Part shown: positions 1 to 64,000 of the stretch, piece after piece | Numbering within the stretch: the stretch's first letter is position 1 | Layout: every line of letters begins with the position of its first letter | From: Dyadobacter sediminis | GTDB taxonomy: Bacteria > Bacteroidota > Bacteroidia > Cytophagales > Spirosomataceae | Direction of reading: 5' to 3' | Length of the DNA stretch: 64,000 bases | Assembly (NCBI RefSeq): GCF_005860765.1 | Contig: NZ_VCEI01000021.1 | Coordinates: 434,001-498,000, forward strand | Made by a program: the position numbers and the translations under genes | Notes under the pieces: model-generated | The model's database searches: none | Told to the model about the DNA's origin: nothing | What the model saw: the letters and a program-made list of their open reading frames with translations, nothing else

Positions 1-415
1 TTTTGTCCGTAATGCCGGGCGATCCGTAAACAGTAAGTAATAGTTCGTCTTTTTTGTATATTTTGTAAAGGCTGTCAATGCTGATTTTTTGCCATTGATT
101 TGCCGTTATTTTGTTCTGCAGTGCACCTTCCAGAAAAAGGTAACTTTCACTTTCTGTTTTAAGCAGCAGTGCATATTTCCTGTTTTTGACAAGATCGATA
201 TACAAGCTTACAAAGCGGGTGCCTTCGTCTATTTCCTGTGAGAAAGGGACATAGTTTTTATAGTGGCTGTTATAAACCAGCCAGTCATTCTGGAAATTAT
301 AGATAGGAAAGTACTGTGAAGGCGGCATTTCTTTCGCTGCACTTCGGACATTTGTTCCGCAAAGGGAAAATATCGCCAGGAAAGCCCAAAAAGATAAGGA
401 GAAAATGGACTTCAT
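1..415 (-). CDS. Exported protein of unknown function, partial (N-terminal 138 residues)
   Basis: The reading frame opens at an ATG complementary to 413-415 and runs off the left edge without a stop. It begins with a typical signal peptide (basic MKS, then a hydrophobic run ending near residue 22). The mature part is soluble-looking, rich in aromatic and charged residues, with the segment NDWLVYNSHYKNYVPFSQE around residues 43-61. I recall similar N-termini in Bacteroidota DUF4271 membrane proteins, but the diagnostic membrane part would lie outside the window, so this is only a suggestion. It lies just downstream of sucD on the same strand (60 nt gap) and may be cotranscribed. Confidence 0.7.
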   Translation of the reverse strand, partial: MKSIFSLSFWAFLAIFSLCGTNVRSAAKEMPPSQYFPIYNFQNDWLVYNSHYKNYVPFSQEIDEGTRFVSLYIDLVKNRKYALLLKTESESYLFLEGALQNKITANQWQKISIDSLYKIYKKDELLLTVYGSPGITDK

Positions 416-475
416 CGGTATAAAAAAAGACCGGGTTTCCCCAGCCCTCTAATAAAGTTATATGTAAGCAGGATA

Positions 476-1354
476 TTATTTCTTTCCAAGAGCGACCAGC
501 ATGGTTTCGCCGATCAGTGCAGGCGATTCCGCCACAAATATTCCGGACTCTTTCATAATCCTGATTTTCGCTTCTGCAGTATCATCCGCTCCGCCGATAA
601 TTGCTCCGGCATGGCCCATTCTGCGCCCTTTTGGTGCAGTCTGGCCGGCAATAAAGCCTACAACCGGTTTTTTATTTCCTGTTGATTTGATGTAACTGGC
701 TGCTTCTGCTTCCATGCTTCCACCGATTTCGCCAATCATAACAATCGCTTCGGTTTCAGGATCGTTCATCAGCAATTCAACGGCTTCCTTGGTCGTTGTA
801 CCAATAATCGGGTCACCACCGATTCCGATTGCCGTAGTTTGTCCCAGTCCGGCACGCGTTAACTGATCCACCGCTTCGTAAGTCAATGTTCCCGATTTTG
901 AAACAAGCCCAACCGTTCCTTTTTTGAAAATAAAACCAGGCATGATACCTACTTTACATTCTTCAGCAGTAATTACACCCGGACAGTTCGGGCCGATCAG
1001 GCGGCAGTTCTTGTTCTTGATATATTCTTTTGCCTGCATCATGTCCTTGGTCGGAATACCTTCAGTGATACAAACAATAACGCCTATTCCAGCATCAGCG
1101 GATTCCATAATAGCATCAGCAGCAAATGCCGGCGGAACAAATATGATGGATACATCTGCACCGGTTGCACGTACAGCAAGGTCAACAGTGTTAAACACAG
1201 GTCTTTCCAAATGAGAAAGCCCGCCTTTGCCCGGAGTGACGCCGCCTACGACATTGGTACCGTATTCGATCATTTGCTGGGCGTGAAAAGAACCCTCAGA
1301 ACCGGTAAATCCCTGAACTATAATCTTAGAATTTTTATTAACTAAAACGCTCAT
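476..1354 (-). CDS. sucD: Succinyl-CoA ligase (ADP/GDP-forming) subunit alpha
   Basis: This is the alpha subunit of succinyl-CoA synthetase, which makes ATP or GTP from succinyl-CoA in the TCA cycle as a partner of SucB. At 292 residues it has the usual length. The N-terminal CoA-binding Rossmann domain begins with [18 protein letters not shown] (residues 11-28). GPNCPGVI (121-128) and [11 protein letters not shown] (151-161) are family signatures. The phosphohistidine is H248 within [11 protein letters not shown]. The start is ATG at 1354 with no competing upstream start. sucB is not in the window, so the subunits are not encoded side by side here, which is common in Bacteroidota. Confidence 0.97.
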
Positions 1355-1457
1355 GTTGGTAAATCAGTTTTTTTGGTAAAAGTAGAACGAAAAGGACGAA
1401 GTAGCAAAATGTAGCCAGAATTTGTAAATTGCTTTTTTGATATTATTACGCCTATTT

Positions 1458-2060
1458 ATGCAGATACTCAGCAATCCCCATATATTTTCCAACCTAGTTT
1501 TAAGTTTTACCAGTTTATTTATTTTCTCTAGGTATTTCAAGAGCCAGCCGGCAACCAGCAAGTGGCTATGGGGCATATTCCTGCTTTGCATTGCGCTTGG
1601 CGCAATGACGGATCTTCTGGTTTATGCAGGCTTCGAGCGTTTTGAAACGGCACACGACTTTATTATTGCCGGCGAAATGACTTTGGGTGCATTTTGTCTT
1701 GTATCGGCGTCCTGGTGCCTGATCATGAGATATAAAGCTGGAAATTTTCTGTTTGGCTCCACAATCGGTCTTGGCTTGCTGCTTTTTTACTGCATTACCT
1801 GGTTCCGGGTGGAATATGTCGGTCTGATCATCAAATCTTTCTGTATTCTGGTGACTTTGCTGATTTCGTGCGTCGGGCTGGCGAGCCGCCAGAAAAGTGC
1901 TTTGTGGGTGGTTTTTTCAATGATGCTGCTTGCACTTTCCACCAAATCCGGAAAATTGCCGATTCCGATGGACCCGGTGGATATCAATCATTATATGATG
2001 GTTTTATCCGTAATCTGTGTTGGAAGAGCGGTAAGAGACCAATATAAAATTCTATTCTGA
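1458..2060 (+). CDS. Integral membrane protein of unknown function
   Basis: This 200-residue protein has about six or seven predicted membrane segments (for example around LVLSFTSLFIFS, IFLLCIALGAMTDLLVYAG, IGLGLLLFYCITWF and IKSFCILVTLLISCVGLAS) with short polar loops. I do not recognise a family. The frame stays open upstream to a TTG at 1437, but ATG 1458 is the better start because the TTG would lie in AT-rich DNA with no ribosome-binding sequence. It is transcribed divergently from sucD. The C-terminal tail GRAVRDQYKILF is cytoplasm-like. Confidence 0.7.
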   Translation: MQILSNPHIFSNLVLSFTSLFIFSRYFKSQPATSKWLWGIFLLCIALGAMTDLLVYAGFERFETAHDFIIAGEMTLGAFCLVSASWCLIMRYKAGNFLFGSTIGLGLLLFYCITWFRVEYVGLIIKSFCILVTLLISCVGLASRQKSALWVVFSMMLLALSTKSGKLPIPMDPVDINHYMMVLSVICVGRAVRDQYKILF

Positions 2061-2090
2061 AATATAAGTTTTCAAACATTTGTTAATGGA

Positions 2091-2122
2091 TTGTTTTTTT
2101 AAAATGCCGTGTATTAACTTGC
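2091..2122 (+). promoter_or_regulatory. Candidate Bacteroidota promoter for the azurin gene
   Basis: TTG at 2091-2093 is followed after 21 nt by TAACTTGC at 2115-2122. This is a near match to the Bacteroidota -33/-7 pattern TTG-N19-21-TAnnTTTG, with two mismatches in the -7 box. It would give a leader of about 40 nt before the ATG at 2165. Confidence 0.35.
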
Positions 2123-2164
2123 ACCAGTTAATTTAAAACAAACAAGTTTATTAATACTCAGAAT

Positions 2165-2662
2165 ATGAAAAGGACCAAGTATGGCGTAATGCTTCTTGCC
2201 TCGGTATTGGCTTTCGGAGCAGCTGCAATTAACCCTGTGGATGCTAAAATTCCTTCAGCTAAAACAGAAGTGAGCGATGTGAAGCAAACAAAAGCCATCG
2301 TTATAAAAGGAACGGATGCAATGCAGTTCGACCTGAAAGAGATCAAAGTGAAAGCAGGACAAAAAGTAAAACTTACTTTGGTGCATGCCGGTAAACTCGC
2401 CAAAACAGCCATGGGACATAACTGGGTGCTTCTTAAGCCCGGCGTTGATGTAGCTGCATTTGGTTCAAAAGCTGCGGCTGCAAGAGAAACGGAATACATT
2501 CCGAAGTCTGAAGAAGCAAGCATCGTTGCACATACCAAACTTGTTGGCGGCGGCGAAAGCGATACGGTTGAGTTTACTGCTCCTAAAAAAGGAACTTACA
2601 CTTTCATCTGCAGCTTTCCCGGACATTATGCTTTGATGAAAGGCAGCTTCATTGTGGAATAG
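2165..2662 (+). CDS. Azurin (exported type 1 blue copper protein)
   Basis: This is a 165-residue exported cupredoxin that shuttles electrons in the periplasm. A signal peptide spans about residues 1-27. The copper ligands of the azurin family are all visible: H85 in MGHNWVL, C149 in FICSFPGHYALMKG, H154 and M158. The AMQFDLKEIKVKAG strand near residue 52 and the flap between the two ligand regions also match azurins. In Bacteroidota such azurins usually serve respiratory or stress-related electron transfer; the partner cannot be named from this locus. A bidirectional terminator follows 17 nt after the stop. Confidence 0.93.
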   Translation: MKRTKYGVMLLASVLAFGAAAINPVDAKIPSAKTEVSDVKQTKAIVIKGTDAMQFDLKEIKVKAGQKVKLTLVHAGKLAKTAMGHNWVLLKPGVDVAAFGSKAAAARETEYIPKSEEASIVAHTKLVGGGESDTVEFTAPKKGTYTFICSFPGHYALMKGSFIVE

Positions 2663-2678
2663 TCTGAAAATACTACAT

Positions 2679-2715
2679 AAAAAAATGCGCTGGTGAACGA
2701 TCAGCGCATTTTTTT
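2679..2715. terminator. Bidirectional intrinsic terminator between azurin and the thioredoxin gene
   Basis: A perfect 14-bp inverted repeat (2679-2692 and 2702-2715, core ATGCGCTG/CAGCGCAT) encloses a 9-nt loop and ends in a T run on either strand. It lies exactly between two convergent genes and can serve both. Confidence 0.85.
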
Positions 2716-2727
2716 ATGCAGAATAGA

Positions 2728-3276
2728 TTAAATATCAGCAAGGTGCCTGTCGATAAGGTCTGTGATTTCCGGCCGGTCCCACTGCGAAGCGCCTATTTCC
2801 TGCGCAAGAATTTTTCCCTTGTGAATAATGTACGTTCGCGGAATTGCATTGCCGTTCAGTGAAGGCGGATAAGCGCCGGCATACTGGTAAAACGGAAGTT
2901 TGTAACCTTTCCTTTCGATAAACGGATTAACCGTTTCTGCATTTTCATCTGAAATAATATAAAAGGCCACTTTTTCATGCGTTTTGTATTTGTCATACAA
3001 CTTCTGTATGCCCGGCATTTCCATGTTGCACGGCCCGCACCACGTTGCCCATACATTCAGAAAAATCAGCTTGTTCTCATCCATTTCCACTGTTTCGCCT
3101 TCCAGCGTTTTCAATCCGGAAAGATAGACTGATGAAAGTTCTTCGGCTTGCTGTGCATCAGAAGCGGCGGGATCAGCTGCTTTGTCGACCGGTTTTAAAA
3201 AGACATAATAAATTGCCCCGAAGGCAAGGATTACGGATAAGGCAATAACCATTTTTTTCGAGGCAGAAGTCATCAT
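2728..3276 (-). CDS. TlpA/ResA-family membrane-anchored thiol-disulfide oxidoreductase
   Basis: A single N-terminal membrane anchor (about residues 9-27) is followed by a periplasmic thioredoxin fold. The active site is WATWCGPC, with the redox cysteines at about 80 and 83. A cis-proline region is visible in NAIPRTYII near the C-terminus. At 182 residues it is a single-domain TlpA-like protein that would reduce or resolve disulfides in exported proteins or c-type cytochromes. The start is either of two adjacent methionines (ATG at 3276 or 3273). It converges on the azurin gene, and the shared redox theme may be coincidental. Confidence 0.88.
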   Translation of the reverse strand: MMTSASKKMVIALSVILAFGAIYYVFLKPVDKAADPAASDAQQAEELSSVYLSGLKTLEGETVEMDENKLIFLNVWATWCGPCNMEMPGIQKLYDKYKTHEKVAFYIISDENAETVNPFIERKGYKLPFYQYAGAYPPSLNGNAIPRTYIIHKGKILAQEIGASQWDRPEITDLIDRHLADI

Positions 3277-3389
3277 GCAGTGTAACGAATGTTGAAAATC
3301 GGTAAATCATTCTATTATCCGGTAAAAGTAACCATATTCCGGCTAAACAGATTTATAAAATCCTTTCAAAAAATAGCTCTTTTGTTTTT

Positions 3390-3420
3390 TTGATGCTGAA
3401 TAGGAATTTGAATACTTTTA
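3390..3420 (+). promoter_or_regulatory. Candidate Bacteroidota promoter for the TPR gene
   Basis: TTG at 3390-3392, a 20-nt spacer and TACTTTTA at 3413-3420 fit TTG-N19-21-TAnnTTTG with one mismatch. Transcription would begin near 3425. That leaves almost no leader for an ATG at 3431 and favours the ATG at 3467 as the true start. Confidence 0.45.
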
Positions 3421-3466
3421 TAGAATTAATATGAACATCCGTGATTTGAGGAAAAGGTTTACATAC

Positions 3467-4810
3467 ATGAAAGTTCTATTTTTCGGCATTATTTCTCTCA
3501 GTGCATTTCTCTTGCCCTTTTCATTGTTTGCCCAGCGTTCGGCAGCCGAGTATTTTGAAGAAGGAAATACAAAAGCCGGAACCGGCGATTTTAACGGCGC
3601 CATGCAGGCATATTCAACGGTTATTTCCATGAATCCGGACCATGCGCCGAGTTATTTTAACCGGGGGCTTGCCAAGGCAAATCTGAAAGACCATCGCGGA
3701 GCCGTTCAGGATTACGACCGAGCCATTGAACTGAATCCTAAAATGGCGCTTTATTACCAGAGCCGCGGCGTGAGCAAAAGTCTGCAGGATGATTATCGCT
3801 CCGCTGTCGATGATTATTCCAAAGCCATTGACCTGAATCCGGAAGATCCGAAAGCATACTACAATCGCGGCGTCAGTTATGCCAAGCTTAAGAAACACAG
3901 AAATGCCCTCATCGATCTGGATCATGCGCTTTCACTGAATCCGGACGAACTTGCCGCATTGTATGCAAGAGGAAACTGCAAGCAGGATCTGCAGGAATAT
4001 GCAGGCAGTCTGGCCGATTTTACCAGAGTAATTGAATTAAGTCCAAAGCGTATCGGCGCTTATGCCGGACGCGGACTTGCGAAACTTGAACTCGGGGATA
4101 ATCAGGGTGCCATTGCCGACTTTACCCGCGCCATTGAACTGAGTCCGAACGATAGTGAATATTATAACAACCGCGGACTTGCCAAAAACAGGATTGCTGA
4201 TTTTCAGGGCGCCATTATTGATTTTGATAAAACAATTCAGTTGAACCCGGACAATTATCAGGCTTACTACGGAAGAGGTTTTTCCAAAGGCAAGTTAAAT
4301 GACCATCGTGGCGCCATTATGGATCTGACCAAAGCGATTGAACTGAAAAATGCATTTGCAGGCGATCCGAAAAAAAACACTTACACCGGTAAACTGACCC
4401 CTGAAGCACTGGATGCATTGCGTGAGCAGGTTCAGGAAAATATTAAAATGGAAAACCTGACGAATGAACGCTCGGAAGCGTACTTTGTACGGGGTGTTAA
4501 TAAATCCAAAGTAGGAGATGCAAAAGGTGCAATCGAGGATCTGACCAAGGCAGTGGAACTCAACCCGACGTATTCTTCCGCTTACTTTTCACGCGCTATG
4601 ATCCGTTCCGCAAGCGGAGACCAAATGGGTGCCGTACTGGACTTTACAAGTTCTATTAAATTACGTTCTGATTTTCCGGAAGCTTATTACCTGCGCGGAA
4701 TACTGAAAAACAGTCTTGGAGAAATCAACGATGGCTGCCTGGATCTCAGCAAAGCCGGCGAACTCGGTTATCAGCAAGCTTACAAAGTAATCGGGAGTTA
4801 TTGTAACTGA
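3467..4810 (+). CDS. Exported tetratricopeptide-repeat protein
   Basis: From ATG 3467 this is a 447-residue protein with a clean signal peptide (MKVLFFGIISLSAFLLP, cleaved near LFAQ). Almost the whole mature chain is TPR motifs of 34 residues, about ten copies, with the recurring pattern AYYNRGxxxxxLxxxxxAIxDxxxAIELNP. An insert near GDPKKNTYTGKLTPEAL breaks the array after the seventh or eighth repeat. TPR arrays are protein-binding scaffolds, and being exported this one probably acts in the periplasm or on the outer membrane. The frame also has an ATG at 3431 (459 residues), but the candidate promoter ends at 3420 and a GAGGAAAAGG tract precedes 3467, so I prefer the shorter form. No partner is evident. 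Confidence 0.88.
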   Translation: MKVLFFGIISLSAFLLPFSLFAQRSAAEYFEEGNTKAGTGDFNGAMQAYSTVISMNPDHAPSYFNRGLAKANLKDHRGAVQDYDRAIELNPKMALYYQSRGVSKSLQDDYRSAVDDYSKAIDLNPEDPKAYYNRGVSYAKLKKHRNALIDLDHALSLNPDELAALYARGNCKQDLQEYAGSLADFTRVIELSPKRIGAYAGRGLAKLELGDNQGAIADFTRAIELSPNDSEYYNNRGLAKNRIADFQGAIIDFDKTIQLNPDNYQAYYGRGFSKGKLNDHRGAIMDLTKAIELKNAFAGDPKKNTYTGKLTPEALDALREQVQENIKMENLTNERSEAYFVRGVNKSKVGDAKGAIEDLTKAVELNPTYSSAYFSRAMIRSASGDQMGAVLDFTSSIKLRSDFPEAYYLRGILKNSLGEINDGCLDLSKAGELGYQQAYKVIGSYCN

Positions 4811-4958
4811 AAGGGAGAAAGGAGGAGGGAAGATGGGAGTAGGGAGGAAGGATTGAAGGAGAAAAGGGAAATGGACAAAGGGATCGTCAATAATCCTTCA
4901 TCCATTTCCCTTTGTCCTTTTATCCCTTCTCCCTTTCCTCCTTTTTCCCTTCTCTTAA
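4811..4958. repeat. Purine-rich/pyrimidine-rich imperfect inverted repeat
   Basis: A tract almost purely of G and A (4811-4884) faces a C/T tract (4906-4958) that is its imperfect reverse complement. The best-matched part is a perfect 13-bp stem, 4863-4875 (AAAGGGAAATGGA) with 4901-4913. It fills the gap between two convergent genes and overlaps the last codons of the superoxide dismutase gene. It may act as a terminator, but its length and low complexity look like an intergenic repeat element. Confidence 0.7.
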
Positions 4959-5671
4959 GCCTTCTTCATATTCTCAGCCACTTTGTCCCAGTTTACTACT
5001 TCCCAGAACGCTTTGATATAATCCGGTCTTTTGTTCTGATAATGCAGGTAATAGGCATGTTCCCAAACGTCAAGGCCCAGTAAAGGTGTTCCTTTGATAT
5101 CCGAAACGTCCATTAACGGGTTATCCTGATTAGGCGTTGAACCGATTGCCAGTTTTCCGTCTTTGGCAACAAGCCATGCCCAACCCGAGCCGAAACGCGT
5201 TGTTGCCGCTTTTGCAAACTCTTCCTTGAACTTGTCCATTGAGCCAAATTGTCCGTTGATGGCATCCGCAACCGCACCGGAAGGTGCAGCGCTTTTCTTA
5301 GGCCCCATTACTTCCCAGAAAAAAGTATGGTTCCAGTGACCGCCGCCGTTATTGCGGATGGCAGCCGGCGCCTTGCTGACTGTCTTTAGAATTTCGTCCA
5401 GTGATTTTTTCTCGAATTCGGTTCCTTTTACGGCATCGTTCAAGTTCTTGACATAAGTTGCATGATGTTTTCCGTAGTGGATTTCCATGGTCATTTTATC
5501 AATACTTGGTTCCAGTGCTCCAAAATCATAAGGTAGCGGAGCTTGTTTGAACGGAGCCGTTTCTGCCTGTATGGATGCAGTTGAATCTGCGAAAACCTGA
5601 TTTGCCAGTGCTCCGGCTGCAAAAGTACTGCCAGCCAGTGTACGCAAAAAATCTGTTCTGTTCATAATCAT
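4955..5671 (-). CDS. Superoxide dismutase (Mn/Fe family), exported form
   Basis: This enzyme converts superoxide to peroxide and oxygen. The metal ligands are all present: H65 (MEIHYGKHH), H115 (WNHTFFWEV), D201 and H205 (DVWEHAYYL). GGGHWNH and NQDNPL match the Mn-type or cambialistic pattern rather than the classic Fe type. At 238 residues it is about 35 longer than cytosolic forms because of an N-terminal leader, [11 protein letters not shown] followed by a hydrophobic stretch, which resembles a Tat signal but has only one arginine at the pair position. Export to the periplasm is therefore likely. The start is ATG 5671 or 5665. It follows recR by 22 nt, so it may share its transcript. Confidence 0.93.
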
Positions 5672-5693
5672 GCAATTAGTTAATTGTTGGTAA

Positions 5694-6308
5694 TCAATCG
5701 TAAGCCACCCGGCTTACGATGCTACGTCCGAGCGTGATTTCGTCCGCATATTCGAGATCGCCCCCGATAGGAATGCCCCGGGCAATGGTACTCATTTTGA
5801 TCCCGGCCGGTTTTAGTTTTTTCTGTAGATAGAATGCCGTCGTATCGCCTTCCATGGTAGGACTTAATGCCAGAATAACTTCCTTCACAGGCTCATTTTC
5901 CTCCGGATGTTCAATACGGCTGATCAGGGAATCAATATGCAGATCACTGGGCCCGATGCCTTCCAGCGGAGAAATGATCCCGCCCAGAACATGGTAAAGC
6001 CCTTTATACTGATTGGTGGATTCAATGGCCAGGACGTCTCTGGTGTCAACAACAACGCAGATAATCGAATGATCGCGCTTTGGATTACTGCAGATATTGC
6101 AAAGTGCGTCGTCCGCAATGTTGTGACACTTGGCGCAATACGTCGTTTTTATACGCATATTCAGCAACGCTTCCGAAAGAGCTATGGTTTGTTCTTCTTC
6201 TCTTTTCAGCAAATGCAGCGCCAGGCGCAGAGCTGTTTTTTTTCCTATTCCCGGAAGACGGGAAATTTCACTTACGGCATCCTCAATAAGACGTGAGGGA
6301 TAATTCAT
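5694..6308 (-). CDS. recR: Recombination mediator RecR
   Basis: RecR acts with RecO and RecF to load RecA onto gapped DNA. The protein has the normal length (204 residues) and order of parts: a helix-hairpin-helix near [18 protein letters not shown] (18-35), a four-cysteine zinc finger ([16 protein letters not shown], about 58-73), then a Toprim domain with the acidic segment [11 protein letters not shown] and the C-terminal [15 protein letters not shown] region. It lies between clpS (89 nt upstream) and the superoxide dismutase gene (22 nt downstream) on the same strand. Confidence 0.96.
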
Positions 6309-6397
6309 GTGAAAAGTTCAGAGTGTTGATATAAGTGTAAGTTCTGAATCACTGCCTTTTATATCTGATAAAACCAGTGATTGCCGGGTATGAAAAG

Positions 6398-6682
6398 CTA
6401 ATGGATTTCTGCCGAAATGCCTCTCCGGCAGATTTCGTTACGCATTCCTGTCAGTTCTTCAAATGCGCCTTCTTTTACGGAACATTTGCCTTTGTGATGG
6501 ATAATGAGGGTGCACTGCTCGGCCTGTTCATTGGTATGACCGCAAACTTCTATCAAAGTATCTATAACCCAGTCAAAAGTATTTACGTCGTCATTGTATA
6601 TTACGAGCCTTTTTATTTCAGTATCAACTGTTTTATCCAGAATTTCTACTTCTGTTTCTGTAAGCGCTTGCATAACAACCAA
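6398..6682 (-). CDS. clpS: ATP-dependent Clp protease adaptor ClpS
   Basis: ClpS delivers N-degron substrates to ClpA/ClpC-ClpP. The 94-residue protein has the family core: YNDDVNTFDWVIDTLIEVCGH (about 29-49), in which the NDDxNTF segment forms the substrate pocket, and the conserved EQAEQCTLIIHHKGKCSVKEG. The flexible N-terminus is short. The start is ATG 6682 or 6673 (MQALTETEVE). It leads a three-gene minus-strand group with recR and the superoxide dismutase gene. Confidence 0.9.
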   Translation of the reverse strand: MVVMQALTETEVEILDKTVDTEIKRLVIYNDDVNTFDWVIDTLIEVCGHTNEQAEQCTLIIHHKGKCSVKEGAFEELTGMRNEICRRGISAEIH

Positions 6683-6698
6683 ATTTCTGTTTGATTAG

Positions 6699-6706
6699 CA
6701 AATCTA
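6699..6706 (-). promoter_or_regulatory. Candidate -7 promoter element for clpS
   Basis: Read on the minus strand the sequence is TAGATTTG, a full match to TAnnTTTG, 16 nt upstream of the first ATG and 25 nt upstream of the second. No clear TTG -33 element is found at the right distance. The short leader would favour the ATG at 6673. Confidence 0.35.
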
Positions 6707-6779
6707 ATTAAAAACGGCGATTTTCGCTAGTTTTAAGTGTCTTTTAATCCGCCTGTACTGTACATAAATACCCGCTTTA

Positions 6780-8255
6780 ATGAATCCATACGTATCGCTG
6801 ATCATCCTTGTTGTTTACTTCGGGATGCTGATTACTGTTTCTATATACACATCAAAAGGTGCTGATACCAATACTTTTTTTACAGCGAACAGGCAGTCTC
6901 CATGGTACCTGGTGGCATTCGGGATGATTGGTACTTCTTTGTCGGGCGTCACGTTTGTGTCCGTTCCCGGAGCAGTTGCCAATATCCAGTTTTCCTATTT
7001 TCAGGTTGTGATCGGGTATATTCTGGGTTATCTGGTGATTGGGACGGTGCTGATGCCGCTTTATTACCGGCTTAATCTGATTTCCATTTATTCGTATCTC
7101 GAACAGCGTTTTGGGTTCTGGTCATACAAAACCGGCTCTGCCTTTTTCCTTCTGTCACGTACAATTGGCTCGGCGGTGCGGCTTTATGTGGCTGCGCAGG
7201 TTCTTCAGCTGGCTTTGTTCAGGCCGCTGGGCATTCCTTTTGAAGTTGCCGTGGCCATTACGATATTCCTGATTTGGATTTATACTTTTAAAGGCGGTGT
7301 AAAGACCATTATTGTGACAGACACGCTTCAGACATTTTTTCTGATCACCGCTGTCATTCTGACGATTGTTCTTGTTTCCAATGAACTTCATCTGGATGGT
7401 TTCGGCGGAATATGGGACGCAGTCCAGACCAGCGGCTATTCAAAGATATTTTACTGGGATCTCAACGATCCGAAGAACTTTTTCAAGCAGTTTTTCGCAG
7501 GTGTTTTTATTGCAATCGTGATGACCGGTCTTGATCAGGACCTGATGCAGAAAAACCTGACATGTAAAAACATCGGTGAAGCGCAGAAGAATATGTTCTG
7601 GTTTACAGTCGTTCTGGTGATTGTGAATTTTCTGTTCTTATCGTTGGGCGCATTGCTTTACGTATATGCCGAAGCGCAAGGTATTCCGGTTACTGCTAAA
7701 ACGGATGATTTCTATCCGATGCTGGCGCTGAATCATTTGGGGCTTGTCGTGGGCATTACCTTTCTGCTTGGAATCACGGCAGCAACTTACGCCAGTTCCG
7801 ATTCGGCACTTACGGCACTGACAACTGCTTTCTGCATTGATTTTATGCAGATTGAAAAAAGGCCGGAAGAAAAGCGTTCAACGATCAAATTCTGGGTTCA
7901 TGTAGGATTCTCCGTTGTTTTCTACCTTGTTATACTGATTTTTAACCGATTGAACAGCAAGGAAGTAATCACGGCTGTGTTCGATCTGGCGGGCTATACT
8001 TACGGCCCGTTGCTTGGCTTGTTTTCTTTCGGCGCATTTCTGAAAAGACCCGTAAAAGATCGCTGGGTCCCATTGGTTTGCGTGATTGCACCAATTCTTA
8101 CTTACGTTATCAACGATCATTCCGCCGAATGGTTTAACGGTTACAAATTCGGTTTCGAACGTCTGATCATCAACGGATTGATTACTTTTATCGGTTTGTG
8201 GATCCTGCACGATCCAAGCTCCAAGAGATATGTTCCGCACTCGCCCGTAAAATAG
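6780..8255 (+). CDS. Sodium:solute symporter (SSS family)
   Basis: This 491-residue inner-membrane protein has about 13 hydrophobic segments and fits the sodium/solute symporter family. Typical features are the N-terminal ADTNTFFTANRQSPWYLVAFGMIGTSLSG stretch (first half of the inverted repeat), YLEQRFG, and the segment ITAATYASSDSALTALTTAFCIDF in the region that carries sodium ligands. The substrate cannot be told from sequence alone; sugars, sialic acid, amino acids or organic acids are all known for the family. It has its own transcript, since the neighbours are divergent (clpS) or 185 nt away. Confidence 0.9.
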   Translation: MNPYVSLIILVVYFGMLITVSIYTSKGADTNTFFTANRQSPWYLVAFGMIGTSLSGVTFVSVPGAVANIQFSYFQVVIGYILGYLVIGTVLMPLYYRLNLISIYSYLEQRFGFWSYKTGSAFFLLSRTIGSAVRLYVAAQVLQLALFRPLGIPFEVAVAITIFLIWIYTFKGGVKTIIVTDTLQTFFLITAVILTIVLVSNELHLDGFGGIWDAVQTSGYSKIFYWDLNDPKNFFKQFFAGVFIAIVMTGLDQDLMQKNLTCKNIGEAQKNMFWFTVVLVIVNFLFLSLGALLYVYAEAQGIPVTAKTDDFYPMLALNHLGLVVGITFLLGITAATYASSDSALTALTTAFCIDFMQIEKRPEEKRSTIKFWVHVGFSVVFYLVILIFNRLNSKEVITAVFDLAGYTYGPLLGLFSFGAFLKRPVKDRWVPLVCVIAPILTYVINDHSAEWFNGYKFGFERLIINGLITFIGLWILHDPSSKRYVPHSPVK

Positions 8256-8319
8256 GTTTATGCCTGTATTTTAAATTATATTTTTGCCCGAAACGGTTAC
8301 TCCGTCCAAGTAATATTTC

Positions 8320-8349
8320 TTGTATTTATACAGAAAAATCTTAACTTTC
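8320..8349 (+). promoter_or_regulatory. Candidate Bacteroidota promoter for the NTF2-like lipoprotein gene
   Basis: TTG at 8320-8322, a 19-nt spacer and TAACTTTC at 8342-8349 match TTG-N19-TAnnTTTG except for the last base. The leader would be about 85 nt and contains a short CGTGA/TCACG hairpin. Confidence 0.45.
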
Positions 8350-8440
8350 TGATAAATAAGACGTGATTTCACGCCCAATGATGGATGTTCATTAAAAGAT
8401 TAAGTTGAGTTAATTATTTAACAAACTAAACTTTTACAAA

Positions 8441-9013
8441 ATGAAAACATTGTCAGTCATTTTATTGGGAATACTTCTTTGCACGTCCTGTAAAGACAAG
8501 GCCAAGGAAGAGGGAGCTGTCCGCGAAGCCGATCTGGAAAAAGAAAAGAAAGCCATTACTGCAGTAATTGAAAACGAAACAAAATCATTCTTCGCCAGAG
8601 ATTACAATGCGTGGAAATCCAATTACGCACAAACCGATTATGCGTTTCAGGCATGGAGCAACAATGACGGTACCTTCGATTCCAACGTAGGCTGGGAAGA
8701 TATCAACAAGCAAATCGGAAAGTACATTTCAGACAATCCCGAACCCGTATCCAGCCACCCGATCGTCGAAAGAAAGAACATGAAGTTCAAGTTTTTTGAT
8801 GATAATGTAGCCTATTTGACCTGGGACCAGTTTAATAGTGATAAAATGGAAAAGAATTTTCATCACAGCAAAGAGGTCCGGGTAATGGAAAAAATAAACG
8901 GTGAATGGAAAATTGTATGCGTATCTGCATTTTGGGACTACAAGCACCTGATTCCCGCCAGCAAGCTGCCCATGATCAAAAAGATCGCCAATGAAAGCAG
9001 AGGTAAAATCTGA
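8441..9013 (+). CDS. Lipoprotein with an NTF2-like (SnoaL/DUF4440-type) domain
   Basis: A lipoprotein signal peptide (MKTLSVILLGILLCTSC) would be cleaved before the last cysteine, followed by a charged linker rich in Lys and Glu. The rest (about residues 40-175) resembles the NTF2-like cone fold: ITAVIENETKSFFARDYNAWKSNY is the usual first helix pair, and VRVMEKINGEWKIVCVSAFWDY the last strands. Such domains bind small ligands or are catalytic in some branches; no catalytic residues can be assigned. 190 residues. Another NTF2-like exported protein lies at 60285-60722. Confidence 0.75.
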   Translation: MKTLSVILLGILLCTSCKDKAKEEGAVREADLEKEKKAITAVIENETKSFFARDYNAWKSNYAQTDYAFQAWSNNDGTFDSNVGWEDINKQIGKYISDNPEPVSSHPIVERKNMKFKFFDDNVAYLTWDQFNSDKMEKNFHHSKEVRVMEKINGEWKIVCVSAFWDYKHLIPASKLPMIKKIANESRGKI

Positions 9014-9252
9014 GTTGTATGTCATGTATCAAACCGTTCGGTTTTAAATACAAACGTTCGCTTCTGAACAGCATCGGATACCGGTTGCGAATTCCGAAAT
9101 AGCAGAAATTAATAATTAAGTTATTGTATATCAAATGATTGTAATTTGAATGTGCCAGGCTGGTTTGTATGGAACTGGATTCTGGCACATCTCTTTTTAT
9201 TTATAGTTCAGCCGTGCAGTTGTACGGTATGAACATTCCAATCAAATTAGCC

Positions 9253-9651
9253 ATGAAAACTTCCATTATTTCAAACCTTTTTTGCGCAGCCGCGCTTACT
9301 TTGTCTCTTGCTTCATTTACAACGGACAAAAAGAAAAACAGTGAAGAAAAAGAAACGGCCAGCCGGGCAACCATTCAGGCTTCCCTGTATAAACTTTCCG
9401 ATTCTAATAAAGTGAAGCTTTCCGTTGATAAAAGTACAGGTGACAAACTTAAAATTACGCTGAAAGACAAAACGGGCCGTTTGTATTACACCGAAGTGTA
9501 CAATGAGGATGATTCCAGATACCGCCGTGTTTTTGACCTCAATGACATGAATGACGGGAAGTATACTTTCGAGTTGTTTTACAACAAGCAAAAAGTAGTT
9601 AAAACGATCGAGATCCAGAGTAAAAACGACAAGTACATTTCACTGAATTAA
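9253..9651 (+). CDS. Small exported protein of unknown function
   Basis: From ATG 9253 this is a 132-residue protein with a signal peptide (MKTSIISNLFCAAALTLSLASF) and a Lys-rich mature part. The remainder is beta-rich: ASLYKLSDSNKVKLSVDKSTGDKLKITLKDK and the later KYTFELFYNKQKVVKTIEI look like an immunoglobulin-like strand pattern. I do not recognise a named family. ATG 9229 would add eight residues and spoil the signal peptide only slightly; a TTG-like extension to 9169 is unlikely. A perfect palindromic terminator follows. Confidence 0.7.
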   Translation: MKTSIISNLFCAAALTLSLASFTTDKKKNSEEKETASRATIQASLYKLSDSNKVKLSVDKSTGDKLKITLKDKTGRLYYTEVYNEDDSRYRRVFDLNDMNDGKYTFELFYNKQKVVKTIEIQSKNDKYISLN

Positions 9652-9660
9652 GGTTTGTAA

Positions 9661-9702
9661 AACGAAAAAGATCTTTATCAGCTGATAAAGATCTTTTTCG
9701 TT
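9661..9702. terminator. Perfect 42-nt palindrome, bidirectional terminator
   Basis: The 21-nt arm AACGAAAAAGATCTTTATCA+G is followed immediately by its exact reverse complement. It separates convergent genes and ends in runs of T on both strands. Its last two bases overlap the stop codon of the alkyltransferase-like gene. Confidence 0.85.
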
Positions 9703-10063
9703 AATGTAATTCCTTTTCCGGGTCCCAGAATCGCTCTTCCCAGTTCTGGATCTTGTTATTCATGATTTCCAGACCTTCACTTTCAAGCCTTTCCTGCATT
9801 GTAGTTGGCGTTTCAAAAAGGTCTCTTGCTGTTAATTCGCCTTCCTTGTTAACGACGCGGTGTGCAGGAACGTCCGGTCTTCCATAAGTTCTGCTCATTG
9901 CCCAACCCACCATTCGTGCGCCTCTTTTATTACCAAGATAAGCTGCAATGGCGACGTACGACGTTGCGCGTCCTTTCGGAACCTGACGTACTACGTCATA
10001 AACGTCACTGAAAAAAGGATTTTCAACTTTGCTGCTCTTTGCCTCTTGCTTCCTGGCGTTCAT
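9701..10063 (-). CDS. Alkyltransferase-like protein (ATL, MGMT family without catalytic cysteine)
   Basis: The 120-residue protein is the DNA-binding domain of the O6-alkylguanine-DNA alkyltransferase family: [31 protein letters not shown] holds the helix-turn-helix and the arginine finger region. The active-site motif, PCHRV in true alkyltransferases, is [10 protein letters not shown] here, so the acceptor cysteine is replaced by alanine. Known ATLs bind alkylated guanine and hand it to nucleotide excision repair instead of repairing it directly. The start lies inside the end of the DUF3109 gene (41-nt overlap), indicating translational coupling. Confidence 0.9.
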
Positions 10064-10616
10064 GAATTTCCTGGGTTAATTGATCGTACCAATCCGTTCC
10101 GTACGCCCTGATCAGCGGCTCTTTCAAAAACTTGTATACCGGAACGCCTAACTCTTTTCCAAGCCCGCATGCCGGACTGCAGATTTCCCACCGGTCATAA
10201 TTCAGCGCATGATATTGCTCGTATTTGGTTACCCGGATCGGATAAAGGTGACAGGAAATCGGCTTTTTATAATCTATTTTTCCGTCATTGTATGCTTCTT
10301 CAATGCCGCATTTAAGAATGCCTCTTTTGTCATAAATGGCATACGCACATTCTCTTCCGTTGATTACGGGCGTTACATAATCTCCTTCCCAATCCGTGGT
10401 GTAAGTGCCTTCTTTTGCAATTACTTCTTTGCCGGCTTCGGAAAGGTAAGGTTCAACATGCGGATAAATCTGATCCAGAATAGCAAGTTCCACTTCATCC
10501 AGCGGTGCACCCGAATCTCCTTCCACACAGCACGCACCTTTGCATTTGTCCAGGTTACAGACAAAAAACTGGTCTTCTACATCATCACTTATGCAGGTAT
10601 TTTCAATCAGTATCAT
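10023..10616 (-). CDS. DUF3109 family cysteine-rich protein
   Basis: The 197-residue cytoplasmic protein is dominated by conserved cysteines: [21 protein letters not shown] near the N-terminus, then [28 protein letters not shown] and [10 protein letters not shown]. This arrangement matches the DUF3109 family of Bacteroidota, related in style to the YkgJ zinc/iron-binding proteins. The function is unknown; a metal-binding role is the natural inference. It lies 12 nt after the MltD-like gene and overlaps the alkyltransferase-like gene, so it sits in the middle of a run of same-strand genes. Confidence 0.85.
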
Positions 10617-10628
10617 AAATAGTTATAC

Positions 10629-13121
10629 CTATTGCTGAGGTATCTTTAGTTTTTGTCCTACCATAACACTGTTTCCGGACATATTGTTTAATTTTTTTAT
10701 GTCTTCCACACTGGTCCGGTAAGTCTGGGCAATGCGGAACAGCGATTCACCTGCTGCAACGGTATGGATCTGGGTTCCTGCAGACGTTGTGTTCTGATAA
10801 GACGATTGTGTTTTTCTGACTTCACTGCTGCCGTCTTTTCTGACACGCAGACGTTGTCCGGTTTTCAGACGGTCATAATCTTCCAGATCATTCAATGCAA
10901 GCAATTCCTTGATTGTAAGGCCATATGTTTTGGAAATACTGTAATAGGTCTGGCCAACCTGTACTGTATGGAATTCACTTCCGCTGCCTGCAGCCGACCT
11001 GTTGTCTTCTTTTACTTCTTCCGGTGTCTTGAACGCAGCAGAAGTTTCCGGACGGTTGACAACCACTTTTTCAGATGTATTTTCTTTATCGGCAATTTCA
11101 TTGCGTGCAGAAGCCGTAGTTACATTTCCGTTTTTACCGACAAGCAGTTTCTGACCTCTGGCCAGACTTCTCTGACCTGAACCGCCATTCATTTCCATAA
11201 GCTCTTTCATGGAAAGATCGTACTTTTTGGCAATACTAAAATAGGTTTCGCCGGCCTGAACTGTATGATAGGCTGGTTTCTCTTCTGAGGCAACTTTTGT
11301 TTCAGTAACTTCTTTGGTTCCTGCAATATCCTTTGTCTGAGCCTCTCTCGCCGCTTTTTCGCGGGCTTCGGCTGCTGCCCTTTGTCTCAGGTAAACAGAA
11401 GTAGTGGTTGTTCGTGTATCATTCGGCGTAATTACCTTGGTCGGAGTTGTTGACTTGGCTTCCGGCTTTTCCTCGTCTGCCGATTTAAAGGAAGCATCAG
11501 CATTATCCTGTGTAATGATTACAACCCTGTCATTTTCACCCGGATTACTTACTATCGGTTTGGCAGCCGTGGATGCTGTTGCCGGTTTGGCAGTAGATGC
11601 AGCAGCAGGTTCACTGCTTTTGACCGGTACGCCGCTTTCATTTTTTTCAACCAGTACCGGTGTATATTTCTTTCTGCCGGAAGGATTGTCGGGAATAGTC
11701 CCGGAAGATGCAATGGATGTAGACGTCGTCGGTTTAACGCTCGCTGCAATAGCGGAATCTTTTGTAACAGCTGATGGTTGTGGCGGAGCTATGATTTCAA
11801 CCGGCTGCTTCTTCGGTCTCTTTTTGGTCAGATACAAAACCTGTCCGGTTTCAATCGGATAATTGCGGCTGGTTGTACGGTTGTATTTCAAAAGATTTAC
11901 CAACCTTACGCCATATTGCTGCGAAACGCTGTGCCATGTATCACCCGGACGTGCCGTATGGAACGGTGTGGATGCTTTTTTATTCTTTCTTGCCAGATAA
12001 TATACTTTGCCAGGGATCAGGGGCATTTCAGCAACCATATCGTTATAGCGCATGAACTTGGGCATTCGGATGTCGCCTGCCTGTGCAAGGGTTTTCGGCT
12101 TGTCGCCGGGACGTGCTTTTATACCCGGTAGTCCGTTGATTTCATACCTTTCGGGCGCATTCGGATCCGACGAGCGGGAAGCGGATTTTTTCAGAACCGG
12201 ATAGCCGGAATCTTCATAAACAGAAGCTACGGCAGTCTGCTGCGGCGGCAAAGAAAGTTTCTCACGCACTGCTGCCATCTGAGTAGCGGGTACAGGAATC
12301 GTAACCATGTATTCCTTGTCGCCGGGAATTTTATCTTCATTCAGCCAGCGATTGTAATTTTTAAGTTCCACGGCAGAAATTCCCAGCGTAGACGCAATCT
12401 GGTCCAGCGATTGCCCCTTTCCGTAAACTGCTTCTATCAGAATAAGCGGATTGCTGGATTTGTATCTTTCAATGCCTGCTTCCAACGCTATTTTATGCGC
12501 AAAAAAACGAAGCACATACCGGTCTGTCTTGCCGGACAGGGTAACTTCCCGCGCATAGGCCCAGCTTGCAGGAATCACTTTTTTTACACCGCCTGCGCCC
12601 TGATAATAGGAATAAAGTGTTGTAACCCAGTTATTGAATTGCTGATTGTTTCTTTTCAGATACCAAGCCGCTGCATGTGTCGAAGAACTGATATTTTTTC
12701 TTTCATCCACATCATTGTCAACACGCAGATTCAGCTCGCGCGCCGTTTCCGGCTTGAACTGCCAGTAACCAACCGCATTGGATGTGGAAATGACATCAGG
12801 CCGGAACGAACTTTCCTGTACAGCCAGATATTTGAAATCAATCGGGACTTCTTCATCCATCAATATGCCTTCGACAATAGGAAAGTGAAGAATGGCCCGG
12901 TCCATTTTTTCTTCCCAGAACTTTTTGTTGGACATCAGGTTTCTGATATCCTCTTCAATAATTCCCTGTGCACTTCTGTCAAATTTTACTGTAATTCCTC
13001 CGAATGAAACGCTTGACGGAATGTCAGGATAATTCTGAGCATTGGCATTGCTGAAGACAGCAAGCAGCAAAAGACATGCAAATGTGATTTTTTTGAAGTT
13101 TTCAATAATCGTTCTGGCCAT
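10629..13121 (-). CDS. MltD-like lytic transglycosylase with several LysM domains
   Basis: The 830-residue exported enzyme cleaves peptidoglycan glycan strands. A signal peptide (1-29) is followed by a lytic transglycosylase (SLT) domain with the catalytic glutamate E103 in AVQESSFRPD and the structural segments SNAVGYWQFKPETAREL and YSYYQGAGGV. A weak LysM-like stretch lies at about 228-275. Four clear LysM modules follow: FHTARPGDTWHSVSQQYGV, YHTVQAGETYFSIAKKYDL, FHTVQVGQTYYSISKTYGL and IHTVAAGESLFRIAQTYRT, the last ending at the C-terminus. They are separated by low-complexity Ser/Thr/Ala/Lys/Pro linkers. Length and order match the long MltD homologues of Bacteroidota. It is 32 nt downstream of the O-methyltransferase gene. 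Confidence 0.92.
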   Translation of the reverse strand: MARTIIENFKKITFACLLLLAVFSNANAQNYPDIPSSVSFGGITVKFDRSAQGIIEEDIRNLMSNKKFWEEKMDRAILHFPIVEGILMDEEVPIDFKYLAVQESSFRPDVISTSNAVGYWQFKPETARELNLRVDNDVDERKNISSSTHAAAWYLKRNNQQFNNWVTTLYSYYQGAGGVKKVIPASWAYAREVTLSGKTDRYVLRFFAHKIALEAGIERYKSSNPLILIEAVYGKGQSLDQIASTLGISAVELKNYNRWLNEDKIPGDKEYMVTIPVPATQMAAVREKLSLPPQQTAVASVYEDSGYPVLKKSASRSSDPNAPERYEINGLPGIKARPGDKPKTLAQAGDIRMPKFMRYNDMVAEMPLIPGKVYYLARKNKKASTPFHTARPGDTWHSVSQQYGVRLVNLLKYNRTTSRNYPIETGQVLYLTKKRPKKQPVEIIAPPQPSAVTKDSAIAASVKPTTSTSIASSGTIPDNPSGRKKYTPVLVEKNESGVPVKSSEPAAASTAKPATASTAAKPIVSNPGENDRVVIITQDNADASFKSADEEKPEAKSTTPTKVITPNDTRTTTTSVYLRQRAAAEAREKAAREAQTKDIAGTKEVTETKVASEEKPAYHTVQAGETYFSIAKKYDLSMKELMEMNGGSGQRSLARGQKLLVGKNGNVTTASARNEIADKENTSEKVVVNRPETSAAFKTPEEVKEDNRSAAGSGSEFHTVQVGQTYYSISKTYGLTIKELLALNDLEDYDRLKTGQRLRVRKDGSSEVRKTQSSYQNTTSAGTQIHTVAAGESLFRIAQTYRTSVEDIKKLNNMSGNSVMVGQKLKIPQQ

Positions 13122-13153
13122 ATAATGTTAAGCTTGGCTGGGGAATAGGTTAA

Positions 13154-13798
13154 TTATAATTTCTGAAGAATCATCAGACCGTCGCGGACCGGCAACAAAA
13201 TGTTGGAAACACGCTTGTCCTCGTGAACTGCCCGGTTGAAATCTAATAACGCCTGCGTGTCTTTATCTATTTTCGTATTTTCCTGTATAATAATTTTTCC
13301 GCTCCACAATACGTTGTCAGCAATCAAAAAACCACCTCTCCGTACCTTTTCAAGACAAAGGTCGTAATAAGCCTTGTAATTAATTTTGTCTGCATCAATA
13401 AAAACGAGATCAAAAGAGTCGTCTAAGGTAGGAATGATATCAATAGCATTGCCAATCCGGTAATCAATATGATTGACAAAAGAAGATTTATCAAAGAAAC
13501 GGCGGGTGAAATTTTCCAGCTCTTCATTGATGTCCAGCGTGATCAGTTTTCCCTGCGGGGCAAGCCCTTCACACAGACACAAGGCCGAGTAACCGGTGTA
13601 GGTACCGATTTCAAGAATCCGTTCCGGACGGATCATTCTTGAAATCATGGATAATAATCTTCCCTGAAGATGTCCGGACAACATTCTGGGACTAAGAACG
13701 TTGGCATGAGTCTCACGATTCAAAGACTTCAGCAACTCACTTTCTTCTTCCGTATGCAAGACGGAATATGCTTCAATTTCCTCGGCCAGAAACATCAT
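13154..13798 (-). CDS. Class I SAM-dependent O-methyltransferase (COMT/YrrM-like)
   Basis: The 214-residue protein belongs to the catechol/caffeoyl-CoA O-methyltransferase-like group. Visible motifs are the SAM-binding ILEIGTYTGYSALCL (about 80-94), the acidic strand end KLITLDINEE, the metal-binding aspartate region LVFIDADKINYKAYYD, and IADNVLWSGK. Members methylate hydroxyls on small molecules or modified tRNA bases (the TrmR type), and the substrate cannot be chosen here. The start is ATG 13798 or 13795. It is placed between rfbA (42 nt) and the MltD-like gene (32 nt) on the same strand. Confidence 0.9.
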   Translation of the reverse strand: MMFLAEEIEAYSVLHTEEESELLKSLNRETHANVLSPRMLSGHLQGRLLSMISRMIRPERILEIGTYTGYSALCLCEGLAPQGKLITLDINEELENFTRRFFDKSSFVNHIDYRIGNAIDIIPTLDDSFDLVFIDADKINYKAYYDLCLEKVRRGGFLIADNVLWSGKIIIQENTKIDKDTQALLDFNRAVHEDKRVSNILLPVRDGLMILQKL

Positions 13799-13840
13799 TG
13801 TAATTGTAATCTAAACTAAATGCAGCGCAGCCGGAAAATG

Positions 13841-14707
13841 TCAGACATTGGCTACGATGCGCTCAAGATAGGTACCATATCCGCTTTTTACTAGCGGTTT
13901 TGCAATTTCCCGCAATTGTGCTGCTGTGATAAAGTTCATTCTGTACGCAATTTCCTCTATACAGCCTACTTTCAAACCTTGTCTTTCTTCGATAACTTGT
14001 ACAAACTGGCCGGCCTGCATCAGCGACTGAAATGTGCCCGTATCCAGCCATGCCGTTCCGCGGTTCAGCACGCCGACTTTCAGTTTGCCGCGTTCCAGGT
14101 ACACCCGGTTTACATCCGTAATTTCAAGCTCACCGCGGTGAGAAGGCGGGATGGTTTTGGCAATTTCAACTACGTCATTGTCATAAAAATACAAGCCCGG
14201 AACAGCATAATTGGATTTTGGCTTTTCCGGTTTTTCTTCAATTGAAATAACATTGTTCTGCTTGTCAAATTCCACAACGCCGTATCTTTCAGGATCATGA
14301 ACCTGATAGGCAAAAATGACGCCGCCGTCCGGATCATTGTTGGATTGCAGCAGTCCTGACAATCCTGAGCCATAGAAAATATTATCACCCAGAATCAGCG
14401 CAACTTTGTCCTTACCAATAAATTCCTCGCCGATAATAAATGCCTGGGCAAGCCCGTCCGGACTTGGCTGAACGGCATAGCTGAAAGTACAGCCCAGACG
14501 ACTTCCGTCTCCAAGCAGTTTTTCAAAATGCGGCAAATCGTGCGGCGTGGAAATAATTAGGATTTCACGTATTCCCGCCAGCATAAGAATGGAAAGCGGG
14601 TAATAGATCATTGGCTTGTCATAAACGGGCATAAGCTGTTTGCTTACTGCCAGTGTCAGTGGATGCAGCCTTGTTCCGGAACCACCGGCAAGAATAATTC
14701 CTTTCAT
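13841..14707 (-). CDS. rfbA: Glucose-1-phosphate thymidylyltransferase
   Basis: The enzyme makes dTDP-glucose from glucose-1-phosphate and dTTP, the first step toward dTDP-rhamnose and related sugars. The N-terminus is the nucleotidyltransferase signature [20 protein letters not shown] (5-24), then [12 protein letters not shown]. The metal-binding site [11 protein letters not shown] (about 103-113) and the C-terminal [17 protein letters not shown] are typical. The length of 288 is normal for the short RmlA form. rfbB is 27 nt upstream and functions in the next step; rfbC and rfbD are not in the window. Confidence 0.96.
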
Positions 14708-14734
14708 AAATTGAGTTGGAGTTTTAAAATGGAA

Positions 14735-15790
14735 TTATCGGTCCTGATACATCTCGTGATAATATTTCTGATAATTTCCGGAAGTGACGTTATTCAGCCA
14801 TTCCTGATTATTCAGATACCAGTCGACCGTTCTTTCCAGTCCTTCTTCAAATTGCAAGGACGGCTTCCAGCCCAGTTCTTCGGACAATTTCGTTGCATCG
14901 ATTGCATAGCGAAGGTCATGCCCTGCACGGTCTGTAACGTAAGTGATCAGTTTTGCATTTTCACCCTGTTCTCGGCCCAGCTTGCGGTCCATAATGCTGC
15001 AAAGCAACAATACAAGATCCAGGTTTTTCCATTCGTTATGGCCGCCGATGTTGTATGTTTCCCCGTTTGCGCCATTGTGAAAAATAACATCAATGGCAAT
15101 GGCATGGTCTTCCACAAAAAGCCAGTCCCGGATATTTTCCCCTTTTCCGTAAACCGGAAGCGGTTTTTGCTGAATGATGTTGTGAATCATCAGCGGGATG
15201 AGTTTTTCAGGGAAATGGTTCGGGCCGTAATTATTGGAGCAGTTGGAAATGACAACGGGTAATTTGTAGGTATTTTGATAAGCTCTTACAAAATGGTCGG
15301 ATGATGCTTTGGAAGCCGAATAAGGCGAGCGCGGATCGTATTTTGTCGTTTCGGTAAAAAATGTTCCGGGATCGTGCAGTTCGCCGTAAACTTCATCGGT
15401 GGAAACATGATAAAAACGGTGCTCCTGCAGATCGTCTTTCCAGGCTTTTCGGGCAGCGTTCAGCAAATTGACCGTTCCGACTACGTTGGTCATCACAAAA
15501 GACATCGGATCGGAAATGGATCGGTCCACATGGCTTTCTGCCGCCAGGTGAACAATGCCGTAAAAATCATTCTCGCCGATGAGTTTGTCTATAAATTCCG
15601 CATCAACAATATCGCCTTTTACGAACGTATAGTTGGAAGCATTTTCTATATCCCGCAAATTTTCAAGATTGCCGGCGTAGGTAAGTGCATCCAGATTGTA
15701 AATATGATATTCAGGATGGAAGTTGACAAAACGGCGAACGACGTGTGAACCGATAAAACCGGCACCGCCTGTTATCAAAATTTTCTTCAT
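14735..15790 (-). CDS. rfbB: dTDP-glucose 4,6-dehydratase
   Basis: The enzyme converts dTDP-glucose to dTDP-4-keto-6-deoxyglucose. It is an extended short-chain dehydrogenase with the NAD-binding GGAGFIGSHVVRRF at the N-terminus, the catalytic STDEVYGEL triad region and YSASKASSDHFVRAY. I place the start at ATG 15790, giving 351 residues. This ATG overlaps the galE stop codon as ATGA, a standard coupled arrangement, whereas the longer open frame to 15823 would begin inside galE and add a non-conserved leader. Confidence 0.96.
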   Translation of the reverse strand: MKKILITGGAGFIGSHVVRRFVNFHPEYHIYNLDALTYAGNLENLRDIENASNYTFVKGDIVDAEFIDKLIGENDFYGIVHLAAESHVDRSISDPMSFVMTNVVGTVNLLNAARKAWKDDLQEHRFYHVSTDEVYGELHDPGTFFTETTKYDPRSPYSASKASSDHFVRAYQNTYKLPVVISNCSNNYGPNHFPEKLIPLMIHNIIQQKPLPVYGKGENIRDWLFVEDHAIAIDVIFHNGANGETYNIGGHNEWKNLDLVLLLCSIMDRKLGREQGENAKLITYVTDRAGHDLRYAIDATKLSEELGWKPSLQFEEGLERTVDWYLNNQEWLNNVTSGNYQKYYHEMYQDR

Positions 15791-16806
15791 TTTTGAGGAG
15801 TTATTTTTAGTTGCCAGTTCCATGCATCACGAAGGGCGTCCGCCATTGTTTTTTCAGCATGCCATTTCATTACATGATTTACTTTATCAGCCTGTGCGTA
15901 TATTTTCTCCACATCGCCTTCACGCCGCGGCCCGACGGTATAGTTCAGTTTTACGCCGTTTACTTCTTCAAATGTATTGATGAGCTGCAGAACGGTGTAA
16001 CCTTCGCCTGTTCCTACATTGAAAACATCATAATGATCGGCTTCCGTCTTCTCTTTCAGCAGGTCAAGTGCTTTTACGTGTGCATTGGCCAGATCCACAA
16101 CATGGATAAAATCGCGGATGCAAGTACCGTCCGGTGTGTCGTAATCGCTGCCGAATACGGTCAGGGACGGACGAAGTCCGGCGGCAGTTTGCGTAATAAA
16201 AGGAACCAGATTGCTCGGAACGCCATTCGGAAGCTCGCCGATGAGTGCCGACTCATGCGCCCCGATCGGATTGAAGTAGCGCAATGAAAGCGCTTTCAGG
16301 CCCGGAGCCGAATAAACGTGGTCTCTGATAATATCCTCCGCAATGGCTTTGGTATTTCCGTATGGCGATGTAGCCGGCTGGCGGGGTGTACTTTCTGTTA
16401 CCGGCAATTTCTCGGGCTGGCCGTAAACGGTGCAGGAAGAAGAAAATACAAAATTATGTACGTCGAATTCTTTCATGGCACGCAAAAGCACCATCAGGGA
16501 AATCAGATTGTTTTCGTAATAGTTCAGCGGTTTCTGTACCGATTCGCCCACTGCCTTGTACGCGGCAAAATGAATAACGCCGTCGAACTTTTCCTTTTCA
16601 AACAATGCTCTTACTTTTTCCGGATCATTGCAGTCAATTTCATAAAACGGAAAATCCTTACCCGTAATCTGCCTGATTCCGTCAAGAACATTCAGATTGC
16701 TGTTGTAAAGATTGTCGATAATGACTGGCTCGAATCCTGCTTCATGTAAGGCAACAACGGTGTGTGAACCTATAAATCCAGCTCCTCCGGTAACGAGAAT
16801 TTTCAT
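15787..16806 (-). CDS. galE: UDP-glucose 4-epimerase
   Basis: GalE interconverts UDP-glucose and UDP-galactose. The 339-residue protein starts MKILVTGGAGFIGSHTVVAL, with the SSSCTVYGQPEKLPVTE strand, the catalytic SPYGNTKAIAEDI (YxxxK) and the GalE-typical DFIHVVDLANAHVKAL. The start is ATG 16806, because the frame upstream to 16896 encodes a poorly conserved Arg/Phe-rich stretch. It is the first gene of the minus-strand run that continues through rfbB, rfbA, the O-methyltransferase, the MltD-like gene, DUF3109 and the ATL gene. Confidence 0.95.
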   Translation of the reverse strand: MKILVTGGAGFIGSHTVVALHEAGFEPVIIDNLYNSNLNVLDGIRQITGKDFPFYEIDCNDPEKVRALFEKEKFDGVIHFAAYKAVGESVQKPLNYYENNLISLMVLLRAMKEFDVHNFVFSSSCTVYGQPEKLPVTESTPRQPATSPYGNTKAIAEDIIRDHVYSAPGLKALSLRYFNPIGAHESALIGELPNGVPSNLVPFITQTAAGLRPSLTVFGSDYDTPDGTCIRDFIHVVDLANAHVKALDLLKEKTEADHYDVFNVGTGEGYTVLQLINTFEEVNGVKLNYTVGPRREGDVEKIYAQADKVNHVMKWHAEKTMADALRDAWNWQLKITPQK

Positions 16807-17018
16807 ACGGTCTGATCTTGATTTAAAATTTGTTGTAGAATAGATTTTAACTGAAAACTGGACAAAACGTACAATGAAACGGAATTTTTGGCACATTTAC
16901 AAACAATGCCCTTATTTTAGAAATGCATTTTTTTTCGGCCGAAAGTAGAAAATTAAATGTCTATATAAAAAAATTGTTTTTATTTATCCATTGGTTGTTA
17001 AACGAAGATTTGAGGAAA

Positions 17019-17867
17019 ATGAACCAGAACGAAATTAAAGCATTGATATCCTTGCTTGATGATGAAGATCATGAAGTAAGCCAGCATGTTGAAGGAAAAA
17101 TCCTGTCTTTGGGCGGTAATGTTATTCCGTTTCTGGAGACAGAATGGGGCGAGAGCTTTAATCCGATCGTTCAGCGTAAAATCGAGGAACTGATTCACGA
17201 GCTTCAGCTGAGCATCATGATTGACCGGCTGCAGGCATGGAAAAATGGCGGCGGCCTGGATCTGCTGGAAGGTTTGTGGATCATTGCAACGTATCATTAT
17301 CCGGACCTTTCGATGGAAAAGCTGAAGACGACCGTTGAACAGCTATATTACGATATTTGGATCCAGTTCCAGGAAGTAATGAACCCTGTGGATCAGATCA
17401 AGCGGATCAACAGCATTTTTTTCGGCGTAATGAATTTTGCTGCCAATACCAAGAATTTTCATTCCCCGTCCAATTCCATGATCAATGTGGTGCTGGAAAG
17501 TAAAAGAGGCAACCCCATTACACTTTGCGTTATTTATCTGCTTATTGCCAGAAAGCTCGGCATGCCGGTTTATGGCGTCAATCTGCCGAATCTTTTTGTG
17601 CTTACGTATAAAAGTGAAAAAACGCAGTTTTACATCAATGTGTTCAACCGCGGGATCATCTTTTCGAAAACCGATATTGACCATTATATCGCACAGCTGA
17701 ACATCAAGCCGAAGGATATTTTTTACCAGCCATGCACCAATCTGGAAATTGTACAGCGCGTGCTGCGTAACCTTATTTTATCCTACGAAAAAACCAGCGA
17801 ACAGGATAAAATCAGGGAGATTGAAAAAATACTGAAGTCTACGCTGGACGATATGGGCGAAAACTAG
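17019..17867 (+). CDS. SirB1-like transglutaminase-family protein
   Basis: From ATG 17019, preceded by GAGGAAA, this is a 282-residue protein. The N-terminal third is helical. The central part, RGNPITLCVIYLLIARKLGMPVYGVNLP, matches the SirB1/transglutaminase-like region in which the first catalytic position is at ITLCVIY. In most relatives the next segment reads PGHF with a conserved histidine; here it is LPNLFVLTY, so the histidine of a cysteine-protease-like triad is missing. The role of the family is uncertain. The last four bases overlap the end of the convergent phosphopantetheinyl transferase gene. ATG-like starts up to 16923 would add a basic hydrophobic leader that I consider unlikely. 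Confidence 0.75.
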   Translation: MNQNEIKALISLLDDEDHEVSQHVEGKILSLGGNVIPFLETEWGESFNPIVQRKIEELIHELQLSIMIDRLQAWKNGGGLDLLEGLWIIATYHYPDLSMEKLKTTVEQLYYDIWIQFQEVMNPVDQIKRINSIFFGVMNFAANTKNFHSPSNSMINVVLESKRGNPITLCVIYLLIARKLGMPVYGVNLPNLFVLTYKSEKTQFYINVFNRGIIFSKTDIDHYIAQLNIKPKDIFYQPCTNLEIVQRVLRNLILSYEKTSEQDKIREIEKILKSTLDDMGEN

Positions 17868-18499
17868 CGCGACAGTGCAATGGCCAGACAATGACCGTTG
17901 AACCAGCGCAGGTAAATGCTGGAAGTTATGACGCGGTCTTCATCGGTAAGGATTCCTGTAAGCACCGGCATTTCCGCGTCGAAAGGCTGGATGTAAATGG
18001 AATTTTTAAAGCTGATTTTCTTTTTTCCGTAAAGCTTGTAAAGTGCTTCCTTTGCGCACCAGTAAGTACAAAGTATAGCAAGTTCGTTTCCTGCATGTTC
18101 AAATTCCGGTCCGGAAAGATACTTTCTGGAAGTTCTCTGCAGCTTCGCATCCGTTTTTTCCATATCAATTCCGACAGCGGATTCCGGGTTTATGACAACG
18201 GCCACGTATTCAAATGTATGCGTAATGGATATATGTGAATTGTTGTTGACCAGATATGCTTTTCCATGCTCGTCTTTGTGTGTTCCGTTGTAAGTAATGC
18301 CAAACTGTTCTGCTAGTTGCTGGATCAGCAAACGGCTTGCGAGCCATTCCCGCTGTTTTTGGAGATGCGTTATTTTCAGCAGATCTTCTGAATTGTATGC
18401 ATTTCCAAGCATTTTCCTGAGTTCGGCTTCGGTTTCGGTAAGTTCCCAAAGTAGTAATGTACTGGTTTTATCTATCTTTTCGGAATGAACGAGCGGCAT
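17864..18499 (-). CDS. 4'-phosphopantetheinyl transferase (Sfp-like)
   Basis: The enzyme attaches the phosphopantetheine arm of CoA to acyl, peptidyl or other carrier proteins. At 211 residues it is of the Sfp/AcpT-like group. The magnesium and CoA site is AVGIDMEKTDAKLQ (about 129-142), followed by YWCAKEALYKLYGKKKISFKN (about 168-188), where the WxxKEA motif is the family signature. No carrier protein, polyketide or peptide synthase gene is next to it, so it probably serves the general acyl carrier protein or remote clusters. It converges on, and overlaps by 4 nt, the transglutaminase-like gene. Confidence 0.9.
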   Translation of the reverse strand: MPLVHSEKIDKTSTLLLWELTETEAELRKMLGNAYNSEDLLKITHLQKQREWLASRLLIQQLAEQFGITYNGTHKDEHGKAYLVNNNSHISITHTFEYVAVVINPESAVGIDMEKTDAKLQRTSRKYLSGPEFEHAGNELAILCTYWCAKEALYKLYGKKKISFKNSIYIQPFDAEMPVLTGILTDEDRVITSSIYLRWFNGHCLAIALSR

Positions 18500-18546
18500 G
18501 ATAATTCTGTTTACAATTTTTATTTCAGTTCCTTAACCGGCCGGCA

Positions 18547-18554
18547 TACATTTG
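18547..18554 (+). promoter_or_regulatory. Candidate -7 promoter element for the WD40 gene
   Basis: TACATTTG matches TAnnTTTG fully and lies 43 nt before the ATG at 18597. The -33 position carries only TTT/TTC rather than TTG. Confidence 0.35.
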
Positions 18555-18596
18555 CGCGGATTTGAAAAACTGAATTTCTATCGCAAAATAAATAGA

Positions 18597-19496
18597 ATGA
18601 ATATTCACAAAGTAGATACTTTTTCCGGTCACAGAGACAGTGTTTACACAATTATTTCTGATTATACGGATCATGGTTTTTATTCGGCTGGCGGTGACGG
18701 TTTTGTGATTCACTGGGATCTGAACAAGCCGGATCTCGGAAATCTGGTTGCACGTGCAGGAAGTTCTGTTTACGCGCTGGCACTCGACAAAAAAAGCCAT
18801 TCACTCTGGATCGGACAAAATTACGAAGGCATACAGGTACTGGATACGGTTAATAACAAGATTGAAAAAACTTCCAAAATCACGTCCGCAGCCATTTTCG
18901 ATATTCATATTTCTGACAACAAAGCGTTGCTCGCCATGGGCGACGGTGTTATGATTGTCATGGATGTTTCCAGCTTTGCCGTTCAGAAGCATATAAAGAT
19001 TTCCGGCAAAAGCATCCGTTCCATTTCAGTTAATCCGGCTACGAACGAGTTTGCTTCCGGCGACAGCGAATGCAATGTTCATATTTTCGATCTGGACGGT
19101 TTTAAATTAAAGAAAACGATCCGGTCACATTCGAATTCCGTTTTTTCCGTTACCTATTCACCGGACGGCCAATATCTTTTTACCACGGGCCGCGACGCGC
19201 ATCTCAAAATCTGGAATGTTGCCGCCGGTTATGAAATGATCGCCGACATTCCGGCGCATCTGTACGCGATCAATGATATTGTATTCAGCCCTGACGGCCA
19301 GTATTTTGCAACATGCAGTATGGACAAATCGGTAAAAGTTTGGGAAACAGCTACTTTTAAACTTAAGAAGATCATTGACCGTGCAAGACACGCCGGGCAC
19401 GGAACGTCGGTTAACAAACTGCTCTGGACAACCTTTGAAAATCAGCTTGTTTCGTGCAGCGACGACCGCATGATTTCAGTATGGAAGATCGCCTGA
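18597..19496 (+). CDS. WD40-repeat beta-propeller protein
   Basis: The 299-residue protein consists almost entirely of WD40 repeats, about seven, enough for one propeller. Examples are DHGFYSAGGDGFVIHWDL, YSPDGQYLFTTGRDAHLKIW, FSPDGQYFATCSMDKSVKVW and the closing QLVSCSDDRMISVWKIA. No signal peptide is seen, so it should be cytoplasmic, where propellers act as protein-binding platforms. The ATG at 18597 (MNIHKVDTFSGH) begins exactly at the first blade; a TTG 45 nt upstream is less likely. The partner is unknown. It lies between the PPTase gene (divergent) and the DivIVA-domain gene. Confidence 0.9.
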   Translation: MNIHKVDTFSGHRDSVYTIISDYTDHGFYSAGGDGFVIHWDLNKPDLGNLVARAGSSVYALALDKKSHSLWIGQNYEGIQVLDTVNNKIEKTSKITSAAIFDIHISDNKALLAMGDGVMIVMDVSSFAVQKHIKISGKSIRSISVNPATNEFASGDSECNVHIFDLDGFKLKKTIRSHSNSVFSVTYSPDGQYLFTTGRDAHLKIWNVAAGYEMIADIPAHLYAINDIVFSPDGQYFATCSMDKSVKVWETATFKLKKIIDRARHAGHGTSVNKLLWTTFENQLVSCSDDRMISVWKIA

Positions 19497-19603
19497 TGCA
19501 ATACTTATAATATGGTATTATTGGCAAATACTTTGATAAATGCTTCATATATCTTTAACTTACAAGGCCGTTTTTAACCAAGTACCAAAGCATAAAGTGC
19601 ATT

Positions 19604-20608
19604 ATGAAAATTTCCGCTATAGACATACGCAAGCACACTTTTGAAAAGATTTTCAGAGGTTACGATCCGGATGAAGTAGACGCTTTTCTTAACTCGCTGT
19701 CTCAGGAATGGGAGCGTTTTGCAAGCGAAAACAATTTGCTGAAAATGCAGCTTGATTATGCCGAAAAGGAACTTAGTAAATTAAAGGACATTGAATCCAC
19801 GCTTTTCCGCACTTTAAAAGCTGCTGAGGACACGAGCAGGCTGATCGAAAAGGAAGCAAATGAAATGGCCGAAAAACGGATTGAAGAATCCCGTTCGGTT
19901 GCGGATGACCTTGTTGCCGAAGCGGAAAACCGTACAAGCCGGATTATTTCCGAAACCGAAGACCGCCTCAGACAGCTTAAAGAAGAATTCGCTACTGAAA
20001 TCAGACTGCAGGAACGGGATTTCAAAGCCATTGAAAATTTCCGGGACAATCTGATCGTGCAGCTTTCATCTCTGGCCAATTCAACAGTTGAAACGGTTGA
20101 ACGATTTGAGCAGAAATTTGATAAGGAATCTATTTTAAATAAAATGGAAGAAATCAGGCTTCATATCAATGAAATAGAAATTCCGAAAAAACCGGTTGCA
20201 TTGCCGGAAGCGGAAGAAACCGGAGAGGAAGTGGAGGAAGCTGAGGATGTAAACATCATTTTGCAGGACGAAAGACCGGATATTATTTTTGATGTCAGCG
20301 ATCTGGAAAATGTGACTGCCGAAATGGAAACGGCGCCGCAGGAAGAAGCAGAACCGGAAATTACCGCTTCACAGCCGGAGCCAGAGCCGGAACCGGTTGC
20401 CATAGCCGAACCGGAATTAGCCGAAATACAATACCGCGTGCAGGAAGAACCTAAAAGGAGCGCAGCAGATGAAGCCAGCGAAGCACTGGCTGAAATGCAT
20501 CGTGCGGCGGAAAGGGCAAGAGACACCTCACCGGGTATTAACAGGCCCAGAACGCCGGAAAGCAATCAGCCGAAGAAAACAGGCGGTTCATTTTTTGATC
20601 AAATCTGA
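19604..20608 (+). CDS. DivIVA-domain coiled-coil protein
   Basis: The N-terminus MKISAIDIRKHTFEKIFRGYDPDEVDAFL matches the membrane-curvature-sensing DivIVA domain, followed by a long coiled coil (about residues 30-190) rich in Glu, Lys and Leu. The last third is an acidic, disordered tail with a Pro/Glu run (about 230-285) and a basic end. DivIVA-like proteins mark poles or septa in Gram-positive bacteria; the Bacteroidota versions are less studied. 334 residues. Seven nucleotides separate it from folB, so the two are probably cotranscribed. Confidence 0.9.
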   Translation: MKISAIDIRKHTFEKIFRGYDPDEVDAFLNSLSQEWERFASENNLLKMQLDYAEKELSKLKDIESTLFRTLKAAEDTSRLIEKEANEMAEKRIEESRSVADDLVAEAENRTSRIISETEDRLRQLKEEFATEIRLQERDFKAIENFRDNLIVQLSSLANSTVETVERFEQKFDKESILNKMEEIRLHINEIEIPKKPVALPEAEETGEEVEEAEDVNIILQDERPDIIFDVSDLENVTAEMETAPQEEAEPEITASQPEPEPEPVAIAEPELAEIQYRVQEEPKRSAADEASEALAEMHRAAERARDTSPGINRPRTPESNQPKKTGGSFFDQI

Positions 20609-20614
20609 TTTACA

Positions 20615-20965
20615 TTGGGAACAATAAGCCTGGAAGGACTGGAATTTTTTGCATATCACGGTTATTATCCTGAAGAGCAGAGAATCGGCAACAAATACGC
20701 GCTGGATATTATCATTACAACCGATTTCATAAGAGCGGCACAGTATGACAAACTTAGCGAAACGGTAAATTACGAAACCATTTACCAGATTGCGTCCAAA
20801 GTCATGCAGGAACCTGCCAAATTACTGGAACACATTGGGTTTACCGTAATAGAAAGAATCCGTGAGCATTACCCGCTGATTTCCAATATTACCGTAAGAG
20901 TTTCCAAATTTAACCCGCCGGTTGGAGGCGTATGTACGCGCGCAGTCATTACGATGGAAGGCTAG
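20615..20965 (+). CDS. folB: Dihydroneopterin aldolase
   Basis: FolB cleaves 7,8-dihydroneopterin in folate synthesis. The 116-residue protein has the usual length and motifs: LEGLEFFAYHGYYPEEQRIG at the N-terminus, ETVNYETIYQI, the E/H-containing LLEHIGFTVIERI, and KFNPPVGGVCTRAVITME at the end. No ATG is available in this frame; the start appears to be TTG at 20615, seven bases after the DivIVA stop. It is followed at once by the repeat array. Confidence 0.9.
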   Translation: MGTISLEGLEFFAYHGYYPEEQRIGNKYALDIIITTDFIRAAQYDKLSETVNYETIYQIASKVMQEPAKLLEHIGFTVIERIREHYPLISNITVRVSKFNPPVGGVCTRAVITMEG

Positions 20966-21012
20966 GGCAGGATTTTGTTACGTGCAGAGAAGTTTTGTCA
21001 TTTTTGTAAAGG

Positions 21013-21230
21013 GTTGTCATGGATGGTCAGATGTTGTTATTAATGGTCATTTGTTGTCATGGATTGTCAAGTGTTGTCATGGATTGTCACATATCGTTAT
21101 GAATGGTCATGAATTGTAAACACTAACAATAAATGACCATTCATGACTAAAAATGACAACCCCATGACTAAAAATGACAACCCCATGACTACAACTGACA
21201 ATCCATGACTAAAAATAACAATCCATGACT
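21013..21230. repeat. Array of degenerate 20-nt repeats forming a large inverted repeat
   Basis: Five direct copies of a 20-nt unit, GTTGTCATGGATTGTCAnnT, start at 21013, 21033, 21053, 21073 and about 21093. They are followed by units in the opposite orientation in which CATGACT recurs at 21142, 21163, 21184, 21204 and 21224 (spacing 20-21 nt). The two halves are imperfect reverse complements, so the whole can fold into a long hairpin around about 21115. Related sequence occurs at about 47578-47640 and 55990-56140. The array lies between convergent genes. Confidence 0.85.
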
Positions 21231-21258
21231 ACGCCTCGACTTCGCTCAGCATAACAAA

Positions 21259-22470
21259 TCAGTACTCATGCGGGAGTGCAACATTGATGAGTTCATTCCA
21301 GGGAAGGCCGTGCTGATTCAGTAAATCCATAAACGGATCGGGATTCAGTTCCTCTACATTATAAACACCCGGTTTCATCCATTCTTCATTCGTAAGCATC
21401 AGCATGGCGCCGATCATGGCGGGAACTCCGGTTGTATAACTTACGGCCTGCGCTCTTACTTCTTCATAGCACTTTGCATGGTCGCAGTTGTTCCACACAT
21501 AATACGTTTTTTCTTCGCCGTTCTGAATGCCTTTGATCTGGCAGCCGATTGAAGTCTGGCCGGAATAATTTTCACCCAGCGAATCCGGAGCCGGAAGTAC
21601 TGCTTTCAAAAATTCCAGCGGAACAATGTCAATGCCTTTGAACTTGATCGGATGTATGCTGGTCATGCCGACATTTTCGAGCACATTCAAATGCGTAATG
21701 TAAGCCTGGCCGAACGTCATCCAGAAACGTGCCCTTTTCAGCGTAGGAAAATTTTTCACAAGCGATTCCAGCTCTTCATGATACAGCACATAACTTTCTT
21801 TCGGCCCGATTCCCGGATAGTCAATCGGTTTGTGGATGGACATGGCCGGAATTTCAACCCATTCGCCGTTTTCCCAGTAACGGCCGGGCTGCGTAATTTC
21901 CCGGATATTAATTTCCGGGTTAAAGTTCGTTGCAAATGCTTTTCCGTGATCACCGGCATTGCAGTCGATGATGTCCAGATAATGCATCTCGTCAAAATGA
22001 TGTTTGTTGGCATATGCGGTATAAACCTGCGTCACGCCGGGATCAAAACCACAGCCGAGTACAGCCATTAACCCGGCTTCCCTGAATCGTTCCTGATAAG
22101 CCCATTGCCAGCTGTATTCAAACTTGGCCACATCTTTCGGCTCGTAATTGGCCGTATCCAGATAATGAACGCCGGTCGCCAGGCAAGCTTCCATAATGGT
22201 CAGATCCTGATAAGGCAATGCCACGTTAATGAGTACTTTTGGCTGAAAGCGTTTGATCAGCAACACGGTTTCAGAAACAATATCAGCATCCACCTGAGCA
22301 GTTTCGATACTTACGCCGTGCATTTCGAGAATCTCGGCTGCTATTTTATCGCATTTGGCTTTGGTACGGCTTGCCAGCATAATTTCTGTGAAAACCTGAC
22401 TGTTAAGCGCACATTTATGTGCAACCACACTGCCAACGCCTCCTGCACCAATAATTAGAACCTTGGACAT
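21259..22470 (-). CDS. Carboxynorspermidine/carboxyspermidine dehydrogenase-like (saccharopine dehydrogenase family)
   Basis: The 403-residue protein begins with the NAD(P)-binding VLIIGAGGVGSVVAHKCALNS and belongs to the saccharopine dehydrogenase fold. Overall similarity is to carboxynorspermidine synthases, which condense aspartate semialdehyde with a diamine to give carboxy(nor)spermidine in the alternative polyamine pathway: GVHYLDTANYEPKDVAKFEY, GCGFDPGVTQVYTAYA and DCNAGDHGKAFATNFNPEINIREI are typical. The partner decarboxylase (NspC) is not in the window. It has its own good promoter, 195 nt downstream of eboF, so it need not be part of that operon. Confidence 0.85.
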   Translation of the reverse strand: MSKVLIIGAGGVGSVVAHKCALNSQVFTEIMLASRTKAKCDKIAAEILEMHGVSIETAQVDADIVSETVLLIKRFQPKVLINVALPYQDLTIMEACLATGVHYLDTANYEPKDVAKFEYSWQWAYQERFREAGLMAVLGCGFDPGVTQVYTAYANKHHFDEMHYLDIIDCNAGDHGKAFATNFNPEINIREITQPGRYWENGEWVEIPAMSIHKPIDYPGIGPKESYVLYHEELESLVKNFPTLKRARFWMTFGQAYITHLNVLENVGMTSIHPIKFKGIDIVPLEFLKAVLPAPDSLGENYSGQTSIGCQIKGIQNGEEKTYYVWNNCDHAKCYEEVRAQAVSYTTGVPAMIGAMLMLTNEEWMKPGVYNVEELNPDPFMDLLNQHGLPWNELINVALPHEY

Positions 22471-22537
22471 AATATATATTTTAATTACCTGACGGACTGC
22501 CTGGTTTTACAACGGCAAGTCTGTTTTAAACTACCGG

Positions 22538-22567
22538 CAAATATAGAATGGCCGGCTAACTTTTCAA
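22538..22567 (-). promoter_or_regulatory. Bacteroidota promoter for the carboxynorspermidine dehydrogenase-like gene
   Basis: On the minus strand TTG (22567-22565), a 19-nt spacer and TATATTTG (22545-22538) match TTG-N19-TAnnTTTG perfectly. The leader to the ATG at 22470 is about 60 nt. Confidence 0.6.
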
Positions 22568-22665
22568 TTTTCGCGGACAAAGAATTTAAACCCTTCTTTT
22601 CAGAAGATCAAAGAAGCCGGTTAATGCAGCAATACGATAGAATGATAAAAAGCCGGGAACGCTTT

Positions 22666-24030
22666 CTAAACCAGATGTTTCCAGATTACATCGTAAACGT
22701 CAATAGCTTCAATTTCCTCTTTTTCAAGCGCATTTTCCGTAATGCAAACGGGATAATATTCTTTGGAAACATTGATGCCGCCGTGAGAACCTTTGATCAG
22801 CGTCGCATCCAGCGGAATGACATCCATCAGATAACGGAAACCGAGCAGCTTACGGCCCAGCTTGTACCCCGCGCGCAATTTGATCAGCGGGTTTTTCGGG
22901 TCCATAAACATTTCAACAGGATCGTAACCGGGCTTGCGGTGAATGTCTACAAGATGCGCGTAATCCGGTGCTTTTGCATCGTCGAGCCAGTAATAATAAG
23001 TAAACCAGCTGTCGGGCTTGGCCAGCACCACAATGTCTCCGGAGCGTTCGTGGTCAATATGATATTGTTTCTGAGCTTCTTTGTTCAGAACAAGATCAAT
23101 GCCCGGTGTTTTTCTGAGAATATTCAAAACCTGTTCTTTCACCGTTTCGTCGTTCAGATAAATGTGTGCAATCTGATGATCGGAAACAGAAAATGCTTTG
23201 GAAACGCCTGCATCCAGCAGTTCGTACCAACGCTCTGTTCGAACGGAAACAAGCCCTGCCTCTCTTAAAAGCCGGTTGATATGGATCGGGTTGTTTACTG
23301 GATTGATACCGTACTCGGAAAGCAGAATTACTTTTGCATTTCTAGCTTCGTAGAATTTGACCAGTTCTTCCACTGTATTGTCAATTTCGTTCAGTTCTTT
23401 GGTGATCTTTGAAAAATCAGGCCCGAACTTCTGCAGACAATAATCAAGATGAGGAAGATATATTAATGTCAATGTCGGATTGTGCTTTTTTTCGACCCAC
23501 ATGGAAGAATCCGCAATCCATTTTGTTGCTTTGATATTGGCATTCGGCCCCCAAAAATTGAACAATGGAAACTGGCCAAGATCTTTCTGCAGTTCATCGC
23601 GCAGTTCGGGCGGGTTGGAGTAGCAGTCGGGCGCTTTTACGCCGTCGGCATGATACTGAGGACGCGGTGTTACCGAAAAATCGGCGCTCGAATACATATT
23701 ATACCACCAGAACATTTTTGCGCAGGTGAAATCCGTGTCCAGCTTTTTGGCCGCTTCCCATATTTTTTCCCCTTTTACCAGTTTGTTGGATTGTTTCCAG
23801 AACTTCACTTCGGAATCTTCGCGATCATACCAGCCATTTGCCACGATCCCGTTTTCGGAAGGCCATTTGCCTGTTACATAAGTACTTTGCGAAGTGGTCG
23901 TTAGTGCCGGAAGCAGCGGCTTGATCCGCGTGAGGTGATGTTTTTCAAGATAGCTTTTCAAGAAAGGCGTATGTTCGCCGATTACGCTGGAACTGAGTCC
24001 TACAATGTCAATTACGACTGTTTTATTCAT
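22666..24030 (-). CDS. eboF: EboF: alkaline-phosphatase-superfamily (nucleotide pyrophosphatase-like) protein
   Basis: This 454-residue protein has the fold of type I phosphodiesterases/nucleotide pyrophosphatases. The first metal-binding aspartate is in VVIDIVGLSS (D8), and the nucleophile region is PALTTTSQSTYVTGKWPSENG, with T44 at the expected threonine. The expected Dxx-GH and S-D-H-G motifs read LDYCLQKFGP (D196, Q200) and LLSEYGIN (S238-E239-Y240-G241), so several zinc ligands are replaced. A late histidine, IKGSHGG, is kept. No signal peptide is seen. In ebo clusters this is the last gene, and its function is not known. It overlaps eboE by 8 nt. Confidence 0.88.
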   Translation of the reverse strand: MNKTVVIDIVGLSSSVIGEHTPFLKSYLEKHHLTRIKPLLPALTTTSQSTYVTGKWPSENGIVANGWYDREDSEVKFWKQSNKLVKGEKIWEAAKKLDTDFTCAKMFWWYNMYSSADFSVTPRPQYHADGVKAPDCYSNPPELRDELQKDLGQFPLFNFWGPNANIKATKWIADSSMWVEKKHNPTLTLIYLPHLDYCLQKFGPDFSKITKELNEIDNTVEELVKFYEARNAKVILLSEYGINPVNNPIHINRLLREAGLVSVRTERWYELLDAGVSKAFSVSDHQIAHIYLNDETVKEQVLNILRKTPGIDLVLNKEAQKQYHIDHERSGDIVVLAKPDSWFTYYYWLDDAKAPDYAHLVDIHRKPGYDPVEMFMDPKNPLIKLRAGYKLGRKLLGFRYLMDVIPLDATLIKGSHGGINVSKEYYPVCITENALEKEEIEAIDVYDVIWKHLV

Positions 24031-25225
24031 AACGGAGTATTTTCTTCACCCATTCAATTTCCCTGACGATGGATTCGCCGATCGGTTTCTGCATGTCTTC
24101 GGGCAACACGCCCCAAGTATAAGTTTCAACCTCAAGGAAGGAAGAAAAAGGCTTTTCACGATGAAGCGCGAGTGTTTTTATAATGTCGTCCTGCGTGGAT
24201 TCCAGAACGCCGTACGTATTTATAAACAGCGGAACATGAAAATGTACACGCCATTCTTCCTGACTTTCATTCCAGTCGGAAAGCGCTTTGTCAAGATCGG
24301 GGTAATGTTTTTTACTGTTATCAGAATTTCTTGCAACAACCTGATGCAGATAAACAGGCTCGTTGAAGTTTTCGATTGCTTTCAGTTTGATTTCCTTTTC
24401 ATTTGAAAAATTCACCTTCAATGCCGAGCTCACCTGAATCCGTCCGACCTGAATGCCCGTTTCAGCAAGCGATTGCAGGATTTCTTCCGGTTGTTCGTAA
24501 CCTACGGCTGCATGACAGATATCGTAGCAGAGCTGAATATGTTTTAAGATCGTTTCTCTGGCTTCTGAAGCGGAAAGTCCGTTTGTCTTTTCCAGATGCG
24601 CAATGCCTTTTGGCAAAAGAACATTGCGGTACCAGTTTATAAAATCGGTTGTGTTGTCCAGCATGCCGTCCGGTTCGGGTTCAATGTCCAGATGAAGAGA
24701 CTTTCCGGTTTCATTTTCCAGAATGATCAGCTTGTCAAGCAAATGAAGAATATGACTCGTTGCCGTTTCTACAGCTCCGTGTTTTTCTTCCTCCGTTTGC
24801 CACCAGAGCCGGTACGACAAAGGCGGCGTGGAAACACCGCCGTGCATTCCTTCCGGAAGCAATGCCGCAAGAATATTGAAAAGCCGGATTGTATACACAA
24901 GCCGGTCGGTTGTAGTCCAGTCCGGCGTATGCACATCGTCTTTTACAACCGTGTTATGAAAACCGCCATAAGGAAAACCGTTGATCACAAAAACATAAAC
25001 GTTGTTTTCCTGCAGCCAGCTTTTGAATTCAGCCAGTACTTCCGGTTTGCTGAGCTCAACGGAAGCATCGTTTGCAATGCGCAAACCAAGTCCGAACGGC
25101 TCATTTCCGGCAAGCTGCTCACGAATGTAAGGAATATTTTCACGCAGGGATCGGAAATGGTCGGCCCATTTTTCGCCCGGATGAATGTTGCTGCAATAGG
25201 TTAAATGTCCGTACGGAGTGTTCAT
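24023..25225 (-). CDS. eboE: EboE: TIM-barrel (sugar isomerase-like) metabolite traffic protein
   Basis: The 400-residue protein resembles xylose-isomerase-like TIM barrels. The start HLTYCSNIHPGEKWADHF is characteristic of EboE, followed by GLGLRIANDASVEL and later acidic metal-site candidates in SLHLDIEPEPDGML and LCYDICHAAVGYEQP. The chain is longer than ordinary sugar phosphate isomerases (about 280). The biochemical reaction is unknown. It lies between eboD (35 nt) and eboF (8-nt overlap), so it is clearly part of the same transcript. Confidence 0.88.
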   Translation of the reverse strand: MNTPYGHLTYCSNIHPGEKWADHFRSLRENIPYIREQLAGNEPFGLGLRIANDASVELSKPEVLAEFKSWLQENNVYVFVINGFPYGGFHNTVVKDDVHTPDWTTTDRLVYTIRLFNILAALLPEGMHGGVSTPPLSYRLWWQTEEEKHGAVETATSHILHLLDKLIILENETGKSLHLDIEPEPDGMLDNTTDFINWYRNVLLPKGIAHLEKTNGLSASEARETILKHIQLCYDICHAAVGYEQPEEILQSLAETGIQVGRIQVSSALKVNFSNEKEIKLKAIENFNEPVYLHQVVARNSDNSKKHYPDLDKALSDWNESQEEWRVHFHVPLFINTYGVLESTQDDIIKTLALHREKPFSSFLEVETYTWGVLPEDMQKPIGESIVREIEWVKKILRYE

Positions 25226-25260
25226 AGTTCAATGGGTTTCAGCTTCTGGCGCACTAATAA

Positions 25261-26439
25261 TTATTCCAGTACCTTTGATTCGGTTAATTGAGACTGAAAC
25301 GCAGACAGGAAATCCACGGCATCCGAAATAATTCCGGTATCCAGTTCATGCACTTCTGTTCCTTTTCCGATTTTATCCAGCAGCATGATCGTCAACTGTC
25401 CGCCAAGATGTTCGCGGAATTCCTGCAGGCCGTTTCGCAGATTGATTTTGTCGTTTTCCGAAAGTTTCGGATGATATAATTCAAAACCCAGCTTGTGCAT
25501 TACCTCCAGAATACGGTTAAGGTCTGCTTCCGCCAATCTGCCGGCTTTGGCCGCATATACGCAGTCCAGTGCAATACCGATGGCAACAGCTTCGCCATGA
25601 CGGATTTCAAAGTTGGTCAGGTATTCCAGCTTGTGTGCAGCCCAGTGCCCGAAATCCAGCGGCCGCGAAGAACCGAATTCAAAAGGATCGCCGCCTGCAA
25701 TATGGTCCGTGTGCATTTCGGCGCAGCGGTGAATCAGATAAGCCATGGATTCCGTATCGCGGTGCGCAAGTGCAACGACATGTTCTTCCATCCATTCGAA
25801 AAAAGCAGCATCTTTAATAAGTGCAACTTTAATGGCTTCCGCAATGCCTGAGCGCCAGTCACGGTCGTCGAGGCTTTTCAGGAAAGTAAGGTCATTGAAT
25901 ACGGCGACGGGCGGTGCGAATGTTCCGAGAAAATTCTTCTTGCCGTGAAAGTTGATGCTGTTTTTTACGCCAACGCCCGAGTCATTCTGTGAAAGTACGG
26001 TTGTCGGTATGCGGATCAGCTTGATACCGCGGTGCGAAACGGCTGCTGCATAGCCCACAAGGTCAAGAACGGCGCCTCCGCCAATGGCAATAATAAAAGA
26101 ATGCCTGTCAATGCCGTACATATCCACCGCTTCTACAAGCCGGTTAAAAGTATTGATATCATTTTTTGCCGTTTCTCCGCCCGGAACCGATATGATTTCC
26201 GAAGCCAGCTGTACCTGCGGAACGGATTCACTGAAATAGGAACTGATCTGACCCGGAATTTCAGGATGATGATGCAGAAATCCTTCATCCGCTATAACCA
26301 GTGCCTTGCGCTGAAAACCCTGTTCGGAATAATCATTGAAGAAATTTTTCAGTAACGGGTTTTTCTGGTCAAACAGATAATGTGTGAAAAATACAGCGTA
26401 ACTGTATTCGACTTTAAAACTTTGTTGTATGGTTTGCAT
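25261..26439 (-). CDS. eboD: EboD: 3-dehydroquinate synthase-like sugar phosphate cyclase
   Basis: From ATG 26439 the protein has 392 residues and belongs to the dehydroquinate synthase superfamily, which cyclises sugar phosphates with NAD and zinc. It shows the NAD-binding AIGGGAVLDLVGYAAAVSHRG (118-138), IRIPTTVLSQNDSGVGVKN (142-160), and zinc ligands E201 (SGIAEAIK), H265 (DFGHWAAHKLE) and H281 (RHGEAVAIG). The motif DSGVGVKNSIN differs from the usual DSSVGGKTGVN of true dehydroquinate synthase and looks closer to C7-cyclitol synthases. A longer frame to 26526 adds a leader I think is untranslated. A separate promoter may lie in the 154-nt gap to eboC. Confidence 0.88.
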   Translation of the reverse strand: MQTIQQSFKVEYSYAVFFTHYLFDQKNPLLKNFFNDYSEQGFQRKALVIADEGFLHHHPEIPGQISSYFSESVPQVQLASEIISVPGGETAKNDINTFNRLVEAVDMYGIDRHSFIIAIGGGAVLDLVGYAAAVSHRGIKLIRIPTTVLSQNDSGVGVKNSINFHGKKNFLGTFAPPVAVFNDLTFLKSLDDRDWRSGIAEAIKVALIKDAAFFEWMEEHVVALAHRDTESMAYLIHRCAEMHTDHIAGGDPFEFGSSRPLDFGHWAAHKLEYLTNFEIRHGEAVAIGIALDCVYAAKAGRLAEADLNRILEVMHKLGFELYHPKLSENDKINLRNGLQEFREHLGGQLTIMLLDKIGKGTEVHELDTGIISDAVDFLSAFQSQLTESKVLE

Positions 26440-26523
26440 TCCGCTCTCGGTACTAATTGAAATTAAAAGGGCTGTACTAACTAAACGTTGAATAAAGGCA
26501 TTTTTACCTAAACGATGCCTGAT

Positions 26524-26531
26524 CAAATTTA
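26524..26531 (-). promoter_or_regulatory. Candidate internal -7 element ahead of eboD
   Basis: TAAATTTG on the minus strand fully matches TAnnTTTG and lies 84 nt upstream of ATG 26439, in the only large gap of the ebo cluster. No TTG is found at the -33 distance. Confidence 0.3.
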
Positions 26532-26593
26532 ATTCTCAACTTGTTTAATAATGACTCATTTGGGATAAAAAACCATTATTCAGGGGTGAAAAA

Positions 26594-27463
26594 TCAGGTT
26601 ACGGCAAACGCTTTCGCCAGCCAGATGGACAACGGCAGCAAAGCCATAACCGCAAGCGCAACCGGCCATAACCCGAATGCCACGCACCATGATGCATTCA
26701 TGACAATAAGGTAAATCACACCCGCTTTCACTGCTTTCCCGATCATCGGCCCAACCGGGTTTTGAACTGCATTCCATAACGGACGCCCGATGAGCCATGC
26801 ATGCAGCAGTACAAAAGGGAGTGTTAAAAGAATATTGCCCTGACTGCGTGCAATTGCCAGCTGGGAAACCAGTACGATCAGATAAAGAAATGCGGCTATG
26901 TAAAGCGTCCGGCGTTTTCCGCCGTGTACTTCATCCTGGCTGATCAGCGTAATGGCGCCGATGTAGGCAATGGGCAGCAATGCAATCCAGCCCCATTTAT
27001 CAAAAGATTCCGGTACCACGCTCATGCCCAGAAGCAGGTTTCCGCCGCGGCACAAACCCATAAACAAGGGCCCGAGAAAAACGGAATGCTTGGCAAACCG
27101 GTTGTATATAATCGTCAGCACCGCCACAACGAGCGCAATCATTCCGCTTGTGAAGCTGAACATGGCTGCCGCCAGTATGCCAAGGAACAAAAGGCTGATG
27201 CCCATCAGCGTTGCAGATCTCAGCGGAACTTTCCCGCTGGGAATCGGTCGCTCCGGACGTTCGATGCTGTCCAGCTTGGCATCAAAAACATCATTCATCA
27301 CAACGCCGCCGCTGTACAATCCCAAAGTGGAAATGACCAGCAATCCTGCCGGAAGATCAGCGAAAGTAAACTGTGCAATGGCCATTCCGGCCAGTATGTC
27401 CGCAACTGCAGTGACCAGATTAGCCGGCCTTGTTAATTGAATATAAGGTTTTAAACTGCTCAC
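26594..27463 (-). CDS. eboC: EboC: UbiA-family prenyltransferase
   Basis: The 289-residue integral membrane protein has about eight or nine membrane segments and the first Asp-rich motif of the UbiA family in full: NDVFDAKLDSIERPERPIPSG (about 57-77). The second motif is degenerate: ISQDEVHGGKRRTL, where other members have two aspartates. UbiA enzymes join a prenyl chain to an acceptor inside the membrane; here the acceptor would be the unknown Ebo metabolite. It begins 1 nt after the eboB stop, and a 154-nt gap follows it. Confidence 0.9.
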   Translation of the reverse strand: MSSLKPYIQLTRPANLVTAVADILAGMAIAQFTFADLPAGLLVISTLGLYSGGVVMNDVFDAKLDSIERPERPIPSGKVPLRSATLMGISLLFLGILAAAMFSFTSGMIALVVAVLTIIYNRFAKHSVFLGPLFMGLCRGGNLLLGMSVVPESFDKWGWIALLPIAYIGAITLISQDEVHGGKRRTLYIAAFLYLIVLVSQLAIARSQGNILLTLPFVLLHAWLIGRPLWNAVQNPVGPMIGKAVKAGVIYLIVMNASWCVAFGLWPVALAVMALLPLSIWLAKAFAVT

Positions 27464-27464
27464 T

Positions 27465-28493
27465 TTATCGAATAACTAAAGAATCTTTGGCAGAAGCCGG
27501 CTGCTGACCGCCTCTCAAAATACTGTTTCCGTGAAATTTGGCTGACTGATCCACTGCATGCCCGGCCTCAAAATCAGTAACGTCTATTTGTCCGCTTTTA
27601 CCAAAGGCATCGATGGCATTCTGATACGTTACAAGTCTGATTGTTTCGTCCGGAATTCCTCTCATTTTCATTAAAGCAGCCGTTTTAGGAATGGCGAGCG
27701 GATCGGAAATACCCCAGTCGGCCGCCGAGTTGACCATAATGCGTTCAGGTCCGTATTGTTCCACCACTTTCACCATTCGCTCATTTCCCATTTTGGTAAA
27801 CGGATAAATCGTGAAAGCCGCCCAGAATCCGTTATCCAGCACACTTTTTACCGTTTCTTCATTGTTATGATCAATAATTACCCACGACGGATCGATTCCG
27901 TGTTCCAAAGCAATTTCCATGCTGCGTATCGTTCCCTTCTTTTTGTCACGATGCGGCGTATGGATCTGAACAGGAAGTTTTGCCTCTTTGGCCAGTTCAA
28001 GCTGGAGACGGTAATATTTTTCCTCGGCAGGCGTCTGGTCATCAAAACCGATTTCGCCGACTCCGACGACGCCTTCCTTGTAAATGTAAAGCGGCAGGAT
28101 TTCCATGACCTGTTCAGCAAGCGGTTCATTGTTTGCTTCCCGGGAATTCAGGCCCATCGTACAGTAATGCTTGATCCCGAACTGCGAAGAACGGAACCGT
28201 TCCCAACCGACCAGACTGCTGTAATAATCCTTGAAACTGGAAAGTCCTGTACGCGGTTGCCCTACCCAGAATGCGGGCTCGATGAGTGCAATGATTCCCG
28301 CCTGACGCATGGCTTCGTAATCGTCTGTCGTACGCGAAACCATGTGAATATGCGGATCGAAAAACTGCATTCCTTTGATCAGGTCCTTGTATTCGTTCCA
28401 GGCAATTTCGCGGTGTGCGGGCGAGACATTGGCTTCCTCACTTTCTTCAAAGTGAGAAGGGTTTTGTGTATTTTCGTTATGATTCAGGCACAT
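27465..28493 (-). CDS. eboB: EboB: TatD-family metal-dependent hydrolase
   Basis: The 342-residue protein is of the TatD/amidohydrolase group. The first metal site HxH is in FFDPHIHMVSRTTDDYEAM (about 44-62). Others are the glutamate in VGVGEIGFDDQTP, the histidine in VQIHTPHRDKKKG and WVIIDHNNEETVKSV, and an aspartate near NSAADWGISDPL. It is longer than TatD nucleases by about 70 residues, mostly at the N-terminus and at a polar tail rich in Gln, Ser and Ala. The substrate is unknown. It starts 13 nt after eboA ends. Confidence 0.9.
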   Translation of the reverse strand: MCLNHNENTQNPSHFEESEEANVSPAHREIAWNEYKDLIKGMQFFDPHIHMVSRTTDDYEAMRQAGIIALIEPAFWVGQPRTGLSSFKDYYSSLVGWERFRSSQFGIKHYCTMGLNSREANNEPLAEQVMEILPLYIYKEGVVGVGEIGFDDQTPAEEKYYRLQLELAKEAKLPVQIHTPHRDKKKGTIRSMEIALEHGIDPSWVIIDHNNEETVKSVLDNGFWAAFTIYPFTKMGNERMVKVVEQYGPERIMVNSAADWGISDPLAIPKTAALMKMRGIPDETIRLVTYQNAIDAFGKSGQIDVTDFEAGHAVDQSAKFHGNSILRGGQQPASAKDSLVIR

Positions 28494-28506
28494 AGTATAT
28501 TAATGA

Positions 28507-29394
28507 TCAGTATTCAAGTTCCGCCCAGTTCAGCGATCCGGATTTCACAGCATTTTCAAGCTCATGGTTACGGGCTAGTAAATCTTTTGCAGCAGGAAAA
28601 TCCGATTCTGCACAGGCCAGTGCCGCAGCTTTCCGGTCAGCAGGATCATTCGACTGAAACAGATGTTCCATATCCGACAGCAAGGTTTCATTGATGTATT
28701 TTCCGACCAGCCGCCATACCTGCGGACCAACGCTACGTCCGGCCGCCCAGCGTTCATGCGCGAAGTCGGAAAGTGTTGCAGCCAGTTTTTCATTGGCCCG
28801 GTTTTCAAGTCCTTCGATCAGGTGCACAGGCTTGTCGTTAAAGATCGTTTTCAGTACGAGCTGGTTCCAGGCAAGTTCGGAGAAGTATTTTTCCGGATAC
28901 GGGTTACGCAAGGCAATGGCATCAAAAACAAAGCCCATATTGGAACGAACGGCATCCGTTGCCCGGAAAAGCCATTGTTCCGGAAACGAAAGCAACGGCA
29001 ATGCGGAGTAAAGTGCCACGAGTTCATTCATTTCAGCCGTATCAAAAAGCGTCTCGATATTTTTGACATATGCTTCCTTGTCCGAAGCGTCTATTTGTGT
29101 CAGCAGCCATACGCGGCTCAGCCTCGCAAGTGACCAGTTTTCAACGGAAAAGCCTTTAAGCTCTGCATTCAGTTCCGCCTGAACCTGTGCGGGGATGCTG
29201 ATGATTTTTTTGGAGACGGAGCGCGGGACGGCTACAAATCCCGTCATCAGTTCCATCGGGCTGGAAGTGCTTTTTTGCCGCAGCCATTCGGCTTCCTGAG
29301 CCGAGGTGTTCAGGATAATTATTTCCCAGAGTTTTTGTTTTATAAAATCAGACATAACGTATGAAACGGATACCGGATTACCGAAATTGATCAT
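28507..29394 (-). CDS. eboA: EboA family protein
   Basis: The 295-residue protein is mostly helical and has no catalytic motif I recognise. It is assigned by its place as the first of six genes in the canonical order A-B-C-D-E-F and by resemblance to EboA (for example SLARLSRVWLLTQIDASD, ALYSALPLLSFPEQWLFRATDAVRSNMGFVFDAIALRNPYP and GRSVGPQVWRLVGKYI). The latter segments suggest repeated alpha-hairpins, as in a HEAT-like scaffold. It could be a helper for the membrane steps, but that is guesswork. The start is ATG 29394; upstream is 243 nt with no gene and no clear promoter match. Confidence 0.82.
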   Translation of the reverse strand: MINFGNPVSVSYVMSDFIKQKLWEIIILNTSAQEAEWLRQKSTSSPMELMTGFVAVPRSVSKKIISIPAQVQAELNAELKGFSVENWSLARLSRVWLLTQIDASDKEAYVKNIETLFDTAEMNELVALYSALPLLSFPEQWLFRATDAVRSNMGFVFDAIALRNPYPEKYFSELAWNQLVLKTIFNDKPVHLIEGLENRANEKLAATLSDFAHERWAAGRSVGPQVWRLVGKYINETLLSDMEHLFQSNDPADRKAAALACAESDFPAAKDLLARNHELENAVKSGSLNWAELEY

Positions 29395-29637
29395 GTAATC
29401 CGTCTGCTGTTGTGTGTTGTTTAAAAATTAAAAACTTATTGCTTCTATAAGTTTACGTTACTGCTATTATAACGCTTTTGTCTTTCGGAAGACTCATTTA
29501 AAAGCATGATTGTTGCCAGTTTTAATGAAAATCTAATGTCATTGCTGCTTTAAGAACCTGGTTTCAGGATTTCCGTTCCGAAAAGATATTTCTGCATTTG
29601 TACAACAGTTTCCATTGTTTCTGTCCACAAGAAATCC

Positions 29638-30927
29638 TTAGCGGTTCATCATATCTTCAATTTCATCCGCTTCAATCGGAATAAAGCTCATCAGATCCAG
29701 ATTGCCGTCTTCCGTGATCAGAATATCGTTTTCCAGACGGATTCCTAGTCCTTCTTCCCTGATGTAAATGCCCGGCTCGCAGGTGAAAACCATTCCGGGT
29801 TCAAAACGGCGGTATTTGTTTCCGACATCATGGATATCCAGACCGAGAAAATGCGAAGTGCCGTGCGGGAAATATTTTTTATAGGCCGGCCAGTCGGGGT
29901 CCTGTTTTTCAATGGCTTCCTTGGTCAGCAAACCCAGTCCGAACAGCTCACTTTCCATGATTTTTCCTACTTCTTTGTGATATTCGTCCCAGATATTACC
30001 CGTTACAAGCATACTTTTTGATGCCTTGAACACACGCAGAACAGCGTCATAAACCTCGCGCTGGCGTTTGCTGAAACGTCCGTTTACCGGAATGCTTCTG
30101 GTCAGATCGGCACCGTAATTGGCATATTCGGCAGCCACATCCAGTAATAATATATCGCCGTCCTTGCAGGGCTGGTTATTTTGAATGTAATGCAAAATGC
30201 ATGCATTTGCGCCGGAAGCGATGATCGGCTGATACGAAAATCCTTTGGAACGGCTACGCACAAATTCATGCAGCAGCTCGGCTTCCACTTCAAATTCCTG
30301 AACGCCCGGCTTTACAAATCCCAGTAATCGTTCAAAACCCTTTCCTGTAATTTCACACGCTTTCTGCAGTAACCCGATTTCAGCAGGCTGTTTGATGGCA
30401 CGCAGGTGATGCATGATCGGAGCAAGGCGCACAAGATTATGAACCGGGTATTTTTCCCTGAATTCACGGACAAAACGCGCTTCCCGCGTTTGTACGGGAG
30501 AGTCGTTGCGCGTATGCTCGTTGGTGTTCAGATACACGTTTTCGGCCTCGAAAACGATTCCCTGAAAAATGGTTTCATATTGATGCGTCCAGTAAACCGA
30601 TTGGATTCCCGATACTTCACGCGCTTGTTCCTTCGTCAGTTTTTCGCCTTCCCAAACCGCGATCAGTTCATTGGTTTCTCTCACAAAAAGCACTTCCCTG
30701 AACTTTTCATCGGGATGATCCGGAGAAATAACCAGAACCGTTTCTTCCTGATCAACGCCTGTCAAGTAAAATAAATCCGGGTTTTGCTTGAAGCCCATGG
30801 AACCGTCCGCACTCGTCGGCATGATGTCATTGGAATTCAGTACAACCAAAGACTTGGGTTTCAGCAATTCGGAAAGACGCCGGCGGTTTTCGATAAACAG
30901 GGATTTGTCAACAGGGAAGTAACGCAT
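29638..30927 (-). CDS. Aminopeptidase P family protein (M24 Xaa-Pro peptidase)
   Basis: The 429-residue cytosolic peptidase removes N-terminal residues before proline. An N-terminal aminopeptidase P domain (FPVDKSLFIENRRRLSELL onward, with DLFYLTGVDQEETVLVI) is followed by the creatinase-fold catalytic half. All metal ligands are visible: two aspartates in LLLDVAAEYANYGADLTRSI, a histidine in HGTSHFLGLDIHDVG, and the glutamates of TCEPGIYI and IRLENDILIT. The length is typical of PepP. It is transcribed separately, with 243 nt to eboA downstream and a divergent subtilase gene upstream. Confidence 0.94.
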   Translation of the reverse strand: MRYFPVDKSLFIENRRRLSELLKPKSLVVLNSNDIMPTSADGSMGFKQNPDLFYLTGVDQEETVLVISPDHPDEKFREVLFVRETNELIAVWEGEKLTKEQAREVSGIQSVYWTHQYETIFQGIVFEAENVYLNTNEHTRNDSPVQTREARFVREFREKYPVHNLVRLAPIMHHLRAIKQPAEIGLLQKACEITGKGFERLLGFVKPGVQEFEVEAELLHEFVRSRSKGFSYQPIIASGANACILHYIQNNQPCKDGDILLLDVAAEYANYGADLTRSIPVNGRFSKRQREVYDAVLRVFKASKSMLVTGNIWDEYHKEVGKIMESELFGLGLLTKEAIEKQDPDWPAYKKYFPHGTSHFLGLDIHDVGNKYRRFEPGMVFTCEPGIYIREEGLGIRLENDILITEDGNLDLMSFIPIEADEIEDMMNR

Positions 30928-31090
30928 GTTGTGTATTTTTTGTAACTGGTAATTTATTTTGTAAAATTACGTTTATCTTGTTCGGAATTATCAGAATGGA
31001 CAGACTTAATATTCTTCATTGACAAATTTTGCCGCTGCCCGATTTTTTATTTTTATTTAGCCGGGAAAAACCAACTATACATCCAGCTCC

Positions 31091-32617
31091 ATGAAAAAAT
31101 TTCTTTTACTTGCTTTCACTTTCCTTCCTTGTATATTATCTGCAAGTCCCAAATACTGGATTTATCTCAAAAATAAAGATCAGAATGCTGCGCCGGCCGT
31201 TTCCATGCTTACTATGGAAAACAGACAAAAACTCGGGCTTGTCAGTGCTGATGAAACCGATCTGCCGGTAAAACGGGAGTATGAAGTTGCTCTTCAGAAT
31301 GAATCCGTAAAAATCATAAACCGTTCCAGATGGCTGAATGCCGTCTCCGCGACACTTACAAGCGAGCAGGCCATGAAAGTGCGCCAGCTGGATTTTGTAC
31401 AGGAAGTCGTTCCGATTGATCCGGGATTTTATATTGCCCGTATGCAGCCGGTTGAAAAAGCGCAGATGGCGCCCGTTATGTCGCAGGTTCAGGCCAATGT
31501 ATTCCTGAAAGAAGGCATTACGGCAAAAGACGTAACGATTGGTGTGATTGATGCGGGCTTTTACGGGGCGGATTCTTCCATGTCGCTGACTAAAATTTTT
31601 TCAAATAACAGAATTCTGGGCATACGCGATTATGTAAAACCCGGCCGCCCGGGAAATCTGCTGTTCAGTACGGCGGAATCATTTTCAGACATGCACGGAA
31701 CGGAAGTGCTGGCTGCGATTTCCGGAATGGATTACAAGGATCAGATGCAGTACGGAATGGCGATCAACGCAAAATTTTATCTGGCCCGGACCGATTACTC
31801 GCTCCGCGAATACAGAGGCGAAGAGGATAACTGGATTGCCGCCATGGAATGGATGGACAGTCTGGGCGTGCGCCTGATCAATACTTCGCTTGGCTATGCA
31901 AAAGGCTTTTCAGACCCGAAAGAAAATTATGTTCCTTCGCAAATGGACGGAAAAACAAGTGCTATAACGCGTGCCGCACAGATTGCTTCAGACAAGAAAG
32001 GGATTATGCTGATCGTTTCCGCAGGCAATGAAGGCGAGGATAAAAGCTGGGAAATCATATCCGCGCCGGCCGATGCGCAGGGCGTTCTGGCTGTGGGTGC
32101 AACAAACGGGAAGTTGTGGAACCGCATTGGTTACAGCAGCACCGGACCAGAATTTTTACCTTATGTAAAGCCTAATGTTTCCTGTTTTTCACTATACGGA
32201 ACCTCGCTTTCCGCGCCGGTCATTACGGGTTTCGCAGCCTGCCTTTTACAGGCCAATCCAAACCTGACCAACAAGGAACTGCTTTCGCTGATCGAAAAGT
32301 CGGCGCATTTGTATCCGTACGGAAATAATTACGTCGGCTACGGCGTACCGCTGGCTTCCCGTGCGCTTGCACTGGCAAAAGCACCTTATCTGCCCAACAA
32401 TTCAAGGCTTGTTACGGCAAGCGGCCGTACGTGTGAAATAGAAGTCGTCAGTCCGGATTCGCTGGTTGCGATTTACCGGAAAAAGAATGATAAGGACGTT
32501 TTATCGCAGCAGGTTGGAAAAATACAGAACGGCAGGATTTCACTCAAACGCCAGAACGGCGAACGATTTACAACCATTGATCTGAAAGATTCGGTTGTGG
32601 AAGTGCAGTGGAATTGA
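31091..32617 (+). CDS. Exported S8-family serine peptidase (subtilase)
   Basis: The 508-residue protein has a signal peptide (MKKFLLLAFTFLPCILSAS), an inhibitor-I9-like propeptide region (about 20-130) and a subtilisin catalytic domain. The triad is D154 (IGVIDAGFYG), H202 (DMHGTEVLA) and S372 (LYGTSLSAPVITG); the oxyanion asparagine is N313 (SAGNEGED). The last 100 residues form a beta-rich tail that I do not recognise as a type IX secretion sorting domain. Related Cytophagales proteins are extracellular or periplasmic peptidases. It is a single-gene unit. Confidence 0.93.
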   Translation: MKKFLLLAFTFLPCILSASPKYWIYLKNKDQNAAPAVSMLTMENRQKLGLVSADETDLPVKREYEVALQNESVKIINRSRWLNAVSATLTSEQAMKVRQLDFVQEVVPIDPGFYIARMQPVEKAQMAPVMSQVQANVFLKEGITAKDVTIGVIDAGFYGADSSMSLTKIFSNNRILGIRDYVKPGRPGNLLFSTAESFSDMHGTEVLAAISGMDYKDQMQYGMAINAKFYLARTDYSLREYRGEEDNWIAAMEWMDSLGVRLINTSLGYAKGFSDPKENYVPSQMDGKTSAITRAAQIASDKKGIMLIVSAGNEGEDKSWEIISAPADAQGVLAVGATNGKLWNRIGYSSTGPEFLPYVKPNVSCFSLYGTSLSAPVITGFAACLLQANPNLTNKELLSLIEKSAHLYPYGNNYVGYGVPLASRALALAKAPYLPNNSRLVTASGRTCEIEVVSPDSLVAIYRKKNDKDVLSQQVGKIQNGRISLKRQNGERFTTIDLKDSVVEVQWN

Positions 32618-32942
32618 CGAAGTTCCCGGTTTGTTAATGCATGCTTTTGGAATTGCAGCTTTTTATATCCTTAACGCTTTATCAAACAGCTTTTTCGAAG
32701 CAGGTGCTGAAATGGTTAAATCCGCCGGACTAACAGTTGCCGAATATATAAACTGCAAAAATACAAACCGGCATTATAAACTTTTGTGTGTGATCGAACA
32801 CGCAAAAGGAATTTAGACTTATATTAGCAGAAAAAAATAACATATTCGTTATCTTTATATCTCGTAAAACCCCTGAATTTGAGTTGGTAATTAAAAATTC
32901 AGGCGCAATTGTTCAAAACTATTTACCTAATCCCTGATAATA
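32618..32942. other. 325-nt intergenic region before the Gfo/Idh/MocA gene
   Basis: No convincing gene is seen. An open stretch ending at 32816 has no start or recognisable product. The AT-rich end contains TATCTTTA at 32860-32867, a near match to the -7 box without a TTG partner. A short inverted repeat, GTGTGTGATCGAACACGC, is centred near 32795. The downstream gene probably takes its promoter from here. Confidence 0.4.
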
Positions 32943-34232
32943 ATGAGTACATCCAGAAGAGACGTTCTGAAAATGGCAGGACTCGCACTTGCCGGCAGCG
33001 CAATGCCTGCTGTCACCATTCTTAATCCGAACCGCGCATTCGCCGGTGTGAACAGCGAAACGCTGAAAGTTGGTTTGATCGGTTGCGGCGGACGCGGTTC
33101 CGGTGCTGCAAACCAGGCCCTGAAAGCTGATCCAAACGTTGTACTGCATGCAATGGGCGATATTTTCAAGGACAAAATGGATTCGTCGCTTGAAAACCTG
33201 ACCAAAGTGCATGGCGCAAAAGTAAAGGTAGACGAAGGCCACAAGTTCATCGGGTTTGATGCATTCAAAAAAGTGCTGGATTCCGGCGTTGATGTGGTGA
33301 TTCTGGCTACTCCGCCGCATTTCCGCCCCGAGCACCTTACTGCTGCAATCAATGCTGGAAAACACGTATTCTGTGAAAAACCAGTTGCGGTTGACGCTCC
33401 CGGCGTTCGTAAAGTCCTTGACGCGGCAAAGCTTGCCAAACAAAAAAATGTATCCTTGATGTCCGGCTTTTGCTGGAGATACCATGAGCCGAAACGTGCC
33501 AGCTTCGGAAAAATCCTGGACGGCGCAGTAGGCGATATTTCTGCTGTTTACAACACGTATGATACCGGAACACTCTGGTCGTTCCCGCGCGTAGCCGGCT
33601 GGACAGATGCCGAATATGTATTGCGTAACTGGACTTACTATACCTGGCTGGCAGGAGATCATATCGTGGAACAGGCCGTTCACAGTATCGACATGATGTC
33701 GTGGGCAATGGGTGGAAAGCTGCCTTTGTCATGCGTTGGGACCGGCGGAAGACAAGTTCGTACGGATGCATTGTTCGGAAATATCTTTGACCATTTTGCC
33801 GTAACGTATGAATACGAAAACGGCGTAAAAGGATTCCATCATTCCAGACAGCAGGCCAACTGCGAAAACAGCTATCTGGTGGAAACGATCGGAACAAAAG
33901 GCCGTGCAATGGTGAACTGTGCGCGTAACGTACACGAAATCTACGGACAGAATCCATGGAAATACGAAGGTGCACAAAACGATATGTACCAGACAGAACA
34001 TAACGAACTGTTTGCTTCCATCCGAAGCGGAAAGCATGTGAATGACGGCGAATTCATGGCGCAAAGCACACTTCTTGCCATTATGGGAAGAATGGCTGCT
34101 TACACCGGAAAGCGCATTACCTGGAATGAAGCAATGAACTCGACGGAAAAACTCGGACCGGACACATACAGCTTCGATATGAAGCCGCCGGTTGTTGAAG
34201 TTGCCAAACCTGGTATCACTGCTTTCTCGTAA
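32943..34232 (+). CDS. Tat-exported Gfo/Idh/MocA-family oxidoreductase
   Basis: The 429-residue protein carries a clear twin-arginine signal (STSRRDVLKMAGLALAGSAMPA), then a Rossmann domain (LKVGLIGCGGRGSGAANQAL, about 42-61), the family signature CEKPVAVDAPGVRKVL, and a C-terminal alpha/beta domain with HIVEQAVHSIDMMSWAMGG. Such enzymes oxidise or reduce sugars with tightly bound NAD(P), and Tat export allows cofactor loading before periplasmic folding. The Bacteroidota members are glycoside-modifying in several cases; the substrate here is unknown. The TIM-barrel isomerase gene starts 3 nt later. Confidence 0.93.
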   Translation: MSTSRRDVLKMAGLALAGSAMPAVTILNPNRAFAGVNSETLKVGLIGCGGRGSGAANQALKADPNVVLHAMGDIFKDKMDSSLENLTKVHGAKVKVDEGHKFIGFDAFKKVLDSGVDVVILATPPHFRPEHLTAAINAGKHVFCEKPVAVDAPGVRKVLDAAKLAKQKNVSLMSGFCWRYHEPKRASFGKILDGAVGDISAVYNTYDTGTLWSFPRVAGWTDAEYVLRNWTYYTWLAGDHIVEQAVHSIDMMSWAMGGKLPLSCVGTGGRQVRTDALFGNIFDHFAVTYEYENGVKGFHHSRQQANCENSYLVETIGTKGRAMVNCARNVHEIYGQNPWKYEGAQNDMYQTEHNELFASIRSGKHVNDGEFMAQSTLLAIMGRMAAYTGKRITWNEAMNSTEKLGPDTYSFDMKPPVVEVAKPGITAFS

Positions 34233-34235
34233 TAT

Positions 34236-35138
34236 ATGCAAAGAAGGGAATTTCTGAAAAACACTGCATTGGCGGCTACGGCCGCAGCAGTGGGAACTAC
34301 GCTTGTTTCCGACGCCATGGCCGCCCCGCTGGCCAGACCGATGATCAAAAAAAGTCTGAAATGGGGAATGGTCAAAGAAGAACTTTCCATTATGGACAAG
34401 TTCAAGCTCCTGAAAGATCTGGGTTATGACGGCGTCGAACTGGATTCACCGGATAATCTGGACATGAAAGAAGTGTTGGCAGCAAGGGATAAAACAGGTC
34501 TGGAACTGCCGGGAACTGTCAATTCGATGCACTGGAAACTGCCGCTATCCGATCCTGATCCGAAGAAAAGGGAAGAATGCGTGAAATCCATTGAAAAGGC
34601 ATTGCGCGATACCAAGCAATATGGCGGAACAACGGTTCTGGTTGTGCCGGGTGTCGTTAATGCAAGCGTGAGTTACAAGGAGGCATACGAGCGTTCGCAG
34701 GCGGAAATCCGCAAGCTGTTGCCGGTTGCAGAAGAAACAGGCGTTAAAATCGCTTTTGAAAATGTCTGGAACCAATTTTTGCTGAGCCCACTGGAAGCCG
34801 CGCGTTATGTCGACGAGTTCAATCATCCAATGGTCGGCTGGTATTTCGATGTAGGAAATGTTCTGCGTTACAGCTGGCCTGCTTCCTGGATTGAAGCACT
34901 GGACAAGCGCATCCTGAAACTGGATCTGAAAGAATTCAGCTTTAAGAAACAAAACGAGCTTGGCCTCTGGAAAGGCTTTGACGTTGAGTTTATGGAAGGC
35001 GACTGCAACTGGTCCGATGTAAACAAGGCGCTTCAGAAAATCGGGTATTCCGGCTGGGCTTCTGCGGAAGTGGCAGGCGGAGACCGGAAACGGCTGCTGA
35101 CGATCCGTGAGAAAATGGACGAAGTTTTTAAAGCGTGA
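34236..35138 (+). CDS. Exported sugar phosphate isomerase/epimerase-like TIM-barrel protein
   Basis: The 300-residue protein begins with a Tat-like leader (MQRREFLKNTALAATAAAVG), followed by a xylose-isomerase-type TIM barrel. Metal-site candidates occur in VKIAFENVWNQFLL, GWYFDVGNVLRYSWPASW, LDLKEFSF and EGDCNWSDVNKAL. Pairing with a Gfo/Idh/MocA dehydrogenase is common in Bacteroidota and Planctomycetes and suggests oxidised (keto) sugars handled in the periplasm. The 3-nt gap supports one transcript. A perfect palindromic terminator follows 15 nt after the stop. Confidence 0.92.
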   Translation: MQRREFLKNTALAATAAAVGTTLVSDAMAAPLARPMIKKSLKWGMVKEELSIMDKFKLLKDLGYDGVELDSPDNLDMKEVLAARDKTGLELPGTVNSMHWKLPLSDPDPKKREECVKSIEKALRDTKQYGGTTVLVVPGVVNASVSYKEAYERSQAEIRKLLPVAEETGVKIAFENVWNQFLLSPLEAARYVDEFNHPMVGWYFDVGNVLRYSWPASWIEALDKRILKLDLKEFSFKKQNELGLWKGFDVEFMEGDCNWSDVNKALQKIGYSGWASAEVAGGDRKRLLTIREKMDEVFKA

Positions 35139-35153
35139 TCATATTATTTTACC

Positions 35154-35191
35154 AAAGCAAAAGAGCCTGAAATTTCAGGCTCTTTTGCTTT
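35154..35191. terminator. Perfect 38-nt palindrome, bidirectional terminator
   Basis: The 19-nt arm AAAGCAAAAGAGCCTGAAA is followed directly by its exact reverse complement and a T-rich flank. It lies between the isomerase gene and the convergent lipoprotein gene. Confidence 0.85.
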
Positions 35192-35211
35192 ATAGCGCTT
35201 TGGAGAAACGT

Positions 35212-35676
35212 TCATTTTACCTTGTAACGCGTTCTTGCATAATGCCGCAAAGTTGAAATTTTCAGTTGCTTGTTAGTGATCTGTACCAGTTTGTAGGATT
35301 TGAATTCCTTGTTTTTATCCAGAAAACCGATAATGCACGATTGTTCCTTGTCGCCTTTCCGGATTTCCACTTTAGGTTCAATGCCGAAATTCGGAATCGT
35401 TATCGAATCTTCAGCTTCCAGTTCCTTGTATTTCATTTTTACCAGAAAATCGAAAGTTGCTTTTGTTTCATACACATCAACGGCAAATTTCCAGTCATTC
35501 AGCGGATCTTTTACCTTTTCGGAGTAACTCGCCACAGGCGCGGAATTTACAGACGTCCTTTCCAGATTGATTGTGTCATTGACAACCTTCATGGACGGTT
35601 CTTCCTGGTTATCCTGATTATTCTGTTGGTTACAGGCAAGCACGGCCAGTAAAATGAAGAAGCTGTAATATTTCAT
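35212..35676 (-). CDS. Small lipoprotein of unknown function
   Basis: From ATG 35676 the 154-residue protein starts with a lipoprotein signal (MKYYSFFILLAVLAC) and an Asn/Gln-rich linker. The mature domain contains DPLNDWKFAVDVYETKATFDFLVKMKYKELEAED and ends in the basic HYARTRYKVK. It looks like a small beta-rich domain but I do not recognise it. The frame is open to 35736; that longer N-terminus would bury the signal peptide, so I use 35676. Confidence 0.7.
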   Translation of the reverse strand: MKYYSFFILLAVLACNQQNNQDNQEEPSMKVVNDTINLERTSVNSAPVASYSEKVKDPLNDWKFAVDVYETKATFDFLVKMKYKELEAEDSITIPNFGIEPKVEIRKGDKEQSCIIGFLDKNKEFKSYKLVQITNKQLKISTLRHYARTRYKVK

Positions 35677-35718
35677 GGCAAGGATCATTTGGTTCAAGGT
35701 CGTCACTGTTTTGCAATA

Positions 35719-35726
35719 TACCTTTG
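35719..35726 (+). promoter_or_regulatory. Candidate -7 element for the SpmAB-fusion gene
   Basis: TACCTTTG matches TAnnTTTG fully, about 84 nt before the ATG at 35810. No TTG is found 19-21 nt upstream (the nearest is 27 nt away). Confidence 0.3.
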
Positions 35727-35809
35727 TTATTTGCATTAAATAAAATATTTTACGAGTTACATTTCAAACCAAGCGCCGATATTCCCGCCTCTTATCTTTT
35801 ACTTAAACC

Positions 35810-37045
35810 ATGGCATTGAACTATATTTTTGTTGCATTCTTTGTAATTGCCTTTCTGTTAGCCACTTTAAAATTTATCCTGACCGGCGATGTTCAGACTT
35901 TCAAAGCAATTACGGAAGGAATGCTGGAAATGGCCAAAGTTGCCGTCATGGATATTGCCTTGCCGCTGACCGGCGTGATGACGTTTTTTCTGGGTATACT
36001 GAACGTAGGTGAAAAAGCCGGAATTATTAATGTGCTTGCCAGATTTATAGGCCCTTTCTTTAACAAACTTTTTCCCGAAGTCCCGAAAGATCATCCTGCA
36101 AACGGACAAATGATCATGAATTTTTCGGCCAATATGCTTGGTCTGGACAATGCCGCGACGCCGTTCGGGCTCAAAGCCATGCAAAGTCTTCAGGAACTCA
36201 ATCCGAGTAAAGACACCGCTTCCAATGCGCAGATCATGTTTCTGGTGCTGCATACTTCCGGTCTGCAGATTATTCCGTTATCCATTATTGCGCAAAGGGC
36301 AATCCTGGGCGCTGCAAGTCCGTCCGACGTATTTATTCCTTGCGTAGTCGGGACTTATGTCACAACGGTTGTGAGCATGATCATTACGGCAACATGGCAA
36401 AAAATCAATTTATTCAACCGGACCGTCATGCTCGGGCTCGGAAGCGTCACGGCATTCATCGGACTTGCACTTTGGTATCTTTCCGGCCTGCCCAAAGAGC
36501 AGATCGAACTGATCTCCGTGTTGACAGGAAATTCCATACTGCTGTTTATCGTGGCCGGATTTCTGTTTTGGGGCATGTATAAAAAAGTAAATGTATTTGA
36601 AACCTTTATTGAAGGCGCAAAAGGCGGTTTCACAACTTCCGTGACCATTATTCCTTACCTCGTCGGATTGCTCGTTGCCATCAGCGCGTTCCGGAACTGC
36701 GGTGCTATGGATTATCTGATTGAAGGATTGAAATGGCTTTTTTCACTTTCAGGACTGAATACGGACTTTGCGGATGCCCTGCCGGTTGCGCTCATGAAGC
36801 CGCTGAGCGGGAGCGGGGCAAGAGCGCTGATGATCGATGCCATGAAAGAATTCGGGCCGGATTCCTTCATCGGGCGCCTGGTTTGTATTTTCAACGGCTC
36901 GGCAGATACGACACTTTACATTGTAGCGCTTTATTTTGGTTCTGTCGGAATCAAAAACACACGATATGCCATTGTAGCGGGGTTAATTGCCGATCTGATT
37001 GGCGTTCTGGCCGGAATATGGCTGGGTTACCTGTTTTTCCACTGA
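35810..37045 (+). CDS. Nucleoside-recognition-domain membrane protein (SpmA-SpmB fusion)
   Basis: The 411-residue protein has about ten membrane segments and is a fusion of the two halves known as SpmA and SpmB in spore formers. The first half has NFSANMLGLDNAATPFGLKAMQSL (about 103-126), a Gate/nucleoside-recognition signature. The second half begins near residue 235 with another Gate domain and contains PVALMKPLSGSGARALMIDAM and CIFNGSADTTLYIVALYFGSVG. Bacteroidota do not make spores, so this is a transporter-like protein of uncertain substrate. It is a single-gene unit. Confidence 0.9.
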   Translation: MALNYIFVAFFVIAFLLATLKFILTGDVQTFKAITEGMLEMAKVAVMDIALPLTGVMTFFLGILNVGEKAGIINVLARFIGPFFNKLFPEVPKDHPANGQMIMNFSANMLGLDNAATPFGLKAMQSLQELNPSKDTASNAQIMFLVLHTSGLQIIPLSIIAQRAILGAASPSDVFIPCVVGTYVTTVVSMIITATWQKINLFNRTVMLGLGSVTAFIGLALWYLSGLPKEQIELISVLTGNSILLFIVAGFLFWGMYKKVNVFETFIEGAKGGFTTSVTIIPYLVGLLVAISAFRNCGAMDYLIEGLKWLFSLSGLNTDFADALPVALMKPLSGSGARALMIDAMKEFGPDSFIGRLVCIFNGSADTTLYIVALYFGSVGIKNTRYAIVAGLIADLIGVLAGIWLGYLFFH

Positions 37046-37160
37046 CATTTCCTGCTCCGTTCCAGTTACCGTTTTACCCTTGGAAGTAACCGTCCGTACA
37101 AAATGGATGGCTGTTTTTTAATGTAAGGCGTAATATTGATTATCTAACTACGGACAGTTT

Positions 37161-38654
37161 ATGCTGAAACATTTCTCCAGATTCCTGCTTGTTCCCTTTC
37201 TGATTTTCAGAATGATGTTTCTGCCGGCAGCCTTTGCGCAAACCAATATAAACCAGCCGGCCAATACGTACTCGCTTGAAGATTGCATCCGGATTGCGCT
37301 TGAAACCAATCCGCAGGTAAAACAGGCGGAACTTCAGGTTCAGTCGGACAACAACATTTACCAGCAGTCCAAATGGCAGCGGTTTCCGAGTGTGAGTTTC
37401 AGTGCCGGCCAGGGTTTCAGTTTCGGCCGGAATATCGATCCGTTTACCAACCAGTTTGTACAGCAGAACATCAGTTCCAACAATTATCAGCTTGGCGGCC
37501 AGGTTACGCTTTTCAATGGATTTCAGATCAAAAATACAATCCGGAGAAGTGATATCAATCTGCAGGCAAGCGCAAAAGACCTGGATGCGACCCGGAACGA
37601 CATCATGCTGAACGTGGCGTTGTCTTATCTTCAGGTCATTACCAATCAGGAACTGATTGAAGTGGCGCAGCGGCAAGTGGATGCTTCTTCCCTTCAGGTG
37701 GAAAGAACCGCGCGGCTTGTGGAGGCCGGAACGCTTGCAGAAAGCAATCTGCTGGATCTGAAGGCGCAGCTTGCCAATGACGAGCTGACTTTGGTTAACG
37801 CAGAAAACAATCTGGAAACCGCCAAACTGAACCTTAAACAATACATGAACATGCCGGGAAGCGATCCGATCAATGTCGTTGAAATACCGGTTGCCGATCC
37901 GACACTTCAGGCATATGACGCGACGATTCAGCAGATTTACGAAGCAGCAGTCAACAATCTTCCGCAGATGAAAGCAGCAAATCTCCGCATAGAGGCAGCA
38001 AAAACCAATGTGGATCTGGCAAAAGGAGCAGGAATGCCTTCGCTCACGCTCAACGGCGGCGTTTACACGGCTTTTTCGAGCGCCGCGCCAAAAGAACGTT
38101 TTGTTTCGGACGGTTCCGGGGCGACGATGGTGGAAGTAACGTCCGCGACAGATTACATTGTTTACAACAACGAGCAGCTTCCGATAGTCCAGAAAGTGTC
38201 CACGCCCAATGGTTCCCTGCGTTATTTCGGCTATTTTGATCAGTTGAATTTCAACCGGAACTCGGCCATTAACCTGAATCTGACAATTCCTATTTTTACC
38301 AACTTCAGAGTAAAATATAACGTCGCCAATGCCAAGATCCAGCAGAAAACGTATGAATATCAGGCGCAGCAAGTGCAGCTGACGATCCGTAAAAATGTGG
38401 AACAGGCCTATATTGATATGAACAATGCGGCAAAAAGATATTCGGCAACAGCCAATCAGGTTCGTGCACTGACAGAAGCATTCCGTGTTTCTCAGGCAAA
38501 ATTTGACGTGGGCGCCGTGAATTCTGTTGAATACAACATTGCAAAAGCCAATCTCGACAGGGCCAACGGAAATCTGGTGCAGGCGAAATACGATTATGTA
38601 TTCCGTACAAAAATCCTTGATTTCTACATGGGCCGTCCGCTGTCCGATTTCTAA
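37161..38654 (+). CDS. TolC-family outer membrane efflux protein
   Basis: The 497-residue protein has a signal peptide ending near AFAQT, then two outer-membrane-efflux repeats. The first starts with YSLEDCIRIALETNPQVKQAELQVQSDNN, and the second with IQQIYEAAVNNLPQMKAANLRIEAAKTNVDLAKGAGMPSL. Long coiled-coil helices such as QVDASSLQVERTARLVEAGTLAESNLLDLKAQ form the periplasmic tunnel. It is the trimeric exit duct of a tripartite pump or type I system. The HlyD-family adaptor gene begins 56 nt downstream. A long open frame on the opposite strand is only a shadow. Confidence 0.95.
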   Translation: MLKHFSRFLLVPFLIFRMMFLPAAFAQTNINQPANTYSLEDCIRIALETNPQVKQAELQVQSDNNIYQQSKWQRFPSVSFSAGQGFSFGRNIDPFTNQFVQQNISSNNYQLGGQVTLFNGFQIKNTIRRSDINLQASAKDLDATRNDIMLNVALSYLQVITNQELIEVAQRQVDASSLQVERTARLVEAGTLAESNLLDLKAQLANDELTLVNAENNLETAKLNLKQYMNMPGSDPINVVEIPVADPTLQAYDATIQQIYEAAVNNLPQMKAANLRIEAAKTNVDLAKGAGMPSLTLNGGVYTAFSSAAPKERFVSDGSGATMVEVTSATDYIVYNNEQLPIVQKVSTPNGSLRYFGYFDQLNFNRNSAINLNLTIPIFTNFRVKYNVANAKIQQKTYEYQAQQVQLTIRKNVEQAYIDMNNAAKRYSATANQVRALTEAFRVSQAKFDVGAVNSVEYNIAKANLDRANGNLVQAKYDYVFRTKILDFYMGRPLSDF

Positions 38655-38710
38655 AATCCGGCCGGAAAAGTTTCTTATCAATTAAAATCAAAAAATGTAA
38701 CCGTAATTAT

Positions 38711-40135
38711 ATGGCACGTAAATCTTCGACACGAATCTGGTGGATTACAGCAGGCATTCTGATACTTCTTGTTGCCGGTTTATTCGGGGCCAAACAAGCC
38801 GGATACATCGGCAAGCCGAAAACGACCGAAGTGGAATATACAACGGTCAAACGCGCCGACATTATAGAACGTGTGAGTGCGTCGGGAAAAGTGCAGCCGG
38901 AAGTGGAAGTGAAGCTGAGCCCGGACGTTTCGGGAGAAATAATCAGCCTGAACGTAGCAGAAGGCGATTCGGTAGTGAAAGGGCAACTACTGCTGAAAAT
39001 CCGTCCCGATAATTATGAGTCTTTACTGGCGCGTGCGCAGGCTACGGTGAATTCCAGCAAGGCCAATTACGAGCAGACCAAGGCGATGGTGGCGCAGGCG
39101 GAAGCACGGCTTTTACAGGCAAAGGCCAATTTTGAAAGAAATAAAAAGTTGTACAACGACAAAGTCATTTCCGCTGCCGATTACGAGCAGTTTTTGTCTT
39201 CTTACGGCGTTGCGCAGCAGGATCTGGAATCGTCGAAGGCCAATGTTTCAGCGGCTCTTTATAATATTAAAAGTGCCGAGGCGGGATTAAAGGATGCAGC
39301 CGAAAACCTTCGTAAAACGAGCATATTTGCGCCGGTAAGCGGAATTGTTTCCTTGCTGAACGTGGAAGCCGGCGAACGTGTGGTCGGAACTTCACAGATG
39401 GCCGGAACGGAAATGATGCGCATTGCAAACCTCAGCAACATGGAAGTACGCGTGAATGTCAATGAAAACGATATTGTGCGCGTAGCGCTCGGAGACACTG
39501 CGGAAATAGACGTGGATGCATACAGTGCTTCGGGAAGGAAATTCAGAGGTATTGTAAAGGAAATTGCAAATACGGCCGCCGGACTTGCATCTTCCGCAAC
39601 CGGAAGCGCGGCTTCTTCCAGCATTTCAGCCGATGCAGTGACCGAGTTTGAAGTAAAGGTGAAAATTCTGAATGAATCCTTTGAAGATCTGCTGGTTTCC
39701 AAAACCAAAAAATCATATCCGTTCAAGCCGGGCATGACGGCTTCGGTCGAAATTATCACGGAAAGAAAGAACGGCGTTGTGTCCGTGCCGATTGCAGCCG
39801 TAACGACCAGAAGCAACAATGCCGCCAATCCAGGGAACAATCAGCCAAACACAGATGAAAATACGGAGGGAACTGATAAAAAGCCGAAAAAGGAAGAAGC
39901 CGTCAAGGAAGTGGTTTTCATGGACGTGAATGGAAAGGCTGTGATGAAAGAAGTAAAGACGGGCATCAGCGATTTTGAAAATATCGAAGTATTATCCGGG
40001 CTCAAACCGGGCGACACGATCATTTCAGGACCGTACATTGCCGTTTCCAAAAACCTCAATAACGGCGACCTGATTGAAAAAAAGAAAGAAGATGTGAAAA
40101 AAGACGATAAAAAATCAAATGAAAACGGGAACTGA
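38711..40135 (+). CDS. Periplasmic adaptor subunit of an efflux pump (HlyD/MacA-like)
   Basis: The 474-residue membrane fusion protein has one N-terminal membrane anchor (about 10-27). It follows the usual order: a barrel-sandwich half with SASGKVQPEVEVKLSPDVSGEI, a long coiled-coil hairpin (about 95-195, rich in Ala/Gln/Lys), the returning lipoyl half GIVSLLNVEAGERVVGTSQMAGTEMM, a beta-barrel domain, and a Lys/Asp-rich tail. The sequence fits the MacA type that serves ABC transporters (MacB). No MacB-like permease or ATPase gene follows; the unit ends in a terminator. Confidence 0.93.
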   Translation: MARKSSTRIWWITAGILILLVAGLFGAKQAGYIGKPKTTEVEYTTVKRADIIERVSASGKVQPEVEVKLSPDVSGEIISLNVAEGDSVVKGQLLLKIRPDNYESLLARAQATVNSSKANYEQTKAMVAQAEARLLQAKANFERNKKLYNDKVISAADYEQFLSSYGVAQQDLESSKANVSAALYNIKSAEAGLKDAAENLRKTSIFAPVSGIVSLLNVEAGERVVGTSQMAGTEMMRIANLSNMEVRVNVNENDIVRVALGDTAEIDVDAYSASGRKFRGIVKEIANTAAGLASSATGSAASSSISADAVTEFEVKVKILNESFEDLLVSKTKKSYPFKPGMTASVEIITERKNGVVSVPIAAVTTRSNNAANPGNNQPNTDENTEGTDKKPKKEEAVKEVVFMDVNGKAVMKEVKTGISDFENIEVLSGLKPGDTIISGPYIAVSKNLNNGDLIEKKKEDVKKDDKKSNENGN

Positions 40136-40182
40136 TACGTTTTAAAAAAGTAATAAGTTCGATTTAGTTTAGGTTAAAAAGG

Positions 40183-40216
40183 AAAATCCTTGCGGCTTTG
40201 CTGCAAGGATTTTTTA
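40183..40216 (+). terminator. Intrinsic terminator after the TolC-HlyD pair
   Basis: An 11-bp stem (AAAATCCTTGC 40183-40193 with GCAAGGATTTT 40203-40213) and a short loop are followed by a T run. Confidence 0.85.
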
Positions 40217-40327
40217 TTTATTACCCCGCTAGTCATACATTTCTGTTAAAATCTTCTCATTTTTGAAACCCGTCACAAACGGAAAGATCGGCAGACCGCC
40301 TTTGAAGATGTTAATGGTATTTCAGGA

Positions 40328-41335
40328 ATGAGTTTGAACAATAATACAAAAATAGCTGTCATCGGAGGCGGAAGCTGGGCCACTGCACTGATCAAGATAT
40401 TGTGTGAACAGAATCATGTTCAGATACGCTGGTGGCTGCGTAATCAGAATGACATTGCGCATATCCGGAAATTTCACCATAATCCGAGTTACCTCAGCGA
40501 TGTTGTACTTTCTCCTAAAAAAATAAAGGTTTTTGAGAAAATCCAGGATGCGGTAAAAGGCGCCGATTATGTGATTCTGGCCGTTCCAGCCGCTTTTATT
40601 CAGGAATCGTTGCAGCCATTATCAGCAAAGCATCTGAAAGGCAGGCGCATTGTTTCGGCAATAAAAGGCATGCTGCCCGACAGAAACATGCTGATTACCG
40701 ACTGGATCGCAAACGAATACGAGATCGAACTCAGCGAAACCTGCGTGATTGCCGGTCCGTGCCATGCCGAAGAAGTCGCACTTGAAAAACAGTCTTACCT
40801 TTCCATTGCTTCCACGGAATGCCCGGCTCCGGAAGATTTTGCAAAACTGATGACATGCCGCTACGTAACCGCCAATCCGCTCGATGACTTGTACGGCGTG
40901 GAATATTCAGCTGTGATGAAAAACATCATTGCGCTGGCTTGCGGCATTACGCACGGGCTTGGCTATGGCGATAATTTTCAGGCCGTGCTGGTTTCCAACG
41001 CCATGCAGGAGATCGGCAGTTTTGTGACCGCACTGGATGCACGCGAGCGCAACATCAGTTCATCGGCGTATCTGGGTGATTTGCTTGTGACGGCTTATTC
41101 CCAGTTCAGCCGTAACCGGCTATTCGGAAACATGATCGGCCGCGGTTACAGCGTAAAAGCGGCGCAGCTGGAAATGAAAATGATCGCAGAAGGCTATTAC
41201 GCAACGAAAAGCATTCATGAACTGAATAAAATTCACAATGTAAATCTGCCGATAACAAATGCCGTTTTCAGGATTCTCTACGAAGAGCATGCGCCGGCGC
41301 AAGTTATGGACGATCTGAAAAAATTAATGAAATAA
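40328..41335 (+). CDS. gpsA: NAD(P)-dependent glycerol-3-phosphate dehydrogenase
   Basis: GpsA reduces dihydroxyacetone phosphate to glycerol-3-phosphate for phospholipid synthesis. The 335-residue protein has the N-terminal nucleotide-binding IAVIGGGSWATALIKIL (one glycine of the usual GAGSWGTA is alanine), the VILAVPAAFIQESL strand, CVIAGPCHAEEVAL, and the catalytic-lysine region YGVEYSAVMKNIIALACGI. Next comes GDNFQAVLVSNAMQEI and the C-terminal substrate pocket with NRLFGNMIGRGYSVKAA. All elements are intact. The sialidase-like gene begins 48 nt later. Confidence 0.95.
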   Translation: MSLNNNTKIAVIGGGSWATALIKILCEQNHVQIRWWLRNQNDIAHIRKFHHNPSYLSDVVLSPKKIKVFEKIQDAVKGADYVILAVPAAFIQESLQPLSAKHLKGRRIVSAIKGMLPDRNMLITDWIANEYEIELSETCVIAGPCHAEEVALEKQSYLSIASTECPAPEDFAKLMTCRYVTANPLDDLYGVEYSAVMKNIIALACGITHGLGYGDNFQAVLVSNAMQEIGSFVTALDARERNISSSAYLGDLLVTAYSQFSRNRLFGNMIGRGYSVKAAQLEMKMIAEGYYATKSIHELNKIHNVNLPITNAVFRILYEEHAPAQVMDDLKKLMK

Positions 41336-41383
41336 TCGAATTCATTTCTTCTGAAAATAGTCACCTTAACCCCGGATCCCAAC

Positions 41384-42502
41384 ATGAGTATCAAACTTCC
41401 GAACAACTGCTTCTTAACAGGAATTTGCTTTATGCTGATTGCCGCCGCATCATGCAATTCAAAAAAAACAGAAACTGCTGAAGATGTAAAAACGGATTCA
41501 CTAGCTAACAAAAAGGAATTTGTATTCGGAGATGACCGCCCGTTTGCACAGTGCCATGCTTCAACGCTCGTCCGCCTGAACGACGGTCAGTTTCTGATCG
41601 CATGGTTTGGAGGCACGGAAGAAAAGAACCCGGATGTAGGCATCTGGCTTTCGAAAGGACGTCCCGGAAAATGGAGCGCACCAAAGGAAATTGCCAAAAT
41701 AAGGGAAGATGCGCACTGGAATCCTGTTTTACAAAGAACTTCGGATGGTAAAATCCATTTGTATTTCAAAGTAGGCAAGGAAATACCGCAGTGGGAAACA
41801 TGGGTAAAATCTTCGGACGACAACGGCGAAACCTGGTCCGACGCTTATGAACTGGTAAAAGGCGACAAAGGCGGAAGAGGGCCTGTAAAAAACAAACTGA
41901 TCGAACTCTCAAACGGCGACTGGCTGGCCGGCTCGTCCAATGAAGAAAACCGCTGGGAAGTTTTTGTGGACAGAAGCACCGATAAGGGAAAAACCTGGAC
42001 AGCAAGCCCGTATTTTAAAATTGATACAACCGAAATCAAAGGAAAAGGAGCCATTCAGCCGACATTATGGGAATCCAAACCCGGAAACGTGCATATGCTC
42101 GTACGTACAACCGGCGGCGTAATCGGCCGGAGCGACTCAAATGACAATGGAAAAACATGGTCTGAAATCAAAAAAACCAGTTTGCCAAACCCGAACAGCG
42201 GAATTGATCTTGCAAAAATACCCGACGGCACGCTCGTACTTGCCTACAATCCAAACGACAAGGACTGGGGATCGCGTTCGCCGCTTTCACTTGGGTTATC
42301 GTACGACAACGGACAGAACTGGACGGACCGGATTGACATTGCAACCGGTAAAAAAGACGATGAATATTCCTATCCTGCCATCATCAGCTGGGGCGATTCC
42401 GTAGCCGTAACTTATACTTACAACCGGCGCAATGTCGCGTTCTGGACAGGAAGCAAAAAGGATATTGTGGAACTGGCCGCAAAGGAAAAGAAAAAGAACT
42501 GA
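41384..42502 (+). CDS. Lipoprotein sialidase-like protein (exo-alpha-sialidase fold, Asp-box repeats)
   Basis: The 372-residue protein has a lipoprotein signal (GICFMLIAAASC, cleaved before C) and a six-bladed beta-propeller with at least four Asp boxes: SDDNGETWSD, STDKGKTWTA, SNDNGKTWSE and SYDNGQNWTD. It belongs to the GH33-like or BNR neuraminidase-related group (DDRPFAQCHASTLVRLNDGQ is typical of these lipoproteins). A true sialidase activity cannot be proven from this; other members act on rhamnose-linked or ulosonic sugars. It is on the outer or inner membrane surface. The helicase gene ends convergently 7 nt away. Confidence 0.88.
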   Translation: MSIKLPNNCFLTGICFMLIAAASCNSKKTETAEDVKTDSLANKKEFVFGDDRPFAQCHASTLVRLNDGQFLIAWFGGTEEKNPDVGIWLSKGRPGKWSAPKEIAKIREDAHWNPVLQRTSDGKIHLYFKVGKEIPQWETWVKSSDDNGETWSDAYELVKGDKGGRGPVKNKLIELSNGDWLAGSSNEENRWEVFVDRSTDKGKTWTASPYFKIDTTEIKGKGAIQPTLWESKPGNVHMLVRTTGGVIGRSDSNDNGKTWSEIKKTSLPNPNSGIDLAKIPDGTLVLAYNPNDKDWGSRSPLSLGLSYDNGQNWTDRIDIATGKKDDEYSYPAIISWGDSVAVTYTYNRRNVAFWTGSKKDIVELAAKEKKKN

Positions 42503-42509
42503 CCGGCTT

Positions 42510-43652
42510 TCAGTAGCCTTTCAGTTCCAGATCGTACGATTCTTTCATTTCGACGCGCTTGCCCATTTTTTTCTGAATGATCTGAAAATGATGCACATCT
42601 TCCGGGACAATCAGCGATATAGCCTCGCCGGAAGCTTCTGCGCGGCCGGTCCGGCCTATCCGGTGAACATAATCCTTGGGTGAGCGCGGCAGTTCGAAAT
42701 TGATCACATGCGGCAGAAACTGGATGTCGATTCCGCGGGAAGCCAGATCCGTAGCGACCAGTACTGTCAGTTTTCCGGATTTAAACTTGTTTAATGCCTC
42801 TGTTCTGGCACCCTGGCTTTTTTTGCTGTGCATCGCCATCGCCTGAATGCCGTTTTTGTTCAGCTTTTCAACCAGATTATCCGCCGTGCGCGTAGCCGAA
42901 ACAAATACCAGAACCTGTTTCATGTTTCCTGTTTTGATCAGATACCGAAGCAAAGGTCCTTTTCGATCCGGATCAACGAAATAACCCGTTTGTTTGATCA
43001 GATCCAGGTTTTGTTCTTCTTCAGCAATTTCGATGCGGACGGGGTTTCTGAGCTGTTCTTTATTGATGTTGTCCACTTCTTCGCCGAGCGTTGCTGAAAA
43101 AAGAATGCTCTGGCGTTTTTTTGGCAGCAGGAAAAAAATATCTTTCATTTCCTCGGCAAAGCCAAGATTCAGGATTTTGTCCGCTTCATCCAGCACAAGC
43201 ATCTGCGTTTCCGAAAGACTGAGCGCCTTGTACGAAAGCAGATCCAGTAACCTTCCCGGCGTGGCAACGAGGATTTCTACGCCTTGCAAGGAAATCATCT
43301 GCGGATTAATGGAAACACCTCCGTATACAGCCAGCGTTTTTACTTTTCTCGGAAGCCTTTCACCGAAAGTCTGGAAAACAACTGCAATCTGTACGGCCAG
43401 TTCCCTTGTCGGTACCAGTACCAGCGCAGTAATATGCCTGTTTTTTGCTGCCGGTTTGTTTTGAAACAGTTCAAGAATCGGCAGAACAAAACTGGCTGTT
43501 TTTCCGGAACCCGTTTTGGCAATACCCAGCACATCATGCCCTTTCAGGATAGCCGGGATCGCTTCCTGCTGAATCGGGAAAGGTTGAGTATAATTCTGTT
43601 CTTCAATGGTTTTTAATAAGGATTCTGATAAGCCAAGGGATTTGAAAGACAT
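42510..43652 (-). CDS. DEAD-box ATP-dependent RNA helicase
   Basis: The 380-residue helicase contains the complete DEAD-box motif set: Q motif (FKSLGLSESLLKTIEEQNYTQPFPIQQEAIP), AKTGSGKTASF, PTRELAVQI, TPGRLLDLL, VLDEADKIL, SATLGEEV, VLVATDLASRGID and HRIGRTGRA. It is of the compact RhlE/DbpA-like kind, with almost no C-terminal extension. Likely roles are cold adaptation, mRNA turnover or ribosome assembly. The exact subfamily is not clear. Confidence 0.95.
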   Translation of the reverse strand: MSFKSLGLSESLLKTIEEQNYTQPFPIQQEAIPAILKGHDVLGIAKTGSGKTASFVLPILELFQNKPAAKNRHITALVLVPTRELAVQIAVVFQTFGERLPRKVKTLAVYGGVSINPQMISLQGVEILVATPGRLLDLLSYKALSLSETQMLVLDEADKILNLGFAEEMKDIFFLLPKKRQSILFSATLGEEVDNINKEQLRNPVRIEIAEEEQNLDLIKQTGYFVDPDRKGPLLRYLIKTGNMKQVLVFVSATRTADNLVEKLNKNGIQAMAMHSKKSQGARTEALNKFKSGKLTVLVATDLASRGIDIQFLPHVINFELPRSPKDYVHRIGRTGRAEASGEAISLIVPEDVHHFQIIQKKMGKRVEMKESYDLELKGY

Positions 43653-43696
43653 ACGGTTCTGCTTGCAGTTGGTCGGATAAAACTTGCTGATGTGTA

Positions 43697-43704
43697 CAAA
43701 GATA
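43697..43704 (-). promoter_or_regulatory. Candidate -7 element for the DEAD-box helicase gene
   Basis: On the minus strand TATCTTTG is a full match to TAnnTTTG, 44 nt upstream of the ATG at 43652. The nearest TTG lies 24 nt further, longer than the usual 19-21. Confidence 0.35.
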
Positions 43705-43788
43705 CCATTACCCGGGAAAATAACCTTTCAATTTGCACAGCCGGAACCCGAAACCTACGGATAACAATCAATACTTTACAGCATAAAT

Positions 43789-45390
43789 ATGTCCTATAAC
43801 CGCAGAGAATTTTTACAGCAACTTGGCTCGGGCGCACTTCAGCTGGGTTTGATCAGCGCCGTTCCGACTTCTTTATGGGCATCATCAGCATCATCGTTCC
43901 GGTCTGTGCAGTTGCCAAGGAGCAGCCCCGAGTCGCAGGGGGTATCTTCAAAAGGAATTCTGGATTTTGTAAATGCCGTTGAATCCGAAACGCTTCATCT
44001 GCACAGCCTGATGATTCTGCGAAAAGGGAAAGTAGTAGCGGAAGGCTGGTGGGCGCCGTACGCGCCGGAACTGAAGCATACGCTTTACTCGCTCAGCAAA
44101 AGTTTTACTTCCACAGCCATCGGCATGCTCGTCGCTGACGGAAAGCTGTCTGTCGAGGATAAAGTAATTTCCATTTTCCCGGACGAAAAACCTGCCGATG
44201 TAAGTCCCAACCTGGCTGCCATGCGCGTTCAGGACTTGCTGACGATGTCCACAGGCCATGACAAAGATGCAACGCCGGCCGTTCGCGAATCTTCGGACAA
44301 AAACTGGATCAAGTCATTTCTTGCCCAGCCCGTGGAACATACGCCCGGAACGTTCTTTGTTTACAATAGTGCGGCTACTTACATGCTTTCGGCGATTGTA
44401 CAGAAACGCAGCGGAAAAACATTGCTTGAATTTCTTGGGCCCAGACTGTTTCAGCCGCTCGGCATTGAAGGTGCGGACTGGGAAACGGACCCGAACGGAA
44501 TCAACACCGGCGGCTGGGGATTACGTGTGAAAACAGAAGACATTGCAAAATTCGGGCAATTGTACCTGCAGAAAGGCATGTGGAACGGAAAACAGCTTCT
44601 TCCGGAATCATGGGTAAATGAAGCGACCCGTTCGCACATCCAGTCCAAAGGCGGATCGCGGAAGAAAGAGGAAAATGACTGGCTGCAAGGTTACGGTTAT
44701 CAGTTCTGGCGGTGCCGTAACGATGCTTACCGCGGTGACGGCGCTTACGGACAATATTGCATTGTGATGCCGAAGGAAGAAATGGTGATTGCGATTACAA
44801 GCGAAACGAGCAACATGCAGGCCATTCTGGATGAGGTATGGAACAACATTCTGCCGGCTGTCAAATCGGAAGATGCTTCTGTCGGTAAAAATATCCAGGA
44901 GCAGCTGCAACGGAAACTGACTTCGCTTGCACTGCCGCTTGAAACGGGCAAGCCGCAGTCACCGATCGTTTCAAAGATCAATAACAGAGCTTACAGCATC
45001 AGTGAAAATTCCCTGAACGTAAGCAATGTTGCGCTTTTGTTTGCAAAAGATTCGTGTACGTTTAAAATGAAAGACAATCAGGGCGAGCACCGGATCAGTT
45101 GCGGCATCGGCAAATGGAAAAGCGGTGAAACAAGCCTTTCCACAATCCCGTTAAAGCTTGTTCCCACACCGGTGCCGGGCGAAAAAATGACCAAAATAGC
45201 AGCCAACGGCGCATGGATCGACGAGAATACGTTTGAAATGACGTGGAGATTTGTAGAAACCGCGCATTATGAAAAGGTCAGATGTGTGTTTGAGGAAAAT
45301 AATGTTCAGGTTGAGTTTAAGAAGAGCCTTGCGGTGCTCAACAATTCAAAAGATCCACGGCCTGTTCTGACCGGAAAACAGATTGCATAG
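43789..45390 (+). CDS. Serine hydrolase of the beta-lactamase/penicillin-binding-protein fold, Tat-exported
   Basis: The 533-residue protein has a Tat signal (NRREFLQQLGSGALQLGLISA) and a class C beta-lactamase-like domain. The catalytic motifs are SxxK at S101-K104 (TLYSLSKSFTSTAIGML), the Y-x-N type FVYNSAATYML, and a third region near YGQYCIVMPKEEMVIAIT. A second beta-rich domain follows after about residue 375, which resembles those of esterases and D-aminopeptidases. It is a periplasmic esterase, transpeptidase-like or peptidase enzyme; beta-lactam resistance should not be assumed. It is divergent from the helicase gene. Confidence 0.9.
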   Translation: MSYNRREFLQQLGSGALQLGLISAVPTSLWASSASSFRSVQLPRSSPESQGVSSKGILDFVNAVESETLHLHSLMILRKGKVVAEGWWAPYAPELKHTLYSLSKSFTSTAIGMLVADGKLSVEDKVISIFPDEKPADVSPNLAAMRVQDLLTMSTGHDKDATPAVRESSDKNWIKSFLAQPVEHTPGTFFVYNSAATYMLSAIVQKRSGKTLLEFLGPRLFQPLGIEGADWETDPNGINTGGWGLRVKTEDIAKFGQLYLQKGMWNGKQLLPESWVNEATRSHIQSKGGSRKKEENDWLQGYGYQFWRCRNDAYRGDGAYGQYCIVMPKEEMVIAITSETSNMQAILDEVWNNILPAVKSEDASVGKNIQEQLQRKLTSLALPLETGKPQSPIVSKINNRAYSISENSLNVSNVALLFAKDSCTFKMKDNQGEHRISCGIGKWKSGETSLSTIPLKLVPTPVPGEKMTKIAANGAWIDENTFEMTWRFVETAHYEKVRCVFEENNVQVEFKKSLAVLNNSKDPRPVLTGKQIA

Positions 45391-45400
45391 CAGGTTTTTA

Positions 45401-45432
45401 TTAGCTGTTAGCTATTGGCTTTTAGCTGTTGG
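45401..45432. repeat. Short dispersed repeat, copy 1 (TTAGCTGTTAGCTATTGGCT family)
   Basis: TTAGCTGTTAGCTATTGGCT is followed by TTTAGCTGTTGG, two degenerate copies of an 8-nt AGCTGTTA-like unit. The reverse complement recurs at 56236-56275 and 59150-59204. It lies in the gap after the serine hydrolase stop codon. Confidence 0.75.
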
Positions 45433-45518
45433 GATATAATTTCTGATACGCGGTCGATTGAAAATGATTAGTTCAACTTATTTCAGGTAATAACTTCTAA
45501 CCATTACAGCATTCATTT

Positions 45519-46073
45519 ATGAAAAAGAACATTTCCATTTTTCTGTTGCTTAGCCTTTTTTCATTTGCAGCAAAAGCGCAGAAATTCAGGCCGTTGGATA
45601 AAAGCCCGCGCGACATTGCCTACTTCCCCGACCATTTTGCACACGACCGGAAAGATGGTGAAAAACCTTTGATCAAAGTTTCCTACAGCCGTCCGTATCT
45701 GAAAGGAAGAGAAGCTTTCGGGAAGCTGGAACCTTATGGAAAAGTATGGAGAACGGGTGCGGATGAATCCACCGAGATCAAGTTTTATCAGGATGCCAAA
45801 ATTGCGGGCAAACCTGTAAAAGCCGGAACGTACTCGCTGTTTACAATTCCCGGTGAAAAAGAATGGACCATTATCCTGAGCTCCGACCTGGATTACTGGG
45901 GCGCTTACAAATACAAGGAAGGCAATGACGTATTGCGCGTAACGGCTCCGGTAAAAAAAGCAGATGCTCCGATTGAAAACTTTTCCATTGTTTTTGAAAA
46001 ATCATCAGATAATGCAGCAAAAATGTTCCTGGGCTGGGAAACAACCGTTGTTGAAGTTCCGGTCACTTTCTAG
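45519..46073 (+). CDS. DUF2911-family exported protein
   Basis: The 184-residue protein has a signal peptide (MKKNISIFLLLSLFSFAAKAQ) and a conserved DUF2911 body: IKVSYSRPYLKGREAFGKLEPYGKVWRTGADESTEI (about 48-83), KPVKAGTYSLFTIPGEKEWTIIL and a C-terminal MFLGWETTVVEVPV. The family is common in Bacteroidota, exported, and of unknown function; the fold is all-beta. A gap of 190 nt with a terminator-like hairpin separates it from the sugar dehydrogenase gene. Confidence 0.92.
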   Translation: MKKNISIFLLLSLFSFAAKAQKFRPLDKSPRDIAYFPDHFAHDRKDGEKPLIKVSYSRPYLKGREAFGKLEPYGKVWRTGADESTEIKFYQDAKIAGKPVKAGTYSLFTIPGEKEWTIILSSDLDYWGAYKYKEGNDVLRVTAPVKKADAPIENFSIVFEKSSDNAAKMFLGWETTVVEVPVTF

Positions 46074-46223
46074 AACCTGAAACATTCCAGCTTGGGTTCT
46101 GACCCTGAAAAAGGCATCATAGCCGTATAACCGCGTACGTTTTTGTTCATCAGGATTGCACATAACTGCATGGTCCTGTTTTCTCAGGTTTCCTGTCAAA
46201 AGCAAACTGGCATCATTATTGTT

Positions 46224-46266
46224 AAAAAGCAGATGAAGGTTGTAAAAACCTGCAATCTGCTTTTTT
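46224..46266 (+). terminator. Hairpin terminator just upstream of the sugar dehydrogenase gene
   Basis: The stem AAAAAGCAGAT (46224-46234) pairs with ATCTGCTTTTT (46255-46265), with a second inner stem AGGTT/AACCT, and is followed by Ts. It probably ends transcripts from the DUF2911 gene. The closeness to the next ATG (46286) would also allow attenuation. Confidence 0.7.
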
Positions 46267-46285
46267 GTTTTTTAACAAACCCGAT

Positions 46286-47560
46286 ATGATTATGATCAGA
46301 ATTACCCGCCTTACCGTGGCATACATCCTTGCCGTTACTACAATGATCGGATGCAACAGTAAAGAAAAAGAAAAGGAGGAAGCTGCCAAAAGCGGCCCGG
46401 ACACGGTAAAAACCGAAGCTGAAAAACTGACTTTGCCGCCGCCTTTTGCGACCGAATCCGCAGAAAAACGTCCGGATGAAGCTGGCTGGCCGGAAGGAAA
46501 AATGCCGAAAGCGCCCGTTGGATTTACGGTAACCAAGTTTGCAGATAAACTGGACAGCCCAAGATGGACGTACATCGCACCGAACGGCGATATTTTCGTG
46601 GCCGAATCGAACACGAAAAAAAGTGCTGACCGAATAACGCTTTTGAGGGATGTGAACAAAGACGGCAAGCCGGAACTGCGGGAAATTTTCCTTGAAAAGC
46701 TGAACAAGCCATTCGGTATGCTGGTGCTTAAAAATTTCTTTTATGTAGCCAATACCGACGGACTTTACCGGTATCCTTATAAAGCAGGCGAAACCAAAAT
46801 GACGGGCAAAGGTGAAAAAATACTGGAACTGCCTGCCGGCGGATACAATAATCACTGGACCAGAAATCTGCTGGCCAATGCGGACGGCTCCAAAATTTAC
46901 GTTTCTGTGGGTTCCGGAAGTAATGTCGGCGATAACGGCATGGACAAGGAAAAGCGCCGTGCCAATATTCTGCAGATCAATCCGGACGGAACAGGTGAGA
47001 AAATTTATGCAAGTGGATTGAGAAATCCGGTCGGAATGGATTGGGAACCGGGTACCAACGTATTGTGGACTGCAGTAAACGAGAGGGACGAACTGGGTGA
47101 TGAACTGGTCCCGGATTATGTCACCAGCGTGAAGGAAGGCGGTTTTTACGGCTGGCCTTATTCTTACTTTGGCCCGAACGTGGACCCGCGCCGCAAAGGT
47201 GAAAATCCTGAACTTGTAGCCAAGGCCATCGTTCCGGATGTGGCTGTCGGAGCGCATACCGCCTCGCTTGGATTTGCTTTCTATGATAAAAACCAGTTTC
47301 CGGCCAAGTATTATAAAGGTGCTTTTGTTGGTCAGCACGGCTCATGGAACCGTTCCAGACTTTCCGGTTATAAAGTCATTTTTATTCCTTTTGAAAATGG
47401 AAAGCCTACCGGAAAACAGGAAGATTTCCTGACAGGGTTTATAGACACCGAAGACAAAGTATTTGGTCGTCCGGTTGGTGTTACGGTCATGGAAGACGGA
47501 TCATTGCTTGTAAATGATGATTCGGGAGATACGATCTGGCGGGTCACAGCTGGGAAGTAG
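46286..47560 (+). CDS. PQQ-dependent sugar dehydrogenase-like lipoprotein (sorbosone dehydrogenase family)
   Basis: The 424-residue protein starts with a lipoprotein signal (IRITRLTVAYILAVTTMIGC) and a Lys/Glu-rich linker, then a six-bladed beta-propeller of the soluble glucose/sorbosone dehydrogenase family. Family stretches are LDSPRWTYIAPNGDIFVAES, GGYNNHWTRNLLANADGSKIYVSVGSGSNVG, YASGLRNPVGMDWEPGTNVLWTAVNERDELGDELVPDY, GGFYGWPYSYFG and GAFVGQHGSWNRSRLSGYKVIF. Such enzymes oxidise aldoses with PQQ. Whether this species makes PQQ is unknown. ATG 46286 is preferred; the open frame to 46265 starts with TTG inside the hairpin. Confidence 0.92.
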   Translation: MIMIRITRLTVAYILAVTTMIGCNSKEKEKEEAAKSGPDTVKTEAEKLTLPPPFATESAEKRPDEAGWPEGKMPKAPVGFTVTKFADKLDSPRWTYIAPNGDIFVAESNTKKSADRITLLRDVNKDGKPELREIFLEKLNKPFGMLVLKNFFYVANTDGLYRYPYKAGETKMTGKGEKILELPAGGYNNHWTRNLLANADGSKIYVSVGSGSNVGDNGMDKEKRRANILQINPDGTGEKIYASGLRNPVGMDWEPGTNVLWTAVNERDELGDELVPDYVTSVKEGGFYGWPYSYFGPNVDPRRKGENPELVAKAIVPDVAVGAHTASLGFAFYDKNQFPAKYYKGAFVGQHGSWNRSRLSGYKVIFIPFENGKPTGKQEDFLTGFIDTEDKVFGRPVGVTVMEDGSLLVNDDSGDTIWRVTAGK

Positions 47561-47577
47561 GATGGAGAAAGCAGAAT

Positions 47578-47640
47578 TGTCATTTGTTGTCATGTATTGT
47601 TATAAGTCATTTGTATTTATGTATTGTCAATAAAGTCATT
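47578..47640. repeat. Dispersed TTGTCATGNATTGTNA-type repeat, copy 2
   Basis: Several degenerate units with TTGTCAT/TTGTTAT cores occur after the sugar dehydrogenase stop (TTGTCATTTG, TTGTCATGTATTGTTATAAG, TTTATGTATTGTCAATAAAG). They resemble the larger array at 21013-21230. This copy is short and weakly structured. Confidence 0.6.
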
Positions 47641-47758
47641 TATAGTTTAAAATGGCTTTTGGTAATTTGAATTGCTCTGCGTGACTATATTATAAAAGGT
47701 ATTTTGCTTAGGCGATGTACCTTTTTTTGTGGAATTGAAAATATAAATCACGGAATGT

Positions 47759-47789
47759 TTGTATAAATATACCGATTGGTATATTTTTG
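47759..47789 (+). promoter_or_regulatory. TetR-gene promoter with embedded operator
   Basis: TTG at 47759-47761, a 20-nt spacer and TATTTTTG at 47782-47789 fit the Bacteroidota promoter exactly. The palindrome AAATATACC-GATT-GGTATATTT (47765-47786) fills the spacer and overlaps the -7 box, so a bound TetR dimer would exclude RNA polymerase. Confidence 0.65.
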
Positions 47790-47810
47790 TGAGGTGATTA
47801 TTTCAGTAGG

Positions 47811-48398
47811 ATGAACAAGGCAGAAAAAACCAGGCAATTTATCATTGAAAAGACGGCTCCGATCTTTAATGTAAAGGGATTTGCAGGAACGTCCATCAAT
47901 GATATGATTCAGGCGACGGGCCTTACAAAAGGAAGTATTTACGGAAATTTCAGAAACAAGGATGACGTTGCGCTGGCTGCTTTTGACCACAACCTCAAAA
48001 TGGTTCATAAAGTAATCAGGCATGAAATGGACAGCAAGGATTCTGTTAAAGAGAGACTTCTGGTGTATGTGCATGTGTACAACAACTTTCTCGAATTTCC
48101 TTTTCCGGACGGCGGATGTCCGATCCTGAATACCTCCACGGAAGCCGACGATACGCACCCCGAACTCCGGCAAAAAGCGGCCGATGCCATCATGCAATGG
48201 AAAAACAATCTACAGGCATTGATTAAAAAAGGCATGGATAACCGGGAATTTCATGCAGATACGGATCCGGAGCAAATGGCCCTGACCATTATTGCCATGA
48301 TTGAAGGCGGAATCATGATGGCGAAGGTCACAGGCAAATTGAACTACAGAAATGCAGTTATGAAGTCCATTAAAAAAATGATCGATGATTTAGGTTAA
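47811..48398 (+). CDS. TetR/AcrR-family transcriptional regulator
   Basis: The 195-residue repressor has the TetR N-terminal DNA-binding domain: FIIEKTAPIFNVKGFAGTSINDMIQATGLTKGSIYGNF (about 11-48), with helix-turn-helix around TSINDMIQATGLTKGSIY. The C-terminal ligand domain resembles the YcdC/NemR-like C-terminal type (FPDGGCPILNTSTEADDTHPELR). Identical-looking operators lie in its own promoter and before the SDR gene 60 nt downstream, so it should repress both itself and the SDR gene until an unknown ligand binds. Confidence 0.93.
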   Translation: MNKAEKTRQFIIEKTAPIFNVKGFAGTSINDMIQATGLTKGSIYGNFRNKDDVALAAFDHNLKMVHKVIRHEMDSKDSVKERLLVYVHVYNNFLEFPFPDGGCPILNTSTEADDTHPELRQKAADAIMQWKNNLQALIKKGMDNREFHADTDPEQMALTIIAMIEGGIMMAKVTGKLNYRNAVMKSIKKMIDDLG

Positions 48399-48414
48399 AA
48401 AATTTTACAGTAGA

Positions 48415-48432
48415 ATATACCGATCGGTATAT
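48415..48432 (+). promoter_or_regulatory. TetR operator upstream of the SDR gene
   Basis: ATATACCGATCGGTATAT is a perfect 18-nt palindrome. It has the same ATATACCGAT core as the operator in the TetR promoter (one base differs in the second half). It lies 25 nt before the ATG at 48458, overlapping a TAATTTCG near-match to a -7 box (48432-48439). Confidence 0.75.
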
Positions 48433-48457
48433 AATTTCGGATTAAACAAAAACAAAA

Positions 48458-49195
48458 ATGAAAACAACTGGAAACGTGATTCTGATAACCGGCGGAAGTG
48501 CCGGGATCGGTTTTGAAATTGCGCGTATTTTTTCGGAGCAGAACAATCAAGTGATTATAACTGGCAGAAATGAAATACGGCTGCGCATGGCCGCTGCAAA
48601 GCTGAAGAACGTAACGCCCTTTGTTTGTGACGTAACCGTTCCGGACGATGTAGACAAGCTGGCTGATTATCTGAAAAAGAATTTTCCGGATCTCAATGTA
48701 ATCATCAACAACGCCGGAAAAGCATCTTACTATAAACTGGACGGCGATGACAACGCGTTTGCAAATGCGGAAGAGGAAATGCTTACGAATTATTTGTCTG
48801 TTATCCGGCTCAATCAGAAGTTGCTTCCGCTGCTGAAAAACGTGGCACAAGCCGCTATTGTCCATGTTTCCAGTATTGTTGCTTTTGTTCCGAACCATGT
48901 GCTGCCTACGTATGCCGCCAGTAAAGCCGCGCTGCATTCTTATTCGCAGTCGCTGCGCTTCACGCTTGGAAATGCTACGAACATCAAAGTTTTTGAACTG
49001 ATGCCGCCGCTGGTCAACACGGATTTTTCACAGGAAATAGGCGGTACAAACGGCATTCCGCCCAGGCAGGTTGCCGAAGATCTGATGAATGCTTTTGAAG
49101 ATGATACTTATGAAATTCATGTCGGCCGGACTGCGCAACTTTATCAGCTTTTTCAGCACGATCCTGCCGGTGCGCTGCTGGCCATGAATTCGTAA
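48458..49195 (+). CDS. Short-chain dehydrogenase/reductase (DltE-like)
   Basis: The 245-residue protein is a classical SDR: NAD(P)-binding ILITGGSAGIGFEIARIF, the NNAGKASYYKL strand, a catalytic serine in IVHVSSIVAFVPN, and YAASKAALHSYSQSLRF (YxxxK). The C-terminus resembles the DltE-type SDRs often placed beside a TetR regulator. The substrate is unknown; detoxifying reduction of an aldehyde or quinone is plausible because SDRs under TetR control often act that way. It has the operator in its 5' region. Confidence 0.93.
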   Translation: MKTTGNVILITGGSAGIGFEIARIFSEQNNQVIITGRNEIRLRMAAAKLKNVTPFVCDVTVPDDVDKLADYLKKNFPDLNVIINNAGKASYYKLDGDDNAFANAEEEMLTNYLSVIRLNQKLLPLLKNVAQAAIVHVSSIVAFVPNHVLPTYAASKAALHSYSQSLRFTLGNATNIKVFELMPPLVNTDFSQEIGGTNGIPPRQVAEDLMNAFEDDTYEIHVGRTAQLYQLFQHDPAGALLAMNS

Positions 49196-49246
49196 CCGTT
49201 TGTTACAAAAATTGGTTGAAATATTCTTTTCAGTACATACAACACA

Positions 49247-49483
49247 ATGAAACACAGAATTGCATTTGCCATGATTATGGGAATTATTACTACGGGCATA
49301 ATTTCCTTTACTTTGATTTCCATTAATATTGGATTTGTTAGCAATTTTTTAGTGATTTGGCTGAAATCTTGGAGCATGGCCTATATAGCAGTCATTCCGG
49401 TGATTTTACTGGTAGGACCGATTGTACAAAAACTGGTAAATTCCATGTTCAAAGAGGCAGTGACCCGGCAGTATGATTCGTAA
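49247..49483 (+). CDS. DUF2798-family small membrane protein
   Basis: The 78-residue protein has two membrane segments (AFAMIMGIITTGIISFTLISI and SWSMAYIAVIPVILLVGPIV) separated by a short loop with a conserved W. This fits the DUF2798 family of two-helix inner-membrane proteins, function unknown. It lies 51 nt after the SDR gene on the same strand and may share its control. fabF follows 32 nt later. Confidence 0.85.
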   Translation: MKHRIAFAMIMGIITTGIISFTLISINIGFVSNFLVIWLKSWSMAYIAVIPVILLVGPIVQKLVNSMFKEAVTRQYDS

Positions 49484-49515
49484 TGCCCGGTGTCTTAGAA
49501 ACAATTCAACATTTT

Positions 49516-50766
49516 ATGAAAAGAGTAGTAGTTACAGGTTTGGGAGTAATATCTCCATTGGGCAATACGGTTGGCGAGTTCTGGAAAAATATAGTCAATG
49601 GTAAAAGCGGCGCCGCCACGATTACCAAAATGGACGTTTCCAAATTTAAAACCCAGTTTGGATGCGAAGTGAAAGACTTTAATCCGGAAGCTTACATTGA
49701 AAAAAAGGAATTGAAAAAGTTTGATCTGCATACGCAGTACGCCATTGCAGCTTCGGACGATGCTATAAAAGATGCAGGTCTGGATTTCAGCACGATAGAT
49801 GTTTCGGAGCGCCATGATATGGGCGTGATCTGGGCTACGGGAAACGGCGGTATGGGCACATTTGAAGATCAGCTTCTTGAATTCCATGCGTCGGGCGGTG
49901 TTCCGCGTTTCAGTCCTTTCTTTATTCCTAAAATGATCGTTGACATTGCCGCAGGCGTTATTTCGATCCGGCATAAACTGCATGGCCCCAATTACTGTAC
50001 GGTTTCTGCCTGTGCATCTTCCAATACGGCGGTGATCAGCGCATTTGATACAATCAGACTGGGAAAAGCGAAACTGATGGTTGCCGGCGGTTCGGAAGCA
50101 GCCATTATTTATTCGGCTCTTGGCGGATTCGGCGCAGCACAGGCACTTTCCAAAAGGAACGACTCACCCGAAACAGCTTCGCGTCCTTTTGACAAAGACC
50201 GGGACGGTTTTGTAATGGGCGAAGGCGCAGCTGCCCTGATTCTGGAAGACCTGGAATATGCCGTGGCTCGCGGCGCAAAAATCTATGCAGAAATCGTTGG
50301 CGGCGGCATGGCAGCCGATGCTTATCACCTGACCGGCACACCGCCGGACGGAATGGGCGCTGCGCTGGGCATGAACAAAGCATTGAAAGAAGCGGGCATT
50401 TCAGCCGATAAGATCGATTACGTCAATGCACATGCCACTTCGACCGGATTGGGCGATATGAGTGAGCTGAACGGAATGAAGCAGGTATTTGGCGATCATC
50501 CCGTTGCGATCAGTGCTACAAAATCCATGACCGGCCACCTTTTGGGCGCAGCCGGCGCTATTGAAAGCATTGTGAGTGTAATGGCCGTTAAAGAAGACAT
50601 CATTCCTGGCACCATCAATACGGTAAATCTGGACGAACATGTTCCGGAAGGCATGAACATCATACTCGGCGAGTCGATCAGAAAGACTGTGAATTATGCG
50701 CTTAACAACACCTTCGGATTTGGCGGCCATACGGCGACTTCCATTTTCAAGAAATACACCGAATAG
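49516..50766 (+). CDS. fabF: Beta-ketoacyl-ACP synthase II
   Basis: FabF condenses malonyl-ACP with acyl-ACP in fatty acid elongation. From ATG 49516 (MKRVVVTGLGVISPLGNTV) the protein has 416 residues. The Cys-His-His triad is visible: CTVSACASSNTAV (active cysteine), YVNAHATSTGLGDMSE and AISATKSMTGHLLGAAGAIES. Other FabF landmarks are ARPFDKDRDGFVMGEGAAALILED-like RPFDKDRDGFVMGEG and the end NTFGFGGHTATSIFKKY. No acyl carrier protein gene adjoins it, so this may be a second FabF copy beside a main fab operon. Confidence 0.95.
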   Translation: MKRVVVTGLGVISPLGNTVGEFWKNIVNGKSGAATITKMDVSKFKTQFGCEVKDFNPEAYIEKKELKKFDLHTQYAIAASDDAIKDAGLDFSTIDVSERHDMGVIWATGNGGMGTFEDQLLEFHASGGVPRFSPFFIPKMIVDIAAGVISIRHKLHGPNYCTVSACASSNTAVISAFDTIRLGKAKLMVAGGSEAAIIYSALGGFGAAQALSKRNDSPETASRPFDKDRDGFVMGEGAAALILEDLEYAVARGAKIYAEIVGGGMAADAYHLTGTPPDGMGAALGMNKALKEAGISADKIDYVNAHATSTGLGDMSELNGMKQVFGDHPVAISATKSMTGHLLGAAGAIESIVSVMAVKEDIIPGTINTVNLDEHVPEGMNIILGESIRKTVNYALNNTFGFGGHTATSIFKKYTE

Positions 50767-50776
50767 CCGCTTTTGA

Positions 50777-51574
50777 TTAATCGGTCAGTTCCGAAAGCAC
50801 TTCTACAACCCCGTTTTCATCGTTACTTTTAGCGAGAGAACGGGCTGCTTTTTTTATATCCGGATGTGCATTGGCCATTGCATACGAAAAATGTGCTTTT
50901 TGCAGCATTTCAAGGTCGTTCAGATAATCTCCGAATGCCATTGTTTGTTCCGGTGAAATTCCGTACATCTTTTGAAGCACTTCCATGGCTTTGCCTTTAT
51001 TCGCGTTTTTATCGGAAATATCCAGCCAGATTTGCCCCGAGATTTTTACCTGAAGATGATCTGCATAATGTTTGAAATGCGGGTAACTGTTTGTTTCAGA
51101 ACCGGCAAGATCACATAATGTAAATTTCAGAAACTGGTCGTCGTCCACTTTCGTCAGGTCCTCAACGACTTCGTAGCGTTCAAAATACAGTTTCAGATGA
51201 TTGATGAATTCAGGTTCGTCGCTTTCAACATACGCTTTTTTCTTGCCGCAGATGACTGCATACGTATCCGGAATTGATCTGGAAAGCAGCACCAGCTCTT
51301 TGACAATTTGCCCGTCCATATCCTGAATATGGATTTCTTCATCCTGAAAAACAACATAACTTCCGTTTTCTGCGGCAAAAATGACTTCATCTTTAATGGT
51401 ATGAAGCGTTTTCAGCAGATTGAAATACTGCCGGCCGCTTGCAGCCACGAACAGGATTCCATGCGCTTTCAGCTTTTGGAAAACAGGGTAAAAAGATTCA
51501 TGCAGTTCATGTTTTGAGTTTAAAAGCGTTCCGTCCATATCCGTCGCCACCATCCTTATATCCGAAAAATTCAT
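50777..51574 (-). CDS. HAD-superfamily hydrolase, Cof type (IIB)
   Basis: The 265-residue phosphatase has the motifs of the Cof/YbiV/SupH group: the nucleophile region VATDMDGTLLNSKHEL (about 8-23), the VAASGRQYFNLLK threonine/serine motif, and motif III/IV MAFGDYLNDLEML with the acidic pair. The cap region lies in the middle. Members dephosphorylate sugar phosphates, flavin and other small phosphates with low specificity. It converges on fabF with a 10-nt gap. Confidence 0.93.
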   Translation of the reverse strand: MNFSDIRMVATDMDGTLLNSKHELHESFYPVFQKLKAHGILFVAASGRQYFNLLKTLHTIKDEVIFAAENGSYVVFQDEEIHIQDMDGQIVKELVLLSRSIPDTYAVICGKKKAYVESDEPEFINHLKLYFERYEVVEDLTKVDDDQFLKFTLCDLAGSETNSYPHFKHYADHLQVKISGQIWLDISDKNANKGKAMEVLQKMYGISPEQTMAFGDYLNDLEMLQKAHFSYAMANAHPDIKKAARSLAKSNDENGVVEVLSELTD

Positions 51575-51743
51575 ACGATTTGTTTAAGTTTGCCTTATTG
51601 ATTCCATTACCGTGCCAAGGTTTCACGCAACATTCTTTTCATGCCGTTCAGACAGTTTCCGTGTTGTTCCGAACCGGCGTGCATCTTTTTCTGTTGGGTA
51701 AAAACAAGCCCGCAGCTTCAAATAAACGCATTTTCTGTTTGTA

Positions 51744-52643
51744 ATGAAATTTTCCAAATACTACTTGTCCGCCTTTGTATCCTTTGTGATATGGGGATTC
51801 TTCAGTCTTGCCTTAAAGCCGCTTAAAGATTATCCTTCGCTTGATATTTTATTTTACAGGGTGTTTTTCTGCGCTGTGATCATGTCCGTCACCAGTTTGT
51901 TTATAAGAAGAAAAGTGCTCGCTGACAACATCCGCATCTTTAAACAAATGCCGGCCATGCAAAGAAAAACCGTAACTGCGCTGACTTTGAGCGGAGGAGT
52001 TCTGCTGACGGCCAACTGGTTTTTCTTCATTTACGTGATGAATCATATCAGTGTAAAAGCCGCATCGTTTGCCTATCTCGTTTGTCCGATCATGACGACC
52101 GTTATTGCGTTTTTTGTACTGAACGAAAAGCTCAGCAAATGGCAGTGGACGGCGGTTTCGATGAGTGTTGCAAGTTGTATTCTGCTGTCGTTCAATAACA
52201 TTGCCGATATTGCTTACAGCCTTATTGTAGCGGCTTCCTATGCATTTTATTTAGTTAGCCAGAGAAAGAATACGGGTATGGACAAGTTTCTGGTACTGAC
52301 CGTTCAAATCCTTTTTTCCGCATTGATATTGCTGCCGTTTTATCCCGTTTACAGCGCCGGCATCCCGACGGAGTTCTCATTTTATGCATTGATTGCCGTT
52401 ATCGCCGTCGTATTTACGATCATACCGCTTTACATGAACCTGTATGCTTTGCAGGGCGTAACTTCTTCTACCATGGGAATTTTGCTGTATATCAATCCGC
52501 TTATGAATTTCGTAACTGCGCTGTTTTACTTTCACGAGCCCATTAATTTTATCCAGATTGTTGCTTACTCCATTATCCTGATTTCCATTGTTGTCTTCAA
52601 TGAAAGATTCATTTTCGGCAGGAAAAGGGCTGTACTTGTATGA
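51744..52643 (+). CDS. EamA/RarD-family membrane permease
   Basis: The 299-residue protein has ten membrane segments in two EamA halves: WGFFSLALKPLKDYPSLDILFYRVFFCAVIMS at the N-terminus, KWQWTAVSMSVASCILLSFNNI in the middle and YALQGVTSSTMGILLYINPLMNFVTALFYFHEPINFIQIVAY in the second half. The extended first loop fits the RarD branch more than generic DMT exporters. The substrate is unknown (drugs and metabolites for the family). It converges on the methyltransferase gene, 25 nt apart. Confidence 0.92.
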   Translation: MKFSKYYLSAFVSFVIWGFFSLALKPLKDYPSLDILFYRVFFCAVIMSVTSLFIRRKVLADNIRIFKQMPAMQRKTVTALTLSGGVLLTANWFFFIYVMNHISVKAASFAYLVCPIMTTVIAFFVLNEKLSKWQWTAVSMSVASCILLSFNNIADIAYSLIVAASYAFYLVSQRKNTGMDKFLVLTVQILFSALILLPFYPVYSAGIPTEFSFYALIAVIAVVFTIIPLYMNLYALQGVTSSTMGILLYINPLMNFVTALFYFHEPINFIQIVAYSIILISIVVFNERFIFGRKRAVLV

Positions 52644-52668
52644 TTTATTTTCTGCCGGATACCGAACT

Positions 52669-53304
52669 CTAAATCAGCTTTCTGAAAACCAGCGATTGTA
52701 TAAATCTGCTGAAATGGAAACTTTTGTAAATGCATGCGTAACGCGCAGCCAGAAATTGTGCGTCAAGGTTGGGTAATTCACCGGCTTCCACATGAGCTAT
52801 TTTCCGGAAAAACCAGTACATGATTTTCAGTAAAACCAACTGCCAGATTCCTCTGGCATTTTTTTCTACATGAAAGTCTGTGAAAAGCCACAATCCGCCC
52901 GGTAAAACAAGCTTGTCGAGCAACCTGAAAACAGTTTCTGCTCTTTCCGTTCTGAAATTATCGAAGAGAAACGGCGTCATGATTACATCAAATTTTATTT
53001 CGGTATCATAATCTTCAATAGCAGTATGCACGAACGAAACCCGGTTTTGCTGCCAGTTTCTCTTTTCGGCCAGTGCGATCATGTTCCGGGAAATTTCAAC
53101 ATACGTAATGGAAAGCCCGCGCGGATGGATTCTGGAGAGTTCTTCCAGAATCCATCCGGTACCGCCGCCGACGATCAGAATCCGAGAAGGCGTTTTTACA
53201 TGCGGCAAAAGAACCTGCTGCGAACGCACAATGGATTTCCGGAAAACCAGCCGGCTGATCGCATCGTAATTTCCGGCAATATCGTCGTAGTTATTAGTTA
53301 TCAT
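52669..53304 (-). CDS. Class I SAM-dependent methyltransferase
   Basis: The 211-residue protein has a UbiE-like SAM-binding site RILIVGGGTGWILEELSRIHP (about 41-61), the acidic SITYVEISRNMIALAEKR, and KFDVIMTPFLFDNFR. The C-terminal half has LPGGLWLFTDFHVEK with hydrophobic WQLVLLKIMYWFFRKI, which may touch the membrane. It begins 6 nt after the UbiA-like gene ends, so the two are translated together. A lipid or prenylated acceptor as substrate is a reasonable inference from that pairing. Confidence 0.9.
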   Translation of the reverse strand: MITNNYDDIAGNYDAISRLVFRKSIVRSQQVLLPHVKTPSRILIVGGGTGWILEELSRIHPRGLSITYVEISRNMIALAEKRNWQQNRVSFVHTAIEDYDTEIKFDVIMTPFLFDNFRTERAETVFRLLDKLVLPGGLWLFTDFHVEKNARGIWQLVLLKIMYWFFRKIAHVEAGELPNLDAQFLAARYACIYKSFHFSRFIQSLVFRKLI

Positions 53305-53310
53305 CCGTTC

Positions 53311-54240
53311 TTAACCATGAAATGGATAGTTTTGTGAAAAGAAAGTGCCTGCAATGCCGCAAATGGCTTTTACGAGCAAAAGTCCGTCAATAACGATCAG
53401 GTAAAAAAGAATCTTCCGCGGTTTCTGTAATGAAAAAGCAACGGCCAGAAGACAGACAAACGGAACAAGGTTCAGCAAAATAGTTATAAGGCTGAAATGC
53501 CTGTAAACTGCAAAAGTAAGGAACGACACCAGTCCGATGAGCAGCAACGGAACAAGAATATAGTAAATCGTATTTGTCAGCCCCATTCTTACGGCAAAGG
53601 TTTTCAGCTCGATATTGGCGTCGTCTTCGTAATCTTTCATGTCGAACATAATGGCATTTACCGTACAGAACATCCAGTTTTTCATAAAAAGCCAGAGCAT
53701 CAGAAACGGTTCGTGAATGGAAATGCCATGTTCGATGCGGAGCATTGTCACGGGAAAAAGATTGACGCAGCCCGCCCATACAAAACCGATGACAAATGCT
53801 TTGAGCCAGCCGGTCCTTCTTAAATTCAGGGAAATGAATGTTTCAGGCAAAAGGCCGTAATATAAAATGGCGGCCACCGGAACAACGGAAAGCAGCAGCC
53901 AGTAATAAAAAGGCAAAGCGGAAATTTTGCTGAAATCTTTGATCAACAGCCACAATCCAAGGCCGATGCAAAGTATAGCCAGCACATACTGGCTGACGAT
54001 TACAAAACGGTGATGAAGCCGGTACCATTCCGTTCGCGGGTTTACGGAAGCTTTTGTACTGACCGGACCGGAATAGGCCCAGGTATAATAAACAACTGTT
54101 GCGCTGAATAAAAGGATATAGTATGCCGCAGAATTGAGCGGAAGGTTCAGCTGGAAAGCAGTTTCCACGGACAATGCTACTGCAAGCAGTCCGACGAAAT
54201 AATTGGCAAAAAAGACAAATGACACAATTTTGTTTCCCAT
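53311..54240 (-). CDS. UbiA-like integral membrane protein with a degenerate first motif
   Basis: From ATG 54240 the protein has 309 residues and about nine membrane segments. It retains the second Asp motif of UbiA prenyltransferases, FDMKDYEDDANIELKTFAVRMG (about 197-218). The place where the first motif (NDxxDxxxD) should sit reads YYTWAYSGPVSTKASVNPR, without the aspartates. It is thus either a distant active type or one that has changed function. The following gene, 6 nt away, is a methyltransferase. The long open frame up to 54369 has a Cys/Arg-rich leader and is not used. Confidence 0.8.
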   Translation of the reverse strand: MGNKIVSFVFFANYFVGLLAVALSVETAFQLNLPLNSAAYYILLFSATVVYYTWAYSGPVSTKASVNPRTEWYRLHHRFVIVSQYVLAILCIGLGLWLLIKDFSKISALPFYYWLLLSVVPVAAILYYGLLPETFISLNLRRTGWLKAFVIGFVWAGCVNLFPVTMLRIEHGISIHEPFLMLWLFMKNWMFCTVNAIMFDMKDYEDDANIELKTFAVRMGLTNTIYYILVPLLLIGLVSFLTFAVYRHFSLITILLNLVPFVCLLAVAFSLQKPRKILFYLIVIDGLLLVKAICGIAGTFFSQNYPFHG

Positions 54241-54438
54241 ACAATGAACGCGTGCCTGCAATATGCAAAACCAGTGCCTTGTAAACCGTAAACAAATGCA
54301 GTTATTTATTTTACAATTCCTGATTCTGAAATTATGTGGCAATAAGCATATGAATTTGGAATGTTTCAAGTTGGCATGGAAAGCTTCATCCGTATTTCAT
54401 ACATTCGGAAACAGAAACTTCTTAAACTTTAACCTTTC

Positions 54439-55989
54439 ATGAAAAAAATAACTCCGCTGTTTCTTCTTCTTTTTTTACTTCTTGTGCAGCCGGGATTCGG
54501 CCAGGCAAAAGATCCCGTTGTCGAAAACATCGTTAAGGAAGCTACTGAAAATTCACAGCTGGAAAAGCTGGCGCATGAGCTGATGGATGTCATTGGCCCG
54601 AGGCTCGTGGGTTCTCCGCAAATGATGCAGGCGCATGAATGGGCCGTTGCCAAGTACAAAGGCTGGAATATTACGGCCAAAAATGAAAAATGGGGCGAAT
54701 GGCGCGGATGGGAGCGGGGCGCTTCGCATATCGACATGATTGCGCCGCGCGTAAAATCACTGGAAGGAATGCAGCTTGCGTGGAGCCCGGGAACCGGCGG
54801 AAAAACGGTTACGGCCGAAGTCATGATCCTTCCGGATGTGGCGGATTCTGTGGCTTTCCAGAAATGGTTGCCGTCCGCAAAAGGCAAGTTTATCATGATC
54901 AGCATGAATCAGCCGACAGGCCGCCCGGATTACAACTGGCAGGAATTTGCTACCAAGGAATCGTTTGAAAAAATGAAAAAAGACCGTGATGCACAAACAG
55001 AAGCATGGGCAACCCGGCTGAAAAAAACGGGTTACAGCACGCGCACCTTGCCCGTTGCACTGGAAAAGGCCGGCGCTGCCGGTATCGTAATGTCTTACTG
55101 GTCAAAAGGCTTCGGAGCAAACAAGATTTTCGGTGCATATACCAAAACAATCCCGACTGTAGATATTTCGCTGGAAGACTACGGCCTGCTTTACCGTCTT
55201 TCGGAATCGGGCCATACGCCGAAAATCAGCGTGCGTGCGGATGCCAGGGAAACAGGTGTCAGCACCACTTTCAATACCATCGGTGAAATCAGAGGAACGG
55301 AAAAACCGGATGAATACGTCATGCTGTCCGCTCATTTTGATTCCTGGGACGGAGGAACGGGCGCAACTGACAACGGAACGGGCACCATTGTGATGATGGA
55401 AGCCATGCGTATCCTGAAAAAAGTTTATCCGAATCCAAAAAGAACGATACTGGTCGGACATTGGGGAAGTGAAGAACAGGGGCTGAACGGCTCTCGGGCT
55501 TTTGTGGAAGATCATCCGGAAATCGTTAAAAATATTCAGGCTGTTTTTAATCAGGATAACGGAACGGGGAGAGTCATAAACATATCCGGACAGGGATTTT
55601 TGAATGCATACGACTACATCGGACGCTGGTTATCGAAAGTGCCGGAATCCATTAAATCTCCGGTTGAAACCCGTTTTCCCGGCGCGCCCGGCGCAGGCGG
55701 TTCCGACTTTGCTTCTTTTGTAGCTGCGGGTGCGCCCGCTTTTTCGCTGAGTTCGCTAAACTGGTCTTACGGAACTTACACGTGGCATACAAACCGCGAT
55801 ACGTATGATAAAATCGTGTTCGACGATGTGCGCAGCAATGCCATACTCGCCGCCATCATGGCTTATCAGGCCAGCGAAGATCCTGTAAAAACCTCGCGTG
55901 AAAAAAGTGTACTGCCATTGAATGCAGAAGGCAAGCCGGGCGCATGGCCGGAACAAAGAAAGCCGATTCGGAGAGGCGGGCTGGATTGA
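54439..55989 (+). CDS. Exported M28-family metallopeptidase
   Basis: The 516-residue protein starts with a signal peptide (MKKITPLFLLLFLLLVQPGFGQ). A PA-like insert (about 130-260) is followed by the M28 zinc peptidase core: LSAHFDSWDGGTGATDNGTGT with the first metal histidine and bridging aspartate, VGHWGSEEQGLNGSRAF with the catalytic/metal glutamates, FNQDNGTG and a late histidine in YTWHTNRDTYDKI. These are aminopeptidases or carboxypeptidases acting outside the cytoplasm. It is divergent from the UbiA-like gene by about 200 nt. Confidence 0.93.
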   Translation: MKKITPLFLLLFLLLVQPGFGQAKDPVVENIVKEATENSQLEKLAHELMDVIGPRLVGSPQMMQAHEWAVAKYKGWNITAKNEKWGEWRGWERGASHIDMIAPRVKSLEGMQLAWSPGTGGKTVTAEVMILPDVADSVAFQKWLPSAKGKFIMISMNQPTGRPDYNWQEFATKESFEKMKKDRDAQTEAWATRLKKTGYSTRTLPVALEKAGAAGIVMSYWSKGFGANKIFGAYTKTIPTVDISLEDYGLLYRLSESGHTPKISVRADARETGVSTTFNTIGEIRGTEKPDEYVMLSAHFDSWDGGTGATDNGTGTIVMMEAMRILKKVYPNPKRTILVGHWGSEEQGLNGSRAFVEDHPEIVKNIQAVFNQDNGTGRVINISGQGFLNAYDYIGRWLSKVPESIKSPVETRFPGAPGAGGSDFASFVAAGAPAFSLSSLNWSYGTYTWHTNRDTYDKIVFDDVRSNAILAAIMAYQASEDPVKTSREKSVLPLNAEGKPGAWPEQRKPIRRGGLD

Positions 55990-56140
55990 CAATTCTTTCA
56001 AGCAGTCATTTTTTGTCCAAAGGGCATTTTTTGTCATGGATTGGTGATTTTTGTAAAGAGACATTTTTTGTTATGGATTGTCATTTTTTGTTATGGATTG
56101 GTAATTTTTATCGAGGGGCATTTTTATCATGGATTGTTAA
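55990..56140. repeat. Dispersed TTGTCATGGATTG repeat, copy 3
   Basis: The 303-nt gap between the M28 and M17 genes holds units of the same family as 21013-21230: TTGTCATGGATTG at 56031, TTGTTATGGATTG at 56068 and 56088, and TATCATGGATTG near 56125. Spacings are 37, 20 and 37 nt. Between them runs a T-rich TTTTT spacer. Most units have the same orientation, with a possible reverse piece TTGACAATTC at 55986. Confidence 0.75.
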
Positions 56141-56235
56141 TTGATGTATGTATGCAAAGTTGAATTTCAATGCTGGCGGTTTTTGGCAATTAGAATAAAC
56201 AGTCAGGAAACTTATGTCCAGAGTAAGCAAATTGT

Positions 56236-56275
56236 AAAAGCCAAAAGCTAAACCGCTAACAGCCAAACACCAATA
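56236..56275. repeat. Short dispersed repeat, copy 2 (GCTAACAGCCAA family)
   Basis: AAAAGCCAAAAGCTAAACCGCTAACAGCCAAACACCAATA is the reverse-complement form of the element at 45401-45432. It lies just before the M17 gene start, between 56236 and 56275. Confidence 0.7.
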
Positions 56276-56292
56276 ACCTTAACCACAAAACC

Positions 56293-57687
56293 ATGCAAAT
56301 AAACCAGACCGTACAAACTGACGAGAACATACTTCTGATCCGTCCGTTTGAAGAAGGCTCCGAACCGGAAAACCAATCCATGTTCAGGGCTGAAAAAGGT
56401 GAAATATGGTGGTATTCATCCCATGAAGTCTGGCTGGGCCTTGGGAAATCTCCAAAGCTCTCGGCCGTTATCCGGATTTTTAGATCGTTTTTCTTCAAGC
56501 GGAAAGACCGCTGGCCGGAACAGATCGTGCTGGATGCAAAAGGTTATTCGCCGGAATGGATCGGAAATGCCGTAAACGGAATTATTCTGGGCGGCTACAA
56601 TATTCAGCTTTATAAAACAGAGCCGAAGCCTTTCAGCCGCTTTTTTGAAAAAGGTACCTTGCAGATTTTAACCTATTCGGATTCAGAAGAAGTACAGAAC
56701 AGCATTCATGCTGCACAGCAGACTGCCATGGTACAAATGCGGATCATGGATCTGATGAATGCGCCGGGAAATTACAAAACGCCGCAAACGCTTGCAGAAT
56801 GGGCAAAGAATTCGGGTGAGCAAAACGGGTATAAGGTCACTGTTTTTGAAAAAGAAAAATTGCAGGAACTGAGAATGCATGCTTTGTTGTCGGTGAGCAA
56901 AGGCAGCGATGCTCCCCCGGTCATGATCATCAGCGAATATGAACCTGAAAATTATCAGAAGACGATTGCACTCGTCGGAAAAGGCGTGACATTCGATACC
57001 GGCGGTATTTCCATCAAACCTTCGGCCAATATGCACCTGATGAAAAGCGACATGGGCGGCGCGGCAGCGGTACTTGGAACTTTGGAACTTGTGGCGCAGC
57101 TGAAACTGCCCGTCCGGGTTATCGGCATCATTCCTTCAACGGAAAACTGCGTGGACGGCTCCGCTACAAAGCCCGGCGATGTGATCGGTTCCTATTCCGG
57201 AAAAACGATTGAAGTCATTGATACGGATGCCGAAGGCAGGCTGATCCTTGCCGATGGGCTGAGTTACGCAGCAAAACAGTTTAACCCGGACGTGATCATT
57301 GATCTGGCCACGCTGACGGGAAGCGTTATTCAAACCCTTGGCTACGAAGCCGCCGGACTTTTTACACCCAGCGATTCGCTTGCAGAAGAACTGATTGAGG
57401 CGGGCGATTACACGGGTGAACGCTTGTGGCGCCTGCCGGTCTGGGACGAATACAAAGAAGAGATTTCATCCGATATTGCCGACGTCAAAAATTATCATGG
57501 AAAGCCGTTGGCCGGGGCAATCGTGGCTGCCAAATTCCTGGAAGTTTTTACGGATCAGCATCCGCAATGGGCGCATCTGGACATTGCAGGAACGGCTTTC
57601 GGGGATATTGAATTTGCCTCAGGCCGCTGCGGAACGGCTTACGGAATCCGTTTGCTATGTGCATACCTTTCCAAATCAGGGGTTTAA
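56293..57687 (+). CDS. Leucyl aminopeptidase (M17 family)
   Basis: The 464-residue enzyme removes N-terminal residues from peptides, working as a hexamer with two zinc ions. The catalytic half carries the full signature: ALVGKGVTFDTGGISIKPSANMHLMKSDMGGAAAVLG (lysine and aspartates) and IEVIDTDAEGRLILADGLSYAAKQF, the M17 box with an arginine. The N-terminal macro-like domain is divergent. It has no signal peptide and works in the cytoplasm. Confidence 0.95.
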   Translation: MQINQTVQTDENILLIRPFEEGSEPENQSMFRAEKGEIWWYSSHEVWLGLGKSPKLSAVIRIFRSFFFKRKDRWPEQIVLDAKGYSPEWIGNAVNGIILGGYNIQLYKTEPKPFSRFFEKGTLQILTYSDSEEVQNSIHAAQQTAMVQMRIMDLMNAPGNYKTPQTLAEWAKNSGEQNGYKVTVFEKEKLQELRMHALLSVSKGSDAPPVMIISEYEPENYQKTIALVGKGVTFDTGGISIKPSANMHLMKSDMGGAAAVLGTLELVAQLKLPVRVIGIIPSTENCVDGSATKPGDVIGSYSGKTIEVIDTDAEGRLILADGLSYAAKQFNPDVIIDLATLTGSVIQTLGYEAAGLFTPSDSLAEELIEAGDYTGERLWRLPVWDEYKEEISSDIADVKNYHGKPLAGAIVAAKFLEVFTDQHPQWAHLDIAGTAFGDIEFASGRCGTAYGIRLLCAYLSKSGV

Positions 57688-57746
57688 TGCCGGAATAATT
57701 CAGGATCCGGGCCGGAATAATTATAATATAAATTAGCTGCATTTTC

Positions 57747-57776
57747 TTGCAGAACTGGTTCTATTTGCTAGATTTG
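57747..57776 (+). promoter_or_regulatory. Bacteroidota promoter for the ATP-grasp gene
   Basis: TTG (57747-57749), a 19-nt spacer and TAGATTTG (57769-57776) match the consensus in every defined base. The leader to the ATG at 57844 would be about 60 nt. Confidence 0.6.
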
Positions 57777-57843
57777 AGCATGTAAGTATGGTTGTGATCC
57801 TTTCAGGATTGATCATTGCTATTATTCACCAAAGCATTTTTAT

Positions 57844-59058
57844 ATGACCCGGACCTTAACTTTTCTTTGTATATCAACATTCTTCAAGGGAAATGATTTT
57901 ATGAAAGCTTGTAAAGAAGCCGGTAATAAAGTCTATTTGCTGACGGCAAAAAAGCTGGAAAACAAACCGTGGGCCAGGGAAGCCGTTGATGAATTCTTTT
58001 ATGTAGAAGAAAACGAGAACGGGGCATATAATATGAACGACATCATCAATGGCCTGGCTTATGTCATGCGCAGCCGGCCCATTGACCGCGTAGTGGCGCT
58101 GGACGATTTTGATGTTGAAAAAGCAGCGCATATCCGCGAATATTTCCGGATCCCGGGCATGGGACAAACGACCGGAAGATACTTTCGTGACAAACTGGCC
58201 ATGCGTACCAAAGCGGCGGAATCCGGCATTCTGGTTCCGGGATTTTCTTCTTTGTTCAATGACGACGATATCAACCGGTTTATAGAAAAATATCCGGGTC
58301 CGTGGATGATCAAACCCCGGTCGGAGGCATCCGCAACGGGTATCAAAAAAATGCACAGCGCCGAAGAATTATGGCAGACGATTCACGACCTCGGCGACAA
58401 AAGGCATGCATACCTGGTGGAACAATACAAGCCGGGCGATGTTTATCATGTGGATTCCATTTCCTATAACGGCATCGTGATTTTTTCATGGAACAGCAAA
58501 TACCTCGCGCCGCCTTTTGATGTGGCGCACGGAGGCGGCATTTTCAGGTCGGTTACCGTTCCGTTCGATTCGGCGGAAGACCATGCACTGGAAACACTTG
58601 CCGTGGATCTGCTCAAAGCTTTCGGCTTGAAACACAGCGCGTCGCATACTGAAGTAATCCGTTGCCATGACGACGGAAAGTATTATTTTCTGGAAACTTC
58701 TTCCCGTGTAGGCGGCGCCAATTTATCCGAAATGGTGGAAGCCTCTTCGGGAATAAATCTCTGGAAAGAATGGGCAAGGATGGAAACGGCCGAGGCAAAA
58801 GGCGAAAGCTACAAACTGCCGCCGGTCAGAAAGGATTACGCAGGAATTATTATTTCTCTTACCCGCCAGGAATGGCCTGATGTTTCTGTTTTCAACGATC
58901 CTGAAATTGTCTGGCGCATGAACGAACCGCATCATGTCGGTTTGGTTGTCCGTTCCAAGTCGCGGGAAAAGGTCATCGAATTAATGGATCGTTATGCAGA
59001 GATCATTCAGAAAGATTATCACGCATCGGCTCCGGTTCCGGTAAGGCCAACGAATTAA
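57844..59058 (+). CDS. ATP-grasp domain protein
   Basis: The 404-residue protein has an N-terminal Rossmann-like domain that begins LTFLCISTFFKGNDFMKACKEAG and an ATP-grasp core: YFRDKLAMRTKAAESGILVPGF, WMIKPRSEASATGIKKMHS (the lysine grip on ATP), HAYLVEQYKPGDVYHVDSI and the metal site FLETSSRVGGANLSEMVE. It would join a carboxylate with an amine or thiol through an acyl phosphate. The family branch resembles biotin carboxylase/ATP-grasp ligases such as those making dipeptides. There are no biosynthetic neighbours, so the substrate stays unknown. It has a strong promoter match. Confidence 0.88.
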   Translation: MTRTLTFLCISTFFKGNDFMKACKEAGNKVYLLTAKKLENKPWAREAVDEFFYVEENENGAYNMNDIINGLAYVMRSRPIDRVVALDDFDVEKAAHIREYFRIPGMGQTTGRYFRDKLAMRTKAAESGILVPGFSSLFNDDDINRFIEKYPGPWMIKPRSEASATGIKKMHSAEELWQTIHDLGDKRHAYLVEQYKPGDVYHVDSISYNGIVIFSWNSKYLAPPFDVAHGGGIFRSVTVPFDSAEDHALETLAVDLLKAFGLKHSASHTEVIRCHDDGKYYFLETSSRVGGANLSEMVEASSGINLWKEWARMETAEAKGESYKLPPVRKDYAGIIISLTRQEWPDVSVFNDPEIVWRMNEPHHVGLVVRSKSREKVIELMDRYAEIIQKDYHASAPVPVRPTN

Positions 59059-59149
59059 GGCTGTTAATCTTGATAAATCAATTGTTATAAGCCGGCTAAG
59101 GTTTTTTAACAATTACCATTTACTTATGATTAAATATTTATCTTTTTAA

Positions 59150-59204
59150 AAGCTAAAAGCCAATAGCCAACAGCTAACAGCCAATAGCTAACAGCCAACA
59201 GCCA
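59150..59204. repeat. Short dispersed repeat, copy 3 (AGCTAACAGCCAATAGC family)
   Basis: The largest copy has at least six AGC-starting units in a row: AGCTAAAAGCCAATAGCCAA, CAGCTAACAGCCAATAGCTA, ACAGCCAACAGCC. It ends 2 nt before the stop codon of the convergent phosphatase-like gene and follows the ATP-grasp gene. Confidence 0.8.
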
Positions 59205-59205
59205 T

Positions 59206-60288
59206 CTACTTTAAAATCAAGGAACGGATCGGTTCCATGGCCTTGTGCGTTTCCGGTTTGAAATCAAAACCCAGTATGGCGGCCATGGTGGCTGCAAGCT
59301 GAGCCTGATACAATTGGCCCTTGTTTTTTGCTTCACCGGATGCTTTGATGTCCGGGCCCATTGCCGCAATCCAGATCTCTCCGGAATCTTTGATCAGTGC
59401 GCCGTGCCCGATCCACTGTTCTTTGATCTGGTTGCCGCGTCCGTGATCGCAGGTTACAATCAGAGTCGTTTTGTCCTTGTACTGCGGCATGGACTGCAGC
59501 AATGTCCACAGCTCCGAAATCATCTGATCTTCCGCCTTTGCCGTTTCAAGGTATTGTTCATAATTGCCCTGATGCGCAAATGCGTCCGTTTCGCCCAGTG
59601 CGAGATACAATACTTTGGGCTTGTAGGCCTTTACATATTCCCTGGCAGCAAAGTAAGTGAGCAAGTCGGGGCGTTCGGTTGTAGGCTTGTTGCTCAGGCG
59701 CTGCATTTCATTGAGAAGCTGAAATTCTTTTGATAGAAATGCAAGCGAATCGCTGTCGGCATTGATGTACAGGTTGCTGTTTGCGCGGTCGAGCAGAAAA
59801 GGAAAAAGATCTGAAGTAGCAAAGACGGCCACTTTTCCTTGATATGCATTTTGCCTGTTAATGAATTCCAGCACATTCTGCGATTTGCTTGTAACAAGCC
59901 GGTTGGAACTTATCGCAGGATCAGCAAAGCCGGTCAGCATTTCACTGAAGCCGGGATAAGTAAGCCGGAAAGGATTGGTAACATCCGCCGTATTTCCGAA
60001 ATTCCTGTTGCCGTACGCTACGCCTTTGGAAACAACTGTATTCCAGAAAAAGGGCATCAGTTTTTCACGGCGCTTGTTAATAGCATCATTCCAGTACCGG
60101 CTTTTTATCCGGTCTTTGTTCCTGGTAAACTGCGGTTTGTTGATCAGTACGGAATCTGCGCCTTCAAAAACTTCCTGCCAGCGCATGCCGTCCAGTACAA
60201 TGACAACCAGATTCTCCGTCTTGCGGGATTGGGCAAAAGTGTGTGTAAATGACAGCAAGGCAAACGTTAAGGCAAGAAGTACGTTCAT
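59206..60288 (-). CDS. Exported alkaline-phosphatase-superfamily (sulfatase/phosphodiesterase-like) protein
   Basis: From ATG 60288 this is a 360-residue protein with a signal peptide (MNVLLALTFALLSFTHTFAQ). The first metal aspartate is in LVVIVLDGMRWQEVFEGAD. The usual threonine/serine nucleophile segment is AYGNRNFGNTADVTNPFRLTYPGFSEMLTG, and the SDHG-type site reads TLIVTCDHGRGN (aspartate and histidine intact). A late histidine is in WIGHGALI. This suggests a working phosphodiesterase, unlike EboF. Its start overlaps the stop of the NTF2-like gene (ATGA). Confidence 0.88.
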   Translation of the reverse strand: MNVLLALTFALLSFTHTFAQSRKTENLVVIVLDGMRWQEVFEGADSVLINKPQFTRNKDRIKSRYWNDAINKRREKLMPFFWNTVVSKGVAYGNRNFGNTADVTNPFRLTYPGFSEMLTGFADPAISSNRLVTSKSQNVLEFINRQNAYQGKVAVFATSDLFPFLLDRANSNLYINADSDSLAFLSKEFQLLNEMQRLSNKPTTERPDLLTYFAAREYVKAYKPKVLYLALGETDAFAHQGNYEQYLETAKAEDQMISELWTLLQSMPQYKDKTTLIVTCDHGRGNQIKEQWIGHGALIKDSGEIWIAAMGPDIKASGEAKNKGQLYQAQLAATMAAILGFDFKPETHKAMEPIRSLILK

Positions 60289-60722
60289 AGCTTGAAAGCC
60301 TGACGTGCCAGCAGCACCCATTCGCCTTTGGTTTTTTGCATAACCATTAAAATGCCCAGTTTGACTGAAGCCGGATCTTTGCCTTTGTTATGCGTTTCGC
60401 CCGCCAGTTTGTGCCGTACAAGCGCCACGTCGCCGGAAATGGAAATGGTCTGGTCGGAAAGCTCGATTTTAGTAAAATTAGATTCTTCACTGGTCAAAGC
60501 CCGGATGAATTCTTTTTTATCTTCCAGCAATCCGTTGGAATGGCCGTATGTAAGCATGGGCGAAGTAAGTTTGTTCAGGGCTTCTTCATTGGCATCTACA
60601 ATGGCAACCCGCAGTTTTTCCACGGCATCTGCAACTGCTTTTTCATCTTTGCCTTGTGCAAATGCAATTATATTTCCAAGTAGCAGGAAAACAGCGAGTA
60701 ACAACGTTTTTTTTATTTTCAT
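60285..60722 (-). CDS. Exported NTF2-like (DUF4440-type) protein
   Basis: From ATG 60722 the 145-residue protein has a signal peptide (MKIKKTLLLAVFLLLGNIIAFAQ) and an NTF2-like domain: AVADAVEKLRVAIVDANEEALNKLTSPMLTYGHSNGLLEDKKEF and the typical end LMVMQKTKGEWVLLARQAFKL. It may bind a small ligand. The stop overlaps the ATG of the phosphatase-like gene by ATGA, so the two are cotranslated. The frame is open to 60776 but the added residues would precede the signal peptide. Confidence 0.85.
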   Translation of the reverse strand: MKIKKTLLLAVFLLLGNIIAFAQGKDEKAVADAVEKLRVAIVDANEEALNKLTSPMLTYGHSNGLLEDKKEFIRALTSEESNFTKIELSDQTISISGDVALVRHKLAGETHNKGKDPASVKLGILMVMQKTKGEWVLLARQAFKL

Positions 60723-60773
60723 TTTTACAATAATTATGGAATTTGAACAGAATACAAGTTTAAGCAATGGTTG

Positions 60774-60781
60774 CAAATATA
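60774..60781 (-). promoter_or_regulatory. Candidate -7 element for the NTF2-like/phosphatase-like operon
   Basis: On the minus strand TATATTTG is a full match to TAnnTTTG, 51 nt upstream of the ATG at 60722. No TTG lies at 19-21 nt. Confidence 0.35.
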
Positions 60782-60920
60782 AAATCTGCCATGCCTTTGC
60801 TGTTAAAAGCCGGTTCAGGATTTCTCCTACTGATCGGAATGCGACGCAGGTATTTTCGATTTCCTGCCTAAATTCGCAGCTTCGCTGAATAAATTGTAAT
60901 TAAAGTTAATTTCTGTTGAA

Positions 60921-61397
60921 ATGATCAGTCTTCCCGTTCAGGATTCTCTTTTCAATTACCGCGTGGCTGGCGTTGCCATTCTGAACGGAAAAGTGCTTAT
61001 GCATAAAACGCCGTCGGATCATTTCTGGAGCCTGCCGGGCGGCCGTGCGGAACTGTTCGAGTTTTCACAGGATACGCTGCGAAGGGAAATGCAGGAGGAA
61101 ACGGGAATGCTGGTGCAAGTCGGTAAAATGCTCTGGATTTCGGAAAACTTCTTTCGCTATAACGGCATCAGACATCATGAAATCGGCTTTTATTTTGAAA
61201 TGGAAATTCCTGACTTAAAGGACCAGACGGATTTTTCAGGAAGTGAAGGCCAGGAAGAACTGCTTTTCAAATGGCTGGATGCGGAAAGTCTGCACTCCAT
61301 TAAGATTTATCCGGAGTTTCTTGCCGCTGCACTGGCTCAGAATCCGCTTGAAACGGGTCATTTTACATCCGGTTTCACCGATCTGGACGGGTTGTAA
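60921..61397 (+). CDS. Nudix hydrolase
   Basis: The 158-residue protein has an exact Nudix box, GRAELFEFSQDTLRREMQEE+TGM (G-x5-E-x7-REUxEExGU, about residues 41-63). The family cleaves nucleoside diphosphates linked to other groups; the substrate of this branch is not given by the sequence. The fold is beta-rich in HHEIGFYFEMEIP. It converges on the GH31 gene with only one base between the stops. Confidence 0.92.
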   Translation: MISLPVQDSLFNYRVAGVAILNGKVLMHKTPSDHFWSLPGGRAELFEFSQDTLRREMQEETGMLVQVGKMLWISENFFRYNGIRHHEIGFYFEMEIPDLKDQTDFSGSEGQEELLFKWLDAESLHSIKIYPEFLAAALAQNPLETGHFTSGFTDLDGL

Positions 61398-61398
61398 T

Positions 61399-63540
61399 CT
61401 ATTTGGTCATGTAACGCCACGTCACCGTTCCGACCGTATTGGGTTTGCCGATTTCAGCCTTTGAAATACGGCCTTTCAGCAACCCGTTTTTCTGCCGTTC
61501 CACTTTGATTTCCCGCCACGAGAAAAGCCCTTTTTCATAATCAAACGATTCACTGTCGTCGTCGTATAATTTATAACTGCCATTTTTTACTCCGTAATGC
61601 CGGATTTCCAGATCTACTTTCTGGCCGGATCCGGGCGCATGCAGCATAGCCGGCATCATCGGGATTATTCCGCCGTCTTTTACAAAAACCGGTATCCGGT
61701 CCAGTCCGGGTGAAATGGTGATCACTTCGGCTTCGCCCGCCAGCTTGCCCGTATAGAAATCGTACCATTTCCCTTTTGGAAGAATCACTTTCCGGAAAGT
61801 CTGGCCGGTAAAAAGCGGTGCCACCAGTAAAAATTCGCCTGCCATGTACTGGTCTTTTACTTCGTTCGCCACGGCTTCTTCATACGGGTTTTCTTCCAGG
61901 TTGCGCACCGTTTTTTCTTTTTTCAGACCAGAGCCGAAACCTTCCTCCAGACTCATTCCACGGAAAGGCGGCGTGCCGTTGTAATGATATTTTGCAAATT
62001 CTGAATACCAGTAAGGCATCATCTGCATGCGCAATTCCGCAACGGCTCTAATCTGCGGCTCCACTTCCGGGAAAGTCCAGGGCTGCATGCTACTCGACCA
62101 CGCATTGATCATGGCCATCGGGGAAAAACAAACCGTCTGAAACCGCCTCAGCCATTCTTCCGCCGTTTTGGAAGCCCGCACTTCCGGCGTCCAGAGTACG
62201 CCTGCATAGCCGCTGTTGATGAGCGCCGTAATGAAATCCTCGTGACTGTAATTATCGTTGTAAATGACATACGGAAAGGAAGCACCGCCGGCATTGGAAG
62301 CACGCACAAGCCCGTAAGTACGCGAACCGTTTCTTCTGAACATGTCATAACTGTATTTCTGAACGAGCAGGCCGTAAGTCTGGCGGAGCTGTTCCGAAGT
62401 ATGTCCGGAAGGAAAAGTGGCGACATCGGGCCATAAATAGGAGTCATAACCGTCCACTTCATCGATTTTATATCCGCTTACGCCGATTTTGACATGTTCT
62501 TTTTCGAAAAGATCAAACAGTATTTTCGAGGCTTCGGGCATGGACAAATCCGGCACGGTTCCGTTCCAGACCGTATGTGTACCGGTGTAAGGTTCTATTT
62601 TTTTGTAAATGGATGCGTCCGGAGAAACATAGGGGTTTGTCCAGAGATTGATCTTGATTTTTAATGAGTCCATTTCGCGGATAAATCCGGAAGGATCGGG
62701 AAAGCGCGTTTTGTCCCATTCGAACGTGCATGGATAGGATTTGCTCTGCCAGCCGGGTTCCAGGCCGATGAAATCCAGTGGAAATCCTTTTTGTTCAAAT
62801 GCTTTTGCTTCCTGCCTGACCTGTTCCGACGTGTAAAGGCGGTTTACACGCTGCGTAAACCCGAGCCCCCAGCGCGGAGGAAGGCAGCCGCCTCCGCTCA
62901 AAAGGTTGAAGCGTTCGATGACGTTCACCGGTTTTGGTCCTGCAAAAACATAAATTTCCACACCTTCGGCCGGAACAAGCATCTCAACCGCATCGGAATA
63001 CGGCCTTGCACTCCAGTTTTCATCCGTGTTGCGATCCTGTACTTCGGGCGGGTTCTTACTGTCTTTCCGTACGCCGGAACCTGCGTAAACATCTATGTAT
63101 CTGGCAGCATTTACAAAAATTCCGTAACCCAGTGAAGAAACATAAAACGGAACCGGCGCATGCGTACGGCCGTTGTCGGATTTTCCGTAATGATCGGCAT
63201 GCAGCTGAAGAATCTGTCCGCGCTGGTGAATGTGCTGGAAATTCAGGCCAAACCCGAACAGCTGTTCTTTTTTCTCAAGCGGAAACCGGAGGTATGTTTT
63301 GCCGTTTATTACCCTGGCATCAATGTCTGCCTTGTTTAATGGAAAGGGGGCATTTTCCAGTTTTTCCAAAGCCGGCGAAGGGATGGCACCGGCGGCTTTC
63401 AGAAGATCGTAGGAGTCCGGTTTTCCGGCTATGCCTTTCCAGATTCCGGGATGTATTTCGTTCCATTCCATACTTTGCGCAAAGAGGAGCGAAGGAATGC
63501 AGAGTAAAAGACAAAAGATGCTGCGTGGAAAGTTGCTCAT
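61399..63540 (-). CDS. Exported GH31-family glycoside hydrolase (alpha-glucosidase/alpha-xylosidase-like)
   Basis: The 713-residue protein has a signal peptide (MSNFPRSIFCLLLCIPSLLFAQ), an N-terminal beta-sandwich (about 25-200) with KEQLFGFGLNFQHIHQRG, a TIM barrel and C-terminal beta domains. The catalytic nucleophile is D360 in VSGYKIDEVDGYD, and the acid/base is probably D429 in the RASNAGGASFPYVIYNDNY region. Substrates are alpha-glucosides, alpha-xylosides or sulfoquinovosides in this family; SFPYVIYNDNYSH departs from plain alpha-glucosidases. No SusC/SusD pair is next to it, so it is an orphan glycosidase. Confidence 0.92.
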   Translation of the reverse strand: MSNFPRSIFCLLLCIPSLLFAQSMEWNEIHPGIWKGIAGKPDSYDLLKAAGAIPSPALEKLENAPFPLNKADIDARVINGKTYLRFPLEKKEQLFGFGLNFQHIHQRGQILQLHADHYGKSDNGRTHAPVPFYVSSLGYGIFVNAARYIDVYAGSGVRKDSKNPPEVQDRNTDENWSARPYSDAVEMLVPAEGVEIYVFAGPKPVNVIERFNLLSGGGCLPPRWGLGFTQRVNRLYTSEQVRQEAKAFEQKGFPLDFIGLEPGWQSKSYPCTFEWDKTRFPDPSGFIREMDSLKIKINLWTNPYVSPDASIYKKIEPYTGTHTVWNGTVPDLSMPEASKILFDLFEKEHVKIGVSGYKIDEVDGYDSYLWPDVATFPSGHTSEQLRQTYGLLVQKYSYDMFRRNGSRTYGLVRASNAGGASFPYVIYNDNYSHEDFITALINSGYAGVLWTPEVRASKTAEEWLRRFQTVCFSPMAMINAWSSSMQPWTFPEVEPQIRAVAELRMQMMPYWYSEFAKYHYNGTPPFRGMSLEEGFGSGLKKEKTVRNLEENPYEEAVANEVKDQYMAGEFLLVAPLFTGQTFRKVILPKGKWYDFYTGKLAGEAEVITISPGLDRIPVFVKDGGIIPMMPAMLHAPGSGQKVDLEIRHYGVKNGSYKLYDDDSESFDYEKGLFSWREIKVERQKNGLLKGRISKAEIGKPNTVGTVTWRYMTK

Positions 63541-63677
63541 ATGAAAAAGCGAGATAAGCGATCAAAGAATAGAAGCCTTTATCAGGATTTTATACTATTC
63601 GTCAGCATGATCCGACCGAAAGAAAAGGAATAATGTTGTTTACAGACCGGCAACGGTATCAAATTGGTTACAACCGT

Positions 63678-63685
63678 TATATTTG
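63678..63685 (+). promoter_or_regulatory. Candidate -7 element for the aminotransferase gene
   Basis: TATATTTG is a full TAnnTTTG match, 56 nt before the ATG at 63742. A TTG at the usual spacing is missing. Confidence 0.35.
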
Positions 63686-63741
63686 GATTTGCTGCGTTAT
63701 GCAGGTTTTTAATATCATGCTGAAGAAATCATCTTTAACCT

Positions 63742-64000
63742 ATGTCTGCTGAGAAACGAAGCGATTCCAAGCTTCCCAATGTAGGAACGACCATTTTTAC
63801 AAGAATGTCCAGGCTGGCGGAAGAGCATCAGGCCATTAATCTTGCACAGGGCTTTCCGGAATTTGACTGTACGCCGGAACTGAAACGTATGGTGGAAAAT
63901 TCCATGAGTTCGGGTAAAAACCAGTATGCACCCATGGCCGGCATCATGCCGCTGCGGGAAGCAATTTCAGAAAAGGTACTGAAAAGTTATTACAGGCAAT
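63742..64000 (+). CDS. Class I/II PLP-dependent aminotransferase (methionine aminotransferase-like), partial
   Basis: The frame starts at ATG 63742 and runs off the right edge (86 complete codons). The N-terminus NVGTTIFTRMSRLAEEHQAINLAQGFPEFDC is typical of the YbdL/kynurenine-aminotransferase branch of fold type I aminotransferases, which use methionine and 2-oxo acids. NQYAPMAGIMPLREAISEKV is the usual next motif. The PLP lysine lies outside the window. Confidence 0.88.
   Translation, partial: MSAEKRSDSKLPNVGTTIFTRMSRLAEEHQAINLAQGFPEFDCTPELKRMVENSMSSGKNQYAPMAGIMPLREAISEKVLKSYYRQ

Follow-up and report, generated by a model that had tools for sequence, protein, structure and literature searches.

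The six genes at positions 22666-29394 of our window (the 64-kb stretch of Dyadobacter sediminis DNA analyzed here) raise two questions: whether they form a complete ebo cluster, and what such a cluster makes. Six open reading frames (ORFs) without internal stops run from eboF to eboA across this interval, all on the minus strand, with gaps from A to E of 13, 1, 154, and 35 nt (counting eboD from its ATG) and an 8-nt overlap between eboE and eboF. The initial annotation had given these same spacings, which match the ORF coordinates, and had called the locus a complete six-gene eboA-F cluster in canonical same-strand order; the ORFs, the profile matches, and the gene order at other loci bear this out. 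The locus is an intact, complete, canonical ABCDEF-type ebo cluster, a typical representative of a family already known. The longest eboD frame starts at a TTG at 26526, and its ATG start gives 25261-26439. EboA, whose frame spans 28507-29394, more probably starts at an internal ATG at 29355, since the related locus L060 begins MSDIIKQ and the window has MSDFIKQ at that point.

EboA matched NF035938 (183.9 bits, cut-off 50) and scored 218.1 bits with the narrower NF035937, under its cut-off of 320. The UbiA-type membrane prenyltransferase EboC (26594-27463, minus strand, GTG start) matched NF035940 (399.5 bits, cut-off 250), and the xylose-isomerase-like TIM-barrel protein EboE (24023-25225, minus strand) matched NF035939 (504.3 bits, cut-off 250). 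The profile matches of EboB, EboD, and EboF include no ebo-specific model, and these three were assigned from their families, their place in the gene order, and alignments to other loci. EboB and EboF each fall in one family with their counterparts elsewhere (71/80 and 79/80 loci, respectively). The profile searches did not place two or more of the six proteins outside the Ebo families.

The cluster is not a chance assembly, because all 13 Dyadobacter genomes examined carry EboB and EboA-F occur together in the same order in the 12 Dyadobacter relatives compared. The A-B-C-D-E-F order on one strand recurs at 68 of 80 named loci under 34 genus labels and is thus not unique to this genome, consistent with the canonical order named in the initial annotation. 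Families, order, and strand are identical to those of the ABCDEF-type ebo operon of Bacteroidota, cyanobacteria, Leptospira, and eustigmatophyte plastids (Yurchenko et al. 2016, PMC5133447), and that first ebo paper already named Dyadobacter as a possible donor of the Leptospira operon. The six genes do not differ from that type, but the gene for the membrane protein TMEM220, adjacent in other Bacteroidota, is unlinked in D. sediminis. The part of the Nostoc punctiforme study on which we draw (Klicki et al. 2018, PMC6282210) describes homologues of EboA-C, E, and F, with eboD set apart in the opposite direction, whereas eboD is in line in D. sediminis. The Nostoc cluster serves scytonemin, and its role in metabolite export derives from the mutant phenotype: the scytonemin monomer stays cytoplasmic in every ebo mutant tested. 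The export role has been published for scytonemin in Nostoc only.

We found no scytonemin-like genes among the neighbors searched with Pfam (both direct flanks and 10 other proteins of the window). The carboxynorspermidine-synthase-like gene downstream (21259-22470) was rejected as a seventh gene: it scored 408 bits against a cut-off of 800, lies 1.3-1.5 kb away in most Dyadobacter regions, and belongs to a family absent among the 40 most widespread neighbor families listed, a grouping by similarity that may miss weak relatives. The 64-kb window has no Rfam match and no tRNA. A Bacteroidota-type promoter pattern occurs at 3 sites in the window versus 3.29 expected, none of them upstream of eboA.

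By its profile scores, EboD (25261-26439, minus strand) is a sugar phosphate cyclase and not the housekeeping AroB (3-dehydroquinate [DHQ] synthase): it scored 590.9 bits with PRK06203 (cut-off 333) and 230.4 bits with the AroB model TIGR01357, under the cut-off of 305, and the genome encodes an AroB of its own elsewhere (G000:C29, 348.2 bits). The two enzymes share a superfamily and the fold-defining domains PF01761 and PF24621. Aligned with the cyclase 4p53 (ValA), EboD shows common motifs (LDFGH/VDFGH, INF/VNF, and KVAL-KD) at positions occupied in DHQ synthases by LNLGH, AVN-H/GIN-H, and K-YG/YA. Unlike 4p53, EboD keeps the second His of GHxxxH as DHQ synthases do, which counts against a cyclitol product. 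Its candidate catalytic residues are complete at the listed positions in 85/85 sequences; this and the other residue alignments used 10 of the 14 plasmid loci L190-L203, excluding L197, L200, L201, and L202.

Near EboE, EboD and inositol-3-phosphate synthase replace each other, which supports a cyclitol intermediate. Within 8 kb of EboE in 48 plasmid records, EboD occurs in 15, inositol-3-phosphate synthase in 29 (4.4-5.2 kb from EboE), both in 0, and neither in 4; the 29 include 25 from Streptomyces, leaving few independent cases (Streptomyces, Embleya, Nonomuraea, and Gemmatirosa). Among the four with neither cyclase, the three inspected are partial, and one is a lone EboE in an apparent type II PKS cluster. 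The 14 loci examined in detail divide into 7 with EboD and 7 with inositol-3-phosphate synthase, and all 7 of the latter carry an extra isomerase gene (PF01261 checked for one). These Actinomycetota and Gemmatimonadota clusters (Streptomyces NBC_00663 and others) encode EboA or EboG, EboB, EboE, EboF, and a UbiA enzyme within a single run of genes, with inositol-3-phosphate synthase in place of EboD. The two cyclases are not simply equivalent, since inositol-3-phosphate synthase retains the phosphate that EboD-type cyclases release. In addition, the UbiA partner at one Actinomycetota locus (L196) belongs to the SCO3242 subfamily (352.4 bits versus 118.8 for the EboC model), so the clusters with inositol synthase may represent a parallel pathway that leads to a different product. 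EboD and EboE occur unlinked, with EboB also present, in two genomes (G015 and G016), so their association does not depend on linkage alone.

TMEM220 is the only widely recurrent extra neighbor of ebo genes, at 30 of 80 Bacteroidota loci and under 14 of 42 genus labels. It co-occurs with EboE in 24 of 31 EboE-containing genomes versus 26 of 364 genomes lacking EboE. No TMEM220 gene adjoins eboA or eboF in the 64-kb window, so the cluster falls outside the TMEM220-linked type; D. sediminis has one copy elsewhere in its genome (G000:C22). Because TMEM220 adjoins ebo at other Bacteroidota loci and is present elsewhere in this genome, it is likely an unlinked partner of ebo in D. sediminis, based on these gene distributions, and the earlier suggestion that this cluster shows the core chemistry alone becomes doubtful.

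The association might instead be a by-product of shared Bacteroidota ancestry with no functional meaning, a reading we consider unlikely. It accommodates the 26 EboE-lacking genomes with TMEM220 (17 without any ebo gene near it), the 7 of 31 EboE-containing genomes without TMEM220, and its absence near ebo at the 18 plasmid loci L190-L207, mostly of other phyla, and in 15 regions (L016-L029 and the window). It does not easily accommodate four different arrangements of the gene (upstream on the same strand, upstream divergent, downstream on the same strand, and downstream on the opposite strand), nor the count by genus, with TMEM220 in 16 of 19 EboE-containing versus 15 of 152 EboE-lacking genera. 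The TMEM220 tree has 61 rows, of which 31 are copies at 30 named loci and 30 come from phylum genomes (50 had a match, and these 30 were available as loci). On it, the label "adjacent" needs 8 changes, at least 4 of them forced by well-supported branches. The ebo-linked copies are scattered rather than one clade, which fits repeated linkage and not a single ebo-specific subfamily.

EboF (22666-24030, minus strand), an alkaline-phosphatase-superfamily protein, matched PF01663 (205.9 bits, cut-off 23) and the fold of 1ei6 (E 5.1e-19). Two-zinc phosphodiesterases (NPP / PhnA) have seven metal-site positions, occupied by D, T, D, H, D, H, H. By alignment, EboF keeps the phosphodiesterase fold with three of the seven expected metal ligands replaced: His by Gln (Q200, 90/90), Asp by Glu (E239, 89/90), and His by Tyr (Y240, 90/90). 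T44 at the nucleophile position, D196, and H416 are each kept in 90/90 sequences, and D8 in only 75/90; H416 was placed by motif and the other site residues by sequence alignment and fold. With its site reading D, T, D, Q, E, Y, H, EboF fails as a standard seven-residue two-zinc enzyme. It thus shares the fold and nucleophile Thr with phosphonoacetate hydrolase and the nucleotide pyrophosphatase-phosphodiesterases but differs in three replaced ligands and a variable fourth, and the label "phosphodiesterase-like" in the initial annotation suits the fold and not the metal site. The kept fold and nucleophile position would also suit a standard two-zinc phosphodiesterase able to work with altered ligands, leaving the changed residues uninformative on its role. 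We find this doubtful, as Q200, E239, and Y240 are fixed across Bacteroidota, Deinococcota, Pseudomonadota, and Actinomycetota, D8 is variable, and D284, H285, H289, and H327 are newly invariant.

EboA, EboB, and EboE also carry conserved residues. EboA is predicted to be an all-helical solenoid (AlphaFold pLDDT 96.2, helices throughout), with no match to PDB structures at E <= 0.001 (best E 0.11, unspecific helical-repeat matches only); F172, K169, E201, R202, A205, and R207 are invariant in 84/84 sequences. Structure alignments of EboA and EboF used 67 and 73 loci, respectively, chosen by a length filter. EboB (27465-28493, minus strand) is a TatD-like metal-dependent hydrolase (PF01026, 55 bits, cut-off 27) whose nearest solved sequence is 3guw AF_1765 (E 1.8e-23). 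Its candidate metal ligands H48, H50, E147, H178, H209, and D259 are intact in 82/82 sequences. It scores below the cut-off of the TatD DNase subfamily model (TIGR00010, 36.3 bits, cut-off 206). EboE retains candidate metal ligands E182/E184, D235, H238, H328/H330, and E365/E367 in 91/91 sequences, and its profile found nothing meaningful among PDB sequences.

EboC has the motif N57-D58-xx-D61-xxx-D65, with N57, D58, D61, and D65 in 81/81 sequences. For both EboC and the Streptomyces UbiA enzyme, the best models beyond their own and each other's are of the DGGGP-synthase type, enzymes that prenylate a polyol hydroxyl. These models score EboC at 96.1 and 88.5 bits, above the 37.7 bits of the aromatic ubiA_proteo, which supports a polyol acceptor. 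The earlier account of the cluster, sound on identity and order, omitted a published partial activity: in the part of that study on which we draw, EboC homologues (Ubi-297) farnesylate 8-hydroxyquinoline-2-carboxylic acid (8-HQA) in vitro (PMC9235831). There, quinoline acids served as acceptors but neither phenols nor catechols did, and that part names no cyclitol.

Such activity could mean that the acceptor of EboC is an aromatic (quinoline) acid and that the end product of the cluster is a farnesylated aromatic meroterpenoid, with EboD supplying a shikimate-like ring precursor. According to the same part of the source, three homologues farnesylated 8-HQA and quinaldic acid, with NMR supporting ring prenylation, but the assays used crude membranes and chosen test acceptors, and product formed with 6 of 14 aromatics (PMC9235831). 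The recurrent ebo neighbors include no gene for quinoline synthesis, and an aromatic precursor is at odds with the replacement of EboD by inositol-3-phosphate synthase; we consider this reading improbable. Equally improbable is that the Ebo proteins make no metabolite and themselves form an export machine around EboC and EboA: the helical solenoid of EboA would suit holding partners together, and the ebo mutants tested in Nostoc all have the same export phenotype in the part of the study on which we draw (PMC6282210), but the candidate catalytic residues are complete in EboB, EboD, and EboE, and swapping one cyclase for another is relevant only if the reaction product matters.

We therefore lean, with modest confidence, toward ebo as a canonical operon whose pathway yields a prenylated cyclitol lipid, one that aids small molecules across the inner membrane; the prenyl-cyclitol idea originates with Yurchenko et al. 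2016 (PMC5133447). EboD would convert a sugar phosphate (sedoheptulose 7-phosphate or glucose 6-phosphate) to a ring, a cyclitol ketone, which EboE would isomerize or dehydrate while EboA served as its helical scaffold or clamp. In the membrane, EboC would attach a prenyl chain, probably farnesyl, to the cyclitol ring. EboB would remove a group by metal-dependent hydrolysis, and EboF would bind or cleave a phosphate compound through its unusual metal site. The resulting lipid would help small molecules over the inner membrane, with TMEM220 as a likely partner in Bacteroidota. A more specific version is less probable: an O-prenylated cyclitol lipid, with either EboD or inositol-3-phosphate synthase in the cyclase slot, TMEM220 as a seventh component that handles or moves the lipid even where unlinked, as in Dyadobacter, and an EboF whose remodelled metal site makes it no ordinary phosphodiesterase.

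For Dyadobacter itself, the finding is routine. Beyond this genus, ebo clusters occur in several phyla and in the plastids of algae. No product has been isolated, in line with the initial annotation, and we counted this against the prenylated-cyclitol reading. Two mutually replacing cyclases narrow the product question to one class of intermediate and open a direct genetic test of whether one can substitute for the other. The recurrent membrane partner TMEM220 is a candidate for translocation, a step on which the Nostoc study offered a guess only, a capsule ABC transporter (PMC6282210). Human TMEM220 is reported to be a Golgi protein on which the secretion of glycoproteins depends (PMC6979480). 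If the proposed partnership is true, the family of the human protein would have an ancient function in the membrane traffic of lipids or small molecules.

We confirmed the eboA-F cluster proposed in the initial annotation: six genes, all intact, lie on the minus strand at 22666-29394 of the window. Family searches placed EboA (NF035938), EboC (NF035940) and EboE (NF035939) each above its cut-off, matched EboB to PF01026 and EboF to PF01663, and assigned EboD to the PRK06203 family, with a score below the cut-off for the DHQ synthase AroB. The spacing originally described (gaps of 13, 1, 154 and 35 nt and an 8-nt overlap) is exact when the ATG at 26439 is taken as the EboD start. The model of EboA, predicted with high confidence (pLDDT 96.2), is a helical solenoid that had no significant structural match in the PDB.

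The cluster is also ordinary. EboB was present in 13/13 Dyadobacter genomes, and all six genes occurred together, in one order, in 12/12 relatives fetched within the genus. EboE was found in 31 of 395 genomes drawn evenly across the phylum, and ebo is thus scattered in Bacteroidota. A to F lie on one strand in 68 of the best 80 named loci, spanning 34 genus labels (each unnamed lineage counted as one), so the gene order is not unique to this genome; 59 of the 80 are uninterrupted by other genes, and several loci outside the 68 were cut by contig ends or by the simple ORF picker. This arrangement in Bacteroidota was already described, with mention of Dyadobacter, in the accessible text of the first ebo paper (PMC5133447). 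Two genomes of the order, searched for ebo genes other than EboC and EboF, have them dispersed. Contigs C3, C9 and C19 of G015 carry EboB, EboE and an EboD-like cyclase, respectively; in G016, EboB, which has EboA close by, is 0.4-0.7 Mb away from both EboE and the cyclase. The EboB homologues in regions L028 (G016) and L029 (G015) show 71-72% identity and stand apart from the remaining ebo genes of the same genomes.

After eboF, on the same strand, is a saccharopine dehydrogenase resembling carboxynorspermidine synthase (21259-22470; NF043000, 408 bits against a cut-off of 800), which is kept in 11/12 Dyadobacter regions fetched. An oxidoreductase with a twin-arginine-like start, both identified from the sequence itself, lies 3.5 kb upstream of eboA (32943-34232), and the next gene is a PF01261 sugar isomerase (34236-35138). 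A few further genera also have enzymes of similar keto-sugar families close to ebo, which may simply reflect how common such enzymes are in these genomes. Among plasmid loci from three phyla, a gene pair encoding an approximately 600-aa "MSYLN..." protein and a PF12902 ferritin-like protein lies near ebo or EboB-EboD genes in Aureibacter (L190:1046-4106), Mycetohabitans (L194:2054-5072) and Gloeothece (L207:9888-13169); we take this pair to be VioB-like. A lone EboE on a Streptomyces plasmid (L204:6989-8167) sits between genes whose annotations are acyl carrier protein, FabG, aromatase/cyclase and monooxygenase, a setting that resembles a type II polyketide cluster.

Ebo-like clusters from other phyla were taken from plasmid records, and 14 loci were inspected in detail. 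Seven have EboD and lack inositol-3-phosphate synthase (Aureibacter, Deinococcus, Ketogulonicigenium, Azospirillum, Mycetohabitans, Roseivivax and Salipiger), and the other seven have inositol-3-phosphate synthase and lack EboD (five Streptomyces, Nonomuraea and Gemmatirosa). Across 48 plasmid records with EboE, at E limits of 1e-60 and 1e-40, EboD was found within 8 kb in 15, inositol-3-phosphate synthase in 29, both in 0 and neither in 4. The inositol-3-phosphate synthase of one locus scored 168.3 and 101.8 bits, above both family Pfam cut-offs. The Gloeothece EboD record is a plasmid without EboE, and five haloarchaeal inositol-3-phosphate synthase records also lack EboE. We read the exchange as indicating that the ebo cluster requires a cyclitol, a reading limited by the small number of independent lineages and by the different subfamily of the Streptomyces UbiA. 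No report of an ebo-like cluster with inositol-3-phosphate synthase was found in the openly licensed literature, and the three ebo papers leave inositol unmentioned. In Ketogulonicigenium, two oxidoreductases of the Gfo/Idh/MocA family, to which inositol dehydrogenases belong, lie immediately ahead of eboD (L192:4786-6832).

The accessible text of PMC6282210 describes Nostoc ebo mutants with scytonemin monomer trapped in the cytoplasm, and relates that Pseudomonas transposon mutants lost nematode resistance. The best single story, already proposed in print, is that the ebo product would be a prenylated cyclitol serving as a carrier or membrane component, with reactions and product that we infer; the cyclase exchange is new support for it. 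A rival to this product is favored by the aromatic activity of EboC, homologues of which farnesylated quinoline acids in vitro, according to the accessible portion of PMC9235831.

Candidate catalytic residues are kept in EboB (82/82 sequences), EboC (81/81) and EboE (91/91). EboD could be aligned with the solved sugar phosphate cyclase 4p53, with which it has several positions in common, and with DHQ synthases, whose second His it carries. EboF has the predicted fold of phosphonoacetate hydrolase and phosphodiesterases (pLDDT 90.6; match to 1ei6, E = 5.1e-19). However, where phosphonoacetate hydrolase and nucleotide phosphodiesterases have the motifs D-xxx-H and DH, EboF has D-xxx-Q and EY; among 90 sequences, Q200 is conserved in 90, E239 in 89 and Y240 in 90, and D8 in only 75. 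Given these sequence changes, calling EboF a "hydrolase of a phosphate compound" is less safe than its annotation implies.

When 1362 ORFs, taken from the 80 loci and part of the window, were grouped without bias, the ebo families, six in all, appeared in 35-42 genus labels, followed by one family in 14 and the next in 6. The family in 14 is TMEM220 (PF15071, 88.3 bits against a cut-off of 27), a possible seventh ebo component. Of the 30 loci that have it, 29 place it directly beside eboA or eboF, the exception being Adhaeribacter (2.2 kb apart); its placement is upstream on the same strand in 20, upstream divergent in 5, downstream on the same strand in 2 and downstream on the opposite strand in 3. 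Among the 395 genomes of the phylum, TMEM220 was found in 24/31 with EboE versus 26/364 without (one of the 26 matches being below the cut-off), and by genus in 16/19 versus 15/152 (Fisher p ~1e-18 and 2e-11, respectively, uncorrected for the species tree). Against a partnership, 7 of the 31 EboE genomes lack TMEM220, the 17 contexts fetched from the 26 genomes without EboE have no ebo genes nearby, and no TMEM220 was found near ebo among the plasmid loci. None was found in the window; its own genome has one, on contig C22, and 13/13 Dyadobacter genomes have a match. The match in G012, another Dyadobacter, is in two overlapping pieces (G012:C2:1604639-1604921), which could be due to a disrupted gene or to misassembly. 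In the accessible literature, a cancer study was the one publication found to contain both words, TMEM220 and ebo. Human TMEM220 is described in the accessible text of PMC6979480 as located in the Golgi, with a secretion defect upon knockdown; any connection of this role to ebo is speculation.

The value of the window's ebo cluster lies in these comparative leads: the exchanged cyclases, the altered EboF site and the possible TMEM220 partner.
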